A stretch of DNA of 64,000 bases from the NCBI RefSeq assembly GCF_037041345.1, contig NZ_CP146287.1:1615501-1679500 (forward strand). The letters are read 5' to 3'. This DNA is from Abiotrophia defectiva ATCC 49176. Lineage in GTDB: Bacteria; Bacillota; Bacilli; Lactobacillales; Aerococcaceae. The translations under genes were made by a program, and so were the position numbers. Position 1 is the stretch's first letter; each line of letters opens with the position of its first letter. The notes beneath the pieces were generated by a model. The model was not told where the DNA came from, did no database searches, and saw only the letters and a list, made by a program, of their open reading frames with translations. This document shows, piece after piece, positions 1-64,000 of this stretch.

Positions 1-535
1 ATGTATTGCTCCAGCTACTTTTCTGATTCAGCAAATTATAGAGCCATTGAAGATTCCAATCTGGAGCAGGCTGTGCTTGAATGATAGGTTCAAAAATTGT
101 AGCAAGTGCTTCATCTACGAATATTTGCTCCTCATCTGAAATGTCATGTCTCAGACTAGTTAATAAGGGAGTATCTACAGGTATATACTCAACTTGACCC
201 AAAGGAGTTAGCGAGTAGTGGATGGCCTCATCATTATAATAGAGTTGTCTACTGTCCGCAATTACGATATAACGAATTTTGGCTCCATTATACACCGTGG
301 TAAATTCCCAATCCCCGCTTAAATTATCTCTCTTGTACTTATAATTATCAAGTTCAGGATGCTCGATTTGATTAAAGTTTCGCATTGCTTCTTGCAAAGG
401 CGAGTATCTTCCTTCGATGTACCTTGCATAGTATACGCTATAAGTTGATAAGTTGTCTGACACTTTCGTCCATGCAAAAAGTCCTACAACGGTAACTATA
501 CATACAATTATAAATAACTTCCATTTTGATTTCAT
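1..535 (-). CDS. Membrane-anchored protein of unknown function, 3' end cut by window edge
   Basis: The frame reads from an ATG at 535 to the left edge without a stop, giving at least 178 residues. A GGGAGAAAG ribosome binding site lies just upstream of the ATG. Residues about 5-23 form one hydrophobic segment after a Lys-rich start, so the protein is probably a single-pass anchor with the rest outside the cell. The remainder is hydrophilic and rich in Tyr, Asn and Asp. I recognise no family. The gene is visibly more AT-rich than its neighbours, which could mean recent acquisition. The C-terminus is not in this window. Confidence 0.75.
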   Translation of the reverse strand, partial: MKSKWKLFIIVCIVTVVGLFAWTKVSDNLSTYSVYYARYIEGRYSPLQEAMRNFNQIEHPELDNYKYKRDNLSGDWEFTTVYNGAKIRYIVIADSRQLYYNDEAIHYSLTPLGQVEYIPVDTPLLTSLRHDISDEEQIFVDEALATIFEPIIQAQPAPDWNLQWLYNLLNQKSSWSNT

Positions 536-639
536 ATCTTTCTCCCATGAGTCATTTTAAGCAATGATTTGGGTTGCCGCACTTATTCTTGCGATCTTCC
601 TTTTTCGGTGTTGCACTTAATTATACAATCTGCGCCCCG

Positions 640-667
640 AAAAAAGCTAGGACGCACGCCCTAGCCT
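640..667 (-). terminator. Rho-independent terminator of the degV transcription unit
   Basis: On the minus strand GCTAGG and CCTAGC arms flank a short GC-rich centre that can pair further, followed by a run of six T. It lies just past the stop codon at 676. Confidence 0.8.
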
Positions 668-675
668 CTCGTTGT

Positions 676-1302
676 TTAGCCTTTAATGAAATTTCCCAGG
701 AATACCCACAGGATGCAGAGGACCACTTGGACGCCCACCATGTAGAATAACCATTGGCTTGGTAGGCGCGGAATCTTCAGCTTGTAGACGAAGGCTACCG
801 CTAGGAGCGCGTAGACCAACATCAGGAAGATTTGGAAGACAGTCAGCGGGAGCAGGAAGCCTACTAAGGACACGACCTGAATCGCGAAGACGCCTAGTTC
901 TAGTGGCAAGCCGACGCTGTGGCGCTTGTCCACTGGATCTTGGAATTCGGCCGCTTGGTTGAAGTAGGCCAGGCGAATTCCGACTGCCAAGATGTAAAGT
1001 GCGAAGACAATGAGACTAAAGGCGCCCGCATTGGTTACCGCCATCAGATAGACGCCCGGGAGGACGCCATAAATGAGGAAACTACTCAAGGTCTTGAGCT
1101 CCTTGGCGAAGGCAGCCTCCGCCACCGAAGACTGGAATTGATTCATGAAGCCTCCGACGAACAAGTCGATGATGGAGGCAATAATCAAGGAAACAAGGGC
1201 GTACTGTAGTTCACGATGAAAGGCGAACCCGATCCCTGTCGCTGCAAAAAACAAACCTGCTAATAACACCACATTGGAGCGGTGCAACTTCCCAATAAAC
1301 AT
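676..1302 (-). CDS. CDP-alcohol phosphatidyltransferase-like (PssA-like) membrane protein, degenerate active site
   Basis: The 208-residue protein is almost wholly hydrophobic, with about six membrane segments. Its layout resembles bacterial phosphatidylserine synthases: an N-terminal NVV-LLAG segment, a DLFVGG stretch where the family has DxxDG, and KELKTLSSF-IYGVLPG where the family has ELDSLADxxxFGVxPA. The family signature needs four Asp or Glu-type metal ligands (DGxxARxxxxxxxxGxxxDxxxD). Here the first Asp (of DLF) is visible, but the second Asp, the AR pair and the later Asp residues are replaced. It may have lost catalysis or act on lipid heads differently. It lies 36 bases after degV and is probably cotranscribed. 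Family assignment is inference from residue pattern only. Confidence 0.5.
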   Translation of the reverse strand: MFIGKLHRSNVVLLAGLFFAATGIGFAFHRELQYALVSLIIASIIDLFVGGFMNQFQSSVAEAAFAKELKTLSSFLIYGVLPGVYLMAVTNAGAFSLIVFALYILAVGIRLAYFNQAAEFQDPVDKRHSVGLPLELGVFAIQVVSLVGFLLPLTVFQIFLMLVYALLAVAFVYKLKIPRLPSQWLFYMVGVQVVLCILWVFLGNFIKG

Positions 1303-1338
1303 ACCGACACCCTGCTTTCTTTTAAATTTTTACACTTC

Positions 1339-2184
1339 TTAGGCTTTCTCGAAGCCAATAATGAGCCCGTGGTACTGGGCATAGAATGTGCAGAGCCCAT
1401 TAAAATCCACTACCTCAATTTGAGCCTGAGGATAGTGTTCACGCAGCAAAGCACTCACCGCTTCAACCACTTCTGGATTGTCGCTATGAGAAATCGCCAC
1501 TTTACCACCTTGGTAACCGTGCTTGAGCATTTCTTCTACGGTTGCTTTCACAGCCCGTTTGCTCCCCTTAGACTTGGCCCCAATCTCAATCTTACCTTCA
1601 GCTGTACGAACCCCAATCAAACGGATGCCCAAGAGGCCAATCATACCACCGACTAGACGGTTGACACGGCCGGCTTTGACCAAGTTATCTACTGATTCTA
1701 AGATGAAGACCACATCCGTCTTCTGGTGATAATCCTTCAGGCTAGCTACCACTTGGTCAAAATCCAAACCAGATTTTACTAACTCCAAACCCTTAGCAAT
1801 CAAGAGATCGTTCTCTGTCCCAGCAGACAAGCAGTCAAAGATATAGATATTAGCCAATGGGTTTTCTTCCAAAGCCATATTGCGACCAAGCTGGGCGCTA
1901 TTATAAGAACCTGATAAGCCACTTGAGATGGTAAAGCAGATGACATTTTCGGCTCCTTCGAAGGCATTGGCATAAGCTTGAGGAGACGGACAAGCAGTCG
2001 AAGAGGCCTCCTTGCTGTCTTGCATATCCCTTACAAAAGTTGCCATATCTAAGTTGGCATCATCCACATATACCTGAGTGCCAATATTAATCATTAAAGG
2101 TACTAATTCAAAAGCGACATCCGTCCCTGCAAACAGGCCCGGCGAGATAGTTGCGCCTGAATCGGCTACTAACTTCCATTTCAT
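1339..2184 (-). CDS. DegV family fatty-acid-binding protein
   Basis: The N-terminus MKWKLVADSGATISPGL matches the DegV family pattern (lysine, then VxDSxxD-like, then a short loop). Later residues GLSGSYNSA, SAGTENDLLIAKG and the VDNLVKAGRVNRL segment are family hallmarks. DegV proteins bind long-chain fatty acids, and the FakB members hand them to the FakA kinase for phospholipid synthesis. Length (281 residues) is typical. I chose the ATG at 2184 because GGGAGG precedes it at good spacing; an in-frame earlier start would add 17 unlikely residues. The following PssA-like gene fits a lipid theme. Which fatty acid it binds cannot be told. Confidence 0.88.
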   Translation of the reverse strand: MKWKLVADSGATISPGLFAGTDVAFELVPLMINIGTQVYVDDANLDMATFVRDMQDSKEASSTACPSPQAYANAFEGAENVICFTISSGLSGSYNSAQLGRNMALEENPLANIYIFDCLSAGTENDLLIAKGLELVKSGLDFDQVVASLKDYHQKTDVVFILESVDNLVKAGRVNRLVGGMIGLLGIRLIGVRTAEGKIEIGAKSKGSKRAVKATVEEMLKHGYQGGKVAISHSDNPEVVEAVSALLREHYPQAQIEVVDFNGLCTFYAQYHGLIIGFEKA

Positions 2185-2319
2185 AGGTAATTCCTCCCTC
2201 TGTCTTCTCCCTAAGTATATAAAAGCCCACGGCAACTTGCAAACAAAATCACGCGTGGGACTCTCTTTTTATTTTTAGGATCTTTAGGGGCTAGCACTTT
2301 CCAGCCTCTCTATAAGCAA

Positions 2320-3534
2320 CTATGCCTGATATCGTTTAACTAGGGCAGCAATCCCCATGCCCCCACCAATACAAAGGGAGGCAAGGCCATATTGACTCTC
2401 AGAACGAACTAACTCATGGCAGAGCGTCGCTAAGACTCGGACTCCTGAAGCCCCAATAGGATGACCTAAGGCAATGGCGCCACCATGAACATTGGTGCGC
2501 TCGGCTAGCCAACCAGCTGACACCCCGTGATGGGCGACTAAATCATGTGAAACAGCCAGTGCTTGAACCGCAAAAGCCTCATTGAGTTCGAAGCGGTCAA
2601 CTGCTTCAAAAGGCACGCTAGTACGCTCTAAAACCTGCTCAATAGCCCCTACAGGACCAATCCCCATAAGGCTAGGGTCAACCCCTGCCTGACCAAAACC
2701 TAGAACTTCAGCCAGTGGCGTCAAGCGGTAGCGGTCTACGATTTCTTGACTCACCAAGCAGAGAAAGGCTGCGCCATCGTTAATACCTGACGCATTACCG
2801 GCTGTTACCGTCCCCTCTTTCTGGAAGGCAGGACGCAAACCAGCTAATTTCTCAGGGCTGGTTTTATAGTTAATATACTCATCTCGATCTATCACTTGAC
2901 GATTGCCCTTGCGGTCGACTTCTGCCACAGCCACAATTTCCTGGTCAAAGAGGCCTGCTTGTTGAGCCGATTGAGCCTTGACTTGAGACTGATAAGCATA
3001 AGCATCTTGAGCTTGGCGACTAATGTCATATTGCTGAGCTAAATTCTCAGCCGTCACACCCATAGCATAGCCCCCAAAGGCATCAGACAAGCCATCCCGA
3101 TAGAGGCTATCTACTAGAGGACTGCCACCATAAGCCATGCCCTTGCGAGATTTGCCATCTAAGACGAAGGCGGCCTGGCTCATACTTTCCACGCCCCCAA
3201 CGATCAGGGCTTGGTTCTCACCGGCTTTAATCTTGGTATAGCCTTCATAGACTGCCTTCAAGCCACTCCCACAGACCATATTGACGGTGTAGGCTGGGGT
3301 CGTCATCGCTAGTCCTGCCTCTAGCGCGATTTGACGGGCCAAGTTTTGACCATGGCCAGCCGATAAGACATTCCCAACGATCACTTCTTCAATGGCTTCC
3401 ACTGGCACTTGGTCTGATTCTAGCACTGCCCGGAGAACTTGGCTGCCCAAGTCTAGCGGACTGAGATTGGATAAGGCGCCAAGATAGCGACCAATGGCCG
3501 AGCGCTTAACTTCTGTAATATATACGCGTGTCAT
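2320..3534 (-). CDS. Acetyl-CoA C-acetyltransferase (thiolase)
   Basis: The 404-residue protein has the full thiolase set: nucleophilic Cys in NMVCGSGLKAV (about residue 88), the NVHGGAIALGHPIGASG loop with the catalytic His (about 350), and the C-terminal CIGGGMGIA motif with the second Cys. It joins two acetyl-CoA to acetoacetyl-CoA or runs the reverse. In Lactobacillales this is usually the first step of the mevalonate route to isoprenoids, but no other mevalonate gene is in this window. It is the last gene of a run with the alpha/beta hydrolase and the CAP protein (gaps of 40 and 22 bases). AAGGGAG precedes the start. Confidence 0.93.
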   Translation of the reverse strand: MTRVYITEVKRSAIGRYLGALSNLSPLDLGSQVLRAVLESDQVPVEAIEEVIVGNVLSAGHGQNLARQIALEAGLAMTTPAYTVNMVCGSGLKAVYEGYTKIKAGENQALIVGGVESMSQAAFVLDGKSRKGMAYGGSPLVDSLYRDGLSDAFGGYAMGVTAENLAQQYDISRQAQDAYAYQSQVKAQSAQQAGLFDQEIVAVAEVDRKGNRQVIDRDEYINYKTSPEKLAGLRPAFQKEGTVTAGNASGINDGAAFLCLVSQEIVDRYRLTPLAEVLGFGQAGVDPSLMGIGPVGAIEQVLERTSVPFEAVDRFELNEAFAVQALAVSHDLVAHHGVSAGWLAERTNVHGGAIALGHPIGASGVRVLATLCHELVRSESQYGLASLCIGGGMGIAALVKRYQA

Positions 3535-3574
3535 AAGTAACTCCCTTTAGTTCAAAGTTCAACGAAGGATTAAA

Positions 3575-4726
3575 TCAATGGTCGCTTGCTGGCGCAAGAC
3601 TGGCAACAAAATGACGAATACAGGTGACATAAGCTTGAATGAAAGCATCATCCTCCAAATACAATTCATGCTTACGCCCCGGCACACAGTAGGCTTGGGC
3701 TTGAGCTAGACTCGACGTCAAGCCATGAATGCCACTAGCTAAAACATGGTCGTCAAGCTCCGCCCGCCAGACTAGGACTGGCAAAGTGAGCTGGCCAAGG
3801 CCTTGACGAGACAAAATTTTGCGCGAGCTAGCTAGACTAGTTGCTAACCAAGACCAAGTAGCGCCCCAGCTAGGAAGCGGATGGTTGGCTAGGTGCCAAT
3901 GATGGAAATACTGGCCACGTTCATATTGAGTGGTCCAGCGATTCTGGCGGGGATACTGGCTATGACGTTCAGGATCAAAGGCCCCCTGACGCGGAGCATA
4001 AGCTTTGCCACCACCTAAACAAGTGACGGCTCGACTCAGTAGATGGGCATAGGCAAAAGGAATCTTGCCCGTATCGATTGCCAGCATAGGCGAGGAAAGG
4101 ATGAGCCCTTGAGCTAAGCCGGGATAGAGTTGGCAAAGACGAGTCGCGACCGCTCCACCCATGGAGTGGCCGAATAGGACTAAGGGGCCTTGGATTTTTC
4201 CTTGCTTGCCTAAATAGTCCAAAAGGCTAGCTAGGTCCTCAGCATATTGATCAAAACTTTGGCTATGAACGCTGGATTTGGGACCATAAGGACCACTGGC
4301 GCCATGCCCTCTTAGGTCCACTGCAATGACCTGACAGCCTTCTTGGTGCCAGTAGTAGGTTAACTCCCGAAATTTTTCCTTGAACTCATTGAGACCATGG
4401 ATGATTAGGAGAGTAGCCTGAGCCTCAGCATGAGGATAGAAATCAAAGTCTAAAGTCTGGCCGTCTTCTAAGGTAATCATATCTGACTGACCATGTTGGG
4501 CCAGATAAGGCTGAACCCAGTCTGTCATTTCTTGATCGAACTGGGCTTGCGATAGCCAGGCATGCTGAGTGCTAGCCTGAGCCTGCCAGCGGGTGACGTC
4601 GAAGACTTGCTCGCGATCATTACTTGGCTTGAGGCCATGTCGACGCTGGTAGACCTGGCCATAGGTCCAAGTCGCTAGCCCCAGGCCAACTAGACTGGGC
4701 AATAGATAAGCAAAAGGTGAGGTCAT
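3575..4726 (-). CDS. Alpha/beta hydrolase, serine aminopeptidase S33/monoacylglycerol lipase-like
   Basis: The 383-residue protein starts with a hydrophobic stretch (PYLLPSLVGLGLATWTYG region, residues about 5-22) that could anchor it in the membrane. The hydrolase fold follows: HGLNEFKEKFRELTYYW near residue 110 (oxyanion region), AVDLRGHGASG, the nucleophile elbow GHSMGG (about 188-193), a helical lid, a late Asp in RAELDDHV and a His in GRKHEL. This pattern is that of lysophospholipase or monoacylglycerol lipase. It acts on small esters, most likely lipids; the actual substrate is unknown. AAGGAG precedes the ATG. Confidence 0.85.
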   Translation of the reverse strand: MTSPFAYLLPSLVGLGLATWTYGQVYQRRHGLKPSNDREQVFDVTRWQAQASTQHAWLSQAQFDQEMTDWVQPYLAQHGQSDMITLEDGQTLDFDFYPHAEAQATLLIIHGLNEFKEKFRELTYYWHQEGCQVIAVDLRGHGASGPYGPKSSVHSQSFDQYAEDLASLLDYLGKQGKIQGPLVLFGHSMGGAVATRLCQLYPGLAQGLILSSPMLAIDTGKIPFAYAHLLSRAVTCLGGGKAYAPRQGAFDPERHSQYPRQNRWTTQYERGQYFHHWHLANHPLPSWGATWSWLATSLASSRKILSRQGLGQLTLPVLVWRAELDDHVLASGIHGLTSSLAQAQAYCVPGRKHELYLEDDAFIQAYVTCIRHFVASLAPASDH

Positions 4727-4748
4727 GGTGGGGCTCCTTCAAGTTGAA

Positions 4749-5519
4749 TTAAGGACTAGTAAGTGTATCGGAGGTGACAACTGCCACCAAACGCACGTAG
4801 GCCACATCGCCGATTAATTGGTCACTAGGCTGGGCGTAGAGGGTCACATATTGACTAGCAATATAGGCACTTGTCTCCTGGCCTTCCATTTTGGCAAAGG
4901 CCTTATAGAGATAGTCGGCCAGAATGTCAGGGTGCTGGCGCCAAGTATCTAGGTGGACGTCATCCGCCGCAATGTAGAGCTCAAAGGTGGATTCCCCTAA
5001 TCTGGAATTGGCATCCTCAATTGCTGGATGCGCCGTCCGAAAATCTTGCCCATCTATGGTCCGGCTACTCAAGTAATAGTAATCAGATAATTGACGAACC
5101 CGAGTTTGACTCCCTGTAGCAAGTTGGTGGCCGACCTGAATCTCTGGCCAACCGAGTTGGCTCCGGTGTTGGTTAACTTGATTGACAAAGGCCTGATTCA
5201 GGCCATTCAAATCCAAACCCTGATTGAAGGCTTGGGCTGTGCGGGCGGCCTTCTGATATATAGGACTAGCCGCCACATTGGCTGCTACTTGATGGGGTTC
5301 TTGGTTGGCCCCAGATTGAATGACATGGGACTGATTATCCTGAGGCTTATTTTGTGGAATATTCAATAATTTTTGGGCGATAGTCAGCATGGCTTGCGGG
5401 CGGCTGAGGCTATTATCCTGCCAGACAGCCTGAATCATATCCCGTCTGGCAAAGAGGGCCAGGCAGAGGACGACAATAATCGCTGCTATCTTCAAAGGGG
5501 TCGTAGATCTTTTTTTCAT
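4749..5519 (-). CDS. Secreted or membrane-anchored CAP (SCP/PR1-like) domain protein
   Basis: The 256-residue protein has a basic start (MKKRSTT) and one hydrophobic segment (residues about 8-24), then a low-complexity linker. From about residue 95 it shows the opening helix of a CAP domain: VNQVNQHRSQLGWPEIQVGHQLATGSQTRVRQL, where an Asn/His-Arg helix and a conserved Ala/Thr-Arg helix are typical of bacterial extracellular CAP proteins. It ends with strands rich in Tyr and Val. Function of such proteins in Firmicutes is poorly known. It begins the run that includes the hydrolase and thiolase, and diverges from uvrC. GAAGGAG precedes the ATG. Confidence 0.7.
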   Translation of the reverse strand: MKKRSTTPLKIAAIIVVLCLALFARRDMIQAVWQDNSLSRPQAMLTIAQKLLNIPQNKPQDNQSHVIQSGANQEPHQVAANVAASPIYQKAARTAQAFNQGLDLNGLNQAFVNQVNQHRSQLGWPEIQVGHQLATGSQTRVRQLSDYYYLSSRTIDGQDFRTAHPAIEDANSRLGESTFELYIAADDVHLDTWRQHPDILADYLYKAFAKMEGQETSAYIASQYVTLYAQPSDQLIGDVAYVRLVAVVTSDTLTSP

Positions 5520-5615
5520 GGTCAGTCTCCTTCTTCTACCATCTTAGGCAATTCTGACAGAGATTTCAATCTTGATGACTGAGATTTACCCTTTCTTAAG
5601 ATTTGAACAGGACAT

Positions 5616-5644
5616 TTGTCCCAAGTCCTAAAAACGCGTATAAT
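5616..5644 (+). promoter_or_regulatory. Sigma-70 type promoter of uvrC
   Basis: TTGTCC (4 of 6 to TTGACA), 17-base spacer, perfect TATAAT. The start codon is about 50 bases downstream. Confidence 0.75.
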
Positions 5645-5696
5645 GTGTAGAGTAGACGGGGCTCCCTGCCCCTAGATTAAAGGAAGGAGGACCCCC

Positions 5697-7520
5697 ATGA
5701 CGGATGCCCAGTCCCAGACCGCCCAAGAACGGGCCAAGGTTCAAGAACGAATTGAAGCCAAGCTCAAGCTCTTGCCAGATTTACCCGGTTGCTATCTCAT
5801 GAAAGATGCGGCCGATCAGATTCTCTATGTCGGCAAGGCCAAGAACCTTAAGAACCGGGTGCGCTCCTATTTCCGTGGCGCTCACGATACCAAAACTACC
5901 AAACTAGTGTCAGAAATCGACCACTTCGAGACCATCATCACCAACAGTAATAAGGAAGCACTCTTGCTGGAAATCAATCTAATTCAGCAATATAAGCCGC
6001 CTTATAATATTCGGCTCAAGGAAGGGACCATGTATCCCTACCTTAAAATCACCAAGGAACGCCATCCCCAACTCATCATCACATCCAATGTGACCAAGGA
6101 CGGCGGTCTCTACTTTGGCCCCTTCCCTAATGTGGGGGCAGCCACCCAAACCCAGCAACTCTTACATCGGGTCTATCCCCTTCGTCGTTGTGGTAAAAAT
6201 GAGAAACGGGCTTGCTTCTATTATCATCTAGGTCAGTGCATTGGTCCTTGCGATCATGAAGTCACCAAGGACATGTACCAGCAACAGATTCAGAAGATTA
6301 AGCAATTTTTCAACGGCGATATCCAACCCATTATGACTCAGCTCAAGGACAAAATGCAGGCAGCCGCCGAGCGTCTGGACTTCGAACAGGCCGCCGATTA
6401 CCGGGACCAACTCCAATACATTGAGACCACTATCGAGCGTCAGATTATCATGAGCCAGGACTACGACAACACAGATGTCTTCGCCTATGACTTCCAACGG
6501 GGCTGGATTTCCATCCAGGTCTTCATGCTCAGACAAGGTAGCATCCTCAAACGTGAGGCTGCCATCTACCCTGCTTACACGGACCCCGACGAGGAGTTGA
6601 CGACCTTTATCGCCCGCTTCTATCAGGAAGAAAACCACTTACTTCCTAAGGCTATCTTGGTCCCTGAGGATGTTGACAAGGACTTGTTATCGCAAGTGAT
6701 TTCAGTCCCTATCAGCACGCCACAGCGAGGTAAGAAAAAATCCATGTTGGACCTTTGCGCTAAGAACAGCCAGCTGGCTCTCAATGAACGCCTCAACCTC
6801 TTGGACATCCAAGCCCAACAAACTCGTGGTGTCAGCGAAGACCTGGCGGCAGCCTTGGGTATCCCTCTGGCCTATCATATCGAAGCCTTCGACCACTCCA
6901 ACATTTCAGGGACTGGCCTGGTGTCGGGTATGGTAGTTTACAAAGAAGGCAAGCCTGACCGCAAGAGCTACCGTAAGTTTAAAATCAAGGAATCTAACCA
7001 AACCAATGAATTTGCCCACACCCAAGAGGTCATTCGCCGTCGTTATTCGCGCTTACTGCGTGAGGAACAGCCCCTGCCTAATCTGATTTTGATGGATGGG
7101 GGCAAGGTCCAGGTCCGGGCAGCCCGCCAGGTGATTGAAGAGGAACTAGGCCTCTCTATTCCTGTCGCTGGCATGGTCAAAGACGACAAACACCGGACCG
7201 CTTCCCTCCTGAATGGCTATAGCGAGGAGTTGGTAGAGCTAGACCGCCAGTCGCCTGTCTTCCACTATATCCAAAGAATCCAAGAAGAAGTTCACCGCTA
7301 CGCTATTTCCTACCACCGTCAAGTACGGAGCAAGCAACAATTCGCCTCTAAGTTAGACGCCATTCCGGGTGTAGGTAAGGTGACCCGCACCAAGTTGCTC
7401 AAACACTTCAAGTCCCTCAAGGCTATGAAAGAAGCCTCTATCGAGGACTATGCCAAGCTTGGTGTAAGGGCTGAATTGGCTGAACGGATTATTGCCTATC
7501 TAAGCAAACAAAAGGACTGA
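5697..7520 (+). CDS. uvrC: Excinuclease ABC subunit C
   Basis: The 607-residue protein opens with the GIY-YIG nuclease domain (LPGCYLMKD, ILYVGKAKNLKNRVRSYF at about residues 30-60), followed by a Cys-rich FYYHLGQCIGPC segment, a UvrB-binding UVR motif (AAERLDFEQAADYRDQLQYIE, about 220-240), the RNase H-like endonuclease half (AFDHSNISGTG, NLILMDGGKVQ) and C-terminal helix-hairpin-helix motifs (AIPGVGKVTRTKLLKHF). This is the complete UvrC layout at normal length. It makes the two incisions around a DNA lesion in nucleotide excision repair, working with UvrA and UvrB, which are not in this window. AAGGAAGGAGG precedes the ATG. Confidence 0.97.
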   Translation: MTDAQSQTAQERAKVQERIEAKLKLLPDLPGCYLMKDAADQILYVGKAKNLKNRVRSYFRGAHDTKTTKLVSEIDHFETIITNSNKEALLLEINLIQQYKPPYNIRLKEGTMYPYLKITKERHPQLIITSNVTKDGGLYFGPFPNVGAATQTQQLLHRVYPLRRCGKNEKRACFYYHLGQCIGPCDHEVTKDMYQQQIQKIKQFFNGDIQPIMTQLKDKMQAAAERLDFEQAADYRDQLQYIETTIERQIIMSQDYDNTDVFAYDFQRGWISIQVFMLRQGSILKREAAIYPAYTDPDEELTTFIARFYQEENHLLPKAILVPEDVDKDLLSQVISVPISTPQRGKKKSMLDLCAKNSQLALNERLNLLDIQAQQTRGVSEDLAAALGIPLAYHIEAFDHSNISGTGLVSGMVVYKEGKPDRKSYRKFKIKESNQTNEFAHTQEVIRRRYSRLLREEQPLPNLILMDGGKVQVRAARQVIEEELGLSIPVAGMVKDDKHRTASLLNGYSEELVELDRQSPVFHYIQRIQEEVHRYAISYHRQVRSKQQFASKLDAIPGVGKVTRTKLLKHFKSLKAMKEASIEDYAKLGVRAELAERIIAYLSKQKD

Positions 7521-7540
7521 GCCTAAGCTCAGTCCTTTTT
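7511..7540 (+). terminator. Terminator of uvrC overlapping its stop codon
   Basis: Twelve-base arms (AAAGGACTGAGC and its complement) flank CTAA and end in five T. The uvrC TGA lies inside the left arm. Confidence 0.9.
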
Positions 7541-7553
7541 GCATACTATGATT

Positions 7554-8246
7554 TTAAGTGACTAGCCATAAAGCCAGGACGTAAAAACTAACCCAGGCTA
7601 AGTTAAGGGCAGCACCATTAAAGAGGGGCGTCCACCGGCGGATGACATAATGGCTAAGGCCCAGCCAGATTGGTGTGGTCACCAGCGGGGTGGCTAATAG
7701 AAAGTAAGTCGGCCACTGGGTCTGCCCAGTCACAATGGCCAGGCCATACAGAGCCCAACCCAAGTAGGTTATTACAATGGCCGACAGCCAGGTCACATTG
7801 AGTAAGTGATTGGCCTGATTAAGCGCCTCTACCAAAAATTTATTGGCCTTTCCCGCTTCTGCGTAATCCTGACAATAAGCCTTGCCTAGAATGGCTAGCA
7901 CATAGAAAGCCCCATGAGCCAAAGGGGACAGGCTGAAGCCGATCAGGAGACAAAGCAGTCCCGCCCAGGCCAAGCCCCTTACTGGTTGGGCCATTTGCCA
8001 GAGGCCATAGAGACTTAGAAGCGGTAGCCAAATAGAAAATTGGGCCAGCCAAACACCCCAGCGTAAACGACGGTCGGTCCCTGATCTCATATAAAGAGCC
8101 AGGCGTAAATTGGTCACACCCCCTGCTTGGTAGCGGACCAAGTCTTCTTCAGTCACCGGCGCAAAACCTACTAGTAATATATCGCCCACCAACCAGGCCA
8201 GAGCCCCAAAAAGACCTGCCAAAAATGAAGCCTGCACTAGGGTCAT
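7554..8246 (-). CDS. Polytopic membrane protein of unknown function
   Basis: The 230-residue protein has about six or seven hydrophobic segments with short loops. An early loop reads TEEDLVRYQAGGVTNLRLALYMRSGTDRRLRWG, and a mid-protein loop holds PLAHGAFY and KAYCQDYAEAGKANKF. This resembles a family of uncharacterised Firmicute membrane proteins, but I cannot name a function. AGGAGGGA lies 6 bases before the ATG at 8246; a TTG one codon upstream is less likely. It stands alone, convergent with uvrC and downstream of the groEL terminator. Confidence 0.75.
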   Translation of the reverse strand: MTLVQASFLAGLFGALAWLVGDILLVGFAPVTEEDLVRYQAGGVTNLRLALYMRSGTDRRLRWGVWLAQFSIWLPLLSLYGLWQMAQPVRGLAWAGLLCLLIGFSLSPLAHGAFYVLAILGKAYCQDYAEAGKANKFLVEALNQANHLLNVTWLSAIVITYLGWALYGLAIVTGQTQWPTYFLLATPLVTTPIWLGLSHYVIRRWTPLFNGAALNLAWVSFYVLALWLVT

Positions 8247-8307
8247 CAAAATCCCTCCTCCACACTTGTTACTCTCAGTCTAGCACACCCTCAGCCTTTT
8301 ATATAAC

Positions 8308-8334
8308 AAAAAGGCTGAGACCAAGGTCTCAGCC
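8308..8334 (-). terminator. Terminator of groESL
   Basis: Minus-strand GGCTGAGACC, TT loop, GGTCTCAGCC, then five T, directly after the groEL stop. Confidence 0.9.
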
Positions 8335-8341
8335 AAATTTA

Positions 8342-9967
<1,626 letters not shown>

Positions 9968-9996
9968 TCACTCCTTTTCTATTCTCTGCCTTGTGC

Positions 9997-10263
9997 TTAG
10001 CCTAAAACTGCCAAGACATGGTCTAATTCAATTACTAAATATTCTTGGCCGTCTTGCTTAACGGTCACGCCTGCATAAGATTCAAAGACAACACGGTCGC
10101 CGACTGCGACTTCGCCAGCGCTTGCTACTTCCTTGCTGACTGCTAGGACCGTCCCGGTCTCTTGTTTTTCTTGGGCGGCGCTAGATAAGATCAAGCCTCC
10201 AAGGCTTTTTTCTTCTGCTGGGGCTACTTCAATTACCAGTCGTTTGCCTAATGGTTTTAACAT
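9997..10263 (-). CDS. groES: Co-chaperonin GroES (10 kDa subunit)
   Basis: The 88-residue protein begins MLKPLGKRLVIE, has the mobile-loop region SLGGLILSSAAQEK and the VGDRVVFESYAG turn, and ends LDHVLAVLG. It caps the GroEL ring. The ATG at 10263 is preceded by GGAGGAAATCCC; upstream in-frame codons overlap the operator region and are not needed. The C-terminus is slightly short but complete compared with family members of 94-97 residues. Confidence 0.98.
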   Translation of the reverse strand: MLKPLGKRLVIEVAPAEEKSLGGLILSSAAQEKQETGTVLAVSKEVASAGEVAVGDRVVFESYAGVTVKQDGQEYLVIELDHVLAVLG

Positions 10264-10289
10264 GGGATTTCCTCCATTCATTCTGAAAC

Positions 10290-10316
10290 TTAGCACTCAA
10301 ACACCTCAAGTGCTAA
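10290..10316 (-). promoter_or_regulatory. CIRCE operator (HrcA binding site) of groESL
   Basis: TTAGCACTC, nine bases, AAGTGCTAA. This matches the CIRCE consensus (TTAGCACTC-N9-GAGTGCTAA) with one mismatch in the right arm. It lies 27 bases before groES. HrcA would repress the operon until heat shock. hrcA is not in this window. Confidence 0.95.
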
Positions 10317-10345
10317 CCACTCCTTTATAATAGTCTAAAATAGTC

Positions 10346-10375
10346 AAAAAAGCAAGTGATAGGCACTTGCTTTTT
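10346..10375 (-). terminator. Bidirectional-looking terminator between the O-antigen-ligase-like gene and groES
   Basis: Arms AAGCAAGTG and CACTTGCTT around a short loop, with A-rich left and T-rich right flanks. It sits 5 bases after the stop at 10381. Confidence 0.85.
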
Positions 10376-10380
10376 GAAAC

Positions 10381-11613
10381 TTATGATTTAATTTTTAGAT
10401 AGCCGTCTTCTGACCGATAAGAAGCTAAGGCTTCCCAAACTGCTACTGGACAAGTCACAATGAAGAGGAAGATATAGCCAGTCTGTAACCACATGACCGC
10501 AACGTCACTGAGGCCATGGACCAAGACGGTGACAATCATGGCGGTCACTAGCCCAATCTCAGCTTGAACTTCTGGTTTGAACCAGAGGGCCACCCGTTCA
10601 CGGAAGTAGCCAACCGTCCCAATCAAGTAGATTGCCGTCCCATAGAGACCATAAGAAGAGAGGAACTCTAGGAAAATCTGATGGGCGTGAGGTTGTCCCT
10701 TACCACCATAGAGATAGAAGAAACTGAAGTAGGACATAGGTCCCCGCCCTGTTAAAGGATAATCGGTGAAGATGCCCCAGGCCGCCCGCCAAATCATTTC
10801 CCGCTCTTCTAAGCTATGAGAGAAGGAAGCCGAGGTAAAGCGCGCCAGGAGTTCTGGGAAGAAGAAGACCAAGCAGGCTCCGGCTAACCCAATCCCACCT
10901 AGCCATAAGACCAGGCGACGGTTAATGAAGAAGACAAAGGTGATAGACCCCACCACTAGGGCCGGCAAGGCCATGCGAGAGGCGGTCAGTAAGATGCCGA
11001 CCACATTCAAGACCATGCTGAGACCATACCAGACCTTGGCCTTCTTAGTGCCTGCCTTGACAAAGAGGTAGGCCCCCACCAAGAGGGCAAAAATACAGAA
11101 GAGCCCATAATAGTTGGCATTAAAGAGGGTTGACATGGCCCGGTGTTGGGGGTTAGGATCCCGCACAATATAGTCCAGGGGAAGACCATGACTAGCAATA
11201 AAGACTTGGTAGTGATAGATAGCATAGAGACTAGTTCCAATGCTACCTAAGCCAATGATATTGAGCATTTTTATCAGTAGGTCTGGTGTTACAAAACTAC
11301 GATAAATCCGAAAGAAGGTCCAAACCAGGATAAAGCCAATGGCTGCCCAGATGCCGTACTGGTTGCGGTTGGCAAAGGCTATGATAAAGCTAAAAATCGC
11401 GCCCGCACCGAACCAGCCTGTTCCTAGGGCAATCTTCCATAAACGTCGCCGGTACTTCCAGAAAATCAAGCCCACGGCTATTACCGCCGCTGGCACACTA
11501 ATATAAAAAGGAAAAAGAATTAAGATACTTACATAAGTCATAATGACTGCAGGCTGCGACATTAGATCGCGGAACGTTGGCCGTGTCGCCTGCTTGCTTT
11601 CAGTAGTTTCCAT
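10381..11613 (-). CDS. O-antigen ligase/Wzy polymerase-like membrane protein
   Basis: The 410-residue protein has roughly ten to twelve membrane segments. A large loop near residue 290 contains RGPMSYFSFF and then GQPHAHQIFLEFLSSYGLYGT. The HxHxxxLEFLxxYGLxG pattern is the signature of the Wzy_C/O-antigen ligase family, where the His is functionally important. In Gram-positives such proteins polymerise or transfer surface polysaccharide repeat units at the outer face of the membrane. There is no polysaccharide cluster next to it; the nearest is at 48.8-53 kb. GAGGAG precedes the ATG. Confidence 0.85.
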   Translation of the reverse strand: METTESKQATRPTFRDLMSQPAVIMTYVSILILFPFYISVPAAVIAVGLIFWKYRRRLWKIALGTGWFGAGAIFSFIIAFANRNQYGIWAAIGFILVWTFFRIYRSFVTPDLLIKMLNIIGLGSIGTSLYAIYHYQVFIASHGLPLDYIVRDPNPQHRAMSTLFNANYYGLFCIFALLVGAYLFVKAGTKKAKVWYGLSMVLNVVGILLTASRMALPALVVGSITFVFFINRRLVLWLGGIGLAGACLVFFFPELLARFTSASFSHSLEEREMIWRAAWGIFTDYPLTGRGPMSYFSFFYLYGGKGQPHAHQIFLEFLSSYGLYGTAIYLIGTVGYFRERVALWFKPEVQAEIGLVTAMIVTVLVHGLSDVAVMWLQTGYIFLFIVTCPVAVWEALASYRSEDGYLKIKS

Positions 11614-11840
11614 ATAAGCTACTCCTCGTTGATCAGGGTCAATTATTACCTTCTTATTTTACCCTATTTGGCCGGAAATTTCCAATCATGCCATAAGCAA
11701 AGTCTGTCTTTAGCATGGTCTCTTCTAGTTGCATCTGCCACCCTATCTATCAATCTATCTATTGATAGATAGGGTATGAGCCAGCAAATTTACGTGCTCT
11801 ATCAGACACAAGTTGTGTTTGGCTTTCCTGTGATAAAAGC
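11614..11840. repeat. Intergenic stretch with a 15-bp perfect inverted repeat (11740-11775)
   Basis: ACCCTATCTATCAAT at 11740-11754 and its exact complement at 11761-11775 enclose the 6-base loop CTATCT. The repeat has internal CTAT periodicity. No T run follows on either strand, so it is not an ordinary terminator. No open frame of note is present in the gap. Confidence 0.7.
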
Positions 11841-11891
11841 CAAAAGGCTAGATTCTGCCTCGCCCCCAAGGACGACAGGCAGGATCTAGCC
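11841..11891 (-). terminator. Terminator of thrS
   Basis: On the minus strand a 15-base arm (GGCTAGATCCTGCCT) pairs with its near-complement with one mismatch across a 15-base loop and is followed by TTTT. Confidence 0.8.
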
Positions 11892-11914
11892 CTTTTCTAT
11901 TTATTCAATACCTA

Positions 11915-13858
11915 TTAGTTAAGACGGCTCTTGTTAGCGACGTCCTCGCTTAAGAGGCGAACAAAGTCGTCATAGATGTAGCTTTCTGACTTGGCAGAAC
12001 CGTAGTGGCGGACGTTAACCGTGCCTTCAGATACTTCTTGGTCCCCAATAACAATTTGGTAAGGAATCTTCGCTGTTTGAGCGGAACGAATCTTATAACC
12101 CAACTTCTCATTACGCAAGTCCATATCCACACGGAAACCTTTGGCCTTCAAGTCTTCATAGATTTCTTGAACGCGGTCACTGTGAGCCTCTAGGCTAACT
12201 GGCAAGAGGGCCACTTGAACAGGTGCCAACCAAGTTGGGAAGGCTCCCTTGTACTCTTCAATTAAGTAAGCCACAAAACGTTCCATGGTCGACACAACCC
12301 CACGGTGGATGACCACTGGACGGTGGTTATCTTGACCATCTTCCCCAACATAAGTCAGGTCGAAGCGTTCTGGCAAGAGGAAGTCCAACTGAATAGTGGA
12401 CATGGTTTCTTCCAAGCCAATGGCAGTCTTGAACTGGATGTCCAATTTAGGACCGTAGAAGGCCGCTTCCCCGATGGCTTCGAAGTAGTCTAAGCCCAAC
12501 TCATCCATGGCTTCCTTAAGCATAGCTTGCGCCTTTTCCCACATCGCATCGTCGTCAAAGTATTTCTCTTTGTTTTCTGGGTCACGGTAGCTGAGACGGA
12601 AGCGGTAGTCTGTAATCCCAAAGTCATGGTAAACCGCCTTAATCAAGTCTAGCACGCGAATAAATTCTTCCTTGATTTGGTCAGGACGCACGAAGATATG
12701 AGCGTCGTTCAGGGTCATTTCACGAACCCGTTGCAGACCAGATAGGGCCCCTGATTTCTCATAACGGTGCATCATGCCTAATTCCGCAATCCGGATTGGC
12801 AATTCGCGGTAGGAATGGATGTCATTCTTATAAATCATCATGTGGTGTGGGCAGTTCATTGGCCGCAAGACTAGCATTTCGCCGTCGCCCATGTCCATTG
12901 GTGGGAACATGTCGTCCTTGTAGTGAGCCCAGTGGCCAGATGTTTGATAGAGGTCTACCTTAGCCATGATTGGGGTATAAACGTGGTCATAGCCCAAGCT
13001 GATTTCCTTGTCCATGATATAACGTTCGATCACACGACGGATGGTTGCCCCTTTTGGTAACCAGAATGGTAAACCAGATCCTACTTCCTTGGACACCATG
13101 AAGATACCCAGTTCTTTCCCTAATTTACGGTGGTCACGTTCCTTCGCTTCTTGGCGTAGACGCAAGAATTCATCTAGGTCAGCTTGCTTGAAGAAGGCCG
13201 TCCCGTAAACCCGTTGCATCATCTTGTTGCCAGAGTTCCCACGCCAGTAAGCCCCAGCCAAGCTTAGCAGCTTGAAGACCTTAATCTTGCCTGTTGATGG
13301 AACATGAATCCCACGGCAGAGGTCAGTAAAGTCTTCTTGTTGGTAGACAGTGATGACTTCATCTGCTGGTAGGTCTGTGATCAATTCGACCTTATAAGGG
13401 TCGTGCTTGAAGAGTTCCAAGGCTTCAGCGCGAGATACTTCCCGTCTTACAATCGGGTAGTTCTGGCTGATAATTTTCTTCATTTCCTTCTCAACTGCAG
13501 GTAGGTCGTCTTCAGTTAATTGAACTTCCTTGTCAGTATCGTAGTAGAAGCCTGATTCAATAGCAGGCCCCACCCCAAAATGAATACCAGGATAGAGGCG
13601 AGTTAAGGCGTGAGCCATCAAGTGTGCGGTTGAGTGGCGCATAATTTCTAAGGCTTCCGGGCTCTTGTCGGTGATGATTTCAATGGTCCCGTCAGCTTCC
13701 AAGGGCCGGTCGTGGTCAACTAATTGACCTTGGAATTTACCGGCTAAGGTTGCTTTGGCTAAAGAAGAGCCGATGCTAGCGGCCACTTGATCGACAGTGA
13801 CACCCTTGTCATAGTGACGGACACTGCCGTCTGGGAAAGTTAAGGCGATTTGAGACAT
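11915..13858 (-). CDS. thrS: Threonyl-tRNA synthetase
   Basis: The 647-residue protein has the full layout: TGS domain (residues 1-62), editing/second additional domain with [11 protein letters not shown] and the later [10 protein letters not shown] zinc-like motif (about 70-240), class II catalytic core with [11 protein letters not shown] (motif 2 region near 335), and the anticodon-binding domain at the end ([36 protein letters not shown]). It charges tRNA-Thr in the cytoplasm. The gene is monocistronic, behind a T-box leader. Confidence 0.98.
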
Positions 13859-13913
13859 AATAGTTCCTCCTCATTGGATAATAGTGCTTGGTCGACAGTC
13901 TTAATCATTGGAA

Positions 13914-14187
13914 ATAAAAAATCCCATTGACTCTGGTATTGCGACACAGAGTCAATGGGACGTTGATAACGTGGTTCCACCCAAATTTGCTTCTGCCACT
14001 GGCAAAAGCCTCTTGGTGCTGGTAACGGGAGCGACCGTCTTGACTTAACAGGCTAGTTAGTGCCCTTAGGCCAAGAATCAGTGAAGAGGTAAGCAACTAT
14101 AGCGCCAGGATGTTGCACCAACCCATCCCTCTCTTGTCAACGCGACTAGCCACTCATGGCTTCACTCTCGATTAAGATTCTAGATAT
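13914..14187 (-). promoter_or_regulatory. T-box riboswitch (threonine specific) of thrS
   Basis: The minus-strand leader contains the T-box core GGGTGGAACCACG at 13970-13982, which forms the antiterminator with the following bases. It is followed by a strong terminator at 13916-13960: 13-base arms beginning CCCATTGACTCTG and ending in six T. About 125 bases upstream of the T-box core lies stem I, with GAGAGG on one side and CCTCTTC on the other, and ACC (a Thr codon) just before the closing side as candidate specifier. Uncharged tRNA-Thr would stabilise the antiterminator and switch thrS on. Confidence 0.93.
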
Positions 14188-14216
14188 GTTATACCACTTT
14201 TGCTTGAAGAATTCAA
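14188..14216 (-). promoter_or_regulatory. Promoter of the thrS T-box leader
   Basis: TTGAAT, 17-base spacer, TATAAC on the minus strand, ending where the leader begins. Confidence 0.75.
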
Positions 14217-14219
14217 GCC

Positions 14220-15200
14220 CTAATCCTGTTCCGCCTGCCAATCTTGGGCATAGGTCTGGTAGAAGGCTACCTTAAGAGCGATAAAGCGACTCAGGTCATT
14301 CAAGAGTTGGAAGAGTCGGGCCCGATTCTCGAATTCCTGCCGGCTGACTGGCAAAGGTCGCTCCCGATAATAAGCTAGCAAGGCCTGGATATCGGCCATA
14401 AGATAGGTACCTGGATTGGCCGTTTCCAACTGGCTAGCCGTCAGATAAAAAATACCGGCCAAGACCTTGCTTTCTTCGCTCTCTAAGAAGCAGTCAGGTA
14501 AGGTGGTCATCATCTGCTCCAAAAGTTGGGCCTGAGCCTGACGCATTTCGACATAGTGGACATCATAATTGGTCTGTCTGAAGAGTCGGTTATCTCGCTC
14601 AGTCAAGACCGTGGTCAGGGCTGCTTCTAGTTCCTGATTAAGGGTCTCTATGGCAGCTAAGTCTGCGCCCCGTCTGGTTTGGGGCTGGCGCAAAGAATCA
14701 TGAATAGTCAAAAGCAACTGGCGTAACTGTTCTTCGATGCGCGCCCTGTGGGCCAGAATCAGGTCTTCTTTGGAAGGCATATAGCTATTAAAGGCTAGGG
14801 CCAGCCCTGCCCCAATGGCAAAGAGCCCCACTTGATTGAGCCAATAAGAGGCAGCTAACGACTGCCAAGCTAAGAGTTGGGTGACGAGGACCGTGCTAGC
14901 CACTAGACCCGACATGAGCTGGAGCCGATAGCTGAGGGGTACATAGATGATCAGGAAGAGGGCTAGACTAAGCATGTTGAAGCCCAGACCAGCAAAGAGC
15001 AACCAAGCCAGAGCCAAGGCCAATACCATGGACACTAGACGCTCTTGAGCCAACTTAAGTGTGGTCCGTCGCGTATCCGACAAGCTCAAAAGGGCAATGA
15101 CCCCCGCTGTCATCGGATTCAAGAGCCCCAGCGCCTGAGCGGTCAGCGCCGCCGCTAAGACAGCCAGAGTATATTTAGCAGTTCGTAATGGCAGGGACAT
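14220..15200 (-). CDS. Aromatic acid exporter/FUSC-type membrane protein
   Basis: The 326-residue protein begins with about five tightly packed hydrophobic segments (residues 5-150), containing the LNPMTAGVIALLSLSDTRRTTLKLAQERL turn typical of the ArAE/DUF939 group. A long cytoplasmic half rich in Gln, Glu and Leu follows and probably forms coiled helices. Relatives are annotated as aromatic acid exporters, but the substrate in Firmicutes is not established. I chose the ATG at 15200 because GGGAGGGGG lies before it. Confidence 0.82.
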   Translation of the reverse strand: MSLPLRTAKYTLAVLAAALTAQALGLLNPMTAGVIALLSLSDTRRTTLKLAQERLVSMVLALALAWLLFAGLGFNMLSLALFLIIYVPLSYRLQLMSGLVASTVLVTQLLAWQSLAASYWLNQVGLFAIGAGLALAFNSYMPSKEDLILAHRARIEEQLRQLLLTIHDSLRQPQTRRGADLAAIETLNQELEAALTTVLTERDNRLFRQTNYDVHYVEMRQAQAQLLEQMMTTLPDCFLESEESKVLAGIFYLTASQLETANPGTYLMADIQALLAYYRERPLPVSRQEFENRARLFQLLNDLSRFIALKVAFYQTYAQDWQAEQD

Positions 15201-15352
15201 GGCGCCCCCTCCCTTCACTTATCTTTTTCTTCTATTGTTATACCATCTGAGCCGAAAAATAACAATCCCCACTAGTATTTTAGCTATCTTCACAAAATAT
15301 TCGCAATTATTAGCTATACTATGAAGGTACACCCCGAAAAGGAGCCATATCC

Positions 15353-15652
15353 ATGCCTAACCCTCATCTTATCAAGGGATTTCGCCTAGCAGCCACTGTG
15401 CTGATTGACAATTACTGGATTCCCCGACAAGAAGTCGAGCGCTACTTGGCCCGTCGTCAATACTGGTCCCAAGCGCTTATGGCCTACATGAGCCAGGCCG
15501 GTTGGCAAGCCCAACTTGACTTTGAAGGGAGCCAAGACGGTTTAGCCGTCCTAGGTTTGGATGGGCAAGGCCAAATCCAGGCCCTCATTCACCTGGATCC
15601 AGCCAATCTGACTGCCTTGGAAGCCGGTATAGCCCCGGAAGAACTCTTCTAA
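15353..15652 (+). CDS. Small protein of unknown function (99 aa)
   Basis: AAAAGGAG precedes an ATG that opens a 99-residue frame with no membrane segment. The first half is basic (RLAATVLIDNYWIPRQEVERYLARRQYW) and the second half acidic, ending APEELF. I do not recognise a family. It lies between divergent and co-directional envelope genes and 99 bases before the D,D-carboxypeptidase gene. A TATACT box at 15315-15320 could serve as its -10 element. Confidence 0.65.
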   Translation: MPNPHLIKGFRLAATVLIDNYWIPRQEVERYLARRQYWSQALMAYMSQAGWQAQLDFEGSQDGLAVLGLDGQGQIQALIHLDPANLTALEAGIAPEELF

Positions 15653-15686
15653 TTGCCTATCTAATAGGAAATATGGGCTAAATTTA

Positions 15687-15716
15687 TTGGCATATGCTTC
15701 TTTTTTCTGATACAAT
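15687..15716 (+). promoter_or_regulatory. Promoter of the D,D-carboxypeptidase gene
   Basis: TTGGCA, 18-base spacer, TACAAT, about 35 bases before the start codon. Confidence 0.65.
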
Positions 15717-15751
15717 GACTATAGGTCCAAATAACAGGAGGATTAGACTCG

Positions 15752-16966
15752 ATGACCAAGTTACATACTAAGCTCGTTTTAGTCACTCTAGCGAGCACTA
15801 CCCTACTAGGTTTAGCTAGCCCTATTATGGCCCAAGAGCTAAAGAAAACCCCAGACTTAACTAAGGATTTTAGCCAAACTCAAGCCAGCCAAGCATCTAG
15901 CTTCACCATGCCGAGTGGCTACCCTGAAGAATTAAATAGCCTAACCGAAGATACCCGTTCTTATGTCGTGATTGACCAAGATACCCACAAGGTCTTGATG
16001 GAACGTGAAGGGAATAAGCCTTATCCAATTGCTTCTATGTCCAAAATTATGTCAGTTTACTTGACCTACAAAGCCATCGAGGAAGGCAAAATTAAACTAG
16101 ATGATAAGATTAAGACACCTGAATCCATTGTCCGTGATTTCACCGACAATGCGGAATTATCTAATGCTGGCCTAGTGACCGATGCAGAATACACCGTCCA
16201 AGACCTCTTATACGGGATTATGTTAGCATCTGGTAACGATGCGACTACCCTTTTGATGTCTCACATCTACGGTTCTGAACAAGAAGCTGTTGCTGCCATT
16301 CGTCGCCAACTAGATGAATGGGGCATTGAGAACTATGAGTTCTACACCACTTCTGGGGCGCCTAACAAGTACCTACCAGAAAGCTACTGGATTGAAGGGT
16401 CAACCAAGGACAGCCAGAACAAAATGTCTGCAGCTGATGTTGCCCTGATGGCCCAATACATCACTGAAAAATACCCACAAATCCTAGAACTGTCTTCTGC
16501 CCGTGAATACACCATGGCCAAAGACAGCGACCATCCAATTAAAATGGCCAACAACAACTTGCTCCTTGAAGGGGCTCAATATGGCCGTCCAGGCGTGACG
16601 GGTCTGAAATCAGGTTATACGGATGAAGCTGGCAAATGCTTCGTCACTACCACGACTGAAAATGGCCGTAAGATGATTGCCGTTGTTATGGGGGTTCAAG
16701 AACCTTACTCTTCTTATGAAGAAACCAAGATTCTCTTGGACGGCTTGAACAAGCACCCTGAACTCTATCAATTAGAAGGCTTGGCTACCAACCTCCTGCC
16801 AACTCAAGCAGAGAAGGAAGCTCAAGCAGCCAAAGCCGCTGCAGAAGAAGCTGCAAGCAAGGCTCAAGCAGCAGGCAGCAAGGAAGAAAACGTTGAGAAT
16901 CTCCCTAACCGCCGCAACAACCCATTTACTAACTTTATGCGTAGTATCTTTGGGATCTTTAACTAA
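15752..16966 (+). CDS. dacA: D-alanyl-D-alanine carboxypeptidase (class A PBP, peptidase S11)
   Basis: The 404-residue protein has a signal peptide (MTKLHTKLVLVTLASTTLLG to PIMAQ, cleavage near residue 27). The three active-site motifs of S11 peptidases are present: SMSK with Ser95 and Lys98, SGN with Ser160 and Asn162, and KSG at 286-288. It trims the terminal D-Ala from peptidoglycan stem peptides. After the catalytic domain there is an Ala/Glu-rich helical stretch (about 350-375) and a short hydrophobic end (FMRSIFGIFN) that could bind the membrane surface. The usual C-terminal beta domain of PBP5 appears to be replaced by this tail. AGGAGG precedes the ATG. Confidence 0.94.
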   Translation: MTKLHTKLVLVTLASTTLLGLASPIMAQELKKTPDLTKDFSQTQASQASSFTMPSGYPEELNSLTEDTRSYVVIDQDTHKVLMEREGNKPYPIASMSKIMSVYLTYKAIEEGKIKLDDKIKTPESIVRDFTDNAELSNAGLVTDAEYTVQDLLYGIMLASGNDATTLLMSHIYGSEQEAVAAIRRQLDEWGIENYEFYTTSGAPNKYLPESYWIEGSTKDSQNKMSAADVALMAQYITEKYPQILELSSAREYTMAKDSDHPIKMANNNLLLEGAQYGRPGVTGLKSGYTDEAGKCFVTTTTENGRKMIAVVMGVQEPYSSYEETKILLDGLNKHPELYQLEGLATNLLPTQAEKEAQAAKAAAEEAASKAQAAGSKEENVENLPNRRNNPFTNFMRSIFGIFN

Positions 16967-16973
16967 GACTTAT

Positions 16974-17004
16974 ACCGGCTGAGACTAGTTCTCAGCCGGT
17001 TTTT
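16974..17004 (+). terminator. Terminator of dacA
   Basis: ACCGGCTGAG and CTCAGCCGGT arms around a 7-base loop, then five T. Confidence 0.9.
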
Positions 17005-17014
17005 CTAACTAAGA

Positions 17015-17054
17015 AAACTTCCCATTATATCATATATGATATAATGGGAAGTTT
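17015..17054. repeat. 40-bp perfect palindrome without a loop
   Basis: The twenty bases from 17015 to 17034 are the exact reverse complement of 17035 to 17054, centred on TATA|TATA-like sequence (CATA then TATG). Flanks are A-rich on the left and T-rich on the right. It lies between two conventional terminators of convergent genes. Confidence 0.9.
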
Positions 17055-17073
17055 GTTTTTACCTCAAGACCTA

Positions 17074-17105
17074 AAAAAACGAGACCTACCGGTCTCGTTT
17101 TTTGC
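17074..17105. terminator. Bidirectional terminator, mainly for the L,D-transpeptidase gene
   Basis: ACGAGACC and GGTCTCGT arms around TACC, with six A on the left and six T on the right. It lies 3 bases after the stop at 17108. Confidence 0.9.
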
Positions 17106-17107
17106 TA

Positions 17108-18487
17108 TTAATTAAAGACGATAACAGGTGTCCCGTATTCTACGTTCTCGTAGATGGTTGCAGCTGCGTCTAGTGGTGAGTTAACACAGCCCAATGAACC
17201 ACTATGGGTCCAGACTTCGCCACCAAATTGGCTTTGCCATGGGGCGTCATGAATCCCTTGGGCCTTATCGTCGAAACGCATCCAGTAGTTAACCGGTACA
17301 GAGTAGTCTACTCGATAGAACTGGTTGTAACCCTTGAGTCGGGTCCCAGCCAATTTTTCAATGATAGCCCCTGCCCCAGGAACCGTTTCAGCTGCTGGTT
17401 GACCTGTGACAACAGGTGCCTCTAAAATTTTCTTATGGTCCTTATAGAGGAACATGGTTTGGTTGGCGATATCGACTTCCACGTAGGTTGGGCCGATATC
17501 ATCCTTGGCGTTAGGCACGCCACCAGTCGAGTTAACGACAGGTTCACGCTTAACTGGTTGGTGTGCTAGCAGCTCTTGCTCAATCTTGTCGACTTCCTGG
17601 TCCACTTCAATACCCCAACCCATAATGCCTGGTGGAACTTCAACTGTCCCGCGCAAGGTAGACTTGAATTCACGCGTCTTATTATAAGTAGAGTATTTTT
17701 CATTCAATTCTTGAACGTAAGCCTTGATAAGCTCGCGATCGAAGCTGACTTGGTTATTCTCGTCAAAGTGCATCCAAGATTCAATGGTCTTGGTCGGAAT
17801 TTGAACATCATCGCCGGCAATCTGAAGAACGATTGGGTTCTCACTATACTGCTTGATTAAGCCAATCGCGGACTTCATGGTGTCGCTATCTGCTTGGATA
17901 GTTGCCTTAGCATAGGCTTGGCTGACATCCACACTTGTCTTTTCTTGTGTCGCAGCGACCAACATATCTTGGGCCAAGCTATCTGTATCAACCTGAGTCC
18001 CTGTCACATCTGACTTGACTTGATAGCCATCTGCTTCTGTATATTCGATGCTAGCATCTGTCGCCGCCTGACGTTGGCTGTTATCAATGCCTTTGGCTGC
18101 TAGGACTTGAGCTGCTTTGGTTTTATCTACATGGACCATGTTGGAGTCCACCTTAACATCTTGGTGGCTACCAAAACTCAATGGCCACATAACTGGATCT
18201 TGCTGATTGAAGAGTTGACCCACAGCCTTATCCAAGTCATAACTTGGTGATAATTCAGCCAAAGTTACTTGGGCAGTGGTCTTCCCATTCTCTTGCAAGT
18301 TAATTTGACGCTTGCCAAGTTCTTCAGCAATCTTCTCTTGGGCTTGGGCTTGAGTTAAGCCCATGAGCGGAATATCTCCAAAGTAGCTACCGAAGGTAAA
18401 GCGATCTAGGAAGAAGATCAAGCCCCCGATGTAGGCTACTGCTAATAAACCCAGAAGAATCATGCTGTATTTCAAAAAGCGTTTCAT
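17108..18487 (-). CDS. L,D-transpeptidase (YkuD) with N-terminal peptidoglycan-binding repeats
   Basis: The 459-residue protein has an N-terminal membrane anchor (residues about 5-27), then two repeats of a VanW-associated type peptidoglycan-binding module (GDIPLMGLTQAQAQEKI and the following 250 residues), and a C-terminal YkuD domain. The catalytic motif is HSGSLGCVNSP with nucleophile Cys434, and an upstream His in GIHDAPW. It forms 3-3 cross-links or attaches proteins to peptidoglycan, outside the membrane. I chose the ATG at 18487, with AGGGGA seven bases upstream; a TTG two codons earlier is in frame. Confidence 0.92.
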   Translation of the reverse strand: MKRFLKYSMILLGLLAVAYIGGLIFFLDRFTFGSYFGDIPLMGLTQAQAQEKIAEELGKRQINLQENGKTTAQVTLAELSPSYDLDKAVGQLFNQQDPVMWPLSFGSHQDVKVDSNMVHVDKTKAAQVLAAKGIDNSQRQAATDASIEYTEADGYQVKSDVTGTQVDTDSLAQDMLVAATQEKTSVDVSQAYAKATIQADSDTMKSAIGLIKQYSENPIVLQIAGDDVQIPTKTIESWMHFDENNQVSFDRELIKAYVQELNEKYSTYNKTREFKSTLRGTVEVPPGIMGWGIEVDQEVDKIEQELLAHQPVKREPVVNSTGGVPNAKDDIGPTYVEVDIANQTMFLYKDHKKILEAPVVTGQPAAETVPGAGAIIEKLAGTRLKGYNQFYRVDYSVPVNYWMRFDDKAQGIHDAPWQSQFGGEVWTHSGSLGCVNSPLDAAATIYENVEYGTPVIVFN

Positions 18488-18523
18488 TGGCAAATCCCCT
18501 ATCTAAAATTATCGTTACTCTCT

Positions 18524-18551
18524 ATTATACGGTTAGATGAAAGTTTGTAAA
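18524..18551 (-). promoter_or_regulatory. Promoter of the L,D-transpeptidase gene, inside the end of gatB
   Basis: TTTACA, 16-base spacer, TATAAT on the minus strand. The -35 box lies within the last codons of gatB. No terminator separates the two genes, so read-through from gatB is also possible. Confidence 0.7.
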
Positions 18552-19966
18552 GTCTTAATCAACAATTGGTTGACGACTTGTGGGTTGGCTTGCCCTTTAG
18601 ATACCTTCATAATTTGACCAACTAAGAAGCCAACAGCACGGTCTTTCCCGTTACGATAGTCTTCGACAGAGGCTTGGTTGGCCTCCAAGACTTGGTCAAT
18701 GATAGCTTGAATTTGCGCTGGGTCGCTAATTTGGGCCATGCCACGCTCTTGCACAATGACATCCGCCTCGCCACCCTCAGTCACCAGGATCTTGAAGAGT
18801 TGCTTAGCAATCTTAGAAGAAATGGTCCCTGATTCAATCAAGCGAATCATTTGCGCTAGGTTGTGTGGCGTCAATTGAGTCCCAGACAAGGTGGTCTTAG
18901 CACTGTTCAAGTAAGCCGATACTTCGCCCATGAGCCAGTTAGAGGCTTGTTTAGGATCTGCCCCTTCGGCTACGGTTGCCTGGAAGAAATCAGACATTTC
19001 CTTGGTCAAGGTTAAGACCATGGCGTCATAGGCAGGTAGTCCGAATTCCTTGATATAGCGTGCCCGACGGCTATCTGGCATTTCAGGAATGGTAGATTTT
19101 ACAGCTTCTACCCATTCAGGTGCAATGGTAATCCATGGTAGGTCTGGTTCAGGGAAGTAGCGGTAGTCAGCAGACCCTTCCTTAACCCGCATGAGCAAGG
19201 TCTTACCAGTCGTTTCATCGTAACGACGAGTTTCTTGCCCAATCTTACCACCTGCTAAGAGCACTTGAGCTTGACGCTTCTCTTCGTAAGCCAAGCCCTT
19301 CTTAACGAAGTTGAAGGAGTTGAGGTTCTTGAGCTCGGTCTTGGTCCCGAAGGCTTCCTGGCCATAAGGACGGAGGGAAATGTTGGCGTCACAACGCATA
19401 GACCCTTCTTCCATCTTAACGTCAGAAACTTCCGTATACATGATTTTCTCACGCAAAGCTTCCAGGTATGCATAGGCTTCTTCCGGCGAGCGAATATCCG
19501 CTTCAGAGACAATCTCAATCAGAGGAGTCCCTTGACGGTTAAGGTCGACATAAGAATAGCCATCACTAGCGTGGGTGTTCTTACCCGCATCTTCTTCCAA
19601 GTGCAGACGCTCGATGCGAATACGCTTGGTTTGGCCATCGACTTCAATGTCAATGTAACCATTTGACCCGATTGGCGTATCAAATTGAGAAATTTGGTAG
19701 GCCTTAGGGTTATCTGGGTAGAAGTAGTTCTTACGGTCGAACTTCATTTCAGGCGCGATTTGGCAGTTGAGCGCTAAAGCTGCCCGCATACCAAATTCAA
19801 TGGCCCGTTTGTTAACTACTGGCAAGACACCAGGGTAACCCCAGTCGATTTCGTTGGTGTTGGTGTTAGGTTCGGCCCCGAAATGTGCAGGCGATGGGCT
19901 GAACATCTTGGAATCAGTCTTCAATTCCACGTGGACTTCAAGTCCGATAATCGTTTCAAAATTCAT
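18533..19966 (-). CDS. gatB: Asp-tRNA(Asn)/Glu-tRNA(Gln) amidotransferase subunit B
   Basis: The 477-residue protein starts [23 protein letters not shown] and has the GatB hallmarks [39 protein letters not shown] and the C-terminal YqeY-like tail ([23 protein letters not shown]). It binds the misacylated tRNA and phosphorylates the acyl group before amidation. Together with GatA and GatC it makes Gln-tRNA(Gln), and Asn-tRNA(Asn) where needed. It is the last gene of the gatCAB run, 9 bases after gatA. Confidence 0.97.
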
Positions 19967-19975
19967 AGCGGTCTC

Positions 19976-21442
19976 CTATTCTACGGCTGCCCGTGGGGAT
20001 TGGTTGACATAGTCATGTCCGGCTTCGAAATTTGCAGCCACTTGATAGATGGTCGCTTCATCCAATGGCTTAGCCATGAGTTGCAAGCCGATAGGAAGTC
20101 CGGCCTGGTCTAAACCTGCTGGTACTGACAAGGCTGGTAGCCCGGCCAAGTTAGCTGGCACGGTTAAGAGGTCAGCCACATACATTTCGATTGGGTCTTG
20201 GATCCGGCCCCCGATTTCAAAGGCAGTTGAGGTGGTCGCAGGCCCCATAATAACATCACAGGCTTGGAAGGCTTGCTCGAAGTCTTGGATAATCAAGGTC
20301 CGAACTTGGGCTGCCTTCTTGAAGTAGGCATCATAGTAACCTGAGCTCAAGCTGAAGGTCCCTAACATAATCCGGCGTTGTACTTCTGGCCCGAAACCTT
20401 CCGTCCGTGATTGCACATAGACTTCTTCCAGGGTTTGCGCGCTTTGCGAACGGTAGCCATAGCGAATCCCGTCAAAGCGTTGTAAGTTAGAAGAGGCTTC
20501 TGAAGAGGCAATAATATAGTAGACATTGATCCCGTACTTAGAGTGTGGCAAGGAAATCTCCACGATTTCTGCTCCTTGGCTTTCGAAGTAGGCAGCGGCT
20601 TGGTCCATGCGCTCGCGAATTTCTTGGTTGATGGCTTCTGAGCGATAATCCACTGGGAAACCAATCTTCAGGCCAGCTAACGGTTGGCCAATCTTCGCAC
20701 TATAGTTAGTATCAATTTCAGGCAAGGAAGTTGAATCCTTAGCATCGTGGCCAGCAATGGCTTCTAAGACCAAGGCGTTATCAGCAACCGTTAAGGTCAT
20801 TGGCCCAATTTGGTCTAAACTAGAACCAAAGGCGATAAGGCCATAACGAGAAACCGAACCGTAGGTTGGCTTCATCCCCACTAAACCAGTAAAGGCAGCC
20901 GGTTGGCGGATACTCCCCCCAGTGTCGGTCCCTAAGCTGGCTGGCACTTGGCGAGCTGCTACGGCTGCCGCAGAACCACCAGATGACCCACCTGGTACGC
21001 GATTCAAGTCCCAAGGGTTACGCGTCGTCTTGAAGGCCGAGCGTTCACAGCTAGCCCCCATGGCAAACTCGTCCATGTTGAGTTTTCCTACAATGATGGC
21101 ACCGGCTTGGTGGAGTTTTTCTACGACCGTCGCATCATAAGTTGGCACGAAGTCTTCCAGCATGCGGCTGGCAGCAGTGGTTACCAAGCCCTTGGTTACG
21201 ATATTATCTTTAACCCCGATCGGAATCCCGTTAAGGATTGGCGCATCCGCCCCATAGCCACGTGCATCCGCTTGAGCTGCGGCTTCTAGGGCCAAGTCTT
21301 TGTTGAGGGCCAAGAAAGCTGCCACTTGTGCATCTGTCGCTTCAATACGTTCGAAAGCCGCCCGCACCAAGTCTTGAGATGTAAATTTACCGGCTGCTAA
21401 GCCTGCTTTCATGGCTAAGATTGTCGTTGGATATTGGGTCAT
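19976..21442 (-). CDS. gatA: Asp-tRNA(Asn)/Glu-tRNA(Gln) amidotransferase subunit A
   Basis: The 488-residue protein is an amidase-signature enzyme: Lys in PIGVKDNI (about 77-84) and the Gly/Ser-rich core GGSSGGSAAAVAA with TDTGGSIRQPAA (about 150-185) supply the Ser-Ser-Lys triad. It frees ammonia from glutamine for the GatB step. I chose the ATG at 21442, one base after the gatC stop, with GAGGAAG upstream. An in-frame longer version would overlap gatC fully in another frame and is unlikely. Confidence 0.97.
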   Translation of the reverse strand: MTQYPTTILAMKAGLAAGKFTSQDLVRAAFERIEATDAQVAAFLALNKDLALEAAAQADARGYGADAPILNGIPIGVKDNIVTKGLVTTAASRMLEDFVPTYDATVVEKLHQAGAIIVGKLNMDEFAMGASCERSAFKTTRNPWDLNRVPGGSSGGSAAAVAARQVPASLGTDTGGSIRQPAAFTGLVGMKPTYGSVSRYGLIAFGSSLDQIGPMTLTVADNALVLEAIAGHDAKDSTSLPEIDTNYSAKIGQPLAGLKIGFPVDYRSEAINQEIRERMDQAAAYFESQGAEIVEISLPHSKYGINVYYIIASSEASSNLQRFDGIRYGYRSQSAQTLEEVYVQSRTEGFGPEVQRRIMLGTFSLSSGYYDAYFKKAAQVRTLIIQDFEQAFQACDVIMGPATTSTAFEIGGRIQDPIEMYVADLLTVPANLAGLPALSVPAGLDQAGLPIGLQLMAKPLDEATIYQVAANFEAGHDYVNQSPRAAVE

Positions 21443-21443
21443 C

Positions 21444-21740
21444 TTAGGCTTCCTCACTTTCCATGATGGCTGGTACTTGAATGAAGCCATCCTTGCTAGT
21501 TTTAACATTAGCTAATAATTGCTCCCGCTCAACGCCTGCTTGGGCCTTGTCTTCACGGAAGACATTGAGGAGTTGGTTGCCATGGTACGTCGGTGCGACC
21601 CCTTGGGTATCCACTTGTTCGAGTTGCTCAACAAAGTCGATAATAGCATTGAATTCCTCGGTAAAGGCATCAATCTTGCTGTCATCGAATGAGAGTTTCG
21701 CCAATTTGGCGACGTGTTTGATATCGGCTGGTTGGACCAT
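21444..21740 (-). CDS. gatC: Asp-tRNA(Asn)/Glu-tRNA(Gln) amidotransferase subunit C
   Basis: The 98-residue protein shows the GatC pattern: VKHVAKLAKLSFDD-like N-terminus, FNAIIDFVEQLEQVDTQGVAPTYH and LREDKA-like FREDKAQAG. It is the small bridging subunit of the heterotrimer. GAAAGGAAG precedes the ATG. It lies 59 bases after camS. Confidence 0.96.
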   Translation of the reverse strand: MVQPADIKHVAKLAKLSFDDSKIDAFTEEFNAIIDFVEQLEQVDTQGVAPTYHGNQLLNVFREDKAQAGVEREQLLANVKTSKDGFIQVPAIMESEEA

Positions 21741-21799
21741 GCGATTCTTCCTTTCTGATACTGACTTTATTTGCTGGTTGATAGAGGCACGAGCGGACC

Positions 21800-23035
21800 T
21801 TATTTTAGAATTTGCGATTGATACTGGTTGCTACCCGCCGGCTTGGTAATAACAGCTTCGGTCCCTTCTGATGACTCAATCCGCACTTGTAGATCCAGTC
21901 CTTCAGGGAAGGTATTCTGGGCGACATCCGTCACATGCTGGGTCAGAGCGGTAATCTCCGTTAAATCATAGAACTGGGTCACGATATTAATCTTAAGAGA
22001 AGCTAGGCTGCCGTTGATATTGAGGGCTTCAGCCGTAATCCCATTAAGTTTAGGGAAGAAGTCGCTGACCTTGGTCCGGAATTCTTCAAAACCTGGGTAT
22101 TGATCGTTACTACCTTGGTTGGTCCCTACAAATGGCAGGAGAGCCCGGCTTTCGTTATGCTCGGTCCAATCGGTTACGGCATTCCCCTCACGGGAAATTC
22201 CATCTAAGACGAAGGTCCCACCCACCACATTATTGGCAGGGGCTTGACTGAAAATGGCCACAGAAATTGGCACAGAACGCAATTCAGGGGTTGCCCGCAA
22301 ACGACCCACGATGGTGTTGGCGTAGGCTTTACCCCGCTCCCGCATTTCCCCGATCGAGATTTCCTGACGGTGCACCACGTTATTGGAGTCGGTATATTGG
22401 TATTCACTATTCATGGCCAAACCGATGACAATCCCAGATAGAGAGTAGCCATCGTTGGTTTCGACCATAATGTCTTTTTCCATGATTTGGGCCAGGTAAA
22501 TTGGCGTTGCAGCCGCGTCCGTAATCACCTGGTCATTGGAGCTAGATTCTGCACTAGACGATTCCTCCTGGCTTGACTCACTACTTTGCGCCGAAATGGT
22601 GCTTTCAGCCTTACGTTGTTGCTCAGCATCGTCCGGCAAACGAGGGTTAAGCCCTTCAGGATTATCATCTGATTCACGGCCCGTCCAACGAGTCATAGTC
22701 TCCAGATTAATCAAGGTTCCTTCTTGCAGGAAATATTGGTTGGTTGGAAAGACGCCTTTGGCAATCCGCAGGAGACCTTCTTCAAAGGCACGGATATTAC
22801 CGGCGGAACTAAGGTTGCTGTCAGAGCTGCTGGCTACCCCTAATTGGTAGCGACCATTGCTGATAACTGCCCGATAGTTCTCACTAGACAGCTGGTTCTG
22901 AGTGGTCTGCACCACCACCTGGTTAGGTCCTACCACTGGCTTTTTGGTATTTTCGGCTTCTAGGTTGTTAAGACACCCTGCCAGGGTCAGACTGACTGCC
23001 GCGAGGGTCAGTCCCTTCTGCCATTTATTTTTCAT
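21800..23035 (-). CDS. CamS family lipoprotein (sex pheromone precursor family)
   Basis: The 411-residue protein has a lipoprotein signal with the lipobox LAGC (Cys21). The body matches the CamS family: NYRAVISNGRYQLGVASSSDS, FEEGLLRIAKGVFPTNQYFLQEG, MTRWTGRESDDNPEGLNP. A Ser/Glu-rich linker lies near residue 150. Signal peptides of such lipoproteins are processed into conjugation pheromones in enterococci and staphylococci; whether that holds here is unknown. The ligA-camS-gatCAB order is common in Lactobacillales, supporting the call. The ribosome binding site is weak (GTGGTGA). Confidence 0.9.
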   Translation of the reverse strand: MKNKWQKGLTLAAVSLTLAGCLNNLEAENTKKPVVGPNQVVVQTTQNQLSSENYRAVISNGRYQLGVASSSDSNLSSAGNIRAFEEGLLRIAKGVFPTNQYFLQEGTLINLETMTRWTGRESDDNPEGLNPRLPDDAEQQRKAESTISAQSSESSQEESSSAESSSNDQVITDAAATPIYLAQIMEKDIMVETNDGYSLSGIVIGLAMNSEYQYTDSNNVVHRQEISIGEMRERGKAYANTIVGRLRATPELRSVPISVAIFSQAPANNVVGGTFVLDGISREGNAVTDWTEHNESRALLPFVGTNQGSNDQYPGFEEFRTKVSDFFPKLNGITAEALNINGSLASLKINIVTQFYDLTEITALTQHVTDVAQNTFPEGLDLQVRIESSEGTEAVITKPAGSNQYQSQILK

Positions 23036-23049
23036 ATTTTCACCACTTT

Positions 23050-25071
<2,022 letters not shown>

Positions 25072-25221
25072 TCATATCCAGGTCAGCTAGTGAGCCATGG
25101 GCCCACTACCCTAATCTACATTATAGCGCATTTGAGCGAATTTTTCTCGGAAAATGCGAACTTTTTACAAAAGTGCAATATGCCCTCCCATGGCGACCAC
25201 TATCGAACACCTAAGTCATAT

Positions 25222-25250
25222 GAAAAAAGCTGAGACTTAAGTCTCAGCTT
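25222..25250 (-). terminator. Terminator of pcrA
   Basis: A 24-base perfect palindrome (AAGCTGAGACTT and its complement) followed on the minus strand by six T. Confidence 0.88.
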
Positions 25251-25258
25251 GGCTTATT

Positions 25259-27640
25259 CTATTCACTTGCCTTAGTCAATGGGGCATAGGCTGCCATCAA
25301 ATCCTTGATGCCTTGCGAGGCGAAGGCCACGCTCAGTAGTTGGTCTTTGCCAGCCTTAGCCACCTTAACAATGGTGCCCTGGCCGAAGGTCTTGTGGATG
25401 ACCTTATCCCCGACCTGCCAAGTCTGACCTGCTCCACTTGCGGAAGTGCTAGCCCCAGCTACTGGCCCCTTATGACGAAGGGCTGCTTGATTCTTAAGGC
25501 AACGGTCACCCGTTTCTTGCTTGCGAATGGTCCGACTAGGTGCGACATTGGCGGTTGGCTGATGATGCAAGCCCGTCCAAGAAGAGTTGTCAGACCAAGT
25601 CTGCTGCCAGCTACTTTGACCATAGGCGCTTGACTGACGGCCTGACCCTAGCCACTCGACCAAATCAGGTTGGATTTCATCCAAGAATCGGCTAGGTGGA
25701 TTGGTCACGGTTCGGCCATATTGCAGGCGTCGCTTGCTAGCAGTCAGATAGAGAGCGCGTTCAGCCCGGGTCATGCCTACATAGGCCAGACGTCGCTCTT
25801 CTTCTAGCTCGTCAGGATTCTCACTAGCGCGACGCAGTGGGAAAAGCCCCTCTTCCATGCCCACCATAAAGACATAAGGAAATTCCAATCCCTTGGCTGC
25901 ATGCAGGGTCATGAGGGTCACCTGATCTAAGACCTCTTCCTGATTGTCTGCATCGGTCATGAGGGAGACATCAGTTAAAAATTGGGTCAGTGGCGCCAAA
26001 GCCACTTCTTCCTGGCCCTGAGTCTGAGCCAAATAATCAGGATCTTGTTCCAGAATCGCCTCCCGCTCCGTTTGGTCGAACTGGGTGACGACTGAGGCAA
26101 ATTCTTCCAAGTTCTCCAGACGGTTAGCCGCCTCGACCGTCCCTTCTTCCTTGAGCGACTTAAGGTAACCCGTCTTATCCCAAACTTCTTCCGTTAAGTC
26201 CCGGAGTGGTAAGAAAGGTACTTGCTGGCGCAGGGTCTCAATCAAGTGAGCAAAGTCCAGCAGCTTTTTCTGAACACTGGCTGAGAAATTGGAGAAATGC
26301 AGGCGCCCAATGGCCTCAAACCAGGAGACTCCGAGAGAATCCGCGAATTCAGCCAACTTAGTCACCGTTGTTGCCCCAATTCCTCGCTTAGGCACATTAA
26401 TGATTCGGTTAAGGCTGAGGTTGTCATGTGGATTATCCAAGAGCCGCAGATAGGCCAGAGTGTCCTGTATTTCCTTACGAGCATAGAACTTAAGCCCCCC
26501 CACTACCTTGTAAGGCATATTGGACCGCAAGAGAGCTTCTTCTAGCCCCCGTGATTGGGCCTGAGTCCGATAGAGCACAGCTACTTGGCTATAGTTGGCT
26601 CCTTCTTGGTCCCGCAAATGCCGGATGGTTCGCGTAACAAATTCAGCTTCTTCCAAATCACTATCGGCAGAGTAGATTTGAATCTTTTCCCCTACTTGGC
26701 CGTCACTCCAGAGCTGCTTATCCTTACGCTGGAGGTTATTTTCAATCACACTGTTAGCGGCCTTAAGAATAGTTTGAGTGGAACGGTAATTCTGTTCTAG
26801 CAAGATTACCTTAGCTTGAGGGTAGTCCTGCTCGAAGTTAAGGATATTAGCCATGTTGGCTCCCCGCCAACCATAGATAGATTGGTCGGCATCCCCTACC
26901 ACGCAAATATTCTTAAGCAAACCCGCCAGGAGCTGAACCAGGCGATATTGACTATGGTTGGTATCTTGGTACTCATCTACATGGATATATTGGAATTTCT
27001 GCTGATAGAACTGGCGAACGGTCGGATTCTGCTCGAGTAGTCGCACGGTCAGCAAAATCAGGTCGTTAAAATCCAGGGCATTGGCTGCCTTGAGCCGCTT
27101 CTGATAATTGCGGTAGATATTGGCATGAATTTCATGAATATAGCCACTATCAGAAGCCAGAAAATCATCCGGCAAATAGCCTTGGTTCTTAGCCGCATCA
27201 ATGACCCAGAGTAGATCCTTGTAGTTATACTGGTCACTGTCCAAGTTCAAGTCCCGCAAGACCTGCTTCATCAGGGTCTGCTGCTCGCCCTGGTCAATAA
27301 TGGTAAAGTTCTTGGCATAGCCCAGCGTCTCGATTTCCCGACGCAGAATACGAGCACACATGGCGTGGAAGGTAGCCACCCAAATAGAAGAAGCCTCTTC
27401 CCCCACTAGACCTTGGACCCGTTCTCTCATCTCGGCTGCTGCTTTATTGGTGAAGGTAATGGCCAGGATATTCCAGGGATTGACTTGCCGCTCCTGAATC
27501 AGGTAGGCGATGCGATGAGTTAAAACCCGCGTCTTACCACTCCCTGCTCCGGCTGCGATGAGGACAGGCCCTTCCGTGGTCAGAACCGCCTCTCTTTGTT
27601 TTGAATTTAAGCCTTTAATCAACGTGTCTAGCGCCGTCAC
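25259..27640 (-). CDS. pcrA: ATP-dependent DNA helicase PcrA (UvrD family)
   Basis: The 793-residue protein has all superfamily 1A helicase motifs: Walker A GAGSGKT (about residue 36), VATFHAMCARILR, DEYQDTN (motif II), GDADQSIYGWRGA, EQNYRST and late VTLMTLHAAKGLEFPYVF and RRLAYVGMTRA. The C-terminus ends with a small Tudor-like KVIHKTFGQGTIVKV segment that binds RNA polymerase in PcrA proteins. It unwinds DNA in repair and displaces RecA. I chose a GTG start at 27640: GGAGG lies 8 bases before it, and the helicase core follows at once. The longer ATG-type reading adds 21 unlikely residues. Confidence 0.95.
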   Translation of the reverse strand: MTALDTLIKGLNSKQREAVLTTEGPVLIAAGAGSGKTRVLTHRIAYLIQERQVNPWNILAITFTNKAAAEMRERVQGLVGEEASSIWVATFHAMCARILRREIETLGYAKNFTIIDQGEQQTLMKQVLRDLNLDSDQYNYKDLLWVIDAAKNQGYLPDDFLASDSGYIHEIHANIYRNYQKRLKAANALDFNDLILLTVRLLEQNPTVRQFYQQKFQYIHVDEYQDTNHSQYRLVQLLAGLLKNICVVGDADQSIYGWRGANMANILNFEQDYPQAKVILLEQNYRSTQTILKAANSVIENNLQRKDKQLWSDGQVGEKIQIYSADSDLEEAEFVTRTIRHLRDQEGANYSQVAVLYRTQAQSRGLEEALLRSNMPYKVVGGLKFYARKEIQDTLAYLRLLDNPHDNLSLNRIINVPKRGIGATTVTKLAEFADSLGVSWFEAIGRLHFSNFSASVQKKLLDFAHLIETLRQQVPFLPLRDLTEEVWDKTGYLKSLKEEGTVEAANRLENLEEFASVVTQFDQTEREAILEQDPDYLAQTQGQEEVALAPLTQFLTDVSLMTDADNQEEVLDQVTLMTLHAAKGLEFPYVFMVGMEEGLFPLRRASENPDELEEERRLAYVGMTRAERALYLTASKRRLQYGRTVTNPPSRFLDEIQPDLVEWLGSGRQSSAYGQSSWQQTWSDNSSWTGLHHQPTANVAPSRTIRKQETGDRCLKNQAALRHKGPVAGASTSASGAGQTWQVGDKVIHKTFGQGTIVKVAKAGKDQLLSVAFASQGIKDLMAAYAPLTKASE

Positions 27641-27674
27641 ATGCCCAACCTCCATCTTCAAAATCTCAACTCCT

Positions 27675-27683
27675 ATTATAACA
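27675..27683 (-). promoter_or_regulatory. Extended -10 promoter of pcrA
   Basis: TGTTATAAT (TGN plus a perfect -10) on the minus strand, 35 bases before the GTG start. No good -35 box is visible. Confidence 0.65.
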
Positions 27684-27786
27684 AATCCTGAGACTAAACT
27701 CACCTTTCAAGTCAAAAACTATAGCTGGTTATATGAAATTAAGATAGCCAAAATAGCTTTAAACCCGCGCCAGACATACCAAACTG

Positions 27787-27795
27787 TGTTATACT
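27787..27795 (+). promoter_or_regulatory. Extended -10 promoter of cysK-cysE
   Basis: TGTTATACT on the plus strand, about 51 bases before the cysK ATG. No good -35 box is visible; an activator such as a CysR-type regulator may be needed (inference). Confidence 0.6.
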
Positions 27796-27846
27796 AATCA
27801 ACAATAAGTCGGCTGATGATAGCCAAATATGAAGGAGTTGAACTAT

Positions 27847-28755
27847 ATGTCCCAAACCTCATTAGAATTTATCGGTAATACCCCTGTCTATCAATTAGAC
27901 AATAGCAATATCTATGTCAAACTCGAGAAGTACAACTTGGGTGGCAGCGTCAAAGATCGTGCCGTTCTGGGTATGATTCAAGCAGCTCAAGCAGCAGGTG
28001 CAGTAACGCCTGAAACTATCTTTGTTGAGCCAAGTTCTGGTAACACTGGGATTGCAGTCGCCCTTCTGGCCTCTGTCTTGGGTCTCAAGGCAGTTGTCAT
28101 CATGCCTGAAAGCTTTAGCGTGGAGCGTCGCCAACTTATCAAAGCCTACGGGGCGCAACTCGTCTTGACTCCAAAAGAAGGCGGCATGAAGGCGGCCATC
28201 GCTAAGGCAGAAGAAATTAAGAGCCGTTATCCAAACGCTATTATTTTGAGCCAATTTGATAACCCAGCTAACCCAGCTTACCACCACCAAACTACAGGTA
28301 AGGAAATCCTAGAACAAGTGCCAGACCTAGATATTTTTGTCGCAGGGATTGGGACTGGTGGTACCTTCACAGGGGTTGTAGAATACTTAAATGAACACAA
28401 ACCAGGTGTCCTAGCAGTGGCCTTAGAACCAGAAGATTCACCTGTTATCAGCCAAGGCCGGGCCGGTGCCCATAAGATTCAAGGGATTGGGACTGGCTTC
28501 CTGCCAGGTAACTTCAAACCTGAATTAGCCAACCAAGTCCTAACTATCAGCAATGACGAAGCCTTCGCTGAAGCCAAAGACTTTATCCGGACGACTGGTA
28601 TTGGGGTCGGTATTTCGTCTGGTGCAGCCTTGGCCGGGGCTAAGAAACTAGCTGCCCAATATCCTGACAAAAAAATTGTGACCATCTTACCTGATGGCGT
28701 AGAGAAATATCTCTCCGTCTTGGACTTTGAAGGTGGGAACTACGTTCAAGTTTAA
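27847..28755 (+). CDS. cysK: Cysteine synthase (O-acetylserine sulfhydrylase)
   Basis: The 302-residue protein has the PLP lysine in GGSVKDRA (about residue 37), the Asn loop EPSSGNTGIAVA, the phosphate-binding GIGTGGTFTG (about 172-181) and the C-terminal SSGAA motif. It joins O-acetylserine with sulfide to form cysteine. I chose the ATG at 27847 with AAGGAG ten bases upstream; the family starts at this point. Its stop overlaps the cysE start by one base, so the two are translationally coupled and could form the CysE-CysK complex. Confidence 0.95.
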   Translation: MSQTSLEFIGNTPVYQLDNSNIYVKLEKYNLGGSVKDRAVLGMIQAAQAAGAVTPETIFVEPSSGNTGIAVALLASVLGLKAVVIMPESFSVERRQLIKAYGAQLVLTPKEGGMKAAIAKAEEIKSRYPNAIILSQFDNPANPAYHHQTTGKEILEQVPDLDIFVAGIGTGGTFTGVVEYLNEHKPGVLAVALEPEDSPVISQGRAGAHKIQGIGTGFLPGNFKPELANQVLTISNDEAFAEAKDFIRTTGIGVGISSGAALAGAKKLAAQYPDKKIVTILPDGVEKYLSVLDFEGGNYVQV

Positions 28756-29342
28756 TGTCTTTCTGGCAACGACTTTCCTATAATATTCAACGCGTCATGG
28801 CCCTTGACCCTGCTGCCAAGTCGCCTTGGATGGTCTTCTGGACCTATCCACATATTAAGGCTCTTAACTACCACTACATTGCCCACGCCCTCTATGTCAA
28901 GGGCCATCCACTCCTAGCTAGACTCCTAGCTAAACGCGCCCGTCGCGTGACCGGCATTGAAATTCATCCCGGTGCCCAAATTGGTCCTGGCCTCTTTATG
29001 GACCACGGCATGGGCATTGTCATTGGCGAGACGGCCATAGTTGGCAAGGATGTCACCCTCTATCAGGGCGTGACCCTCGGCGGAACCAAGTTAGACCCTG
29101 TCAAGCGCCACCCCACGGTTGAAGACCATGTCCTGATTGGAGCGGGCACCAAGATTCTGGGTAATGTCACCATCGGCCAAGGAGCCAAAATCGGCTGTAA
29201 TGTCGTCATCAAGCAAGATGTGCCTGCAGGTGCCATCGTATACGAAGCCCCCGTCTGGATTAAGTACCCGGGGCAGGACCAAATTGTGCCTTTCTACAAG
29301 ACTTCTACTAGCTCTGCTTCAGAGCCAAAGGCTAAAGGCTGA
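28755..29342 (+). CDS. cysE: Serine O-acetyltransferase
   Basis: The 195-residue protein is a left-handed beta-helix hexapeptide enzyme: GIEIHPGAQIGPGLFMDHGMGIVIGETAIVGKDVTLYQGVTLGGT shows the repeated hexapeptides and the His of MDHGMG needed for catalysis. It makes O-acetylserine for CysK. It is a short Firmicute form lacking the long N-terminal helical domain of enteric CysE, and its C-terminus (YPGQDQIVPFYK plus a Ser/Lys tail) differs from the CysK-binding Ile ending. The ATG overlaps the cysK TAA by one base. Confidence 0.94.
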   Translation: MSFWQRLSYNIQRVMALDPAAKSPWMVFWTYPHIKALNYHYIAHALYVKGHPLLARLLAKRARRVTGIEIHPGAQIGPGLFMDHGMGIVIGETAIVGKDVTLYQGVTLGGTKLDPVKRHPTVEDHVLIGAGTKILGNVTIGQGAKIGCNVVIKQDVPAGAIVYEAPVWIKYPGQDQIVPFYKTSTSSASEPKAKG

Positions 29343-29366
29343 GACAAGTGTCTCAGCCTCTTTTTT
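29337..29366 (+). terminator. Terminator of cysK-cysE
   Basis: GGCTGAGACA and TGTCTCAGCC arms around AG, then TC and six T. It overlaps the end of cysE. Confidence 0.88.
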
Positions 29367-29400
29367 GGATTGGCAATCAAAGACAAGAAACCTAACCTTA

Positions 29401-29409
29401 TGCTATAAT
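29401..29409 (+). promoter_or_regulatory. Extended -10 promoter of the unknown two-gene unit
   Basis: TGCTATAAT on the plus strand, 31 bases before the ATG at 29440. Confidence 0.6.
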
Positions 29410-29439
29410 AAGGCAAAGACTATCTTAGGAGGTTTTTCA

Positions 29440-30036
29440 ATGAAACAGAATAATAATCATGCGATGTTCACAGCCTTACCATTCGGGATTTTCTTCATCC
29501 TCATGGGTCTTTGGGCTGTTCTCAATATCCCGAGTGCAATCAATAAACAGGATCAGGTCGGCATTATCATATCTAGTATCTTTGGCCTACTCTTTATCCC
29601 TATGGGCATCAGCTTCATTTTCCTGGCTTTCAAAATCAGACGGGAAACCAAGGCACGCTACGAAGCGACCTACCAACGCTACCCGGAATTGCGTGACAAC
29701 CTCTCCTTGCTGACGGAGCAAGCTAGCTTTGTGGACCCACTCAACCAATTCTATGTCTACCGCGATACCCTCTTCTATATCAAAAACGGCTTCATTGACT
29801 ACCAAATCGAAGAGTTAAGCCTAATCGGTGTAAAGATTGAACGCATGAAAGACGGCCCACATGTCTCATCCAACCACCTCTTCTTCCTCTACATGAGAGA
29901 AGGTGAGCAGGAAATGCATTCTTTAGATATGGGGACTGTCAGTCAGCAAAAATACGACAATCTCATTGAACTCTTCCGCTATCTGATGCAAGTCAAACCA
30001 AGTCTTCGTTTTGAAGATGCCATCTCAGACAAGTAA
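29440..30036 (+). CDS. Two-pass membrane protein of unknown function
   Basis: An ATG after TAGGAGGT opens a 198-residue frame. Residues about 9-30 and 42-65 are membrane segments. The rest is a cytoplasmic-looking domain with strands such as NQFYVYRDTLFYIKNGFIDYQIEELSLIGVKIERMK, which resembles a pleckstrin-like fold seen in small bacterial membrane proteins, but this is only a shape guess. The same frame stays open upstream into cysE, yet the ribosome binding site and promoter point to 29440. It is 16 bases from the next gene and probably cotranscribed. Confidence 0.78.
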   Translation: MKQNNNHAMFTALPFGIFFILMGLWAVLNIPSAINKQDQVGIIISSIFGLLFIPMGISFIFLAFKIRRETKARYEATYQRYPELRDNLSLLTEQASFVDPLNQFYVYRDTLFYIKNGFIDYQIEELSLIGVKIERMKDGPHVSSNHLFFLYMREGEQEMHSLDMGTVSQQKYDNLIELFRYLMQVKPSLRFEDAISDK

Positions 30037-30052
30037 GTCAAGGAGGAAGTAT

Positions 30053-30655
30053 ATGTCTCTATTCAAGAAACTTAGCCTATTAGCAGCCGGTCTGGTCTTA
30101 ACGACTAGCCCCGTACTGGCCCAATCGTCATCTGAGTCTAGCCAGTCTGACTCAAGTCAAACTTCTTACGAAAGCCTAGAAGCTGCTAGCAACGAGTTGA
30201 CTCCTAAACTTAAGGAAGCCTTAGACCTCAAGGATGCTAAGAAGACTCTTGACAATCTCGCTAAACTCTTCAAATGGGAAGTAACGGATAGTAAGGAAAC
30301 TCAACTAGCTAATACCGACTTCAAGTACACCATCCACCGCTTCGGTCCTGAGGCAGTGCTCCTATCAACTCCCGATAACAAGGTGCTAGCCTTCGCTATG
30401 GCTAAGCTAGACGCCGATAGCATCCGACAACGCATGGCAGGCCTAGGGGTCAAACCTGAAGCCCAAATGGAGCGATTGCTTAATCGGGAACCCTCGCCTG
30501 TCGATAAGGTCTTTGTCGAGACTAAGGATTTCGGCCTTATCCTAAGTGGCCACCGCATCGGTCAGGATGAGAAAAAGCCTGACAAACCACAGTACGATCT
30601 CTTCCTTATTTACAACCATGATTTCTACAAGGCGATGGTCAAAGACTTTGAATAA
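30053..30655 (+). CDS. Secreted protein of unknown function
   Basis: AAGGAGGAAG precedes the ATG. The 200-residue protein has a clear signal peptide (MSLFKKLSLLAAGLVLTTSPVLAQ, cleavage after AQ near residue 24), followed by a Ser-rich linker and a compact domain of about 140 residues with no Cys. I recognise no family. Pairing with the membrane protein before it suggests that the two work together at the cell surface. Confidence 0.78.
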   Translation: MSLFKKLSLLAAGLVLTTSPVLAQSSSESSQSDSSQTSYESLEAASNELTPKLKEALDLKDAKKTLDNLAKLFKWEVTDSKETQLANTDFKYTIHRFGPEAVLLSTPDNKVLAFAMAKLDADSIRQRMAGLGVKPEAQMERLLNREPSPVDKVFVETKDFGLILSGHRIGQDEKKPDKPQYDLFLIYNHDFYKAMVKDFE

Positions 30656-30660
30656 ACATA

Positions 30661-30692
30661 AAAGGCTAAGTTTTCAACTTAGCCTTATTTTT
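30661..30692 (+). terminator. Terminator of the unknown two-gene unit
   Basis: AAGGCTAAGTT and AACTTAGCCTT arms around TTC, then ATTTTT. Confidence 0.85.
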
Positions 30693-30693
30693 A

Positions 30694-30722
30694 TAAAATC
30701 CAGGGCTAATAGCCCTGGATTT
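30694..30722 (-). terminator. Terminator of the beta-galactosidase gene
   Basis: Minus-strand AATCCAGGGCT, short loop, AGCCCTGGATT, then TTTA. Confidence 0.8.
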
Positions 30723-30734
30723 CTTGTTTGAGGC

Positions 30735-33785
<3,051 letters not shown>

Positions 33786-33788
33786 TCA

Positions 33789-33820
33789 GCGCATAATCAG
33801 GTCGAGACACCTGGATGCGC
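33789..33820 (-). promoter_or_regulatory. Inverted repeat in the lacZ leader, possible operator or RNA hairpin
   Basis: GCGCAT and ATGCGC at the outside, CCAGGT and ACCTG inside, enclosing a small loop. It lies between the -10 box and the ribosome binding site. Confidence 0.5.
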
Positions 33821-33833
33821 TTCCTTCTTTTCT

Positions 33834-33842
33834 ATTATAGCA
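33834..33842 (-). promoter_or_regulatory. Extended -10 promoter of lacZ
   Basis: TGCTATAAT on the minus strand, about 60 bases before the start codon. Confidence 0.65.
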
Positions 33843-33895
33843 TAAGTCTCTTGATCAGGAACCCACGCACCCCAAACTTGTTATCATTTCCCCAC

Positions 33896-33922
33896 AAAAA
33901 ACTGCCCCTAAGGGGCAGTTTT
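33896..33922 (-). terminator. Terminator of the GH85 gene
   Basis: AACTGCCCC and GGGGCAGTT arms on the minus strand around a 4-base loop, followed by T residues. Confidence 0.88.
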
Positions 33923-33928
33923 GCCTTC

Positions 33929-36900
33929 TTACTCTCTTTCACGTTTAGGACGAAGACCTAAGATTCCTAAGAAGGAGAGGACTAGTCCACCTAGGACAAA
34001 GCCAGATGGGCTCTCACCCGTCTCGGGCAGGCGGTCCTCATGGCTAGCCGCTGCTAACACCTTGTCACCAGCAGGTCTAGTTTGGCTTGCATGTGTTTGG
34101 TCTTCTGGCCCAACCGGATCACTTTGTCCTGGTTGACTCGGTTCTTGACTTTGTTCTGCCTTAGCGAATACTAAGGCGTAGTGGGTAAAGTGTGGCCCCT
34201 CAAAGACAACCCGGCCATCTTGAACTTGGAAAGGCAAGCTTTGGGCTGGCCCGTCCTCAGGCAAGAAGAGTACTTGCTCTACTGTTTGATCTTGAGGCGA
34301 TGGTAGACTGACCTTAGCAGGGTATTGCGTATCCACATCTTGACCCTGAGCGTCTTGGCCTTCAATATCGTAGACAAGGGCCTGCCGTCCTGCCAAAGCT
34401 TGTTTTTCGGCTTCCGTCAGGTCTTCTGGCCCTAGCTTACCGACCTTGAGACCTGTAATATGACTTGGCTCCAGCCCTGAGAAGGCCACGGTCACATCGT
34501 GACCTGGGTCATGCAAGACGGTTGGCGTCACTTTCTTAGCTGCTAAGATAGATTCTTCAAGTTGCGCCTTAGCTGCTGCAAAGTCTGCCGGACTTACCAA
34601 GTCTTGGTCCATCAAGGTCCGTGCCTGACTGACTTGTTTGCTTAGTTTGTCCTTTAATTCAGGATCTTGTAGACGATTCGCCCAGTCCTGACCTAATGAG
34701 GCCACTGCCCCTAGAACCAGGCGCGCCTCGTCGTGCCCTTTCTGACCGGATAGATTGCCTAGGGCCTTATTCAAATTAGCGAGTGCCGCATCTACCTGAG
34801 CTTGCTCAGCAGTCTGCGCTGCCTTGACTAAGTCCTGAGCCTTGCTGACACTATCCTTAAGGGCCTCCTGCTCTTCTGGGGTCGCAAATTGATAGCGATA
34901 GTGTGGAAGAAGGCGCTCAACTTCAGCTAATTTCTGGTTGAGATATTCGAAGTTAGCTTCTTCTTTTTCCACCCAAACAGAGAAGTCCACGCTAAAGTCT
35001 TGATAGTGCAGAGTTACTTTCTGCTCACCTAATCGTTGAGGGTCATAACCAGAGACTGTAACACCTGAATCTTGGAAGGTATAGGTGTGGTGGCTTTGGT
35101 CTGAATACACTACTTGGAATCTGCCCTTGGATAAATCCAAGTCTTGGCCAGGACGATAGTGTTGATTTGGCAGAGTCGTAATAGCCAGATGGGTAATTTC
35201 CTTACTGTCATCGTTCGAGTCGGCCTTAGCCACGTAGACTCTCAGCTTTTGATCCAGAGTTTGGCCCAGGTAGCTGACAACTAGATCTTGAGCACCCAGC
35301 TTAGTCGCGTCATAACCGCTGACTGTCACCCCAGGGTGGGTCAGGTTAACGAGTTGATCCTCCTTGGCTCCTTCTAGACGAACCCGCAATTTACCGCCCG
35401 CTAGATTCAAGCCATCCTTGACATGATAGACCGTTTGCTCTAAGCCTTGTTCCAGGCTGACTGCTTGAATCTTTTGATGGGCGCTAGTGGCATCTACCAA
35501 GACTGCGGATAGGTTGCTAGCTTCCTTGCCTTCTTCCCAGGTCTTATAGTAGAGCAAATGGCTGCCTTCTGCTAAACGAACTGGTTGGAAACTGTAGTCT
35601 CCCGCTTGATCAGCCCTTACTTCCCCTAATAGCTGAGTCGCTTCCCGGTCAGCATAGAGTCTTACTGTGGCCTTGGCAGGCACCTTGTTCAAACCAACTT
35701 GGACATAGCCATTTCCCAAAGATTGAGCGGCCACATTAGCCATTGGCAGGTTGGTGGATTCTTTGGAAGCAGCTTGTTCATACATCTTCCAGTTATAGAT
35801 ACGAATGGCCCCCCAAGGCGTTCCGTTATGGGAAGTTACCACATCCAAACGCCATTCTTGAGCAGTGATTGGTCGATCTAGGTCCACATCCGTTACATGA
35901 GCGCGGTTGCCACGAATTGATTTAGCCAATAACCATTCCCCGGTGGTCATATCCTTGTAGTAGAGGTCAAAGTCGCGGGTATTCATGAGACCATCATTGA
36001 CAGACTCGCCACCAGCCCCAGCATGTTCAACCACCCATCGGCGGACCGTTCTGACCTGGCTAAGTTTAATGTCGACATGGCCTTGAGGATCTAGAATACA
36101 CCATTTGTCGGCATTAGAGGTAATGGTCCCGTTCAACATGGCGTCAGCTGGCTCAGAACCATCGCTAGGACCGGAAGCAAAGGTCACAGTAGCTCCTGGC
36201 ACAATATTAGGTGCCTGCTCTTGTGGTTGGGTCGTATCAGACGTGGTCATTTGCCAGTCAAAAGTCGCATAGCCGGCTTCAGACCGCAAGCCATTCTTGC
36301 CCACCGCTACTACCTTGAGCCGTTGGGTCGTCCCACTAGCATCCTGTGGTCGAGACACTTTAGCCAAATAAATATGGTGGTTAGATGAACCTGTCAGTAA
36401 ATGCCATTTATTAGGTGCGACTTCTTGATAGACTTCATAGTAATCCGCATTGGCACTTGGCGTAAAGGCTAGATGGGCTTGGGCCTGACGGCTAGAGCTG
36501 AGTTGCTTGGATACTACTTGGACTTGGCTTGGGGCCACAGGGGCTGTTGCCGTCTTCAAGAGGTCGATTTGCCCTAGGTTGAAGCGATAAGCAGCTTGAT
36601 CCGTCTCACTTTCAAAGGCAAACTTAATGGCATAGATAGTCTTGCCCTTCAAGCTAGATAGGTCCAAAGTATCTTGGTGCCAGTCTTTGCCTGGCCTTAA
36701 GTCAAAGTAATGGAAGCTATCAGCACTATAGTTAGCCTGAGTGGCTAAGCCGACCCGGACACGGCTTCCTAGGCCACCTTTGTGGGCTAGCTTCAACTGC
36801 GTAGTCTCACCCACAGCTAATTTGGTGGCGTAAAGCATGGCTTCTTCTGGGTTCTTAGCTCCTAATCGACCTGAAAATTGAAGCGAGTTCCCGCCGTTAT

Positions 36901-38494
36901 AGGCATCTTCAAAGTCATAGTCACCCTTAAGGCCGGCCTCCCCATTCTTAGAGCGAATCCACCAACGCCAGGTTGGTAAAATACCAGACACCGACCGATA
37001 GTTCCATTCAGAGTCTTTAGAGACTTTGCCATCTATATACCAACGTTTACCGTGACCCGTATTGAAGCTGGTGTGGAATTGGTCGCCTAGAATGGCCGTT
37101 TTGTCAGCGATGTAGCCAGACAAGCCATACCAAGTGCTATCTTCTGGTTTTGGCTTGGTTGGGTCTTGTTGCAAGCCCGTCCAGAAGTTATTTTCTTCCC
37201 GGTGATAACTTTCCCCGGTGGTCCCAATGCCAAGAATGGAATCCGGTGCAAAGAGTCCTAAGGAAGTCCGAAGCTTGCCTTGGTCATCTAGCAAGTCCCA
37301 GAATGGCACCTGGGTCTTATAAGAGTTCTTCTGTAATTCAAAGCCCATATAGACATCATACTGGGAGCGATTGACCGCCTTAGCGCTATTGACCGATTCA
37401 TCCACCGATGCCTTACCCCAGTTGAAGTTGGCGAAGAATTCGTCGACTGGGACAGGACCTTGTGGTTTTTCTGCCTTCATGTAATCGCGGTTAACTTCTG
37501 TTAGGGCGTTTTGGTGATTACGTTGGCCGTTAATATCAAAGGCATCATACCAAGAAAATTTGAGATTCACTTTTTGCTCGGCTGCATATTGTTTAGCATA
37601 GAGCATGAACTGCCGCATCTTCTCACCCTTGCCATAGAGGCCATGGCCGGTGGTTTCTTGGTTAATAAAGTAGCCATCATAGCCATAGTATTTGGCTACG
37701 TCAACCAGCTTGCGCGCGAGCGGGAAGGTGTTAGAGCCTTCTTGATCTTCTTGCAAGAATTCCAAGAAACGTTTGCGGTCGGCACGACTCGTGGACCAGT
37801 TGAAGAAGAGGGTCCCATAGACTGGCACCCCATTGCGGTGGCCAGCATCAATGACATCAGGGCTTGGCACTAACCCATCCCAAAAGACCATGGAATCAAG
37901 GTATTGCCAGTGGTCGAAGGCATAGGTCTTAAACTCCTCGCCCCCAACAGAGGCATGGTCTTCTGCCTTAGCATTCATATTCGATAAGGCTTGAACCTTA
38001 GCATCAGGGTTAGCCGTTGGGTTGACCACATGTCCTTGATAACGTGAAGCGAGGGGGACACTGGCCCGGTTAATTTCATCATCCTGACGCGCTCCCGGTT
38101 GCCAATCTAGGAGTTCTTGCCAGTTTTGGAACTTCACTTCCTTTGGCTTGACCTCTCCACCTTGCTTTTGCGGTGTGTCAGGCACTTCTTGAGCCGGGGC
38201 AGGATTAGCGCTGGCTTGGTTGCTTTCTGCACTCGCTTGACTGGTCTGATCTGACTCACTGCTAGCAGGGCTTGGGGCTGGCTCTTCACTTAGGCTCGAA
38301 CTGTCACTAGGGGGCGTGGCAGCTTGGCTGACCTCGGTTTTGGGACTAAGCTGGTCTAAGGAAGCCTCTGTATCTGAAGTCACCACTTCTTCTGCCGCTA
38401 CCCGAGGGGCTCCGGCCAACAACAAACCAATGGTCAGGGAAGAGGCTAGGGCTGCCTTCATCTGCCAATGGGGGGAAACACTTGTCTTGCTCAT
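33929..38494 (-). CDS. Cell-wall-anchored endo-beta-N-acetylglucosaminidase, GH85 (Endo-D-like)
   Basis: The 1521-residue protein has a signal peptide (to about residue 35, VAAEE) and a Ser/Pro/Gln linker. The GH85 barrel runs from about residue 120 to 500, with WQYLDSMVFWDGLVPSPDVIDAGHRNGVPVYGTLFFNW and the catalytic pair Asn278 and Glu280 in FINQET. Carbohydrate-binding beta domains follow, including a discoidin-like segment (about 760-920). Two bacterial Ig-like repeats share GVTVSGYD, and helical repeats come next. The LPETG sorting signal begins at 1489, then a hydrophobic stretch and RERE. Sortase would anchor it to peptidoglycan. GH85 enzymes cut between the two core GlcNAc residues of N-glycans. 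Start: ATG at 38494 after AAAGGAG. Confidence 0.95.
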   Translation of the reverse strand: MSKTSVSPHWQMKAALASSLTIGLLLAGAPRVAAEEVVTSDTEASLDQLSPKTEVSQAATPPSDSSSLSEEPAPSPASSESDQTSQASAESNQASANPAPAQEVPDTPQKQGGEVKPKEVKFQNWQELLDWQPGARQDDEINRASVPLASRYQGHVVNPTANPDAKVQALSNMNAKAEDHASVGGEEFKTYAFDHWQYLDSMVFWDGLVPSPDVIDAGHRNGVPVYGTLFFNWSTSRADRKRFLEFLQEDQEGSNTFPLARKLVDVAKYYGYDGYFINQETTGHGLYGKGEKMRQFMLYAKQYAAEQKVNLKFSWYDAFDINGQRNHQNALTEVNRDYMKAEKPQGPVPVDEFFANFNWGKASVDESVNSAKAVNRSQYDVYMGFELQKNSYKTQVPFWDLLDDQGKLRTSLGLFAPDSILGIGTTGESYHREENNFWTGLQQDPTKPKPEDSTWYGLSGYIADKTAILGDQFHTSFNTGHGKRWYIDGKVSKDSEWNYRSVSGILPTWRWWIRSKNGEAGLKGDYDFEDAYNGGNSLQFSGRLGAKNPEEAMLYATKLAVGETTQLKLAHKGGLGSRVRVGLATQANYSADSFHYFDLRPGKDWHQDTLDLSSLKGKTIYAIKFAFESETDQAAYRFNLGQIDLLKTATAPVAPSQVQVVSKQLSSSRQAQAHLAFTPSANADYYEVYQEVAPNKWHLLTGSSNHHIYLAKVSRPQDASGTTQRLKVVAVGKNGLRSEAGYATFDWQMTTSDTTQPQEQAPNIVPGATVTFASGPSDGSEPADAMLNGTITSNADKWCILDPQGHVDIKLSQVRTVRRWVVEHAGAGGESVNDGLMNTRDFDLYYKDMTTGEWLLAKSIRGNRAHVTDVDLDRPITAQEWRLDVVTSHNGTPWGAIRIYNWKMYEQAASKESTNLPMANVAAQSLGNGYVQVGLNKVPAKATVRLYADREATQLLGEVRADQAGDYSFQPVRLAEGSHLLYYKTWEEGKEASNLSAVLVDATSAHQKIQAVSLEQGLEQTVYHVKDGLNLAGGKLRVRLEGAKEDQLVNLTHPGVTVSGYDATKLGAQDLVVSYLGQTLDQKLRVYVAKADSNDDSKEITHLAITTLPNQHYRPGQDLDLSKGRFQVVYSDQSHHTYTFQDSGVTVSGYDPQRLGEQKVTLHYQDFSVDFSVWVEKEEANFEYLNQKLAEVERLLPHYRYQFATPEEQEALKDSVSKAQDLVKAAQTAEQAQVDAALANLNKALGNLSGQKGHDEARLVLGAVASLGQDWANRLQDPELKDKLSKQVSQARTLMDQDLVSPADFAAAKAQLEESILAAKKVTPTVLHDPGHDVTVAFSGLEPSHITGLKVGKLGPEDLTEAEKQALAGRQALVYDIEGQDAQGQDVDTQYPAKVSLPSPQDQTVEQVLFLPEDGPAQSLPFQVQDGRVVFEGPHFTHYALVFAKAEQSQEPSQPGQSDPVGPEDQTHASQTRPAGDKVLAAASHEDRLPETGESPSGFVLGGLVLSFLGILGLRPKRERE

Positions 38495-38533
38495 ACTTCT
38501 AACTCCTTTCATATTTGGTCTTGCTTTACCCCC

Positions 38534-38539
38534 ATTATA
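38534..38539 (-). promoter_or_regulatory. -10 box of the GH85 gene
   Basis: Perfect TATAAT on the minus strand directly downstream of a cre-like sequence. No convincing -35 box is visible. Confidence 0.55.
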
Positions 38540-38553
38540 TGACTGCGCTTACA
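38540..38553 (-). promoter_or_regulatory. cre box (CcpA site) at the GH85 promoter
   Basis: TGTAAGCGCAGTCA matches TGWAANCGNTNWCA at 13 of 14 positions (the mismatch is A for T at position 10). It abuts the -10 box, where bound CcpA would block RNA polymerase. Confidence 0.75.
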
Positions 38554-38655
38554 CAATAACTATCTCAAAACTATAGATAAATTATCAGAAATTATGGCTG
38601 TTGCGGGCTCCCCTCTTGACTAGAGAATACTTGTTCTTATCAGCCTCTACATAAG

Positions 38656-38685
38656 ATAAAAAACCCGCCAAAAGGCGGGTTTAAA
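38656..38685 (-). terminator. Terminator of walJ
   Basis: AACCCGCC and GGCGGGTT arms around TTTT, then T residues on the minus strand. Confidence 0.85.
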
Positions 38686-38698
38686 TTCAGGTGATTAA

Positions 38699-39508
38699 TT
38701 AAAGGTACTTAAGCGGCGTCGCTAGTTCTGGATCGGTCATATGAACCTTGAGCCGACGACCGACTTCAATATCATGTTGTTCTAGAATACCCGTACAGGT
38801 AGAGAGGGCTAATTCCTTGGTGTTATTTTCCTTGCTCAAGTGGCCCAAATAAATATCTTGGGTGCTGGTCCCTAACATATCGACCATGGCCAGGGCCCCA
38901 TCTTCGTTAGACAAATGGCCCTTATCGCCCAAAATCCGTTGCTTAAGCGACCAAGGATAGGCGCCATAGCGCAACATTTCAATCTCGTGGTTAGATTCAA
39001 TCAGATAGGCGTTGGCATTCTGCAAGAGGCTACGAAGTCTTTCGCTGACATAGCCTGAGTCCGTCAACATGACGAACTGCTTATCTCCCTGTTGGAAGGC
39101 ATAGAATTGAGGCATGGCCGCATCATGGCTGACTTGATAGGTTAAGACATCCAAGTCCCCGAAGGTCACCAACTGATCTGGTTCTAACTCGCGACGGTTG
39201 TCAGGGTCAATAGCCCCCAGCATCCCATCCATGGCTTGCCAGGTTGCCTTATTAGCATAAACTGGCAAATTATATTTGCGGGATAGAACGCCTACCCCAT
39301 GAATATGGTCCTTATGTTCATGCGTCACCAAAATGGCATCCACATCGGCCACACTGCGGTCAATCTGGGCCATCAAAGATTCTATTTTCTTGCCACTCAA
39401 ACCCGCATCGACCAAGAGTCGTTGGCGGTCTGACTCCACATAGGTGACATTGCCGCTACTACCAGACGCCAAGATTGAAAATCTTAAGCCATTGGCATTC
39501 TGGCTCAT
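38699..39508 (-). CDS. walJ: MBL-fold metallohydrolase of the WalJ/YycJ family
   Basis: The 269-residue protein starts just before FSILASGSSGNVTYVES, has DAGLSGKKIES and the metal-binding motif THEHKDHIHG (about residues 60-69), a later His (QVSHDAAMP) and a GHLSNEDGA motif. These mark the WalJ/VicX/YycJ branch, linked to cell-division control and DNA repair. In most Lactobacillales it ends the walRK operon; here walRK is absent and the gene sits alone between two glycosidase genes. The ATG at 39508 has GCAGGAA close upstream. A GTG seven codons earlier is possible. Confidence 0.88.
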   Translation of the reverse strand: MSQNANGLRFSILASGSSGNVTYVESDRQRLLVDAGLSGKKIESLMAQIDRSVADVDAILVTHEHKDHIHGVGVLSRKYNLPVYANKATWQAMDGMLGAIDPDNRRELEPDQLVTFGDLDVLTYQVSHDAAMPQFYAFQQGDKQFVMLTDSGYVSERLRSLLQNANAYLIESNHEIEMLRYGAYPWSLKQRILGDKGHLSNEDGALAMVDMLGTSTQDIYLGHLSKENNTKELALSTCTGILEQHDIEVGRRLKVHMTDPELATPLKYL

Positions 39509-39654
39509 TTCCTGCACTCTTACTATCACACACTCGCCTACTTCCCTATCTTCAAATCACACGCTATCTAAGACCCTCTGGAATTTTTCACCTAGTCTCA
39601 TCTCCACTGTCTAGTATACGCAAAAGGGCCCTTCAGTGCTAGTGATATGCGCAT

Positions 39655-39683
39655 AAAAAAGAGGCCAGTTTTACCTAGCCTCT
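39655..39683 (-). terminator. Terminator of the alpha-L-fucosidase gene
   Basis: AGAGGC and GCCTCT arms with partial inner pairing, followed by six T on the minus strand. Confidence 0.75.
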
Positions 39684-39691
39684 ATGTCCAT

Positions 39692-41002
39692 TTAATCCTT
39701 CAATTCAATCTTCAGCACGGCATCAACTTGGTTAGGTAGGAGATAAGTATAGTGCTCTACTTCCCCCATTTGGACGAAGGTCAAGCCTGGAAAGGCCTTG
39801 ATATTCCAACTGTCCGAAACCTGGAGCTCTGAGCCATCATTCAACCAAGAAATACGTTTGATTTGATCGCGGTCAATGCCTGGCAAATAAAGGGGCCCAA
39901 TCGGTTGCTCGAAGAGATGGGCGTAGATGGTCTGGCCTTTGCGCGTATAATAGCCCCAGTCAGGTTTTGGCAGGTCTGCATAGCCACAGCCATAGATACT
40001 CTCCGCATGTAAATCCATCCAGTCAGAAAAATCACGCAGAATGGCCTGACTTTCGGCTGGGAAGCGACCTTGAGCGGTTGGCCCAATATTGAGCAGCATG
40101 TTACCCTCCTTGGCCACGCACTCCACTAACTTATGAATGAGCGTTGCCGATGATTTATAGTGATGGTCTCTAGCGTGATAGGCCCAGTTATTATTCATGG
40201 TCAAGCAGAGTTCCCAAGGGACAAAGTTTCCGGCTTCGTTGCGGATGCCCTCATGTGGTACCACTTGCTCAGGACTGACAAAATCCCCAGCATAGTCGCT
40301 AATAGTCTCAGTTATAATACTGCCAAAGCCCTCGCCAGATGTCTCCAGACGATTATCAATCAAAATCCAAGGCTGATGGCCCCGAACGAGCTCAATCAAT
40401 TCTTGGGCCCGCCAAGCCTGACCATACATTTTGCCATAAGAGAAGTCAAACCAGAGGATATCCAATCGGCCATACTGGGTCACTAATTCTTCGACCTGGC
40501 GGTGCATATAATCGACATAACGATTGAAATCTTGGCCAGGGTCAGCCGCCTCTTGCTTACGGGGATGATAAGGGTCGCCTGCATGTGGATAGTCAGGATG
40601 GTGCCAGTCTAAGAGACTGTAATAGAGGCCAACCTTGAGTCCTTCAGCACGTGCAGCGTCGACAAATTCCCCTACCAAGTCCCGGCCACAAGGGGTATTA
40701 GTCGCCTTATAGTCCGTCCACTGACTATCAAAGAGGCAGAAACCGTCGTGGTGCTTAGCCGTCAAAATCATATACTGCATGCCTGCCGCCTTAGCCTGTC
40801 GCGCCCATTCCTGGGGCTGGTAGCCCTCGGGATTGAAGCAGTCTAGGTAGCTAGGGTATCTTTCCACGATTCCTGGGTCATGACTGTATACCCACTCACC
40901 TCGGGCGGGAATGCTGTAAAGCCCCCAGTGTAGAAACATGCCAAAACGCGCCTGACGGAACCATTGCGTCCGTTCCATAATTTGAGCCAGAGTCTGGGTC
41001 AT
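39692..41002 (-). CDS. Alpha-L-fucosidase, GH29
   Basis: The 436-residue protein opens with WFRQARFGMFLHWGLYSIPARGEWV, the typical GH29 start, then LTAKHHDGFCLFDS (about 70-85) and the nucleophile region DILWFDFSYG with Asp186. It has no signal peptide, so it probably acts in the cytoplasm on imported fucosylated oligosaccharides, or is released by other means. I chose the ATG at 41002 with AGGAGG upstream. Its promoter carries a cre box. The neighbouring GH85 and GH2 enzymes suggest use of core- or antenna-fucosylated host glycans (inference). Confidence 0.93.
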   Translation of the reverse strand: MTQTLAQIMERTQWFRQARFGMFLHWGLYSIPARGEWVYSHDPGIVERYPSYLDCFNPEGYQPQEWARQAKAAGMQYMILTAKHHDGFCLFDSQWTDYKATNTPCGRDLVGEFVDAARAEGLKVGLYYSLLDWHHPDYPHAGDPYHPRKQEAADPGQDFNRYVDYMHRQVEELVTQYGRLDILWFDFSYGKMYGQAWRAQELIELVRGHQPWILIDNRLETSGEGFGSIITETISDYAGDFVSPEQVVPHEGIRNEAGNFVPWELCLTMNNNWAYHARDHHYKSSATLIHKLVECVAKEGNMLLNIGPTAQGRFPAESQAILRDFSDWMDLHAESIYGCGYADLPKPDWGYYTRKGQTIYAHLFEQPIGPLYLPGIDRDQIKRISWLNDGSELQVSDSWNIKAFPGLTFVQMGEVEHYTYLLPNQVDAVLKIELKD

Positions 41003-41076
41003 GAGCGCCCACCTCCTGGGTTGATAGATGAAAACTTCATTTTGTGTCCTCCTAAAATAATGTCGATTGCACATCT

Positions 41077-41105
41077 ATTATAGCTCCAAAAGACAGCGTT
41101 TACAA
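41077..41105 (-). promoter_or_regulatory. Promoter of the alpha-L-fucosidase gene
   Basis: TTGTAA, 17-base spacer, perfect TATAAT on the minus strand, 75 bases before the start codon. Confidence 0.8.
41091..41104 (-). promoter_or_regulatory. cre box (CcpA site) over the -35 region of the fucosidase promoter
   Basis: TGTAAACGCTGTCT matches TGWAANCGNTNWCA at 13 of 14 positions (the last base differs). It overlaps the -35 box by five bases. Confidence 0.78.
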
Positions 41106-41224
41106 TAACTTGCTAGATTTTCCTATTATTCCAATAAATACAACACTTGTAAGCCCCATCATTCAGGTGTAAACTAGTAAGTATAAAGTAATCTTGCTAA
41201 ACTAAATTCGAAGGAGTTGTCCTT

Positions 41225-41797
41225 ATGATTGTTCGTGATACTGTCCAAATGACCTGCCCTCATTGCCAGCATGTCCAAGACTTCGAAGTTCTCTTGCTTG
41301 TGACTGGCGATATGGAGCCCCCGTTGCGTGACCGCATCATTTCAGGCGATTGGGCGACCTTTAGCTGTCAGCAGTGTCAAAAGCAGGAGCGCATCATCTA
41401 CCCTACCCTCTACGAAGACCGCGTTGCTAAGGTCAGAATACACTATCAGCCAAATGAAGCAGAAGCCGCTCAACTCCTCAAGCAACTACCCGACATGGTT
41501 GACTCTTACGGTCCTGACTATGCCGACTACCAAATCCGCCTAGTGACCCATCCCTTGGACTTCATGGAAAAGGTAGCCATCTTCACTGCCGGCTATGATG
41601 ACCGTATCATGGAAGCAGTCAAACAGGCCTTAAAACAAGCCGACGGCCTACCTCATGACCTAGTCGACCTCTACTTCGGACTTAACCCTGAAGGAGATAA
41701 ATTGTTCTATCTCTACACCCCTTCCGGCTTGCTGGGACTAGACTTTGATGAGGCACTCTACCAGCAAGTGGCTGAGCGGGCTCCTGAATTCAAGTAA
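41225..41797 (+). CDS. CpXC domain protein of unknown function
   Basis: The 190-residue protein opens with MTCPHCQHVQDFEV and has a second Cys pair, FSCQQCQKQERIIYP, at about residues 50-58. The two pairs would bind one zinc. This CPxC-type layout defines a family of small uncharacterised Firmicute proteins. The rest is a mixed alpha-beta domain. GAAGGAG precedes the ATG. It is monocistronic and directly borders the CRISPR remnant. Confidence 0.85.
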   Translation: MIVRDTVQMTCPHCQHVQDFEVLLLVTGDMEPPLRDRIISGDWATFSCQQCQKQERIIYPTLYEDRVAKVRIHYQPNEAEAAQLLKQLPDMVDSYGPDYADYQIRLVTHPLDFMEKVAIFTAGYDDRIMEAVKQALKQADGLPHDLVDLYFGLNPEGDKLFYLYTPSGLLGLDFDEALYQQVAERAPEFK

Positions 41798-41856
41798 GAA
41801 CAGGTTTTTGTGGTCGATCAAGAGTGGATAGCTCAAGAAACTTGGATTTAGAAATC

Positions 41857-41897
41857 AAAAAAGAGACTGGATGTTTAATGAATCCAGTCTCTTTTTT
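41857..41897. terminator. Bidirectional terminator between the CpXC gene and the CRISPR array
   Basis: Arms of 16 bases with core GAGACTGGAT and ATCCAGTCTC around a 9-base loop, with A run on the left and eight T on the right. It ends the CpXC transcript and could also stop leftward transcription of the array. Confidence 0.85.
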
Positions 41898-41898
41898 T

Positions 41899-42132
41899 TG
41901 TAGTTAAGCATTCAAAACAACACAGCTCTTAAATGAGGTGATGTGCAGATTTTGCACTTCACCTGTTTGGTAAGCATTCAAAACAACATAGCTCTAAAAC
42001 GAGGTGATGTGCAGATTTTGCACTTCACCTGTTTGATAAGCATTCAAAACAACATAGCTCTAAAACCACTCGCCACCGGTCAGAGCGTAGTTGCCAGTTT
42101 GGTAAGCATTCAAAACAACACAGCGCGTTAAA
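41899..42132 (-). CRISPR. Small type II-A CRISPR array (three spacers) without cas genes
   Basis: Two near-identical 36-base repeats occupy 41965-42000 and 42031-42066 (one difference). Read on the minus strand they start GTTTTAGAGCTATGTTG and end ATGCTTACCAAAC, the type II-A repeat form. A degenerate repeat at 41899-41934 has changes at both ends, as expected of the trailer end. The fourth copy (42097-42132) is the tracrRNA anti-repeat. Spacers are exactly 30 bases: 41935-41964 and 42001-42030 (identical) and 42067-42096 (different, GC-rich). Transcription would run leftward. There is no separate leader, because the tracrRNA occupies that place, and no cas gene lies in the window. Confidence 0.92.
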
Positions 42133-42190
42133 ATAAGGTTTTATCCGCAATCAACTCTGATGAGTGAGCACCGATTCGGTGCTATTTTTT
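42097..42190 (+). ncRNA. tracrRNA of a type II-A CRISPR-Cas9 system
   Basis: The anti-repeat (42099-42121) pairs with the array repeat with one mismatch. The crRNA GA against tracrRNA GCG forms the usual bulge, and then GTTAAAATAAGG completes the lower stem. The nexus region TTTTATCCGCAATCAAC, a small ACTC/GAGT hairpin, and the last hairpin GCACCGA/TCGGTGC with a T run (42168-42190) follow. These correspond one by one to the nexus and hairpins of the Streptococcus pyogenes tracrRNA. It would guide RNase III processing and Cas9 loading. The 5' end and promoter are not evident, since the upstream sequence is spacer and repeat. Confidence 0.92.
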
Positions 42191-42373
42191 TGCATTTAGA
42201 CTCTTTGATTAACGCAAGGCACTTCCCTTGAATATGAAGATATCTCTTTTATTTTACTAAAATCTCCCTAATAATTCTTGCACATTCTTGCTGAAACGTT
42301 TAGGATTCTTGCTGTTTTTGATCATTTTGTCACATTCAGTTGCCTAATCAGCACGCTGCCCACTCCATATCAC
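42191..42373. other. AT-rich gap with three ATTCTTGC direct repeats
   Basis: No gene is visible. ATTCTTGC occurs at 42274-42281, 42284-42291 and 42305-42312, with start-to-start spacings of 10 and 21 bases, close to whole helical turns. It could be a protein-binding site or the remains of CRISPR flanking sequence. Confidence 0.5.
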
Positions 42374-42408
42374 CAAAAAAGAGGCTAGAACCAAGTTCTA
42401 GCCTCTCT
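42374..42408 (-). terminator. Terminator of the SpxH-like gene
   Basis: AGAGGCTAGAAC and GTTCTAGCCTCT-type arms around TTG on the minus strand, then six T. Confidence 0.88.
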
Positions 42409-42412
42409 CTTA

Positions 42413-43081
42413 TTATCTTTTTGTTGCGACCAGCTTCAACCGAGTAGGTCGAGGGCAGCAAGTTTTATCCATTAATAAGTCCACTTGTTCCAGAATGTGT
42501 TGGCACTCCATCGGTCCTTGTAAGAGGATGCCGGAGTCCCCGGAACACTGTTCAAAAATAATGAGTGACGGTGTATCTTGTACTTTCATCTCGAGCGCAA
42601 TCTTTTGATCACGATAGTAGAGTTCCTTGACGTATTGAGAACGTCGGTCACTCTCGAAGAGGGCCAAATCCAAGCCAATATCACAGGCTAAGTTGGCCAA
42701 AAAGTCATCCGTCAGCCGTTCTAAATCAGAATTAATGCGACTTTGCATTTCGTAGAGGTATTGACGGCCACGACGCTTGCCTTGCAGACCCGCTGCCCGG
42801 TAAGCCAAGGTGGCAGAATAAATCTTCTGGAAAATTTCGTTGCGATGACGCAAATCTTGAGGTTCATAACCCAACTGCATCATGTAACGAGCAATGAGGG
42901 GTTGACTGGTAAAGCAGAGAATATGCACATCCGTCTTGGCCGGCATTTGCTTAATCGCACGGCTGAGTTCGCGCTCAACTCTGCGGCAATCTTGCCCTAG
43001 GGGGTTAACAAAGAGATACAACTCAAATAATCTAGCCTGACCATGGCCTGATACTTGATAGGCCACTTGCTCTTGTGGCAT
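42413..43081 (-). CDS. DsbA-family protein, SpxH/YjbH-like ClpXP adaptor
   Basis: The 222-residue protein begins with a thioredoxin-type strand and helix start, FELYLFVNPLGQDCRRVERELSRAI, followed by a helical insertion and a cis-Pro-like TPSLIIFEQ. In SpxH/YjbH this region reads DPLCxxC; here only the second Cys (of GQDC) remains, so redox activity is unlikely. Members deliver the Spx regulator to ClpXP for degradation under normal redox conditions. GAGGAGGG precedes the ATG. Assignment rests on fold features and the NPLGQDC motif. Confidence 0.72.
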   Translation of the reverse strand: MPQEQVAYQVSGHGQARLFELYLFVNPLGQDCRRVERELSRAIKQMPAKTDVHILCFTSQPLIARYMMQLGYEPQDLRHRNEIFQKIYSATLAYRAAGLQGKRRGRQYLYEMQSRINSDLERLTDDFLANLACDIGLDLALFESDRRSQYVKELYYRDQKIALEMKVQDTPSLIIFEQCSGDSGILLQGPMECQHILEQVDLLMDKTCCPRPTRLKLVATKR

Positions 43082-43356
43082 GCGACATTCCCTCCTCTCC
43101 GACTGGATTTCTTAAATTTATCTTAACACAAAGAATAGACAAGTTCTAATGAAATGCCTTATAGCCCGGCTAAAAGACATTGCGGCCGGAATCTTGCTCG
43201 GTTGGGATGAAGCGGACTGTTCTCCTCTATTTCTCGGCTAGCTAGTGGTCCACTCTTCAAAGTGGGCCACTGGATCTCAGCTTTCTCAGCATTTTGGGCC
43301 CTTTTCGTCCTTTTCCCATGCAGCTAGTGGTCCACTCTTTAAAGTCGACCACTAGC
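43082..43356. repeat. Intergenic pair of related palindromic elements (43240-43275 and 43322-43357)
   Basis: Both elements begin AGCTAGTGGTCCACTCTT. The second is a 15-base stem with one mismatch around CTTTAA, and its end overlaps the stop of the CYTH gene. The first has the same left arm but a diverged right arm. Copies start 82 bases apart. No T run follows on the minus strand. No gene is seen in the gap. Confidence 0.7.
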
Positions 43357-43953
43357 TCATTTATTCTTCTCTAATTTGGCGTAATAGGCGCTTACTCTGG
43401 CAATTTTCTTGTCTGCTGCTAGAAGTGGAAAATCGTAGGCCTGGCTTAATTTGGCTATATAGTCTTGAGCCTGGGGCAGGTCTTGAGCCTCTAACTCTAG
43501 CTCATAGTCGACCTGATCACCATAAAGAGTCTGGTCTAGCACCAACTCACCCCAGCCTAAGTCTAGGGTCCAGCGATGAGTCTGAAAACCATAGCTCAGA
43601 ACTAAGTCCTGGGGCTCTATCCCTACTTTGGCTAAGGCGGCTAAGAGGTCCTCATCCTGAATCCAAGCGTCAGCCAGGCTGGCAGGCACCGAATCTAGAC
43701 GCCCCACATTAGTTTGTGTGATTTCCAGCGCCTGGAACTGATCCAAAGCCTGCTTGAAGGTCCACTCACTCACTTGGTCATATTGCCGTAGGCGCAAGGC
43801 AGCTCGGGCATCCTTAAGGGCGCTCTGCTTACTATCGTAATAGTGGTTAACCTGTTGGCGCGGAGCCACCCCATCTAGCCCCAAACCCGCCTTAAGTCGA
43901 GCAAAGCTCCCAGCCTCCAAGGCAATTTTTACTTCTTGTTCAATCAAGGCCAT
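43357..43953 (-). CDS. CYTH domain protein (YjbK-like)
   Basis: The 198-residue protein starts with the ExExK signature EQEVKIAL (residues 5-12) of the triphosphate tunnel fold, and has YYDSKQSALKDARAALRLRQYD and later basic and acidic strands (YELELEA) typical of CYTH proteins. The family acts on triphosphates or nucleotides; Bacillus relatives are of unknown role, and the neighbourhood of stress-response gene spxH is common. GGGGAGGCGCC precedes the ATG. Confidence 0.88.
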   Translation of the reverse strand: MALIEQEVKIALEAGSFARLKAGLGLDGVAPRQQVNHYYDSKQSALKDARAALRLRQYDQVSEWTFKQALDQFQALEITQTNVGRLDSVPASLADAWIQDEDLLAALAKVGIEPQDLVLSYGFQTHRWTLDLGWGELVLDQTLYGDQVDYELELEAQDLPQAQDYIAKLSQAYDFPLLAADKKIARVSAYYAKLEKNK

Positions 43954-43980
43954 ACGGCGCCTCCCCCCCTTTCTTAATCG

Positions 43981-44892
43981 CTATTGTTTCTTATCCATGA
44001 GATAGTTGAGGATTCTTAGGCCAATCACCCAGCCAACTGCCGAGATCAACAAGATATAAACCCAACCCATGGCATCTTGCTCAAAAGGTAGGGGCATATT
44101 CATCCCGAAGAAGGAGGTGATAATATCTGGAATCGTCAGGAGAATGGACACAATGGTTAAGAGTTTCATGGTGTCATTCAGGTTGTTGTTCAAGACGTTG
44201 TTATAGGTGCCCGACAGTTGATGCAAAATAGTCGAGGTCAACTGGGTCATTTCCACCAATTGCTTGGCTTCAATCAAGGAGTCTTCCAACTCCTCGCGCG
44301 CCGTCTCATCCAGCAGACGAGACATAAACTGGGTCCGCAGTTGTTCCAACAATACCACATTCTGCTTGGTGGCTGAGACGAAGTAAACAACCCCAGTGGC
44401 CAAGTCTGACAAGGCGAAGAGGTTCTGCTTGGTGGTCTTCTGTCTGAGAACCTGGTTAAGTTGGTCGCGCTCCTGGTTGATTTTCTCAACCAAAGGGAAA
44501 TACTGTTCAGACACGGTATAGAGTGAAGCGAAGAGGAAGGTAAAGACCGAAACCCCAGGGTTGGCATCTAGATAACGGCTGAATTCTGGTATCAGGTAAG
44601 CATTGGCCTCATTGCTGATCGTAATAAGTCGGTTGGGCTGAACAATAAAGGTCATGGGCACCGTCTCATAGTGGTAATCCTGTTTAATGGGATTAGGGAC
44701 ATTATAGATGATGATAAAGGTGTTGCGTTCACGGTCGTACTCGGTCCGGGCACGTTCATTACGGTCCAGGGCGTATTCGACAATCTCTTCATCTAAGCCA
44801 TATTGACTGAGAAGGTCCGGCCGGGAGGCAATGGTGTCCACGTCAATATTGAGCCAGCTATCTGTCTCGTTGATTGGTCGCATGCTAATCAT
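43981..44892 (-). CDS. CorA family divalent cation transporter (copy 2)
   Basis: The 303-residue protein has a large acidic N-terminal cytoplasmic domain, a long stalk helix (ILHQLSGTYNNVLNNNLNDTMKLLT), and two C-terminal membrane segments. The selectivity motif GMN lies in FFGMNMPLP at the end of the first. It forms a pentamer that imports Mg2+ or related metals. It is 15 bases after its paralogue. AAGGAGG precedes the ATG six bases away. Confidence 0.93.
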   Translation of the reverse strand: MISMRPINETDSWLNIDVDTIASRPDLLSQYGLDEEIVEYALDRNERARTEYDRERNTFIIIYNVPNPIKQDYHYETVPMTFIVQPNRLITISNEANAYLIPEFSRYLDANPGVSVFTFLFASLYTVSEQYFPLVEKINQERDQLNQVLRQKTTKQNLFALSDLATGVVYFVSATKQNVVLLEQLRTQFMSRLLDETAREELEDSLIEAKQLVEMTQLTSTILHQLSGTYNNVLNNNLNDTMKLLTIVSILLTIPDIITSFFGMNMPLPFEQDAMGWVYILLISAVGWVIGLRILNYLMDKKQ

Positions 44893-44907
44893 GGGGAGCC
44901 TCCTTTC

Positions 44908-45816
44908 TTATTTTCGGGCCAAGAGATTTTTGAGGACGCCATTAATTACTAAGCATCCAGCAACACTAATAATCAAGGTAATCAACCAGCCCAGAGGATG
45001 ATTGGCAAAGGGAATTGGCACGTTCATACCAAAGAAGCCGGTCACAAAGGTCGGTACCATGAGGATAATCTCTAGCGTGGTCAGAATTCGAAAAATATCG
45101 TTCAAGTTATTATTCAAGACATTGTTATAGGTGTCTGACAGTTGTTGTAGGGTTTGGCCTGTCAACTGGGTCATTTCCACTAACTGGCGTGCTTCAATCA
45201 GGGCATCTTCCAATTGCTCCCGCTCCACTTCCGTTAGCGAGCGGAAAACCAATAAGGTCCGCAATTGCTCCAAGAGGACGGTATTCTGCTTGCTGGCAGT
45301 GATGAAATAGACCATGCCAGTCTCCATATCCGATAAGGCCAGGAGATTCTCTCGTGTGGTCTTGTCACGCAAGAGCCGGGTCAATTGATCTCGTTCACGG
45401 TTGATTTCTTCAACTAAAGGGAAGTACTCATCCGTCACCCGATAGAGGGCTTCGAATAGAAAGCCGAAGAGGCTTTGATCTGGCTCTAACTCTAGGTTGC
45501 GATGCATACGTTGCAGAATATAGGCATTTTCCTCGTTACTGATTGTAATTAGACGATGCTTTTGAACGATGAAGGTCATCGGTACGGTCTCATAGTGTCG
45601 GGTCTGCTTAATGCGATTAGGCACATTAAATATCAGGACGAAGGTATGGCTCTGGCGATCATAATCCACCCGAGCCCACTCATTACGGTCGGCCGCATAT
45701 TCGATTATCTCATCGTCCAAGTCGAACTCCTCGATCCACTCGGGATGTTTTTCTAAGGCATCCGCTTCAATATTAATCCAGACATCCTGGGCGTTCAGGG
45801 GGACACTGCGAATCAT
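44908..45816 (-). CDS. CorA family divalent cation transporter (copy 1)
   Basis: The 302-residue protein closely matches the following gene throughout (EEIVEYA-type start, YETVPMTFIVQ, the LNNNLND stalk and FFGMNVPIP with the GMN motif). The pair arose by tandem duplication. I chose the ATG at 45816 with AAGGAGGGTGG upstream; codons before it overlap the ribosome binding site. Confidence 0.93.
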   Translation of the reverse strand: MIRSVPLNAQDVWINIEADALEKHPEWIEEFDLDDEIIEYAADRNEWARVDYDRQSHTFVLIFNVPNRIKQTRHYETVPMTFIVQKHRLITISNEENAYILQRMHRNLELEPDQSLFGFLFEALYRVTDEYFPLVEEINRERDQLTRLLRDKTTRENLLALSDMETGMVYFITASKQNTVLLEQLRTLLVFRSLTEVEREQLEDALIEARQLVEMTQLTGQTLQQLSDTYNNVLNNNLNDIFRILTTLEIILMVPTFVTGFFGMNVPIPFANHPLGWLITLIISVAGCLVINGVLKNLLARK

Positions 45817-45852
45817 GGCGCCACCCTCCTTTCCTATTTTTCTCACCTCCTT

Positions 45853-45882
45853 ATTATACCGAAATTGGACTTAAAAAGTAAA
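45853..45882 (-). promoter_or_regulatory. Promoter of the corA pair
   Basis: TTTACT, 18-base spacer, perfect TATAAT on the minus strand, divergent from galK. Confidence 0.65.
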
Positions 45883-45917
45883 CGTAAAGGGTCCTTACCC
45901 AAAAAGGATAAAAATTC

Positions 45918-45931
45918 TGTTAGAAATAACA
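45918..45931 (+). promoter_or_regulatory. Palindrome abutting the galK promoter, candidate operator
   Basis: TGTTA, GAAA, TAACA: a perfect 5-base inverted repeat ending one base before the -35 box. A GalR-type regulator is a reasonable but untested binder. Confidence 0.45.
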
Positions 45932-45960
45932 TTGAACACCCTTACATTTAGTCGTATAAT
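45932..45960 (+). promoter_or_regulatory. Promoter of galK-galT
   Basis: TTGAAC, 17-base spacer, perfect TATAAT, 46 bases before the start codon. Confidence 0.85.
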
Positions 45961-46006
45961 AGAACTATATTACTCAATTATCTAGCTAGTACTAGGAGGA
46001 ACTTGT

Positions 46007-47182
46007 ATGGAATTATCTGCTTTACACACTCGATTTCAAGAAGTTTTTGAATCTGAACCCGGCCGGGCCTTCTTCGCGCCTGGGCGAATTAATCTGATTG
46101 GTGAGCACACCGACTATAACGGTGGGCGGGTCTTCCCCTGTGCCATCACCCAAGGGACCTATGGCATTGCCCGTCGACGTCAAGATAGCTTGGTGCGTTG
46201 CTATTCGCTCAACTTCGAAGAGGCGGGTCTTATCAGTTTTGATTTATCGCAAGAGCTAGTCAATCGCCCAGAAGATAGCTGGACTAACTTTGTCAAAGGC
46301 GAAGTCAAATTCTTGCGCCAAGCTGGCCACACCATCGACCAAGGCTTCGACCTCTTGGTTTACGGCAATATCCCTAACGGGGCAGGTCTCTCAAGTTCTG
46401 CTTCCTTGGAATTATTGGTAGGTATTACCTTGGAATCCCTCTTTGACTTAAGCTTGACCCGTCTGGATTTAGTCAAGATTGGCCAACAAGTCGAGAACCA
46501 CTTCATTGGCGTTAATTCCGGTATTATGGACCAGTTTGCTATTGGTATGGGGGCCAAAGACATGGCTATCTATTTGGATACCAATAGCCTAGATTACCAA
46601 CTAGTCCCTGCGGCTTTTGGCGAACACCTAGTACTCATTATGAACACCAACAAACGCCGCGAGTTAGCAGATTCTAAGTATAACGAACGTCGCAGCCAAT
46701 GCGAAGAAGCCCTGCGCCGTCTGCAAGCAGGTGGCATGCAAATCCAAAGCCTGGGCCAATTGAGCCCTGATGGCTTTGAAACTAGCCGTCATCTGATTAA
46801 TGACGAAGTCTTAGAACGTCGGGCTAAACACGCAGTCTACGAGAATCAACGGACGGTCCAAGCCAAAGAAGCCTTGACTGCTGGTGATTTGAAGACTTTC
46901 GGTCAACTCCTTAATGCTTCCCATATGAGCTTACAGGAAGACTATGAAGTGACGGGCCGTGAGCTCGACACCCTGGTTCACACGGCCTGGCAACAAGAAG
47001 GCGTCCTAGGCGCTCGCATGACAGGTGCCGGCATGGGAGGATGTGCCATTGCCTTAGTGGCTAAAGATGCCGTTGAGGCTGTTCAAGCAGCCATTGGCCA
47101 AGCTTATGAGGCAAGCATCGGCTACCCTGCTAGCTTCTATATTGCCCAAGTTGGCGCTGGTGCCCACGCTCTAGCTGACTAA
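46007..47182 (+). CDS. galK: Galactokinase
   Basis: The 391-residue GHMP kinase has the galactokinase signature [15 protein letters not shown] (about residues 28-42), the ATP loop [13 protein letters not shown] (about 124) and the late [11 protein letters not shown] motif. It phosphorylates galactose to galactose 1-phosphate, the first committed step of the Leloir pathway. GGAGG precedes the ATG. It is followed directly by galT; galE and galM are not in the window. Galactose from LacZ action would feed here. Confidence 0.97.
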
Positions 47183-47233
47183 ATCATGATGAATGCTTGC
47201 CAAAAAATCAGGCAAGCAGAGAGGACGAACGCT

Positions 47234-48739
47234 GTGACTATTCCTATTGACCAAACCATTCACCATTTTGTCAGCCTCGCCATCCAAGATGGCTGGCTAG
47301 ACCCCTTAGATTACGATTACACCGTCAACCAGCTCTTAGCACGTCTAGCATTAGATGGTCTTGATTCTTGTGAACAAGCCCTAGCCCCTGAGCTAACCCT
47401 CCTAGACTATCTAGATCAACTAGAGGCTTATGCTCTGGAACAAGGCTTAATTGCAGACTCTGCCTTCGGCCGCGAGGCCTTTGAGGCGGCTATTATGGAT
47501 TTGTTGACGCCTCTACCTTCTGTGCTCAATCAACGTTTCTGGGCCCTTTACCAGGAGTCACCAGAGCGGGCCACAGATTATTTCTATGCCCTGTCGCGGG
47601 CTAATGATTATATCAAGACCCGCCACATTGCCAAGAATATTGCCTTTAGCGCGGCCAGCGACTACGGTGACTTGCAGATTACCATCAACCTTTCCAAGCC
47701 TGAGAAAGATCCCAAGGATATTGCCGCAGCTAAATTAGCTAAGCCAAGCCACTATCCTAAGTGCCTGCTCTGCATGCAGAACGAAGGCTACCGAGGCCGT
47801 ACCAATCATCCGGCGCGTCAAAACCACCGCCTAATTCGCCTATCGCTAGGTGGCGGAAACTATGGCATGCAGTACTCGCCTTATGTCTACTATAACGAGC
47901 ACAGCATCTTCCTCAACCAGGAGCATGTACCCATGAAGGTCGACCGCGCTTGCTTCGAGCATCTGCTAGACATCATCGAGGTACTACCGCATTATTTCGC
48001 CGGTTCCAATGCCGACTTACCAATTGTGGGCGGTTCTATTCTCTCCCACGACCACTATCAGGGCGGGCGTCACACCTTCCCTATGGATCAGGCGCCAGCT
48101 TATGAGACCGCTAGCCTAAGCGCCTTTCCAGATTTAAGCGTTGAGTTAGTCAAATGGCCCCTCTCTGTTATTCGATTACGTAGCCAAGATAAGGCGCCAC
48201 TGGCGGATGCAGCGACAGCGCTCCTCGACTTCTGGCGAGGTTACAGTGATGAAGCCTGTGACATCCTGGCCTTTAGTGGGGAGACTCCGCACAACACCAT
48301 TACGCCAATTGCTAGACGTCGAGATGGCGCCTACGAATTGGACTTGGTGCTGCGTAACAACCGGACTACTGATACCTATCCAGATGGTCTCTTCCATCCA
48401 CATCCTGATGTTCAACACATTAAAAAGGAAAATATCGGCCTAATTGAAGTCATGGGCTTAGCTATCCTGCCACCACGTCTAGTGGGCGAGCTGGCCACAA
48501 TCAAGGACTTCTTACTAGGCCAAGCCTCCTTGGATCAGGTAACTGACTATCATCAAAGTTGGACGCAAGAATTGGCTGCTAATCACCCTCAGGTGACCGC
48601 TGACCAAGTCGATCGTCTACTCCAAGCAGCTGTCGGCGCTAAATTCGCCCGCGTCCTTGAAGACGCAGGGGTCTATAAGCAAACCTCAGAAGGTCGCGCC
48701 GGACTCCGTCGCTTCTTAGAGGCCTTTAACCAGGCTTAA
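47234..48739 (+). CDS. galT: UDP-glucose--hexose-1-phosphate uridylyltransferase (Firmicute type)
   Basis: The 501-residue protein is the long Firmicute form: AYETASLSAFPDLSVELVKWPLSVIRLRS, PIVGGSILSHDHYQGGRH (His-rich active region) and LVLRNNRTTDTYPDGLFHPH. It exchanges UMP between UDP-glucose and galactose 1-phosphate. I chose the GTG at 47234, since AGAGAGGA lies upstream; an ATG at 47186, four bases after galK, adds 16 residues but has no ribosome binding site. Coupled translation from galK could still use it. Confidence 0.93.
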   Translation: MTIPIDQTIHHFVSLAIQDGWLDPLDYDYTVNQLLARLALDGLDSCEQALAPELTLLDYLDQLEAYALEQGLIADSAFGREAFEAAIMDLLTPLPSVLNQRFWALYQESPERATDYFYALSRANDYIKTRHIAKNIAFSAASDYGDLQITINLSKPEKDPKDIAAAKLAKPSHYPKCLLCMQNEGYRGRTNHPARQNHRLIRLSLGGGNYGMQYSPYVYYNEHSIFLNQEHVPMKVDRACFEHLLDIIEVLPHYFAGSNADLPIVGGSILSHDHYQGGRHTFPMDQAPAYETASLSAFPDLSVELVKWPLSVIRLRSQDKAPLADAATALLDFWRGYSDEACDILAFSGETPHNTITPIARRRDGAYELDLVLRNNRTTDTYPDGLFHPHPDVQHIKKENIGLIEVMGLAILPPRLVGELATIKDFLLGQASLDQVTDYHQSWTQELAANHPQVTADQVDRLLQAAVGAKFARVLEDAGVYKQTSEGRAGLRRFLEAFNQA

Positions 48740-48749
48740 AGCAATGATT

Positions 48750-48780
48750 ATCCCAAGTGGCTCAATGTCACTTGGGATTT
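48750..48780 (+). terminator. Hairpin after galT
   Basis: ATCCCAAGTG and CACTTGGGAT arms around a 9-base loop, followed by TTTACTTT. Confidence 0.7.
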
Positions 48781-48789
48781 ACTTTATGC

Positions 48790-48827
48790 AAAAAGACTCC
48801 TCCTTGTCGATACAAGGAGGAGTTTTA
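48790..48827 (-). terminator. Terminator of the surface-glycan run
   Basis: ACTCCTCCTTG and CAAGGAGGAGT arms around 6 bases; T runs on both sides make it active in both directions. Confidence 0.85.
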
Positions 48828-48838
48828 AATGTTGTGAC

Positions 48839-50032
48839 TTATTTCTTCAAGCCTAACTCAGCCGCTAGAGCCTGCCAAGCCTTGAGCGAGCGCTCAACTA
48901 CTTCCATCTTGACACAGTAAGACAGACGTACATAGCCTTCGCAGCCAAAACCAGAACCTGGCACGACCAGAATTTGGTGTTTATCCGCTACATAGTTAGC
49001 AAAGTCTACGGAACTTTCGAAGCCAGCTGGTACCTTCATGAAGAAGTAGAAGGCTCCTTCTGGCAAGTTGGTCTCGAAACCAAGGGCTGTTAGTTCCTTA
49101 TAGAGTAGGTCACGTTTAGCTTGATAGTCTGCTACATCAGGCAAGACATCCAAGTACTCTGCTACGACCTTTTGAGCCAAGGCTGGCGCATTGTTGAAGC
49201 CTAATGTCCGGTTACAGAAGATAAGGGCATCCATTAAAGTATCCACTTCTGGTACATCCGCGCCAACCGCGATGTAACCAATCCGCTCACCCGCCAAGCC
49301 TAGGGACTTGGAGAAGGAGTTCACCACAATTGCATGTTCATAAATATCGAGAACATTCGGAACTTGATGGCCATCATAAGTAATGGTTGCATAAGGTTCA
49401 TCCGATACTAAGAAAATTGGTTGGCCGAATTCTGCTGACTTTTCGCGTAATACCCCAGCTACTGCTTCTAAGTCTTGACGTGAATAGATGCGACCGGTTG
49501 GATTGTTAGGAGAGTTCAACAAGAGAATCCGGGTATCGGGCTTAATCGCTTGGCGCAAGCCTTCAATGTTTGGTAAGAAGTCAGTTGATTCAGTTTCTAC
49601 TGTATCCAAATGAGCCCCCACGTTTTGAGCGTAAAAGCCATACTCAACAAAGTAAGGCGCAAAAGTTACGATGCGCTCGCCTGGGTTCAAGATAGCCTTG
49701 AACAAGACGTTAAGAGCACCTGCTGCCCCGGTCGTCATGACAATATGGCTAGCAGGGATTGGCTTTTCAGAGCGTGCACTATAATAAGCAGCCACCTTCT
49801 CGCGTACATCTGGGAAACCAGCGTTTGGCATATAGCGGTGTACACCTGGTTGGTCAACCAATTCCTTCATGCGTTCACGTAAGTCTACTGGTGGTTCAGC
49901 AAAAGGGTTACCGATGGAGAAGTCATAGACATTCTCTGGGCCATATTGCTTGGCTAATTCCAAGCCTTTCTCGAACATCTTACGGATAAAACTTGCATTA
50001 GCACAGTTCTTTACGATTTGTTTTGAATACAT
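48839..50032 (-). CDS. PLP-dependent aminotransferase, class I (aspartate aminotransferase fold)
   Basis: The 397-residue protein has the fold-type I layout: DFSIGNPFAEPP start, MTTGAAGALNVLFKAI, LLNSPNNPTGRIY (about 175-187), SDEPYATITYDG and the PLP lysine in NSFSKSLGLAGERIGY. The amino donor and acceptor cannot be told from sequence. AAAGGAAG precedes the ATG at 50032; upstream in-frame codons run into the end of the glycosyltransferase gene. It is 22 bases after that gene, suggesting cotranscription. Confidence 0.9.
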   Translation of the reverse strand: MYSKQIVKNCANASFIRKMFEKGLELAKQYGPENVYDFSIGNPFAEPPVDLRERMKELVDQPGVHRYMPNAGFPDVREKVAAYYSARSEKPIPASHIVMTTGAAGALNVLFKAILNPGERIVTFAPYFVEYGFYAQNVGAHLDTVETESTDFLPNIEGLRQAIKPDTRILLLNSPNNPTGRIYSRQDLEAVAGVLREKSAEFGQPIFLVSDEPYATITYDGHQVPNVLDIYEHAIVVNSFSKSLGLAGERIGYIAVGADVPEVDTLMDALIFCNRTLGFNNAPALAQKVVAEYLDVLPDVADYQAKRDLLYKELTALGFETNLPEGAFYFFMKVPAGFESSVDFANYVADKHQILVVPGSGFGCEGYVRLSYCVKMEVVERSLKAWQALAAELGLKK

Positions 50033-50054
50033 AGATATCTTCCTTTCATAAGGG

Positions 50055-51092
50055 CTAGACGGGTTTCTTTGTCTCTTCTTGGTCTTGCTCAGCAGCAAAG
50101 TATTCTTGTCGCCAACGTAAACCGTTGAAGAGCCCTACAATGGTTCCTACCCCATAGGCTAGGTGGACAGCCAACAAGAGGAATGGCATGGCCAAATAGT
50201 GTGGTAGGAAGCCTTCCTTACGGATCGTGAGACCTGTTACAGCAGCCATAGCACCAAAGTAGGCCAGGGCCAAGAGTCCTAAGAACCATCCTGTTACAGG
50301 CAACATAAGGATGGAGAAAATCACCGCTAAGGTGAAAACAAATGGTACAAAATGATAGAGCGATAGGCAGGATGGTCGAACATGACTGGTCATGCCAATC
50401 CAGTAGCCATTGCTGTATTTTTGCTTCACCATTTTCTGGAAGTTAGGTCTCATATATTGGTAGGAGACAATTCTAGGATCGTACTTAATTTGATAACCAG
50501 CCTTGAGCAGACGGTCATGGATTTCATTATCCTCTGTCCGGCCTAGTCGCTCATCTAGTTCCCCAACATGGTCAAAGACAGACTTCTTATACATGCCATG
50601 GAAAATCGATTTGACATAGCGAGGACTATCGGCCTTACGGTATGAGGCAATGCTACTTCCTAGCATGGCTTCTTCCACCTGGTGCAGGGTCTTGCTCCAT
50701 GGATCGTCTGATTCAATGATGGTCGGGCGCTTACCGCCACAGATGAATTCCCCCTGAGAGATAACCGCCACGTTCTGTTCCACAAAGTCTTCAGGAATGG
50801 TAGCGTGGGCATCTACCTTAAGGACACATTCCCCGCGCGCCACCTTAATGCCTTCGTTCAAGCCGGCCGCCAGTGATTTGCGTAGGTTGTTATGGACTTG
50901 GATATCGTAGAATTCATCGCGGAACTGAGCTTGAAAATCTAGCATCAAATCTCGGGTCTTATCGGTCGACATGGAATTCATGAGGATAATTTCAATTTGA
51001 TCGTGGGGATAGGTCTGGTTGAGGAAATCTGAGAAGAGGCCTGGCAAATAGGACTCTTCGTTCATTGCTGTCGTGATAATTGATACTAACAT
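50055..51092 (-). CDS. Glycosyltransferase family 2 with C-terminal membrane segments
   Basis: The 345-residue protein starts MLVSIITTAMNEESYLPGLFSDFLNQTYP, the GT2 nucleotide-sugar fold, with LKVDAHATIPEDFVE (DxD-like DAH at about 98-100) and GRTEDNEIHDRLLKAGYQIKY (ED motif). Two or three membrane segments follow (about 240-330). It would add a sugar to a lipid-linked acceptor at the inner face of the membrane. GGAG lies nine bases before the ATG. It follows the DegT gene by 4 bases. Confidence 0.92.
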   Translation of the reverse strand: MLVSIITTAMNEESYLPGLFSDFLNQTYPHDQIEIILMNSMSTDKTRDLMLDFQAQFRDEFYDIQVHNNLRKSLAAGLNEGIKVARGECVLKVDAHATIPEDFVEQNVAVISQGEFICGGKRPTIIESDDPWSKTLHQVEEAMLGSSIASYRKADSPRYVKSIFHGMYKKSVFDHVGELDERLGRTEDNEIHDRLLKAGYQIKYDPRIVSYQYMRPNFQKMVKQKYSNGYWIGMTSHVRPSCLSLYHFVPFVFTLAVIFSILMLPVTGWFLGLLALAYFGAMAAVTGLTIRKEGFLPHYLAMPFLLLAVHLAYGVGTIVGLFNGLRWRQEYFAAEQDQEETKKPV

Positions 51093-51096
51093 AGGA

Positions 51097-52326
51097 CTAG
51101 GCTCCTTCCTCAAGGACTTGGGTCACAACCTCACGGAAACTTTCAATAATGTAGGCTACCTCTTCATCCGTCAAACGGGTATGTAGAGGCAAGGTAATTT
51201 CATTTTCATAATAAGCGTAGGCATTTGGATAGTCCGCCATCTTAAAGCCCATATTAGCATAAGCGGTGAGCAGTGGCAGTGGTTTGTAGTGGACATTGGT
51301 CGCAATGCCCCGCTCCGCCATCAAGTTGATGATGCGGTTACGGTCTTCCAGACTAGCCCCTTCAATATGAGTAATGTAGAGGTGGCGAGAAGATTCATAA
51401 TCCGCGCCTTGATGAGGCAAAGGCTTAATCGCTGTGCCAGCAAAACCTTGATCATATTGTGCCACTAATTCTTGACGACGCGCCAAGAGACCTGGATAAC
51501 GTTGTAATTGTACCAAGCCGATGCTGGCCATGATATCGGTCATGTTGCATTTGAAACCTGGGATGACAATGTCATATTCCCACGCCCCTAGCTGGGTCTT
51601 AGCCAAGGCATCCTTGGTTTGGCCATGTAGGGAGAAGACTTGGAAGAGACGGTAAAGTTCGTCATCATCAAGGCCTGGATGAGCCTTCCAGGTCACGCTT
51701 CCGCCTTCTGCAGTCGTAAAATTCTTAACAGCATGGAAGGAGAAGGAAGTGAAATCCGCCCAAGTCCCTGCTGGTTGGCCCTTATAAGTTGCCCCTAGGG
51801 CGTGAGCAGAGTCCGAAATCACAATCACGCGATCAAAGAGCGCTTGGATCGCATGCTCAGGATTAGCTTGGTAGAGATCCTTCTTGGCTTCTAGGACTGA
51901 CATGAGTTTGTCATAGTCACAAGGAATCCCAGCGATTTCAACCGGGATTACCGCCTTGGTCTTAGCCGTTAAGCTAGCTGCCAATAAGTCGTAATCCATC
52001 TCAAAGCCACTCGACTGCAAGTCAACTAAGACTGGCGTCGCTCCTACGTGCTCGATTACCGCACAGGAAGCCGTATAGGTAAAGGCTGGCACAATGACTT
52101 CATCGCCAGGCCCAATGCCTAATACACGTAAAATTAATTCCAGAGCTGCAGTAGCTGAGTTTAAGCAGACTGTCCGTGGCGTCTGAGTATAGCTGGAAAG
52201 CTCTACTTCTAATTTCTTAGTCTTAGGTCCGGTGGTAATCCAACCGGATTTGAGGGTATCCACTACCTCATCAATTTCTTCCTGGCTTAAGTCAGGTGGT
52301 GAGAAGGGAATATTCCATTTTTTCAT
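51097..52326 (-). CDS. DegT/DnrJ/EryC1/StrS family sugar aminotransferase
   Basis: The 409-residue protein has WNIPFSPPDLSQEEIDEVVDTLKSGWITTGPKTKKLE at the start, NSATAALELILR, VIVPAFTYTASCAVIEHVGATPVLVD, and the PLP lysine in FSFHAVKNFTTAEGG (about residue 203). A 25-residue insertion (about 150-175) lies before the cofactor region. Such enzymes add an amino group to a nucleotide-linked 4-keto or 3-keto sugar. The matching dehydratase is not in the window. Partner genes are the initiating transferase and GT2. Confidence 0.94.
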   Translation of the reverse strand: MKKWNIPFSPPDLSQEEIDEVVDTLKSGWITTGPKTKKLEVELSSYTQTPRTVCLNSATAALELILRVLGIGPGDEVIVPAFTYTASCAVIEHVGATPVLVDLQSSGFEMDYDLLAASLTAKTKAVIPVEIAGIPCDYDKLMSVLEAKKDLYQANPEHAIQALFDRVIVISDSAHALGATYKGQPAGTWADFTSFSFHAVKNFTTAEGGSVTWKAHPGLDDDELYRLFQVFSLHGQTKDALAKTQLGAWEYDIVIPGFKCNMTDIMASIGLVQLQRYPGLLARRQELVAQYDQGFAGTAIKPLPHQGADYESSRHLYITHIEGASLEDRNRIINLMAERGIATNVHYKPLPLLTAYANMGFKMADYPNAYAYYENEITLPLHTRLTDEEVAYIIESFREVVTQVLEEGA

Positions 52327-52339
52327 AGCGAACGCTCCT

Positions 52340-53032
52340 TTATTTGAAGACCTTCAAGACAGTTCGAACCATGAGTTTCAAATCGCCTAGAAAGCTATAA
52401 TTCTTAAGATAAGATAAGTTATAATGCATCTTCTCTGGTAGGACCTTGGTGATGTAGATATTATCCACTTCCATCCCCTCCAAGATGAACTTAGCAATCA
52501 ATTCTTCCTCGTCCTTGAAGAGGATGCTGGCCGTAGAGGTTACCCCTGCTGGCAAGAGCAAGGTAGCCTTCATCTCAGGCGTATAAGCAGCCACGTACTT
52601 GGCTACTTCAGGTCGCGTACCGACTAGACTCATATCCCCTGTTAAGATGTTCAACAATTGAGGTAGTTCATCTAAGCGATAACGGCGAATGACATGACCC
52701 ACGCGGGTAATACGGTCATCATTCTTGAGAGTCACTAAGGACCCCATCTTGTCCGCATCCACCTTCATCGTCCGGAACTTGAAAATCCGGAAGATTCTAC
52801 CGTAGGTTGTCACCCGTTCCTGGCGATAGAAGACCGGGCCTGGTGAGTCCAGCTTAATCCAAATAGCGAAGAAGAGTAAAATTGGCGAGAGTAAGAGTAG
52901 CAAGATAGCACTCACCAAGATATCGAAGGCCCGTTTCAAAAATAATTGTCCGCGCTTAGCGGCCAAGGCCTCGTAATATGGGCGCACCTGCTCGGTCTGC
53001 AGTTCCACCGGTAATGATTCAAATTTTTTCAT
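52340..53032 (-). CDS. Initiating sugar-phosphate transferase (bacterial sugar transferase family)
   Basis: The 230-residue protein has one membrane helix (FDILVSAILLLLLSPILLFFAIW, about 36-58) and the catalytic segment: SPGPVFYRQERVTTYGRIFRIFKFRTM, with the RLDELPQLLNILTGDMSLVGTRPE signature. It moves a sugar 1-phosphate from a nucleotide sugar to undecaprenyl phosphate, starting a surface glycan. It is the first gene of the run; GAGGGATTG precedes the ATG. Confidence 0.95.
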   Translation of the reverse strand: MKKFESLPVELQTEQVRPYYEALAAKRGQLFLKRAFDILVSAILLLLLSPILLFFAIWIKLDSPGPVFYRQERVTTYGRIFRIFKFRTMKVDADKMGSLVTLKNDDRITRVGHVIRRYRLDELPQLLNILTGDMSLVGTRPEVAKYVAAYTPEMKATLLLPAGVTSTASILFKDEEELIAKFILEGMEVDNIYITKVLPEKMHYNLSYLKNYSFLGDLKLMVRTVLKVFK

Positions 53033-53151
53033 TCAATCCCTCATATTCATAGAAAGTCGCATACCTAAATTTTATCACGGATAGCGCAAGATTTCTAGCA
53101 GTTGCGGTGGGAAAATAAAAGTAGTGCTCAGCCCTAAACCCCATAGCTAAG

Positions 53152-53184
53152 AAAAAACTGGGGAAGGCTCGCTTCCCCAGTTTA
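53152..53184 (-). terminator. Terminator of pepF
   Basis: AACTGGGGAAG and CTTCCCCAGTT arms around 5 bases, then six T on the minus strand. Confidence 0.9.
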
Positions 53185-53189
53185 TTGGA

Positions 53190-55001
53190 TTATTTAGTTT
53201 CTGCCAAGAGGGCTTCAAACTCGTTCAAGCGTGCTTCGAAGACCTTGAGTGTTGCTTCGATATAGTCACGTTGCGTCATATCCAACCCAGCCTTCTTCAT
53301 GGTGTCGATTGGATAGAGGCTGCAGCCTGACTTAAGGAAGCCCTTGTAGGCCTCAAGTAAAGCACTGTCGCCAGCGGCAATCTTGTCTGCGAAGAAGGTA
53401 GCCGCAGAGAAGCCAGTCGCATATTGGAAGACATAATAGTTGTAATAGAAGTGTGGAATTCGAGCCCACTCTAGCCCAATTTCAGAGTCAGAGTTAACGC
53501 TTGGTCCGTAGTACTTAGCATTCAGTTTGCGGTAGTTCTCCGTCAAGAATTCGTGAGTTAATGGGGTTCCTTCGGCATCTGCTTGGTGCATGAAGTGCTC
53601 GAATTCCGCAAATTGGGTTTGACGGAAGACCGTTCCCTTAACCCCATCTAAGAAGTGGTTAAGGACATAGAGACGGATTTGAGGATCTTGATATTTCTTC
53701 AAGAGGTAGTCCGTCAAGAGATTTTCATTAGTAGTTGAGGCAATCTCAGCCAAGAAAATCGAATAATCACTGTAAACATAAGGTTGGTTGGTGCGAGATA
53801 AGTAAGAATGAGCACTGTGACCCAACTCATGAACCAAAGTGAAGAGCCAATTAATATTGTCTTGCCAGTTGAGTAGGACATAAGGCTTGCTGTCATACAT
53901 CCCGCCTGAGTATGCGCCTGAGCGTTTACCCTTGTTCTCATACCAGTCAATCCAGCGTTCGTCGAAGGCCTTAGCCATGATTTCCAAATAATCTGGTCCC
54001 ATTGGCGCCAGAGCTTCCATCACGATATCCCGCGCTTCCGTTTGGCTGAACTTGATTGGGGCATCCCCAAGAAGCGGCGTATAAAGGTCATACATTTCTA
54101 GCGAATCTAGACCTAAGAGATCCTTACGCAAGGCGGTATAACGGTGGAGTAAGCCCAAGTGGTCGCCCACTGTCTCTAACAAGGTATCATAGACGGATTC
54201 CGGCACATTATTGCGGAAGAGGGCAGCAGCCCGTGCAGACGGGTAGTGACGGACTTTGGCCTTGTAGTTGTCAGTCTTAATATTGGTAGATAAGACATTG
54301 GCCAAGGTATTCTTGAACTGGTTGTAGACCGTGTAGTACTGTTGGAAAGTATCGCGGCGCACACGGCGGTCAGTGCTTTCCAAGAGACGACCATAGGTCC
54401 CGTGTGTTAATTGTACCGCTTGCCCTTCCGGCCCTTCAATGGTTGGGAAGACAAAGTCAGCATTGTCCAACAAGGAGAAAGTAGAATAAGAGCTGCTGAA
54501 AATCTCACCTAGTTGCGCTAAGAGGGTCTCCTCGGAAGCCGACAAGGTGTGGGCACGCCCACGGGTAATATCATCCAAGTACTGACGGTAGAAATCTAAT
54601 TCAGGTGTTTCTTGGAAGTAAGCCTCTAGGGTTTCGGATGGCAAGCTCAAAAGTTCAGGGTCGAAGAAGGCAATGGCTTCTGCCAACTTACTGTATAGTT
54701 GCATAGCTCGAGCATTGAGAACTTGAGAGGCACTATTGGTTGAATCTTGATCATAAGTTAGGTGGGCATAGGCGTAGAGACGCTCAACCACTAAGCAAGC
54801 CGCTTGAATAGCCTCAATAACAGTCACTAAGTGGGCGCCACCTTGATTCAGGGTGCCTTTGAATGATGCTAAGTCCACCACCATGGCTTCTGCCTTGTCA
54901 TACTCAGCCTGCCATTGTTCTGCGTCCGCATAGAGCGAAGTCAGGTCCCAGGTAAAGGCTTCAGGTTGTTGTTCACGCGTGCGTAATGTTTCTTCTGACA
55001 T
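53190..55001 (-). CDS. pepF: Oligoendopeptidase F
   Basis: The 603-residue protein is an M3B metallopeptidase. The zinc motif HELGH lies at 391-395 in LVHELGHSAHSYL, with the third ligand Glu in the IFLAEIASTTNE segment about 25 residues later. It cuts peptides of about 7-17 residues in the cytoplasm. It follows coiA as in many Lactobacillales. GAGGTGACC precedes the ATG. Confidence 0.96.
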   Translation of the reverse strand: MSEETLRTREQQPEAFTWDLTSLYADAEQWQAEYDKAEAMVVDLASFKGTLNQGGAHLVTVIEAIQAACLVVERLYAYAHLTYDQDSTNSASQVLNARAMQLYSKLAEAIAFFDPELLSLPSETLEAYFQETPELDFYRQYLDDITRGRAHTLSASEETLLAQLGEIFSSSYSTFSLLDNADFVFPTIEGPEGQAVQLTHGTYGRLLESTDRRVRRDTFQQYYTVYNQFKNTLANVLSTNIKTDNYKAKVRHYPSARAAALFRNNVPESVYDTLLETVGDHLGLLHRYTALRKDLLGLDSLEMYDLYTPLLGDAPIKFSQTEARDIVMEALAPMGPDYLEIMAKAFDERWIDWYENKGKRSGAYSGGMYDSKPYVLLNWQDNINWLFTLVHELGHSAHSYLSRTNQPYVYSDYSIFLAEIASTTNENLLTDYLLKKYQDPQIRLYVLNHFLDGVKGTVFRQTQFAEFEHFMHQADAEGTPLTHEFLTENYRKLNAKYYGPSVNSDSEIGLEWARIPHFYYNYYVFQYATGFSAATFFADKIAAGDSALLEAYKGFLKSGCSLYPIDTMKKAGLDMTQRDYIEATLKVFEARLNEFEALLAETK

Positions 55002-55054
55002 AAGGTCACCTCATCTTAAATTTAGTAAATAGTTAGACATCATAAATTTTAGCA

Positions 55055-55072
55055 CAATTCACTTGTGAATTG
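55055..55072. repeat. 18-bp palindrome upstream of pepF
   Basis: CAATTCAC, TT, GTGAATTG. It lies between coiA and pepF near a TATAAA-like region; it may be an operator. Confidence 0.4.
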
Positions 55073-55143
55073 AATTGAAAGCCCTTGAGGAAGAGGAAGA
55101 AGTGTCCTTTTAGTCACTTCGATCATGTTTGACCTCCCAATTC

Positions 55144-56250
55144 TTAGCTGACGACACGATAAAGCTCCCAATCTCGATCAAAGGCTAGGTGGCCTTGCCA
55201 CTGCCACAGCCGAAGGAATGATTGGCAAATTTCAGGCAGCAGTTTAGCTCGCCCCTCCTCGCCTAATAAAGGTGTTGGAACAAGATGAACTTTGCCAGAC
55301 CGCACTAGCCTTTCATGGAAAAGCAACCAGTCCTGGTCTGTAAATCCTTGCTTGGCTTCCTTAACCTCCTTCAAAAAAGTAGCCTGATAGGCCAACCAGA
55401 CCCAGCCAGGCTCAGGGCTGACTAGAACCTGATAGCGGCCCTGTAGACACCAAGCCGGCAGAGAGCCCACCTGAATCCCCTCCTGATAGAGTTGACGCCA
55501 ATAAGATTGATGGCCAGCCACCAAATGGCTGCGTACCTGGCTAGTAAGTTGGCCTTCTTGGCAGTGACAAGCCCTTGGTCCCAACCAAGCACCATAAGCC
55601 AGACAATCCGCCTGCCAAGCCTGCTGAGACAAAGTCCTCAGTAAGAGGGTACGACTTTGGTAAGTATAGGACAGGCGGGAATAGACTAAAGGCAGATGAA
55701 AATCCTGAACTAGGCAGGTACCCTCCACATCCAGGGCTAGCCAATAATAACCCCAACCAGGAGCATAGTGTAGGCAAGTTTGTTTCCAACGGGTCTTGAA
55801 CTTACCCCTTAGGACGTCAGCTGATAATAGCCAAACCACTGTCTGACCCAAGGCTTGATAATCCGCCTGCCGACTAGCTAGAAGCTGAGCAGAAATAATC
55901 GATTGTTGATACTCCGCCACCCACTGACGCCGGGGCAGGTAGAGGTCCGCAAATTGCCCCGAAGAAGGCAAATAATACTCCAAATTAACACGCTCGCCTT
56001 GGGCTTGGAAGGTCTGACCTAAAAGGCGCTTGGCCGCTTGATGCCGCTCCGACTCCATGACCTGGCGCTTACTTAATTTACTTTGCCCACAAACACCATC
56101 CATATGAACAAAATGGGGTCTAACCCGTCTCCCCGACCGCAATTTAAGCGGCCGATGACAACGTGGACAAAACCAGGGCCCCTCACCCACTAATCCCGCC
56201 ACCTGACTAGCATAGACCAACTTACCTGCTCCGTTCAAAGCCGCATACAT
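55144..56250 (-). CDS. coiA: Competence protein CoiA
   Basis: The 368-residue protein has an N-terminal zinc-binding FCPRCHRPLKLRSGRRVRPHFVH (about 25-50), the helix SERHQAAKRLLGQ and a PD-(D/E)XK-type nuclease core with Asp in GQFADLYL and Glu in VAEYQQS (about 110-125). CoiA promotes RecA-mediated recombination during transformation. The C-terminal half is variable. I chose the ATG at 56250 with GGGAGGGG upstream. Competence-box promoters (cin-box) are not evident upstream. Confidence 0.93.
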   Translation of the reverse strand: MYAALNGAGKLVYASQVAGLVGEGPWFCPRCHRPLKLRSGRRVRPHFVHMDGVCGQSKLSKRQVMESERHQAAKRLLGQTFQAQGERVNLEYYLPSSGQFADLYLPRRQWVAEYQQSIISAQLLASRQADYQALGQTVVWLLSADVLRGKFKTRWKQTCLHYAPGWGYYWLALDVEGTCLVQDFHLPLVYSRLSYTYQSRTLLLRTLSQQAWQADCLAYGAWLGPRACHCQEGQLTSQVRSHLVAGHQSYWRQLYQEGIQVGSLPAWCLQGRYQVLVSPEPGWVWLAYQATFLKEVKEAKQGFTDQDWLLFHERLVRSGKVHLVPTPLLGEEGRAKLLPEICQSFLRLWQWQGHLAFDRDWELYRVVS

Positions 56251-56343
56251 AAAGACCCCTCCCTCTATATATAGCCCAAACAACTGCCTCTCGCATTTTT
56301 TGGTGGCTTACAATTTGGTTACAGAGTAGGGTTATTTTCATGC

Positions 56344-56378
56344 AAAATCCCCGGCAGCTATCTAGCTACCGGGGATTT
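56344..56378 (-). terminator. Terminator of the PTS-aldolase operon
   Basis: AAATCCCCGG and CCGGGGATTT arms with inner AGCTA pairing, followed by TTTT on the minus strand. Confidence 0.88.
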
Positions 56379-56400
56379 ATTCTGACAACCTACTAGTGGG

Positions 56401-57201
56401 CTATTTTTCTAGTAGTTCCCAACGTGGGGTTACTTTGAAGAAGTCAGCTAGGTCATATAACTGGCTATCGCTAATGCCATCTTGATGTGGCAAGTGAGCG
56501 ATGCTGAGGTAGACCTTGGCTGCCTTGTTGACGGTCTCAATGAGGCCAAAGCAGTCCGCAATGCTTGAGCCAGTGGCTAAGATGCCATGATAAGCCCAGA
56601 CGACGATGCGGCTGTCCTTGAGTTTGGCTGCTGTCGCCTGACCAATGGCTTCGGTCCCGCAGACCATCCAAGGCACGACCCCGATACCATCAGGGAAGAC
56701 AATCAAACACTCGGTAATCATACGCCAAAGGGTCTGAGTGAAGGCTTGGTCTGTCTGATCCAGAATGAAATTAAGGGCGGAAACTTCAGTTGCATGGTTG
56801 TGGAGGACAATCCGATGATGAGGGTCTACTGCTAGTCGGGTACTATGGCTGAGCAGGTGCATATAGATTTCTGAAGTTGGTTTATTGCCTCCTTCAAAGC
56901 CCCAGAGAATGGCGTAACCATTGGCCTCTACTCGAATGACGCCTAAGGTCTCCCTTAGAGAGTCCCGCACTCGACGGAATTCTGAACCTGAGGCCGTAAT
57001 TAAGACATGACGCCCCACCATATTTTCAGGCACATGTTCCAAAGGAACAAAACGCGGGGATGCCACTTGCTCAACTTGTGCTAATTGCTCTTCAGTAAGA
57101 ATAGCCGAGATATTGCCCCCATTCTTCTCATCCCAACCCATTGACCACATGACATGGGTAATATCTGCAAATTCCGCAACGATGGTGCTGTTTTGGAACA
57201 T
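56401..57201 (-). CDS. rhaD: Rhamnulose-1-phosphate aldolase (class II aldolase)
   Basis: The 266-residue protein has the characteristic RhaD opening HVMWSMGWDEKNGGNIS (about 16-32) and the zinc region HHRIVLHNHATEVSAL (about 132-147), with a distal His in VWAYHGILATG. It cleaves L-rhamnulose 1-phosphate to dihydroxyacetone phosphate and L-lactaldehyde. It follows PTS IIC by 3 bases and lacks the usual rhaA and rhaB neighbours, so its natural substrate may be supplied by the PTS. A relative with another ketose 1-phosphate substrate is possible. Confidence 0.9.
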   Translation of the reverse strand: MFQNSTIVAEFADITHVMWSMGWDEKNGGNISAILTEEQLAQVEQVASPRFVPLEHVPENMVGRHVLITASGSEFRRVRDSLRETLGVIRVEANGYAILWGFEGGNKPTSEIYMHLLSHSTRLAVDPHHRIVLHNHATEVSALNFILDQTDQAFTQTLWRMITECLIVFPDGIGVVPWMVCGTEAIGQATAAKLKDSRIVVWAYHGILATGSSIADCFGLIETVNKAAKVYLSIAHLPHQDGISDSQLYDLADFFKVTPRWELLEK

Positions 57202-57204
57202 CTT

Positions 57205-58557
57205 CTATTCACCTGCCTCTTCCATTTTTTTGTTGTAGGCCATACGTGCGCGATAGAGCACATAGAAGAGGCCAGCCCATAAGACGAAGAGTAGGATGCT
57301 GACAATATTGCCAGACAAACCAGTAGATAAGAGATAACGGAAGTCCGGCCCTTCAAAGGTTGACCAGGACAAGAGCTTCCCAGCTTCTACTACCGCAGCC
57401 CCTGTTTCATTAGCCAAACGGGTAATATAAGTAGCGAAGAAAGTTGCCCCGTAGAGGAAGAGCGGTGCAGACACCACCCCATGGAAAATCATCCGCGCCA
57501 AGTTCCCGTTGGTTAGGAGCAAGGCCCCTACAACGAAGGACAAGTTGATAATCCCCGCAAATGGTAAGACGATGTTACCAGGTAAGATAACAGACATAAT
57601 CAAGAGCACTGGGATGGTAATAATCACGGCTACCCATAGTTCGTTACGCCCTGCCAAGATAGGCCAGTCCAAACCGATGAAGACTTCACGGTCGCTAAAC
57701 TTCGTCCGCATAAATTCAGAGATGGCTTCAGATACAGGCGATAGGGCCTGAGAGAAGAGCTTAGAAATCATTGGGAAGAGGGTCATAGCGGTCGCTGCTT
57801 GGACGGCTAACTTGAGGGACCCTGATAGGCCGTAACCGGCTGCCAAACCCAAGACGAAGCCAATAATGGCGCCCATAACGGAGTTTTCGCCAAAAATCCC
57901 GATTTTTTCCTTAAGGGCATCGGCATCCATTGGCTTGTTGAAGAAAGGAATCTTCTTCAGCAACTCATCAATTGGATAGAGAATAACGGAGATTAAGACA
58001 ATAAAGTGCGGCACGGTTACCCCTGGAATCCCGGTCAAACGTTCCACTTCAGGTCCGTACATATCGCCCGCCTTGAGCTCGAAAATAATTTGAATAGTTG
58101 CTGCAACAAAGCCCATGATGACATTGCCGGTAATATAGGAAACCATAACGGCGGTAAAGATTTTACCCCAGACATTCCACATGTCCACGTTGACGGTCTT
58201 GGTTTGTTTGAGCATCAGCATGACAATGTTGACCCCAATGGTCAGAGGGAACATGAGAAAGGCATATGGCCAAGCCCAAGAGATGGCCGCCATACCAGGC
58301 CAGCCCCCGTCTACGGCTGGCAAGGAGAAGCCTGTTCTCGTAGCCATAGAGGCAGCTGCATCCCCCATAGAGGTCATCATGTAACCAATCAATAACCCCA
58401 TCCCAGAGAAGGCTACCCCTAAGGTCAGCGCTGAATGGAAAGCTTCGGAGAATTTCATCTTCATAAGAAGCCCGATAATCAACATTAAGAGGGGAACAAA
58501 AACGGCTGCTCCCAAATCATTTAAGACATAATTGACAACTGTTTGTAAGATATCCAT
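57205..58557 (-). CDS. PTS galactitol-type IIC membrane component
   Basis: The 450-residue protein starts YVLNDLGAAVFVPLLMLIIGLLMKMKFSEAF and has about ten membrane segments, with the family's IPGVTVPHFIVLI and IGLDWPILAGRNELWVA loops. It forms the sugar channel of a galactitol-family PTS, with separate IIA and IIB proteins encoded upstream. Substrate cannot be read from the sequence; RhaD next to it suggests a ketose or ketose-like sugar rather than galactitol. GGAGGAAT precedes the ATG. Confidence 0.93.
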   Translation of the reverse strand: MDILQTVVNYVLNDLGAAVFVPLLMLIIGLLMKMKFSEAFHSALTLGVAFSGMGLLIGYMMTSMGDAAASMATRTGFSLPAVDGGWPGMAAISWAWPYAFLMFPLTIGVNIVMLMLKQTKTVNVDMWNVWGKIFTAVMVSYITGNVIMGFVAATIQIIFELKAGDMYGPEVERLTGIPGVTVPHFIVLISVILYPIDELLKKIPFFNKPMDADALKEKIGIFGENSVMGAIIGFVLGLAAGYGLSGSLKLAVQAATAMTLFPMISKLFSQALSPVSEAISEFMRTKFSDREVFIGLDWPILAGRNELWVAVIITIPVLLIMSVILPGNIVLPFAGIINLSFVVGALLLTNGNLARMIFHGVVSAPLFLYGATFFATYITRLANETGAAVVEAGKLLSWSTFEGPDFRYLLSTGLSGNIVSILLFVLWAGLFYVLYRARMAYNKKMEEAGE

Positions 58558-58607
58558 GTGTCATTCCTCCTTGATTCACACGGTCGTCGTTGCTAGGAAG
58601 CTAGGTC

Positions 58608-58886
58608 CTAGGCCTTCAAGAAATCAATAATCTTTTGTAACTCAGCATCTTGCCCCATACCTGTCAGGAAGGCTATGCCGTTAAAGGTTGGGATGTCGAT
58701 TTGATCCTTAGTTTTAACGATGGAGACATAGGCATCCGCATCTTTGACATGATGTTTGAGTGATTTAATGTCCACTGCTTCGACTTGAGCAGGCATGCCC
58801 TTACCTTTGAGCAACTTATCTAACTTGGACGCCACTGTTTGAGAGGTCGCAACCCCAGAACCACAGGCAACAATAATCTTTTTCAT
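58608..58886 (-). CDS. PTS galactitol-type IIB component
   Basis: The 92-residue protein begins MKKIIVACGSGVATS, with the phosphorylated Cys at residue 9, as in lactose/galactitol IIB proteins. It carries the phosphate from IIA to the incoming sugar. I chose the ATG at 58886 after AAAGGATG; a TTG two codons upstream is in frame. It lies between IIA and IIC. Confidence 0.93.
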   Translation of the reverse strand: MKKIIVACGSGVATSQTVASKLDKLLKGKGMPAQVEAVDIKSLKHHVKDADAYVSIVKTKDQIDIPTFNGIAFLTGMGQDAELQKIIDFLKA

Positions 58887-58901
58887 AATCAATCATCCTT
58901 T

Positions 58902-59363
58902 CTAATGGCTTAATAAGTCTACAATTGCTTCTGGCGACTGGGCAGCTTCTAGTTTGGCTACCAAGTCCTCCTGGCTTAAAAGTGCCATGAGCTCTGCTAG
59001 GAGATCCACCTGAGCCTTGGCTTCTTTTATGCCCAAAATCATGATATAACGCGGATAAACTACCAAATCATCGGTCCCCATCTGAATAAAAGGCATTACC
59101 GGCTCTACCAGGCGGTAAAAGGCGATAAAGGGACGTTTGACATGTTCAACATAGGTATGGGGAATAGCCACTGTCACATGTTCCAAGGCCAATCCTGTCG
59201 GGAACTCTGCCTCGCGCTCCGCCAAAGCCTGACCGAAGCTATCAGCCACATAACCTATGTCTTGCAACTTGGCAGCCTGGTGGGCAAAGAAGAGGGCTTG
59301 GTCTGTCTCCTCACACGCCAAATCAATCAATTCCGACTGAATTAAACTTGCTACAACCCCCAT
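58902..59363 (-). CDS. PTS IIA component (mannitol/fructose-type fold)
   Basis: The 153-residue protein has the active-site His in VTVAIPHTYVEHV (about residue 61) in a PTS_EIIA type-2 fold, with early SLIQSELIDL and FGQALAEREAEFPTG. It receives phosphate from HPr. The ATG at 59363 is spaced 8-10 bases after GGAAGGAAG; the GTG three codons earlier is too close. It follows the antiterminator gene, overlapping almost at the stop. Confidence 0.9.
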   Translation of the reverse strand: MGVVASLIQSELIDLACEETDQALFFAHQAAKLQDIGYVADSFGQALAEREAEFPTGLALEHVTVAIPHTYVEHVKRPFIAFYRLVEPVMPFIQMGTDDLVVYPRYIMILGIKEAKAQVDLLAELMALLSQEDLVAKLEAAQSPEAIVDLLSH

Positions 59364-59368
59364 TCGGG

Positions 59369-60220
59369 TCACTTCCTTCCTAGAATACGTACAAGGTGCA
59401 ATAAGAGATAAAAATCTTCATCCTGGCCAAAGCTTAGATTGAATTCCTCTTGCAGGGTCTCCTTTAAGACCTTCACTAGGTCCCATTCCCGGGGAAAGAC
59501 GCCTGCAGTCGTCTCTAAGACAGTCTCGATTTTTTCCGGTGAGACGGCCTCTTGGCCTGGCTGATGACTCAAAGTCCGAATCAGGAAGTAGCGGATATGA
59601 ACCACGAAGCGCCCATAGTCGGGTGACTCCTTATCAAGGGGCTCTCCCGTCTTAGTCTCAATCACTTGAATCAAACGATTAAGGATTTCGCTCAGTTCTA
59701 CCACATTATGGAAGCCCGCCTGATCAATCTGGCCATTGACCAGATGCAAGGTCAGGAAGGAAACCTCTTCCTGGGCCAGTCGAAGTTGATACTTGGCATT
59801 GACCTGAACAATAGCCTCGGCCGCCGCCTGATACTCATCCGGATAAAGATAATGGAGCTGATACTGGAAAGGGTCGTAATCGCCCCCTTCGTTAGGCTCC
59901 CGGTCCAAGGCATATTGCAAATGTTTAGCAATGGTAAAAATGAAGGTGTCCATCAAGGATTTCTTCAAACAGGCCTCAGCGATGATGGTAATGTCTTGAG
60001 CTAGTTCGAACACCCATGGTTCCAGTTCCTTGATTAAGCCTAGCAACTGTTCCTGACGGTAACTAGACGCTAAACTAAAGACCCTGGTCACAGCAGTTGG
60101 GTCAATGGTGTCCCCTTTCTTCTTGCCAAACCCTACACCTTTCCCTAATGCTACCAATTCCGCCCCATCATCTCTGGCGACTAAGACAGCATTTTGGTTG
60201 AGTGATTGAATGACTTTCAC
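59369..60220 (-). CDS. LicT/BglG-type transcription antiterminator
   Basis: The 283-residue protein has an N-terminal RNA-binding CAT domain (KVIQSLNQNAVLVARDDGAELVALGKGVGFGKKKGD), then PRD1 and PRD2. All four regulatory His are present in their usual surroundings: AKHLQYALDRE, TLHLVNGQ, VVHIRYFL and LLHLVRIL. It would bind the RAT in its own leader and prevent termination when dephosphorylated at PRD1 by the active PTS. I chose a GTG start at 60220 with GGGGAGG upstream. It is the first gene of the operon, an autoregulatory arrangement. Confidence 0.94.
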   Translation of the reverse strand: MKVIQSLNQNAVLVARDDGAELVALGKGVGFGKKKGDTIDPTAVTRVFSLASSYRQEQLLGLIKELEPWVFELAQDITIIAEACLKKSLMDTFIFTIAKHLQYALDREPNEGGDYDPFQYQLHYLYPDEYQAAAEAIVQVNAKYQLRLAQEEVSFLTLHLVNGQIDQAGFHNVVELSEILNRLIQVIETKTGEPLDKESPDYGRFVVHIRYFLIRTLSHQPGQEAVSPEKIETVLETTAGVFPREWDLVKVLKETLQEEFNLSFGQDEDFYLLLHLVRILGRK

Positions 60221-60238
60221 TGCGCACCTCCCCTTTCG

Positions 60239-60298
60239 ACAAAAAATAGGCACAACTCTCCCTATATGGGAAAGTTATGCCTAATCTAATAGTTACAC
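60239..60298 (-). promoter_or_regulatory. RAT antiterminator site and overlapping terminator in the operon leader
   Basis: On the minus strand GTGTAACTATTAGATTAGGC (60279-60298) with the following ATAAC resembles the ribonucleic antiterminator of BglG/LicT targets. It overlaps the left arm of a strong hairpin (AGGCATAACTTTCCC against GGGAGAGTTGTGCCT) followed by six T (60239-60282). The two structures are mutually exclusive, the standard switch for this regulator family. Confidence 0.88.
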
Positions 60299-60312
60299 CA
60301 CTTATTATCTAC

Positions 60313-60341
60313 ATTATAATGTATGCGCTACCTAAATTCAA
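60313..60341 (-). promoter_or_regulatory. Promoter of the licT-PTS-rhaD operon
   Basis: TTGAAT, 17-base spacer, perfect TATAAT on the minus strand, just before the RAT. Confidence 0.88.
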
Positions 60342-60428
60342 GGGCATTTTCTTTACAAATCCATCTTTTTGCCTACAATATGCAGAACTGGTTCCACCAA
60401 AATCCCTTTGCTAAGCCATTCTTAAAAG

Positions 60429-60458
60429 CAAAACTGAGACTTAATCAAGCCTCAGTTT
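60429..60458 (-). terminator. Terminator of the potD-amidohydrolase unit
   Basis: AAACTGAGGCTT and AAGTCTCAGTTT arms with one mismatch around GATT, then TTG on the minus strand. Confidence 0.7.
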
Positions 60459-60466
60459 CTATAATC

Positions 60467-62089
60467 TTAATAAACTTGCTGACCGGCCAAATAGGTGGCG
60501 GTCACTTTGACTTGCCGCCAGTCCTTGACGCTTCGCAAATCATGGGACAGGACAACTAGGTCTGCCCACATACCGGCTTCCATTCCCCCAATATCGGTTC
60601 GACTTAAGGCCTTAGCTGCCCCAAGTGTATGGGCATAGAGGGACTCTTCAAGTGTCAAGCGTTGTTCTGGCATCAAGCCTTGAGGCGGTAGCCCATCCCA
60701 GGTCTGGCGGTGGACTGCGTAATGCAGACTCTCCAATGGTGTTACATTGACCACTACGGGCGTGTCGGTTCCAAAGGCCAGAGTTGCACCTTGCTTCAAG
60801 AATTCTTTAAAAGGAAACATGTGCTTAGCACGTTCAGGTCCTACTTCTTCATCCAAGCTATCATAGCCTACCATCAGGTGGCTTGGTTGAACAGAAACCA
60901 CTAGCTGCTCTTGGGCCACTAGGTCTAAATCTGCCCAATCCATTACTTCTAGGTGCTCAATGGTGTGGAATTTACCTAGACTGAGGGGAAATTGGGCTAG
61001 GGCTTCTTTGTAATAGGTCAAGGTCAACTCAATGGCCCGGTCACCAATGGCATGGATCCGCATCGGCCAATCTTCTTGGCTAGCAGCTAAGATAAAGTCA
61101 TGCTGGGTCTCAATCGGGATTAGGGGACCACCCACATCTCCTGGGTAATAGGGCTCAGGATACTCTGACTTGAGATAGGCTGTATGAGAAGAAGTCACGC
61201 CGTCAAAAAACTGCTTGACCCCACCCATTTGTAGCCAAGGGCCACGATAGCGCTGATAGAGTTGACGCAGGGGCTCACGATTGGCCCGCATAGCTGGGAA
61301 GAAGCTGAGACGCAGAGGAACCTGGGCCAAGGCGCGTTCATAGAGTTCCGGATAGACCATATCATCCGGACTCTCACCTGTAATGGCGACATCGCCTACC
61401 GCCGTTACCCCCATGGCATGAAGGTGACGACTAAAATCTTGCATTGCTAGAACTGCTTCTTCATGGAAGCGTCGGAAGACCTCCGTCTGATAGTAGACTG
61501 CAGCAGCTTCTAGGAAGGTGCCCGTTAATTGGCCATCTGCCTCATCAACTAGAGCCTGGCCTGACAGGGTCACAACATTATCAGGATTCAAGCCCAAAGC
61601 CTCCAAGGCTGCGGTATTGAGCCAAATAGAGTGGGCATCTCCGGACAAGAGCATGGTAGGCTCCGAACAGTAACGGTCAAGCGTGCGACGATGGGGTTGC
61701 TGAGACGGTTGAAACTCGCTAGCATACCAACCAATGCCTAAACGCCAGCCCTGGCGTAAGGGCAGGTCCTGGGCTTGGCGCGCGACTATTTCAGGAGTCG
61801 CCCCCCCTACTTGCCCCAAAATGCCCGCTTGAATCAAGCTAGAAGGATAGAAGTGGACATGCGCATCAATAAAACCAGGTAGCAACATTTGCTGACCCAG
61901 GTCCTTGAGCGGCAAGTGCTTGAGTGCTTCTGGCACTAGAGCCGCAAGATTAGCATGGCTTCCCATCGCTTCTTGATTATCCGGCTCATAGACAGCCGCA
62001 ATTCGTTGGTCACGAATTTCCACAAGGGCTGGCCCGATGGTCCCCTTAGTCGGGTTATAGAGGGCCTGTGTCTTCAATAGATAGTGCAT
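60467..62089 (-). CDS. Metal-dependent amidohydrolase, YtcJ-like (amidohydrolase family 3)
   Basis: The 540-residue protein has the metal motif LPGFIDAHVHF (His-x-His at about 73-75), a mid-protein MRIHAIGDRAIELTL (second His, about residue 330), IEHLEVM and a late Asp in AFGTDTPVV. This order defines YtcJ-type amidohydrolases, which hydrolyse amide or related bonds of unknown small molecules. It has no signal peptide. AGGAGG precedes the ATG. It follows the PotD-like gene by 9 bases. Confidence 0.92.
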   Translation of the reverse strand: MHYLLKTQALYNPTKGTIGPALVEIRDQRIAAVYEPDNQEAMGSHANLAALVPEALKHLPLKDLGQQMLLPGFIDAHVHFYPSSLIQAGILGQVGGATPEIVARQAQDLPLRQGWRLGIGWYASEFQPSQQPHRRTLDRYCSEPTMLLSGDAHSIWLNTAALEALGLNPDNVVTLSGQALVDEADGQLTGTFLEAAAVYYQTEVFRRFHEEAVLAMQDFSRHLHAMGVTAVGDVAITGESPDDMVYPELYERALAQVPLRLSFFPAMRANREPLRQLYQRYRGPWLQMGGVKQFFDGVTSSHTAYLKSEYPEPYYPGDVGGPLIPIETQHDFILAASQEDWPMRIHAIGDRAIELTLTYYKEALAQFPLSLGKFHTIEHLEVMDWADLDLVAQEQLVVSVQPSHLMVGYDSLDEEVGPERAKHMFPFKEFLKQGATLAFGTDTPVVVNVTPLESLHYAVHRQTWDGLPPQGLMPEQRLTLEESLYAHTLGAAKALSRTDIGGMEAGMWADLVVLSHDLRSVKDWRQVKVTATYLAGQQVY

Positions 62090-62098
62090 GATTTCCTC

Positions 62099-63181
62099 CT
62101 ATAAGGCCATCTTAAAGCCTAAGAATTGTTCGTTAAATTCCTTAATGACATCCGCTGGTAGGAACTCGTAATGTTCGAGTTGTTGCAAGATCTCAGCAGG
62201 CGGATTGAAGGCGGGGTTGTCCAGCGTCTCTTGAGGCAGTAGAGCCTTGGCTGACTCGTTTGGCGTGGCGTAACCTACATATTCTGCGTTTTTAGCGGCA
62301 TTTTCTGGTCGTAGCATAAAATTAATGAAGGCATAGGCCCCTGCTTCATTTTTACTGGTGCTAGGAATAGCGAAATTATCTGTCCATACAGCCGAGCCGT
62401 CTTTTGGCACGATATAAACAATATTAGGATTATCCGCTATGACACTGGCAGCATCGCCGGAATAACCCATACCAATCGGCGCTTCGCCTAGGCGCATGAG
62501 TGGTTTGATTTCATCGGTCAAGACTGCTCGAACATTAGGAGCCAATGCCTTGAGGTAGGTGCCGGCAATGGCTAACTCCCCTGGATCTTGGCTGTTAAGC
62601 GAATAGCCGCGCGCCTGCAAGGCCATCCCCAGAGTCTCGCGATGGCCATCTAGGACTAGGATAGAATTCTTAAATTCTGGTTTCCATAAATCCGACCAAT
62701 TCTCAATAGTGGCTGGGTCCACTTGCTCTGTATTCACCATAATCCCAAAGGTCCCCCAGAAATAAGGCAAGCTATACTGGTTACCTGGATCAAAAGCATG
62801 GTTGAGCAACCAAGGTGTTAGGTGCTCTGTCCCTTCTAAGCGGCTATAATCTAGCGGTTTAAGTAAGTTCTGGTTTTTAAGACGCGCAACAATGGACTCA
62901 CTAGGAAAGACTAAATCATAGGGTGTTCCGCCTTGCTTAAGCTTGGCTTCCATAGCGTCATTGGAATCAAAGGTCTCGTAGATAACCCGATAATTGCTTT
63001 CTTCTTCGAAGGCAGTAATCAGTTCAGGGTCAATATAATCCCCCCAGTTAAAGATATAGAGGGGCTGACGTTCCACCCCTTGGGCGGTTGTTTGAAGGGA
63101 CTGCTCCAAATGATGGCGTATCCCCCACAGAGCAGCCATTACCCCTACCAAAATTACTAATCCTTGTACCAAACGCCGCAC
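62099..63181 (-). CDS. potD: Spermidine/putrescine-binding protein, PotD-like, without a lipobox
   Basis: The 360-residue protein is a periplasmic-binding-type protein: YIFNWGDYIDPELITAFEEESNYRVIYETFDSNDAMEAKL near residue 42, PYDLVFPSESIVARL, LPYFWGTFGIMVNTEQ and a NFAIPSTSKNEAGAYAFINFMLRPENA end. A basic hydrophobic N-terminus (residues 1-23) has no Cys, so the protein is probably held by an uncleaved anchor or a cleaved signal. Start is GTG after AAAGGGGG. potA, potB and potC are absent upstream. Confidence 0.9.
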   Translation of the reverse strand: MRRLVQGLVILVGVMAALWGIRHHLEQSLQTTAQGVERQPLYIFNWGDYIDPELITAFEEESNYRVIYETFDSNDAMEAKLKQGGTPYDLVFPSESIVARLKNQNLLKPLDYSRLEGTEHLTPWLLNHAFDPGNQYSLPYFWGTFGIMVNTEQVDPATIENWSDLWKPEFKNSILVLDGHRETLGMALQARGYSLNSQDPGELAIAGTYLKALAPNVRAVLTDEIKPLMRLGEAPIGMGYSGDAASVIADNPNIVYIVPKDGSAVWTDNFAIPSTSKNEAGAYAFINFMLRPENAAKNAEYVGYATPNESAKALLPQETLDNPAFNPPAEILQQLEHYEFLPADVIKEFNEQFLGFKMAL

Positions 63182-63314
63182 TGCGCGTCCCCCTTTCTAA
63201 ACCGGATTCATTCACTTCTTTCATTCTATCATAGTCGCCAGTCAGCTACTAGCCCTGTTTGCCGGTCTTAGTAGCGGAGGCCTTAAACGTTCGGCTTTTC
63301 CTAGCTAAGCTATC

Positions 63315-63347
63315 AAAAAAGGCGCCCTACCATTCAGTAGAGCACCT
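63315..63347 (-). terminator. Terminator of the glycosyltransferase gene
   Basis: Eleven-base arms including G-U pairs (AGGTGCTCTAC against GTAGGGCGCCT) around 6 bases, then six T on the minus strand. Confidence 0.8.
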
Positions 63348-63352
63348 GGTAC

Positions 63353-64000
63353 TTAAGTGTTTTGGGCCACTTGCTCCATAAAGGCAAGGGCTTCTTGATA
63401 ACCACCACTGGCCTTAAAACTCTTGGCCACACGTCCCGCTGCATCACGATAATGAGGCTCTTCCAAAACGGTTAGGACGGCATGCCGAATGGTGGCTGGT
63501 GTCATGAGCTTGAGCCAGTAACCGGCTCCCAATTCAGCAGTCCGTTTGGCTACGGCTCCTTGTTCAGGCGTTTGGGGGCAGAGAATAAGGGGTACCTGAT
63601 GATAGAGTCCTTCTGAGGCAGAGTTCATGCCACAGTGGGTCATAAAGACATCCGCAATGGCCAATACTGCCATTTGATCGACTCGATCGTGAATTTCGAT
63701 ATGGTCAGGTAGGTCCTGCCAGTCACTAAGCTCACTCTGGCCTAAAGCTATGATGACTTGATAGTCCGGCAAATCCCTGAAGGCTTCTATTACGGCATGA
63801 TAGAAGTCCTCATTATGAACGACTGTCCCCAAGGACACGTAGATGGTCTTGGCTCGTGTCTTAGGATAAGGTTTTTCAACCGGTCGAATTGATGGCCCAA
63901 TAAAGCGATAGTTGGAGCCAAAACTATCCCAACATGGTTGAAAGTAAGGGGAAGTATAGACCATGGTAGGCGTTGCCTCATCATTTTGAATTAGGTCTAG
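63353..64000 (-). CDS. MGT/UGT-type glycosyltransferase, 5' end cut by window edge
   Basis: The frame is open to the right edge, so only the C-terminal 215 residues are present. The part seen holds a GT-B fold donor half: TIYVSLGTVVHNEDFYHAVIEAF, then IEIHDRVDQMAVLAIADVFMTHCGMNSASEGLYHQVPLILCPQTPEQGAVAKRTAELGAG, where the HCGxNSxxEGLxxxVP and PQxxEQ elements bind the nucleotide sugar. Such enzymes glycosylate small hydrophobic compounds such as macrolides or lipids. An ATG at 63964 is inside the fold and is not the start. Confidence 0.9.
   Translation of the reverse strand, partial: LDLIQNDEATPTMVYTSPYFQPCWDSFGSNYRFIGPSIRPVEKPYPKTRAKTIYVSLGTVVHNEDFYHAVIEAFRDLPDYQVIIALGQSELSDWQDLPDHIEIHDRVDQMAVLAIADVFMTHCGMNSASEGLYHQVPLILCPQTPEQGAVAKRTAELGAGYWLKLMTPATIRHAVLTVLEEPHYRDAAGRVAKSFKASGGYQEALAFMEQVAQNT

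Follow-up and report, generated by a model that had tools for sequence, protein, structure and literature searches.

A Cas-less type II-A CRISPR locus of Abiotrophia defectiva, probably left by crossover of an array repeat with the anti-repeat of the tracrRNA

CRISPR-Cas systems are commonly lost, which exposes genomes to phages and mobile genes. To our knowledge, the disappearance of whole CRISPR-Cas loci has seldom been witnessed. The stretch of the A. defectiva genome analyzed here (64 kb in its entirety; hereafter, the window) contains CRISPR repeats and a tracrRNA that are joined to each other and have no cas genes beside them. How could all protein-coding genes of such a system be lost while parts of its guide RNAs were retained? 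Our analysis indicates that the locus is very probably what remains of a type II-A CRISPR-Cas system after an array repeat crossed over with the tracrRNA anti-repeat and the DNA between them was deleted.

The locus has three type II-A CRISPR repeats of 36 nt on the minus strand, separated by 30-nt spacers (spacing 66), and the repeat consensus on the minus strand is GTTTTAGAGCTATGTTGTTTTGAATGCTTAyCAAAC. The features are as follows.

41857..41897, no strand: terminator-like hairpin (inverted repeat) next to the array's trailer end; the left-flank homology with the closest genome (G001) stops at 41900
41899..41934, minus strand: degenerate terminal CRISPR repeat at the trailer end
41935..41964, minus strand: spacer, inverted-repeat sequence, identical to 42001-42030
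41965..42000, minus strand: CRISPR repeat
42001..42030, minus strand: spacer, identical to 41935-41964
42031..42066, minus strand: CRISPR repeat
42067..42096, minus strand: junction-side spacer
42097..42124, plus strand: hybrid repeat/anti-repeat, the putative place of the crossover; GTTTGGTAAGCATTCAAAACAACA, as in the array repeat at 41965-42000, then CAGC leading into the tracrRNA
42098..42189, plus strand: tracrRNA (RF02348) with the second hairpin, the terminator hairpin, and a T-run
42190..42373, no strand: stretch separating the tracrRNA from the right flank common to G001, without counterpart in G001

An Rfam search identified the tracrRNA with a score of 83.7 bits (gathering score, 70; E-value, 5e-12), and RF02348 was the sole Rfam match within the window. 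Its anti-repeat starts exactly one 30-nt spacer past the last array repeat. From 42097, GTTTGGTAAGCATTCAAAACAACA is identical to the repeat at 41965-42000, and CAGCGCGTTAAAATAAGG then runs on as tracrRNA. The two marks of a deletion scar, namely a repeat exactly one spacer off the anti-repeat and a hybrid junction in which the 5′ end of an array repeat is followed by the tracrRNA body, are thus both present. The pattern CTCTAAAAC-N(50-76)-GTTAAAATAAGG occurred once in the window and in none of 100 shuffled sequences. The repeat coordinates and the Rfam match confirmed the arrangement described in the original prediction, which consisted of minus-strand repeats, a plus-strand tracrRNA, and an anti-repeat one 30-base spacer away. 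The prediction had also taken the stems and hairpins of the tracrRNA to be intact; in the predicted structure, the second hairpin and that of the terminator both fold, the nexus stem is short, and the repeat/anti-repeat duplex has a predicted energy of -40.2 kcal/mol.

Two consecutive spacers (41935-42030) have the same sequence, which is a nearly perfect inverted repeat; this feature is absent from the original prediction. No further copy of the inverted-repeat spacer (42001-42030) was found in the genome at three or fewer mismatches, and a search of phage records and IMG/VR for protospacers of the two distinct spacers yielded no convincing target.

The genome containing the window is closed and consists of a single contig of 2,045,142 bases. 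No match to the Cas9 family TIGR01865 was detected in the whole genome, in agreement with the earlier description of the locus as Cas-less, and no second tracrRNA match was detected in this contig. No open reading frame for cas1, cas2, or csn2 adjoins the array, as judged from translations and not from a family search. Among the characteristics of a type II-A system, the locus therefore has 36-nt repeats with 30-nt spacers and a tracrRNA with a repeat-complementary anti-repeat, and it lacks cas9 in the genome and cas1, cas2, and csn2 beside the array. It resembles the S. pyogenes-type II-A locus in repeat sequence, repeat and spacer lengths, the RF02348 tracrRNA, and the placement of array and tracrRNA on opposite strands. 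Unlike that locus, it has no cas9, cas1, cas2, or csn2 and probably no leader or tracrRNA promoter, and its array and tracrRNA have one hybrid repeat in common.

Since the anti-repeat forms a direct repeat with those of the array, a single crossover could delete everything in between. We propose that the ancestral locus comprised the array (minus strand), csn2, cas2, cas1, cas9 (minus strand), and the tracrRNA (plus strand), and that one of the array repeats crossed over once with the tracrRNA anti-repeat, presumably through host homologous recombination. This would have removed the remaining array together with every cas gene and the promoter of the tracrRNA, and the trailer end of the array, fused with the tracrRNA body, would have been left behind. 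The locus layout suggests that the array leader, being on the cas side, would have been removed by the deletion as well.

Scanning 84,980 species for the pattern yielded eight matches, three of which (S. porci, S. hillyeri, and Aerococcaceae DSM 111022) have the same 81-base junction; no Cas9 match was found in any of these three genomes. The other five matches (Gastranaerophilales, Gammaproteobacteria, two Psychrobacter, and Flavobacteriaceae) had other spacings and no Rfam match and were rejected as chance occurrences. In an order-wide sample of 395 genomes, the exact pattern was present in the window and DSM 111022 alone. A sister genome of DSM 111022, G024, has the intact order array-csn2-cas2-cas1-cas9-tracrRNA with 26 repeats, where csn2, cas2, and cas1 were named by their order and translations rather than by family search. 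Between the orthologous flanks, G023, which was taken as DSM 111022 because their junction sequences agree, has a single repeat and a single spacer followed by the fused tracrRNA, and lacks the 26 repeats, csn2, cas2, cas1, and cas9 present in G024. The right flanks of the two genomes are 94.4% identical, starting inside the anti-repeat, and the left flanks are 78.9% identical beside the locus and 92% farther out.

The window's own site was compared with that of its closest genome, G001. The left flank aligns up to 41900 at 93.8% identity, and the right flank aligns from 42374 at 94.6% and then 92.0%. According to the original prediction, a relative with cas9-cas1-cas2-csn2 between 42096 and 42133 would prove the deletion; no CRISPR or cas genes were found at the site in G001, the relative compared, which has there a 5.5-kb operon for a sugar PTS, a regulator, and a TIM-barrel protein (L033:10476-15976). 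Because G001 holds this operon exactly where the window has the scar, the site accepts differing inserts. Since no compared relative has cas genes there, we infer the deletion at this site from the anatomy of the locus and by analogy. The sharp edges of the module at 41900 and 42374 relative to G001, with other DNA between them in the latter, could also be explained if an array or tracrRNA fragment, for example a mini-array on a mobile element, had been inserted without any deletion of cas genes. We consider this extremely improbable: insertion predicts neither the exact 30-nt spacing nor the hybrid repeat/anti-repeat, both of which a deletion predicts, and sister pairs elsewhere carry intact loci between the same flanks. 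A whole CRISPR locus may have reached the site by insertion before the deletion took place. An intact locus of the same genus, in G002, was excluded as the ancestor of the scar; its repeat is different and it adjoins a metal-transporter operon.

Streptococcus genomes were surveyed for the same kind of residue. A tracrRNA match was found in 118 of 284 species genomes, with 120 matches in total. Cas9 was located within 2.5 kb of 70 of these matches, and for 12 the only Cas9 lies farther away or on a different contig; assembly breaks or unrelated matches account for some of the 12. The other 38 matches were in genomes without a Cas9 match, although a few of the weakest are probably not tracrRNAs. 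In eight Cas9-less loci (G076, G078, G114, G160, G233, G267, G282, and G357), the anti-repeat is preceded by a repeat 66 or 67 nt farther upstream; one of these genomes, G160, has a short-type Cas9 at another place. Further Cas9-less loci stop at the terminal repeat of the array.

In four scar/intact sister pairs, both flanks were orthologous: G357/G133, G267/G271, G102/G103, and G203/G209, with left-flank identities of 90.8%, 92.9%, 94.4%, and 94.6%, respectively. The junction in the sister pairs falls inside the stretch common to repeat and anti-repeat. G203 retains TAGATTGG, the degenerate 5′ end of the terminal repeat of G209, and G102 retains the 15 bases adjoining the terminal repeat of G103; in these two, the crossover took place at the last repeat, so that no repeat-spacer unit remains. 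For G233, G279, and G114, one flank shows partial or no alignment to an intact relative. Together with G023/G024, the four pairs support the single crossover between repeat and anti-repeat that the original prediction had put forward, at sites other than that of the window. Judging from these comparisons, the identical type of scar arose repeatedly in streptococci and their relatives and is a recurring route of Cas9 loss.

Several successive deletions might instead have removed the cas genes, leaving the junction as a coincidence. Some Cas-less Streptococcus loci (G106, G131, and G347, for example) indeed have no clean junction; however, the window and several distinct lineages have the exact one-spacer spacing, and no cas fragments were detected up to about 5 kb from the scars in Streptococcus. 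Such stepwise decay is extremely improbable.

A hybrid junction is frequent among Cas-less Streptococcus loci. Of 39 loci with no Cas9 alongside, 16 have an anti-repeat that opens with the 5′ end of the array repeat itself, compared with 0 of 33 intact loci (p = 9e-6, a value that overstates independence because related species were each counted). The count of 16 is conservative because scars with a degenerate terminal repeat, such as that of G203, were not scored as hybrids. Both this signature and the promoter rule described below are measurements in Streptococcus, outside the genus of the window. In L103 (G167), the anti-repeat is ACACAGCTCTAAAAATAAG, as if the exchange had occurred farther downstream, in the TAAAA common to repeat and tracrRNA.

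The scars retain zero to three repeats, and the sister arrays examined have about 19-64. A uniform distribution of crossovers along the array makes six such pairs unlikely (p = 3e-4, a rough estimate with hand-set counts and pairs chosen post hoc). Either the trailer end is favored for the crossover, or the residual arrays shrink later. The residual spacers were not found in the intact sisters and vary from scar to scar.

Is the residue still active? In Streptococcus, all 33 intact loci have, within one mismatch, a TATAAT-like -10 box whose position hardly varies and is about 5 nt upstream of the anti-repeat. A comparable hexamer at any nearby spacing was found in 12 of 39 Cas-less loci, as expected of AT-rich DNA. 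In most scars and in the window, the -10 box of the tracrRNA is replaced by spacer or trailer DNA, and no promoter-like site was found on the plus strand at 41750-42450 of the window. With the -10 box replaced and the leader presumably gone, the residue in the window is probably a silent relic. The original prediction had suggested that the guide RNA parts might still be working; with no Cas9 match in the genome and with the place of the tracrRNA promoter and the array leader probably deleted, a guide or regulatory role for the residue is unsupported.

The fused array and tracrRNA might nevertheless be a maintained design, with both RNAs expressed and serving either in regulation or as guides to a Cas9 that is gained and lost with mobile elements. 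The predicted hairpins of the window tracrRNA are intact, and Cas-less Streptococcus tracrRNAs often match intact scores, up to 105 bits, which would accord with this explanation. We nevertheless regard it as highly improbable, because the promoter position is probably gone, the residual spacers are unlike among scars, sisters hold intact loci at the same sites, and neither the window's genome nor S. porci, S. hillyeri, or DSM 111022 has a Cas9 match. Among tracrRNAs scoring above about 50 bits, the median covariance score was 90.4 for Cas-less and 95.0 for intact loci (p = 0.02). This small difference indicates weak decay, and by sequence alone the tracrRNA could have kept a role. It is very unlikely that the scars are under selection, with an expressed tracrRNA and terminal repeats that regulate host genes or await a regained Cas9 or cas operon. 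If scars were selectively kept and a cas operon were regained by recombination at the site, Cas loss would be reversible.

Orphan arrays and the loss of CRISPR-Cas are well known (PMC6546361, PMC5491264, PMC8616872). Enterococcus faecalis CRISPR2 is an orphan array and, like the window locus, has no cas genes (PMC5491264); in the window, a tracrRNA is fused to the array through a hybrid repeat, and the genome has no Cas9 match elsewhere. Natural isolates of Mycoplasma gallisepticum from house finches lost cas9, cas1, cas2, and csn2; there, the tracrRNA goes together with the cas genes and the array alone stays, whereas the window keeps the tracrRNA body and has its junction in the anti-repeat (PMC11893278). 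Clinical isolates of S. pyogenes have lost the array or the whole CRISPR-Cas locus, a natural loss in a related genus, as in the window, for which the review passages name no mechanism (PMC6546361). No account of Cas loss through a deletion between repeat and anti-repeat was found in the open-access papers searched, and its novelty is hence unproven.

Through such a crossover, the type II-A layout, which places a direct repeat of the array (the anti-repeat) on the other side of the cas genes, provides a built-in route of loss, and its scar is recognizable in any genome. With 38 tracrRNA matches in Streptococcus genomes without a Cas9 match, Cas loss could be dated and counted in this genus, making tests of the selection behind it feasible.

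Further variants were observed in Streptococcus. Six Cas-less loci (L074, L075, L077, L078, L070, and L089, from G154, G198, G299, G204, G291, and G148, respectively) combine a hybrid anti-repeat with a single array repeat 447-450 nt upstream; in most of these loci, a related sequence, such as GGTTGCTAATAAGTCATCTG, takes the place of the tracrRNA terminator. They represent either a second type of scar or a later insertion. The Cas-less loci L099 and L100 (G203 and G282, respectively) have an extra hairpin, CCAAAAGATTTTTCTTTTG, in the tracrRNA bulge between the halves of the repeat duplex. Split or stop-bearing Cas9 genes were found in G021, G043, G013, G298, G352, G268, and G205; loss of Cas9 through gene decay, a separate route, occurs too.
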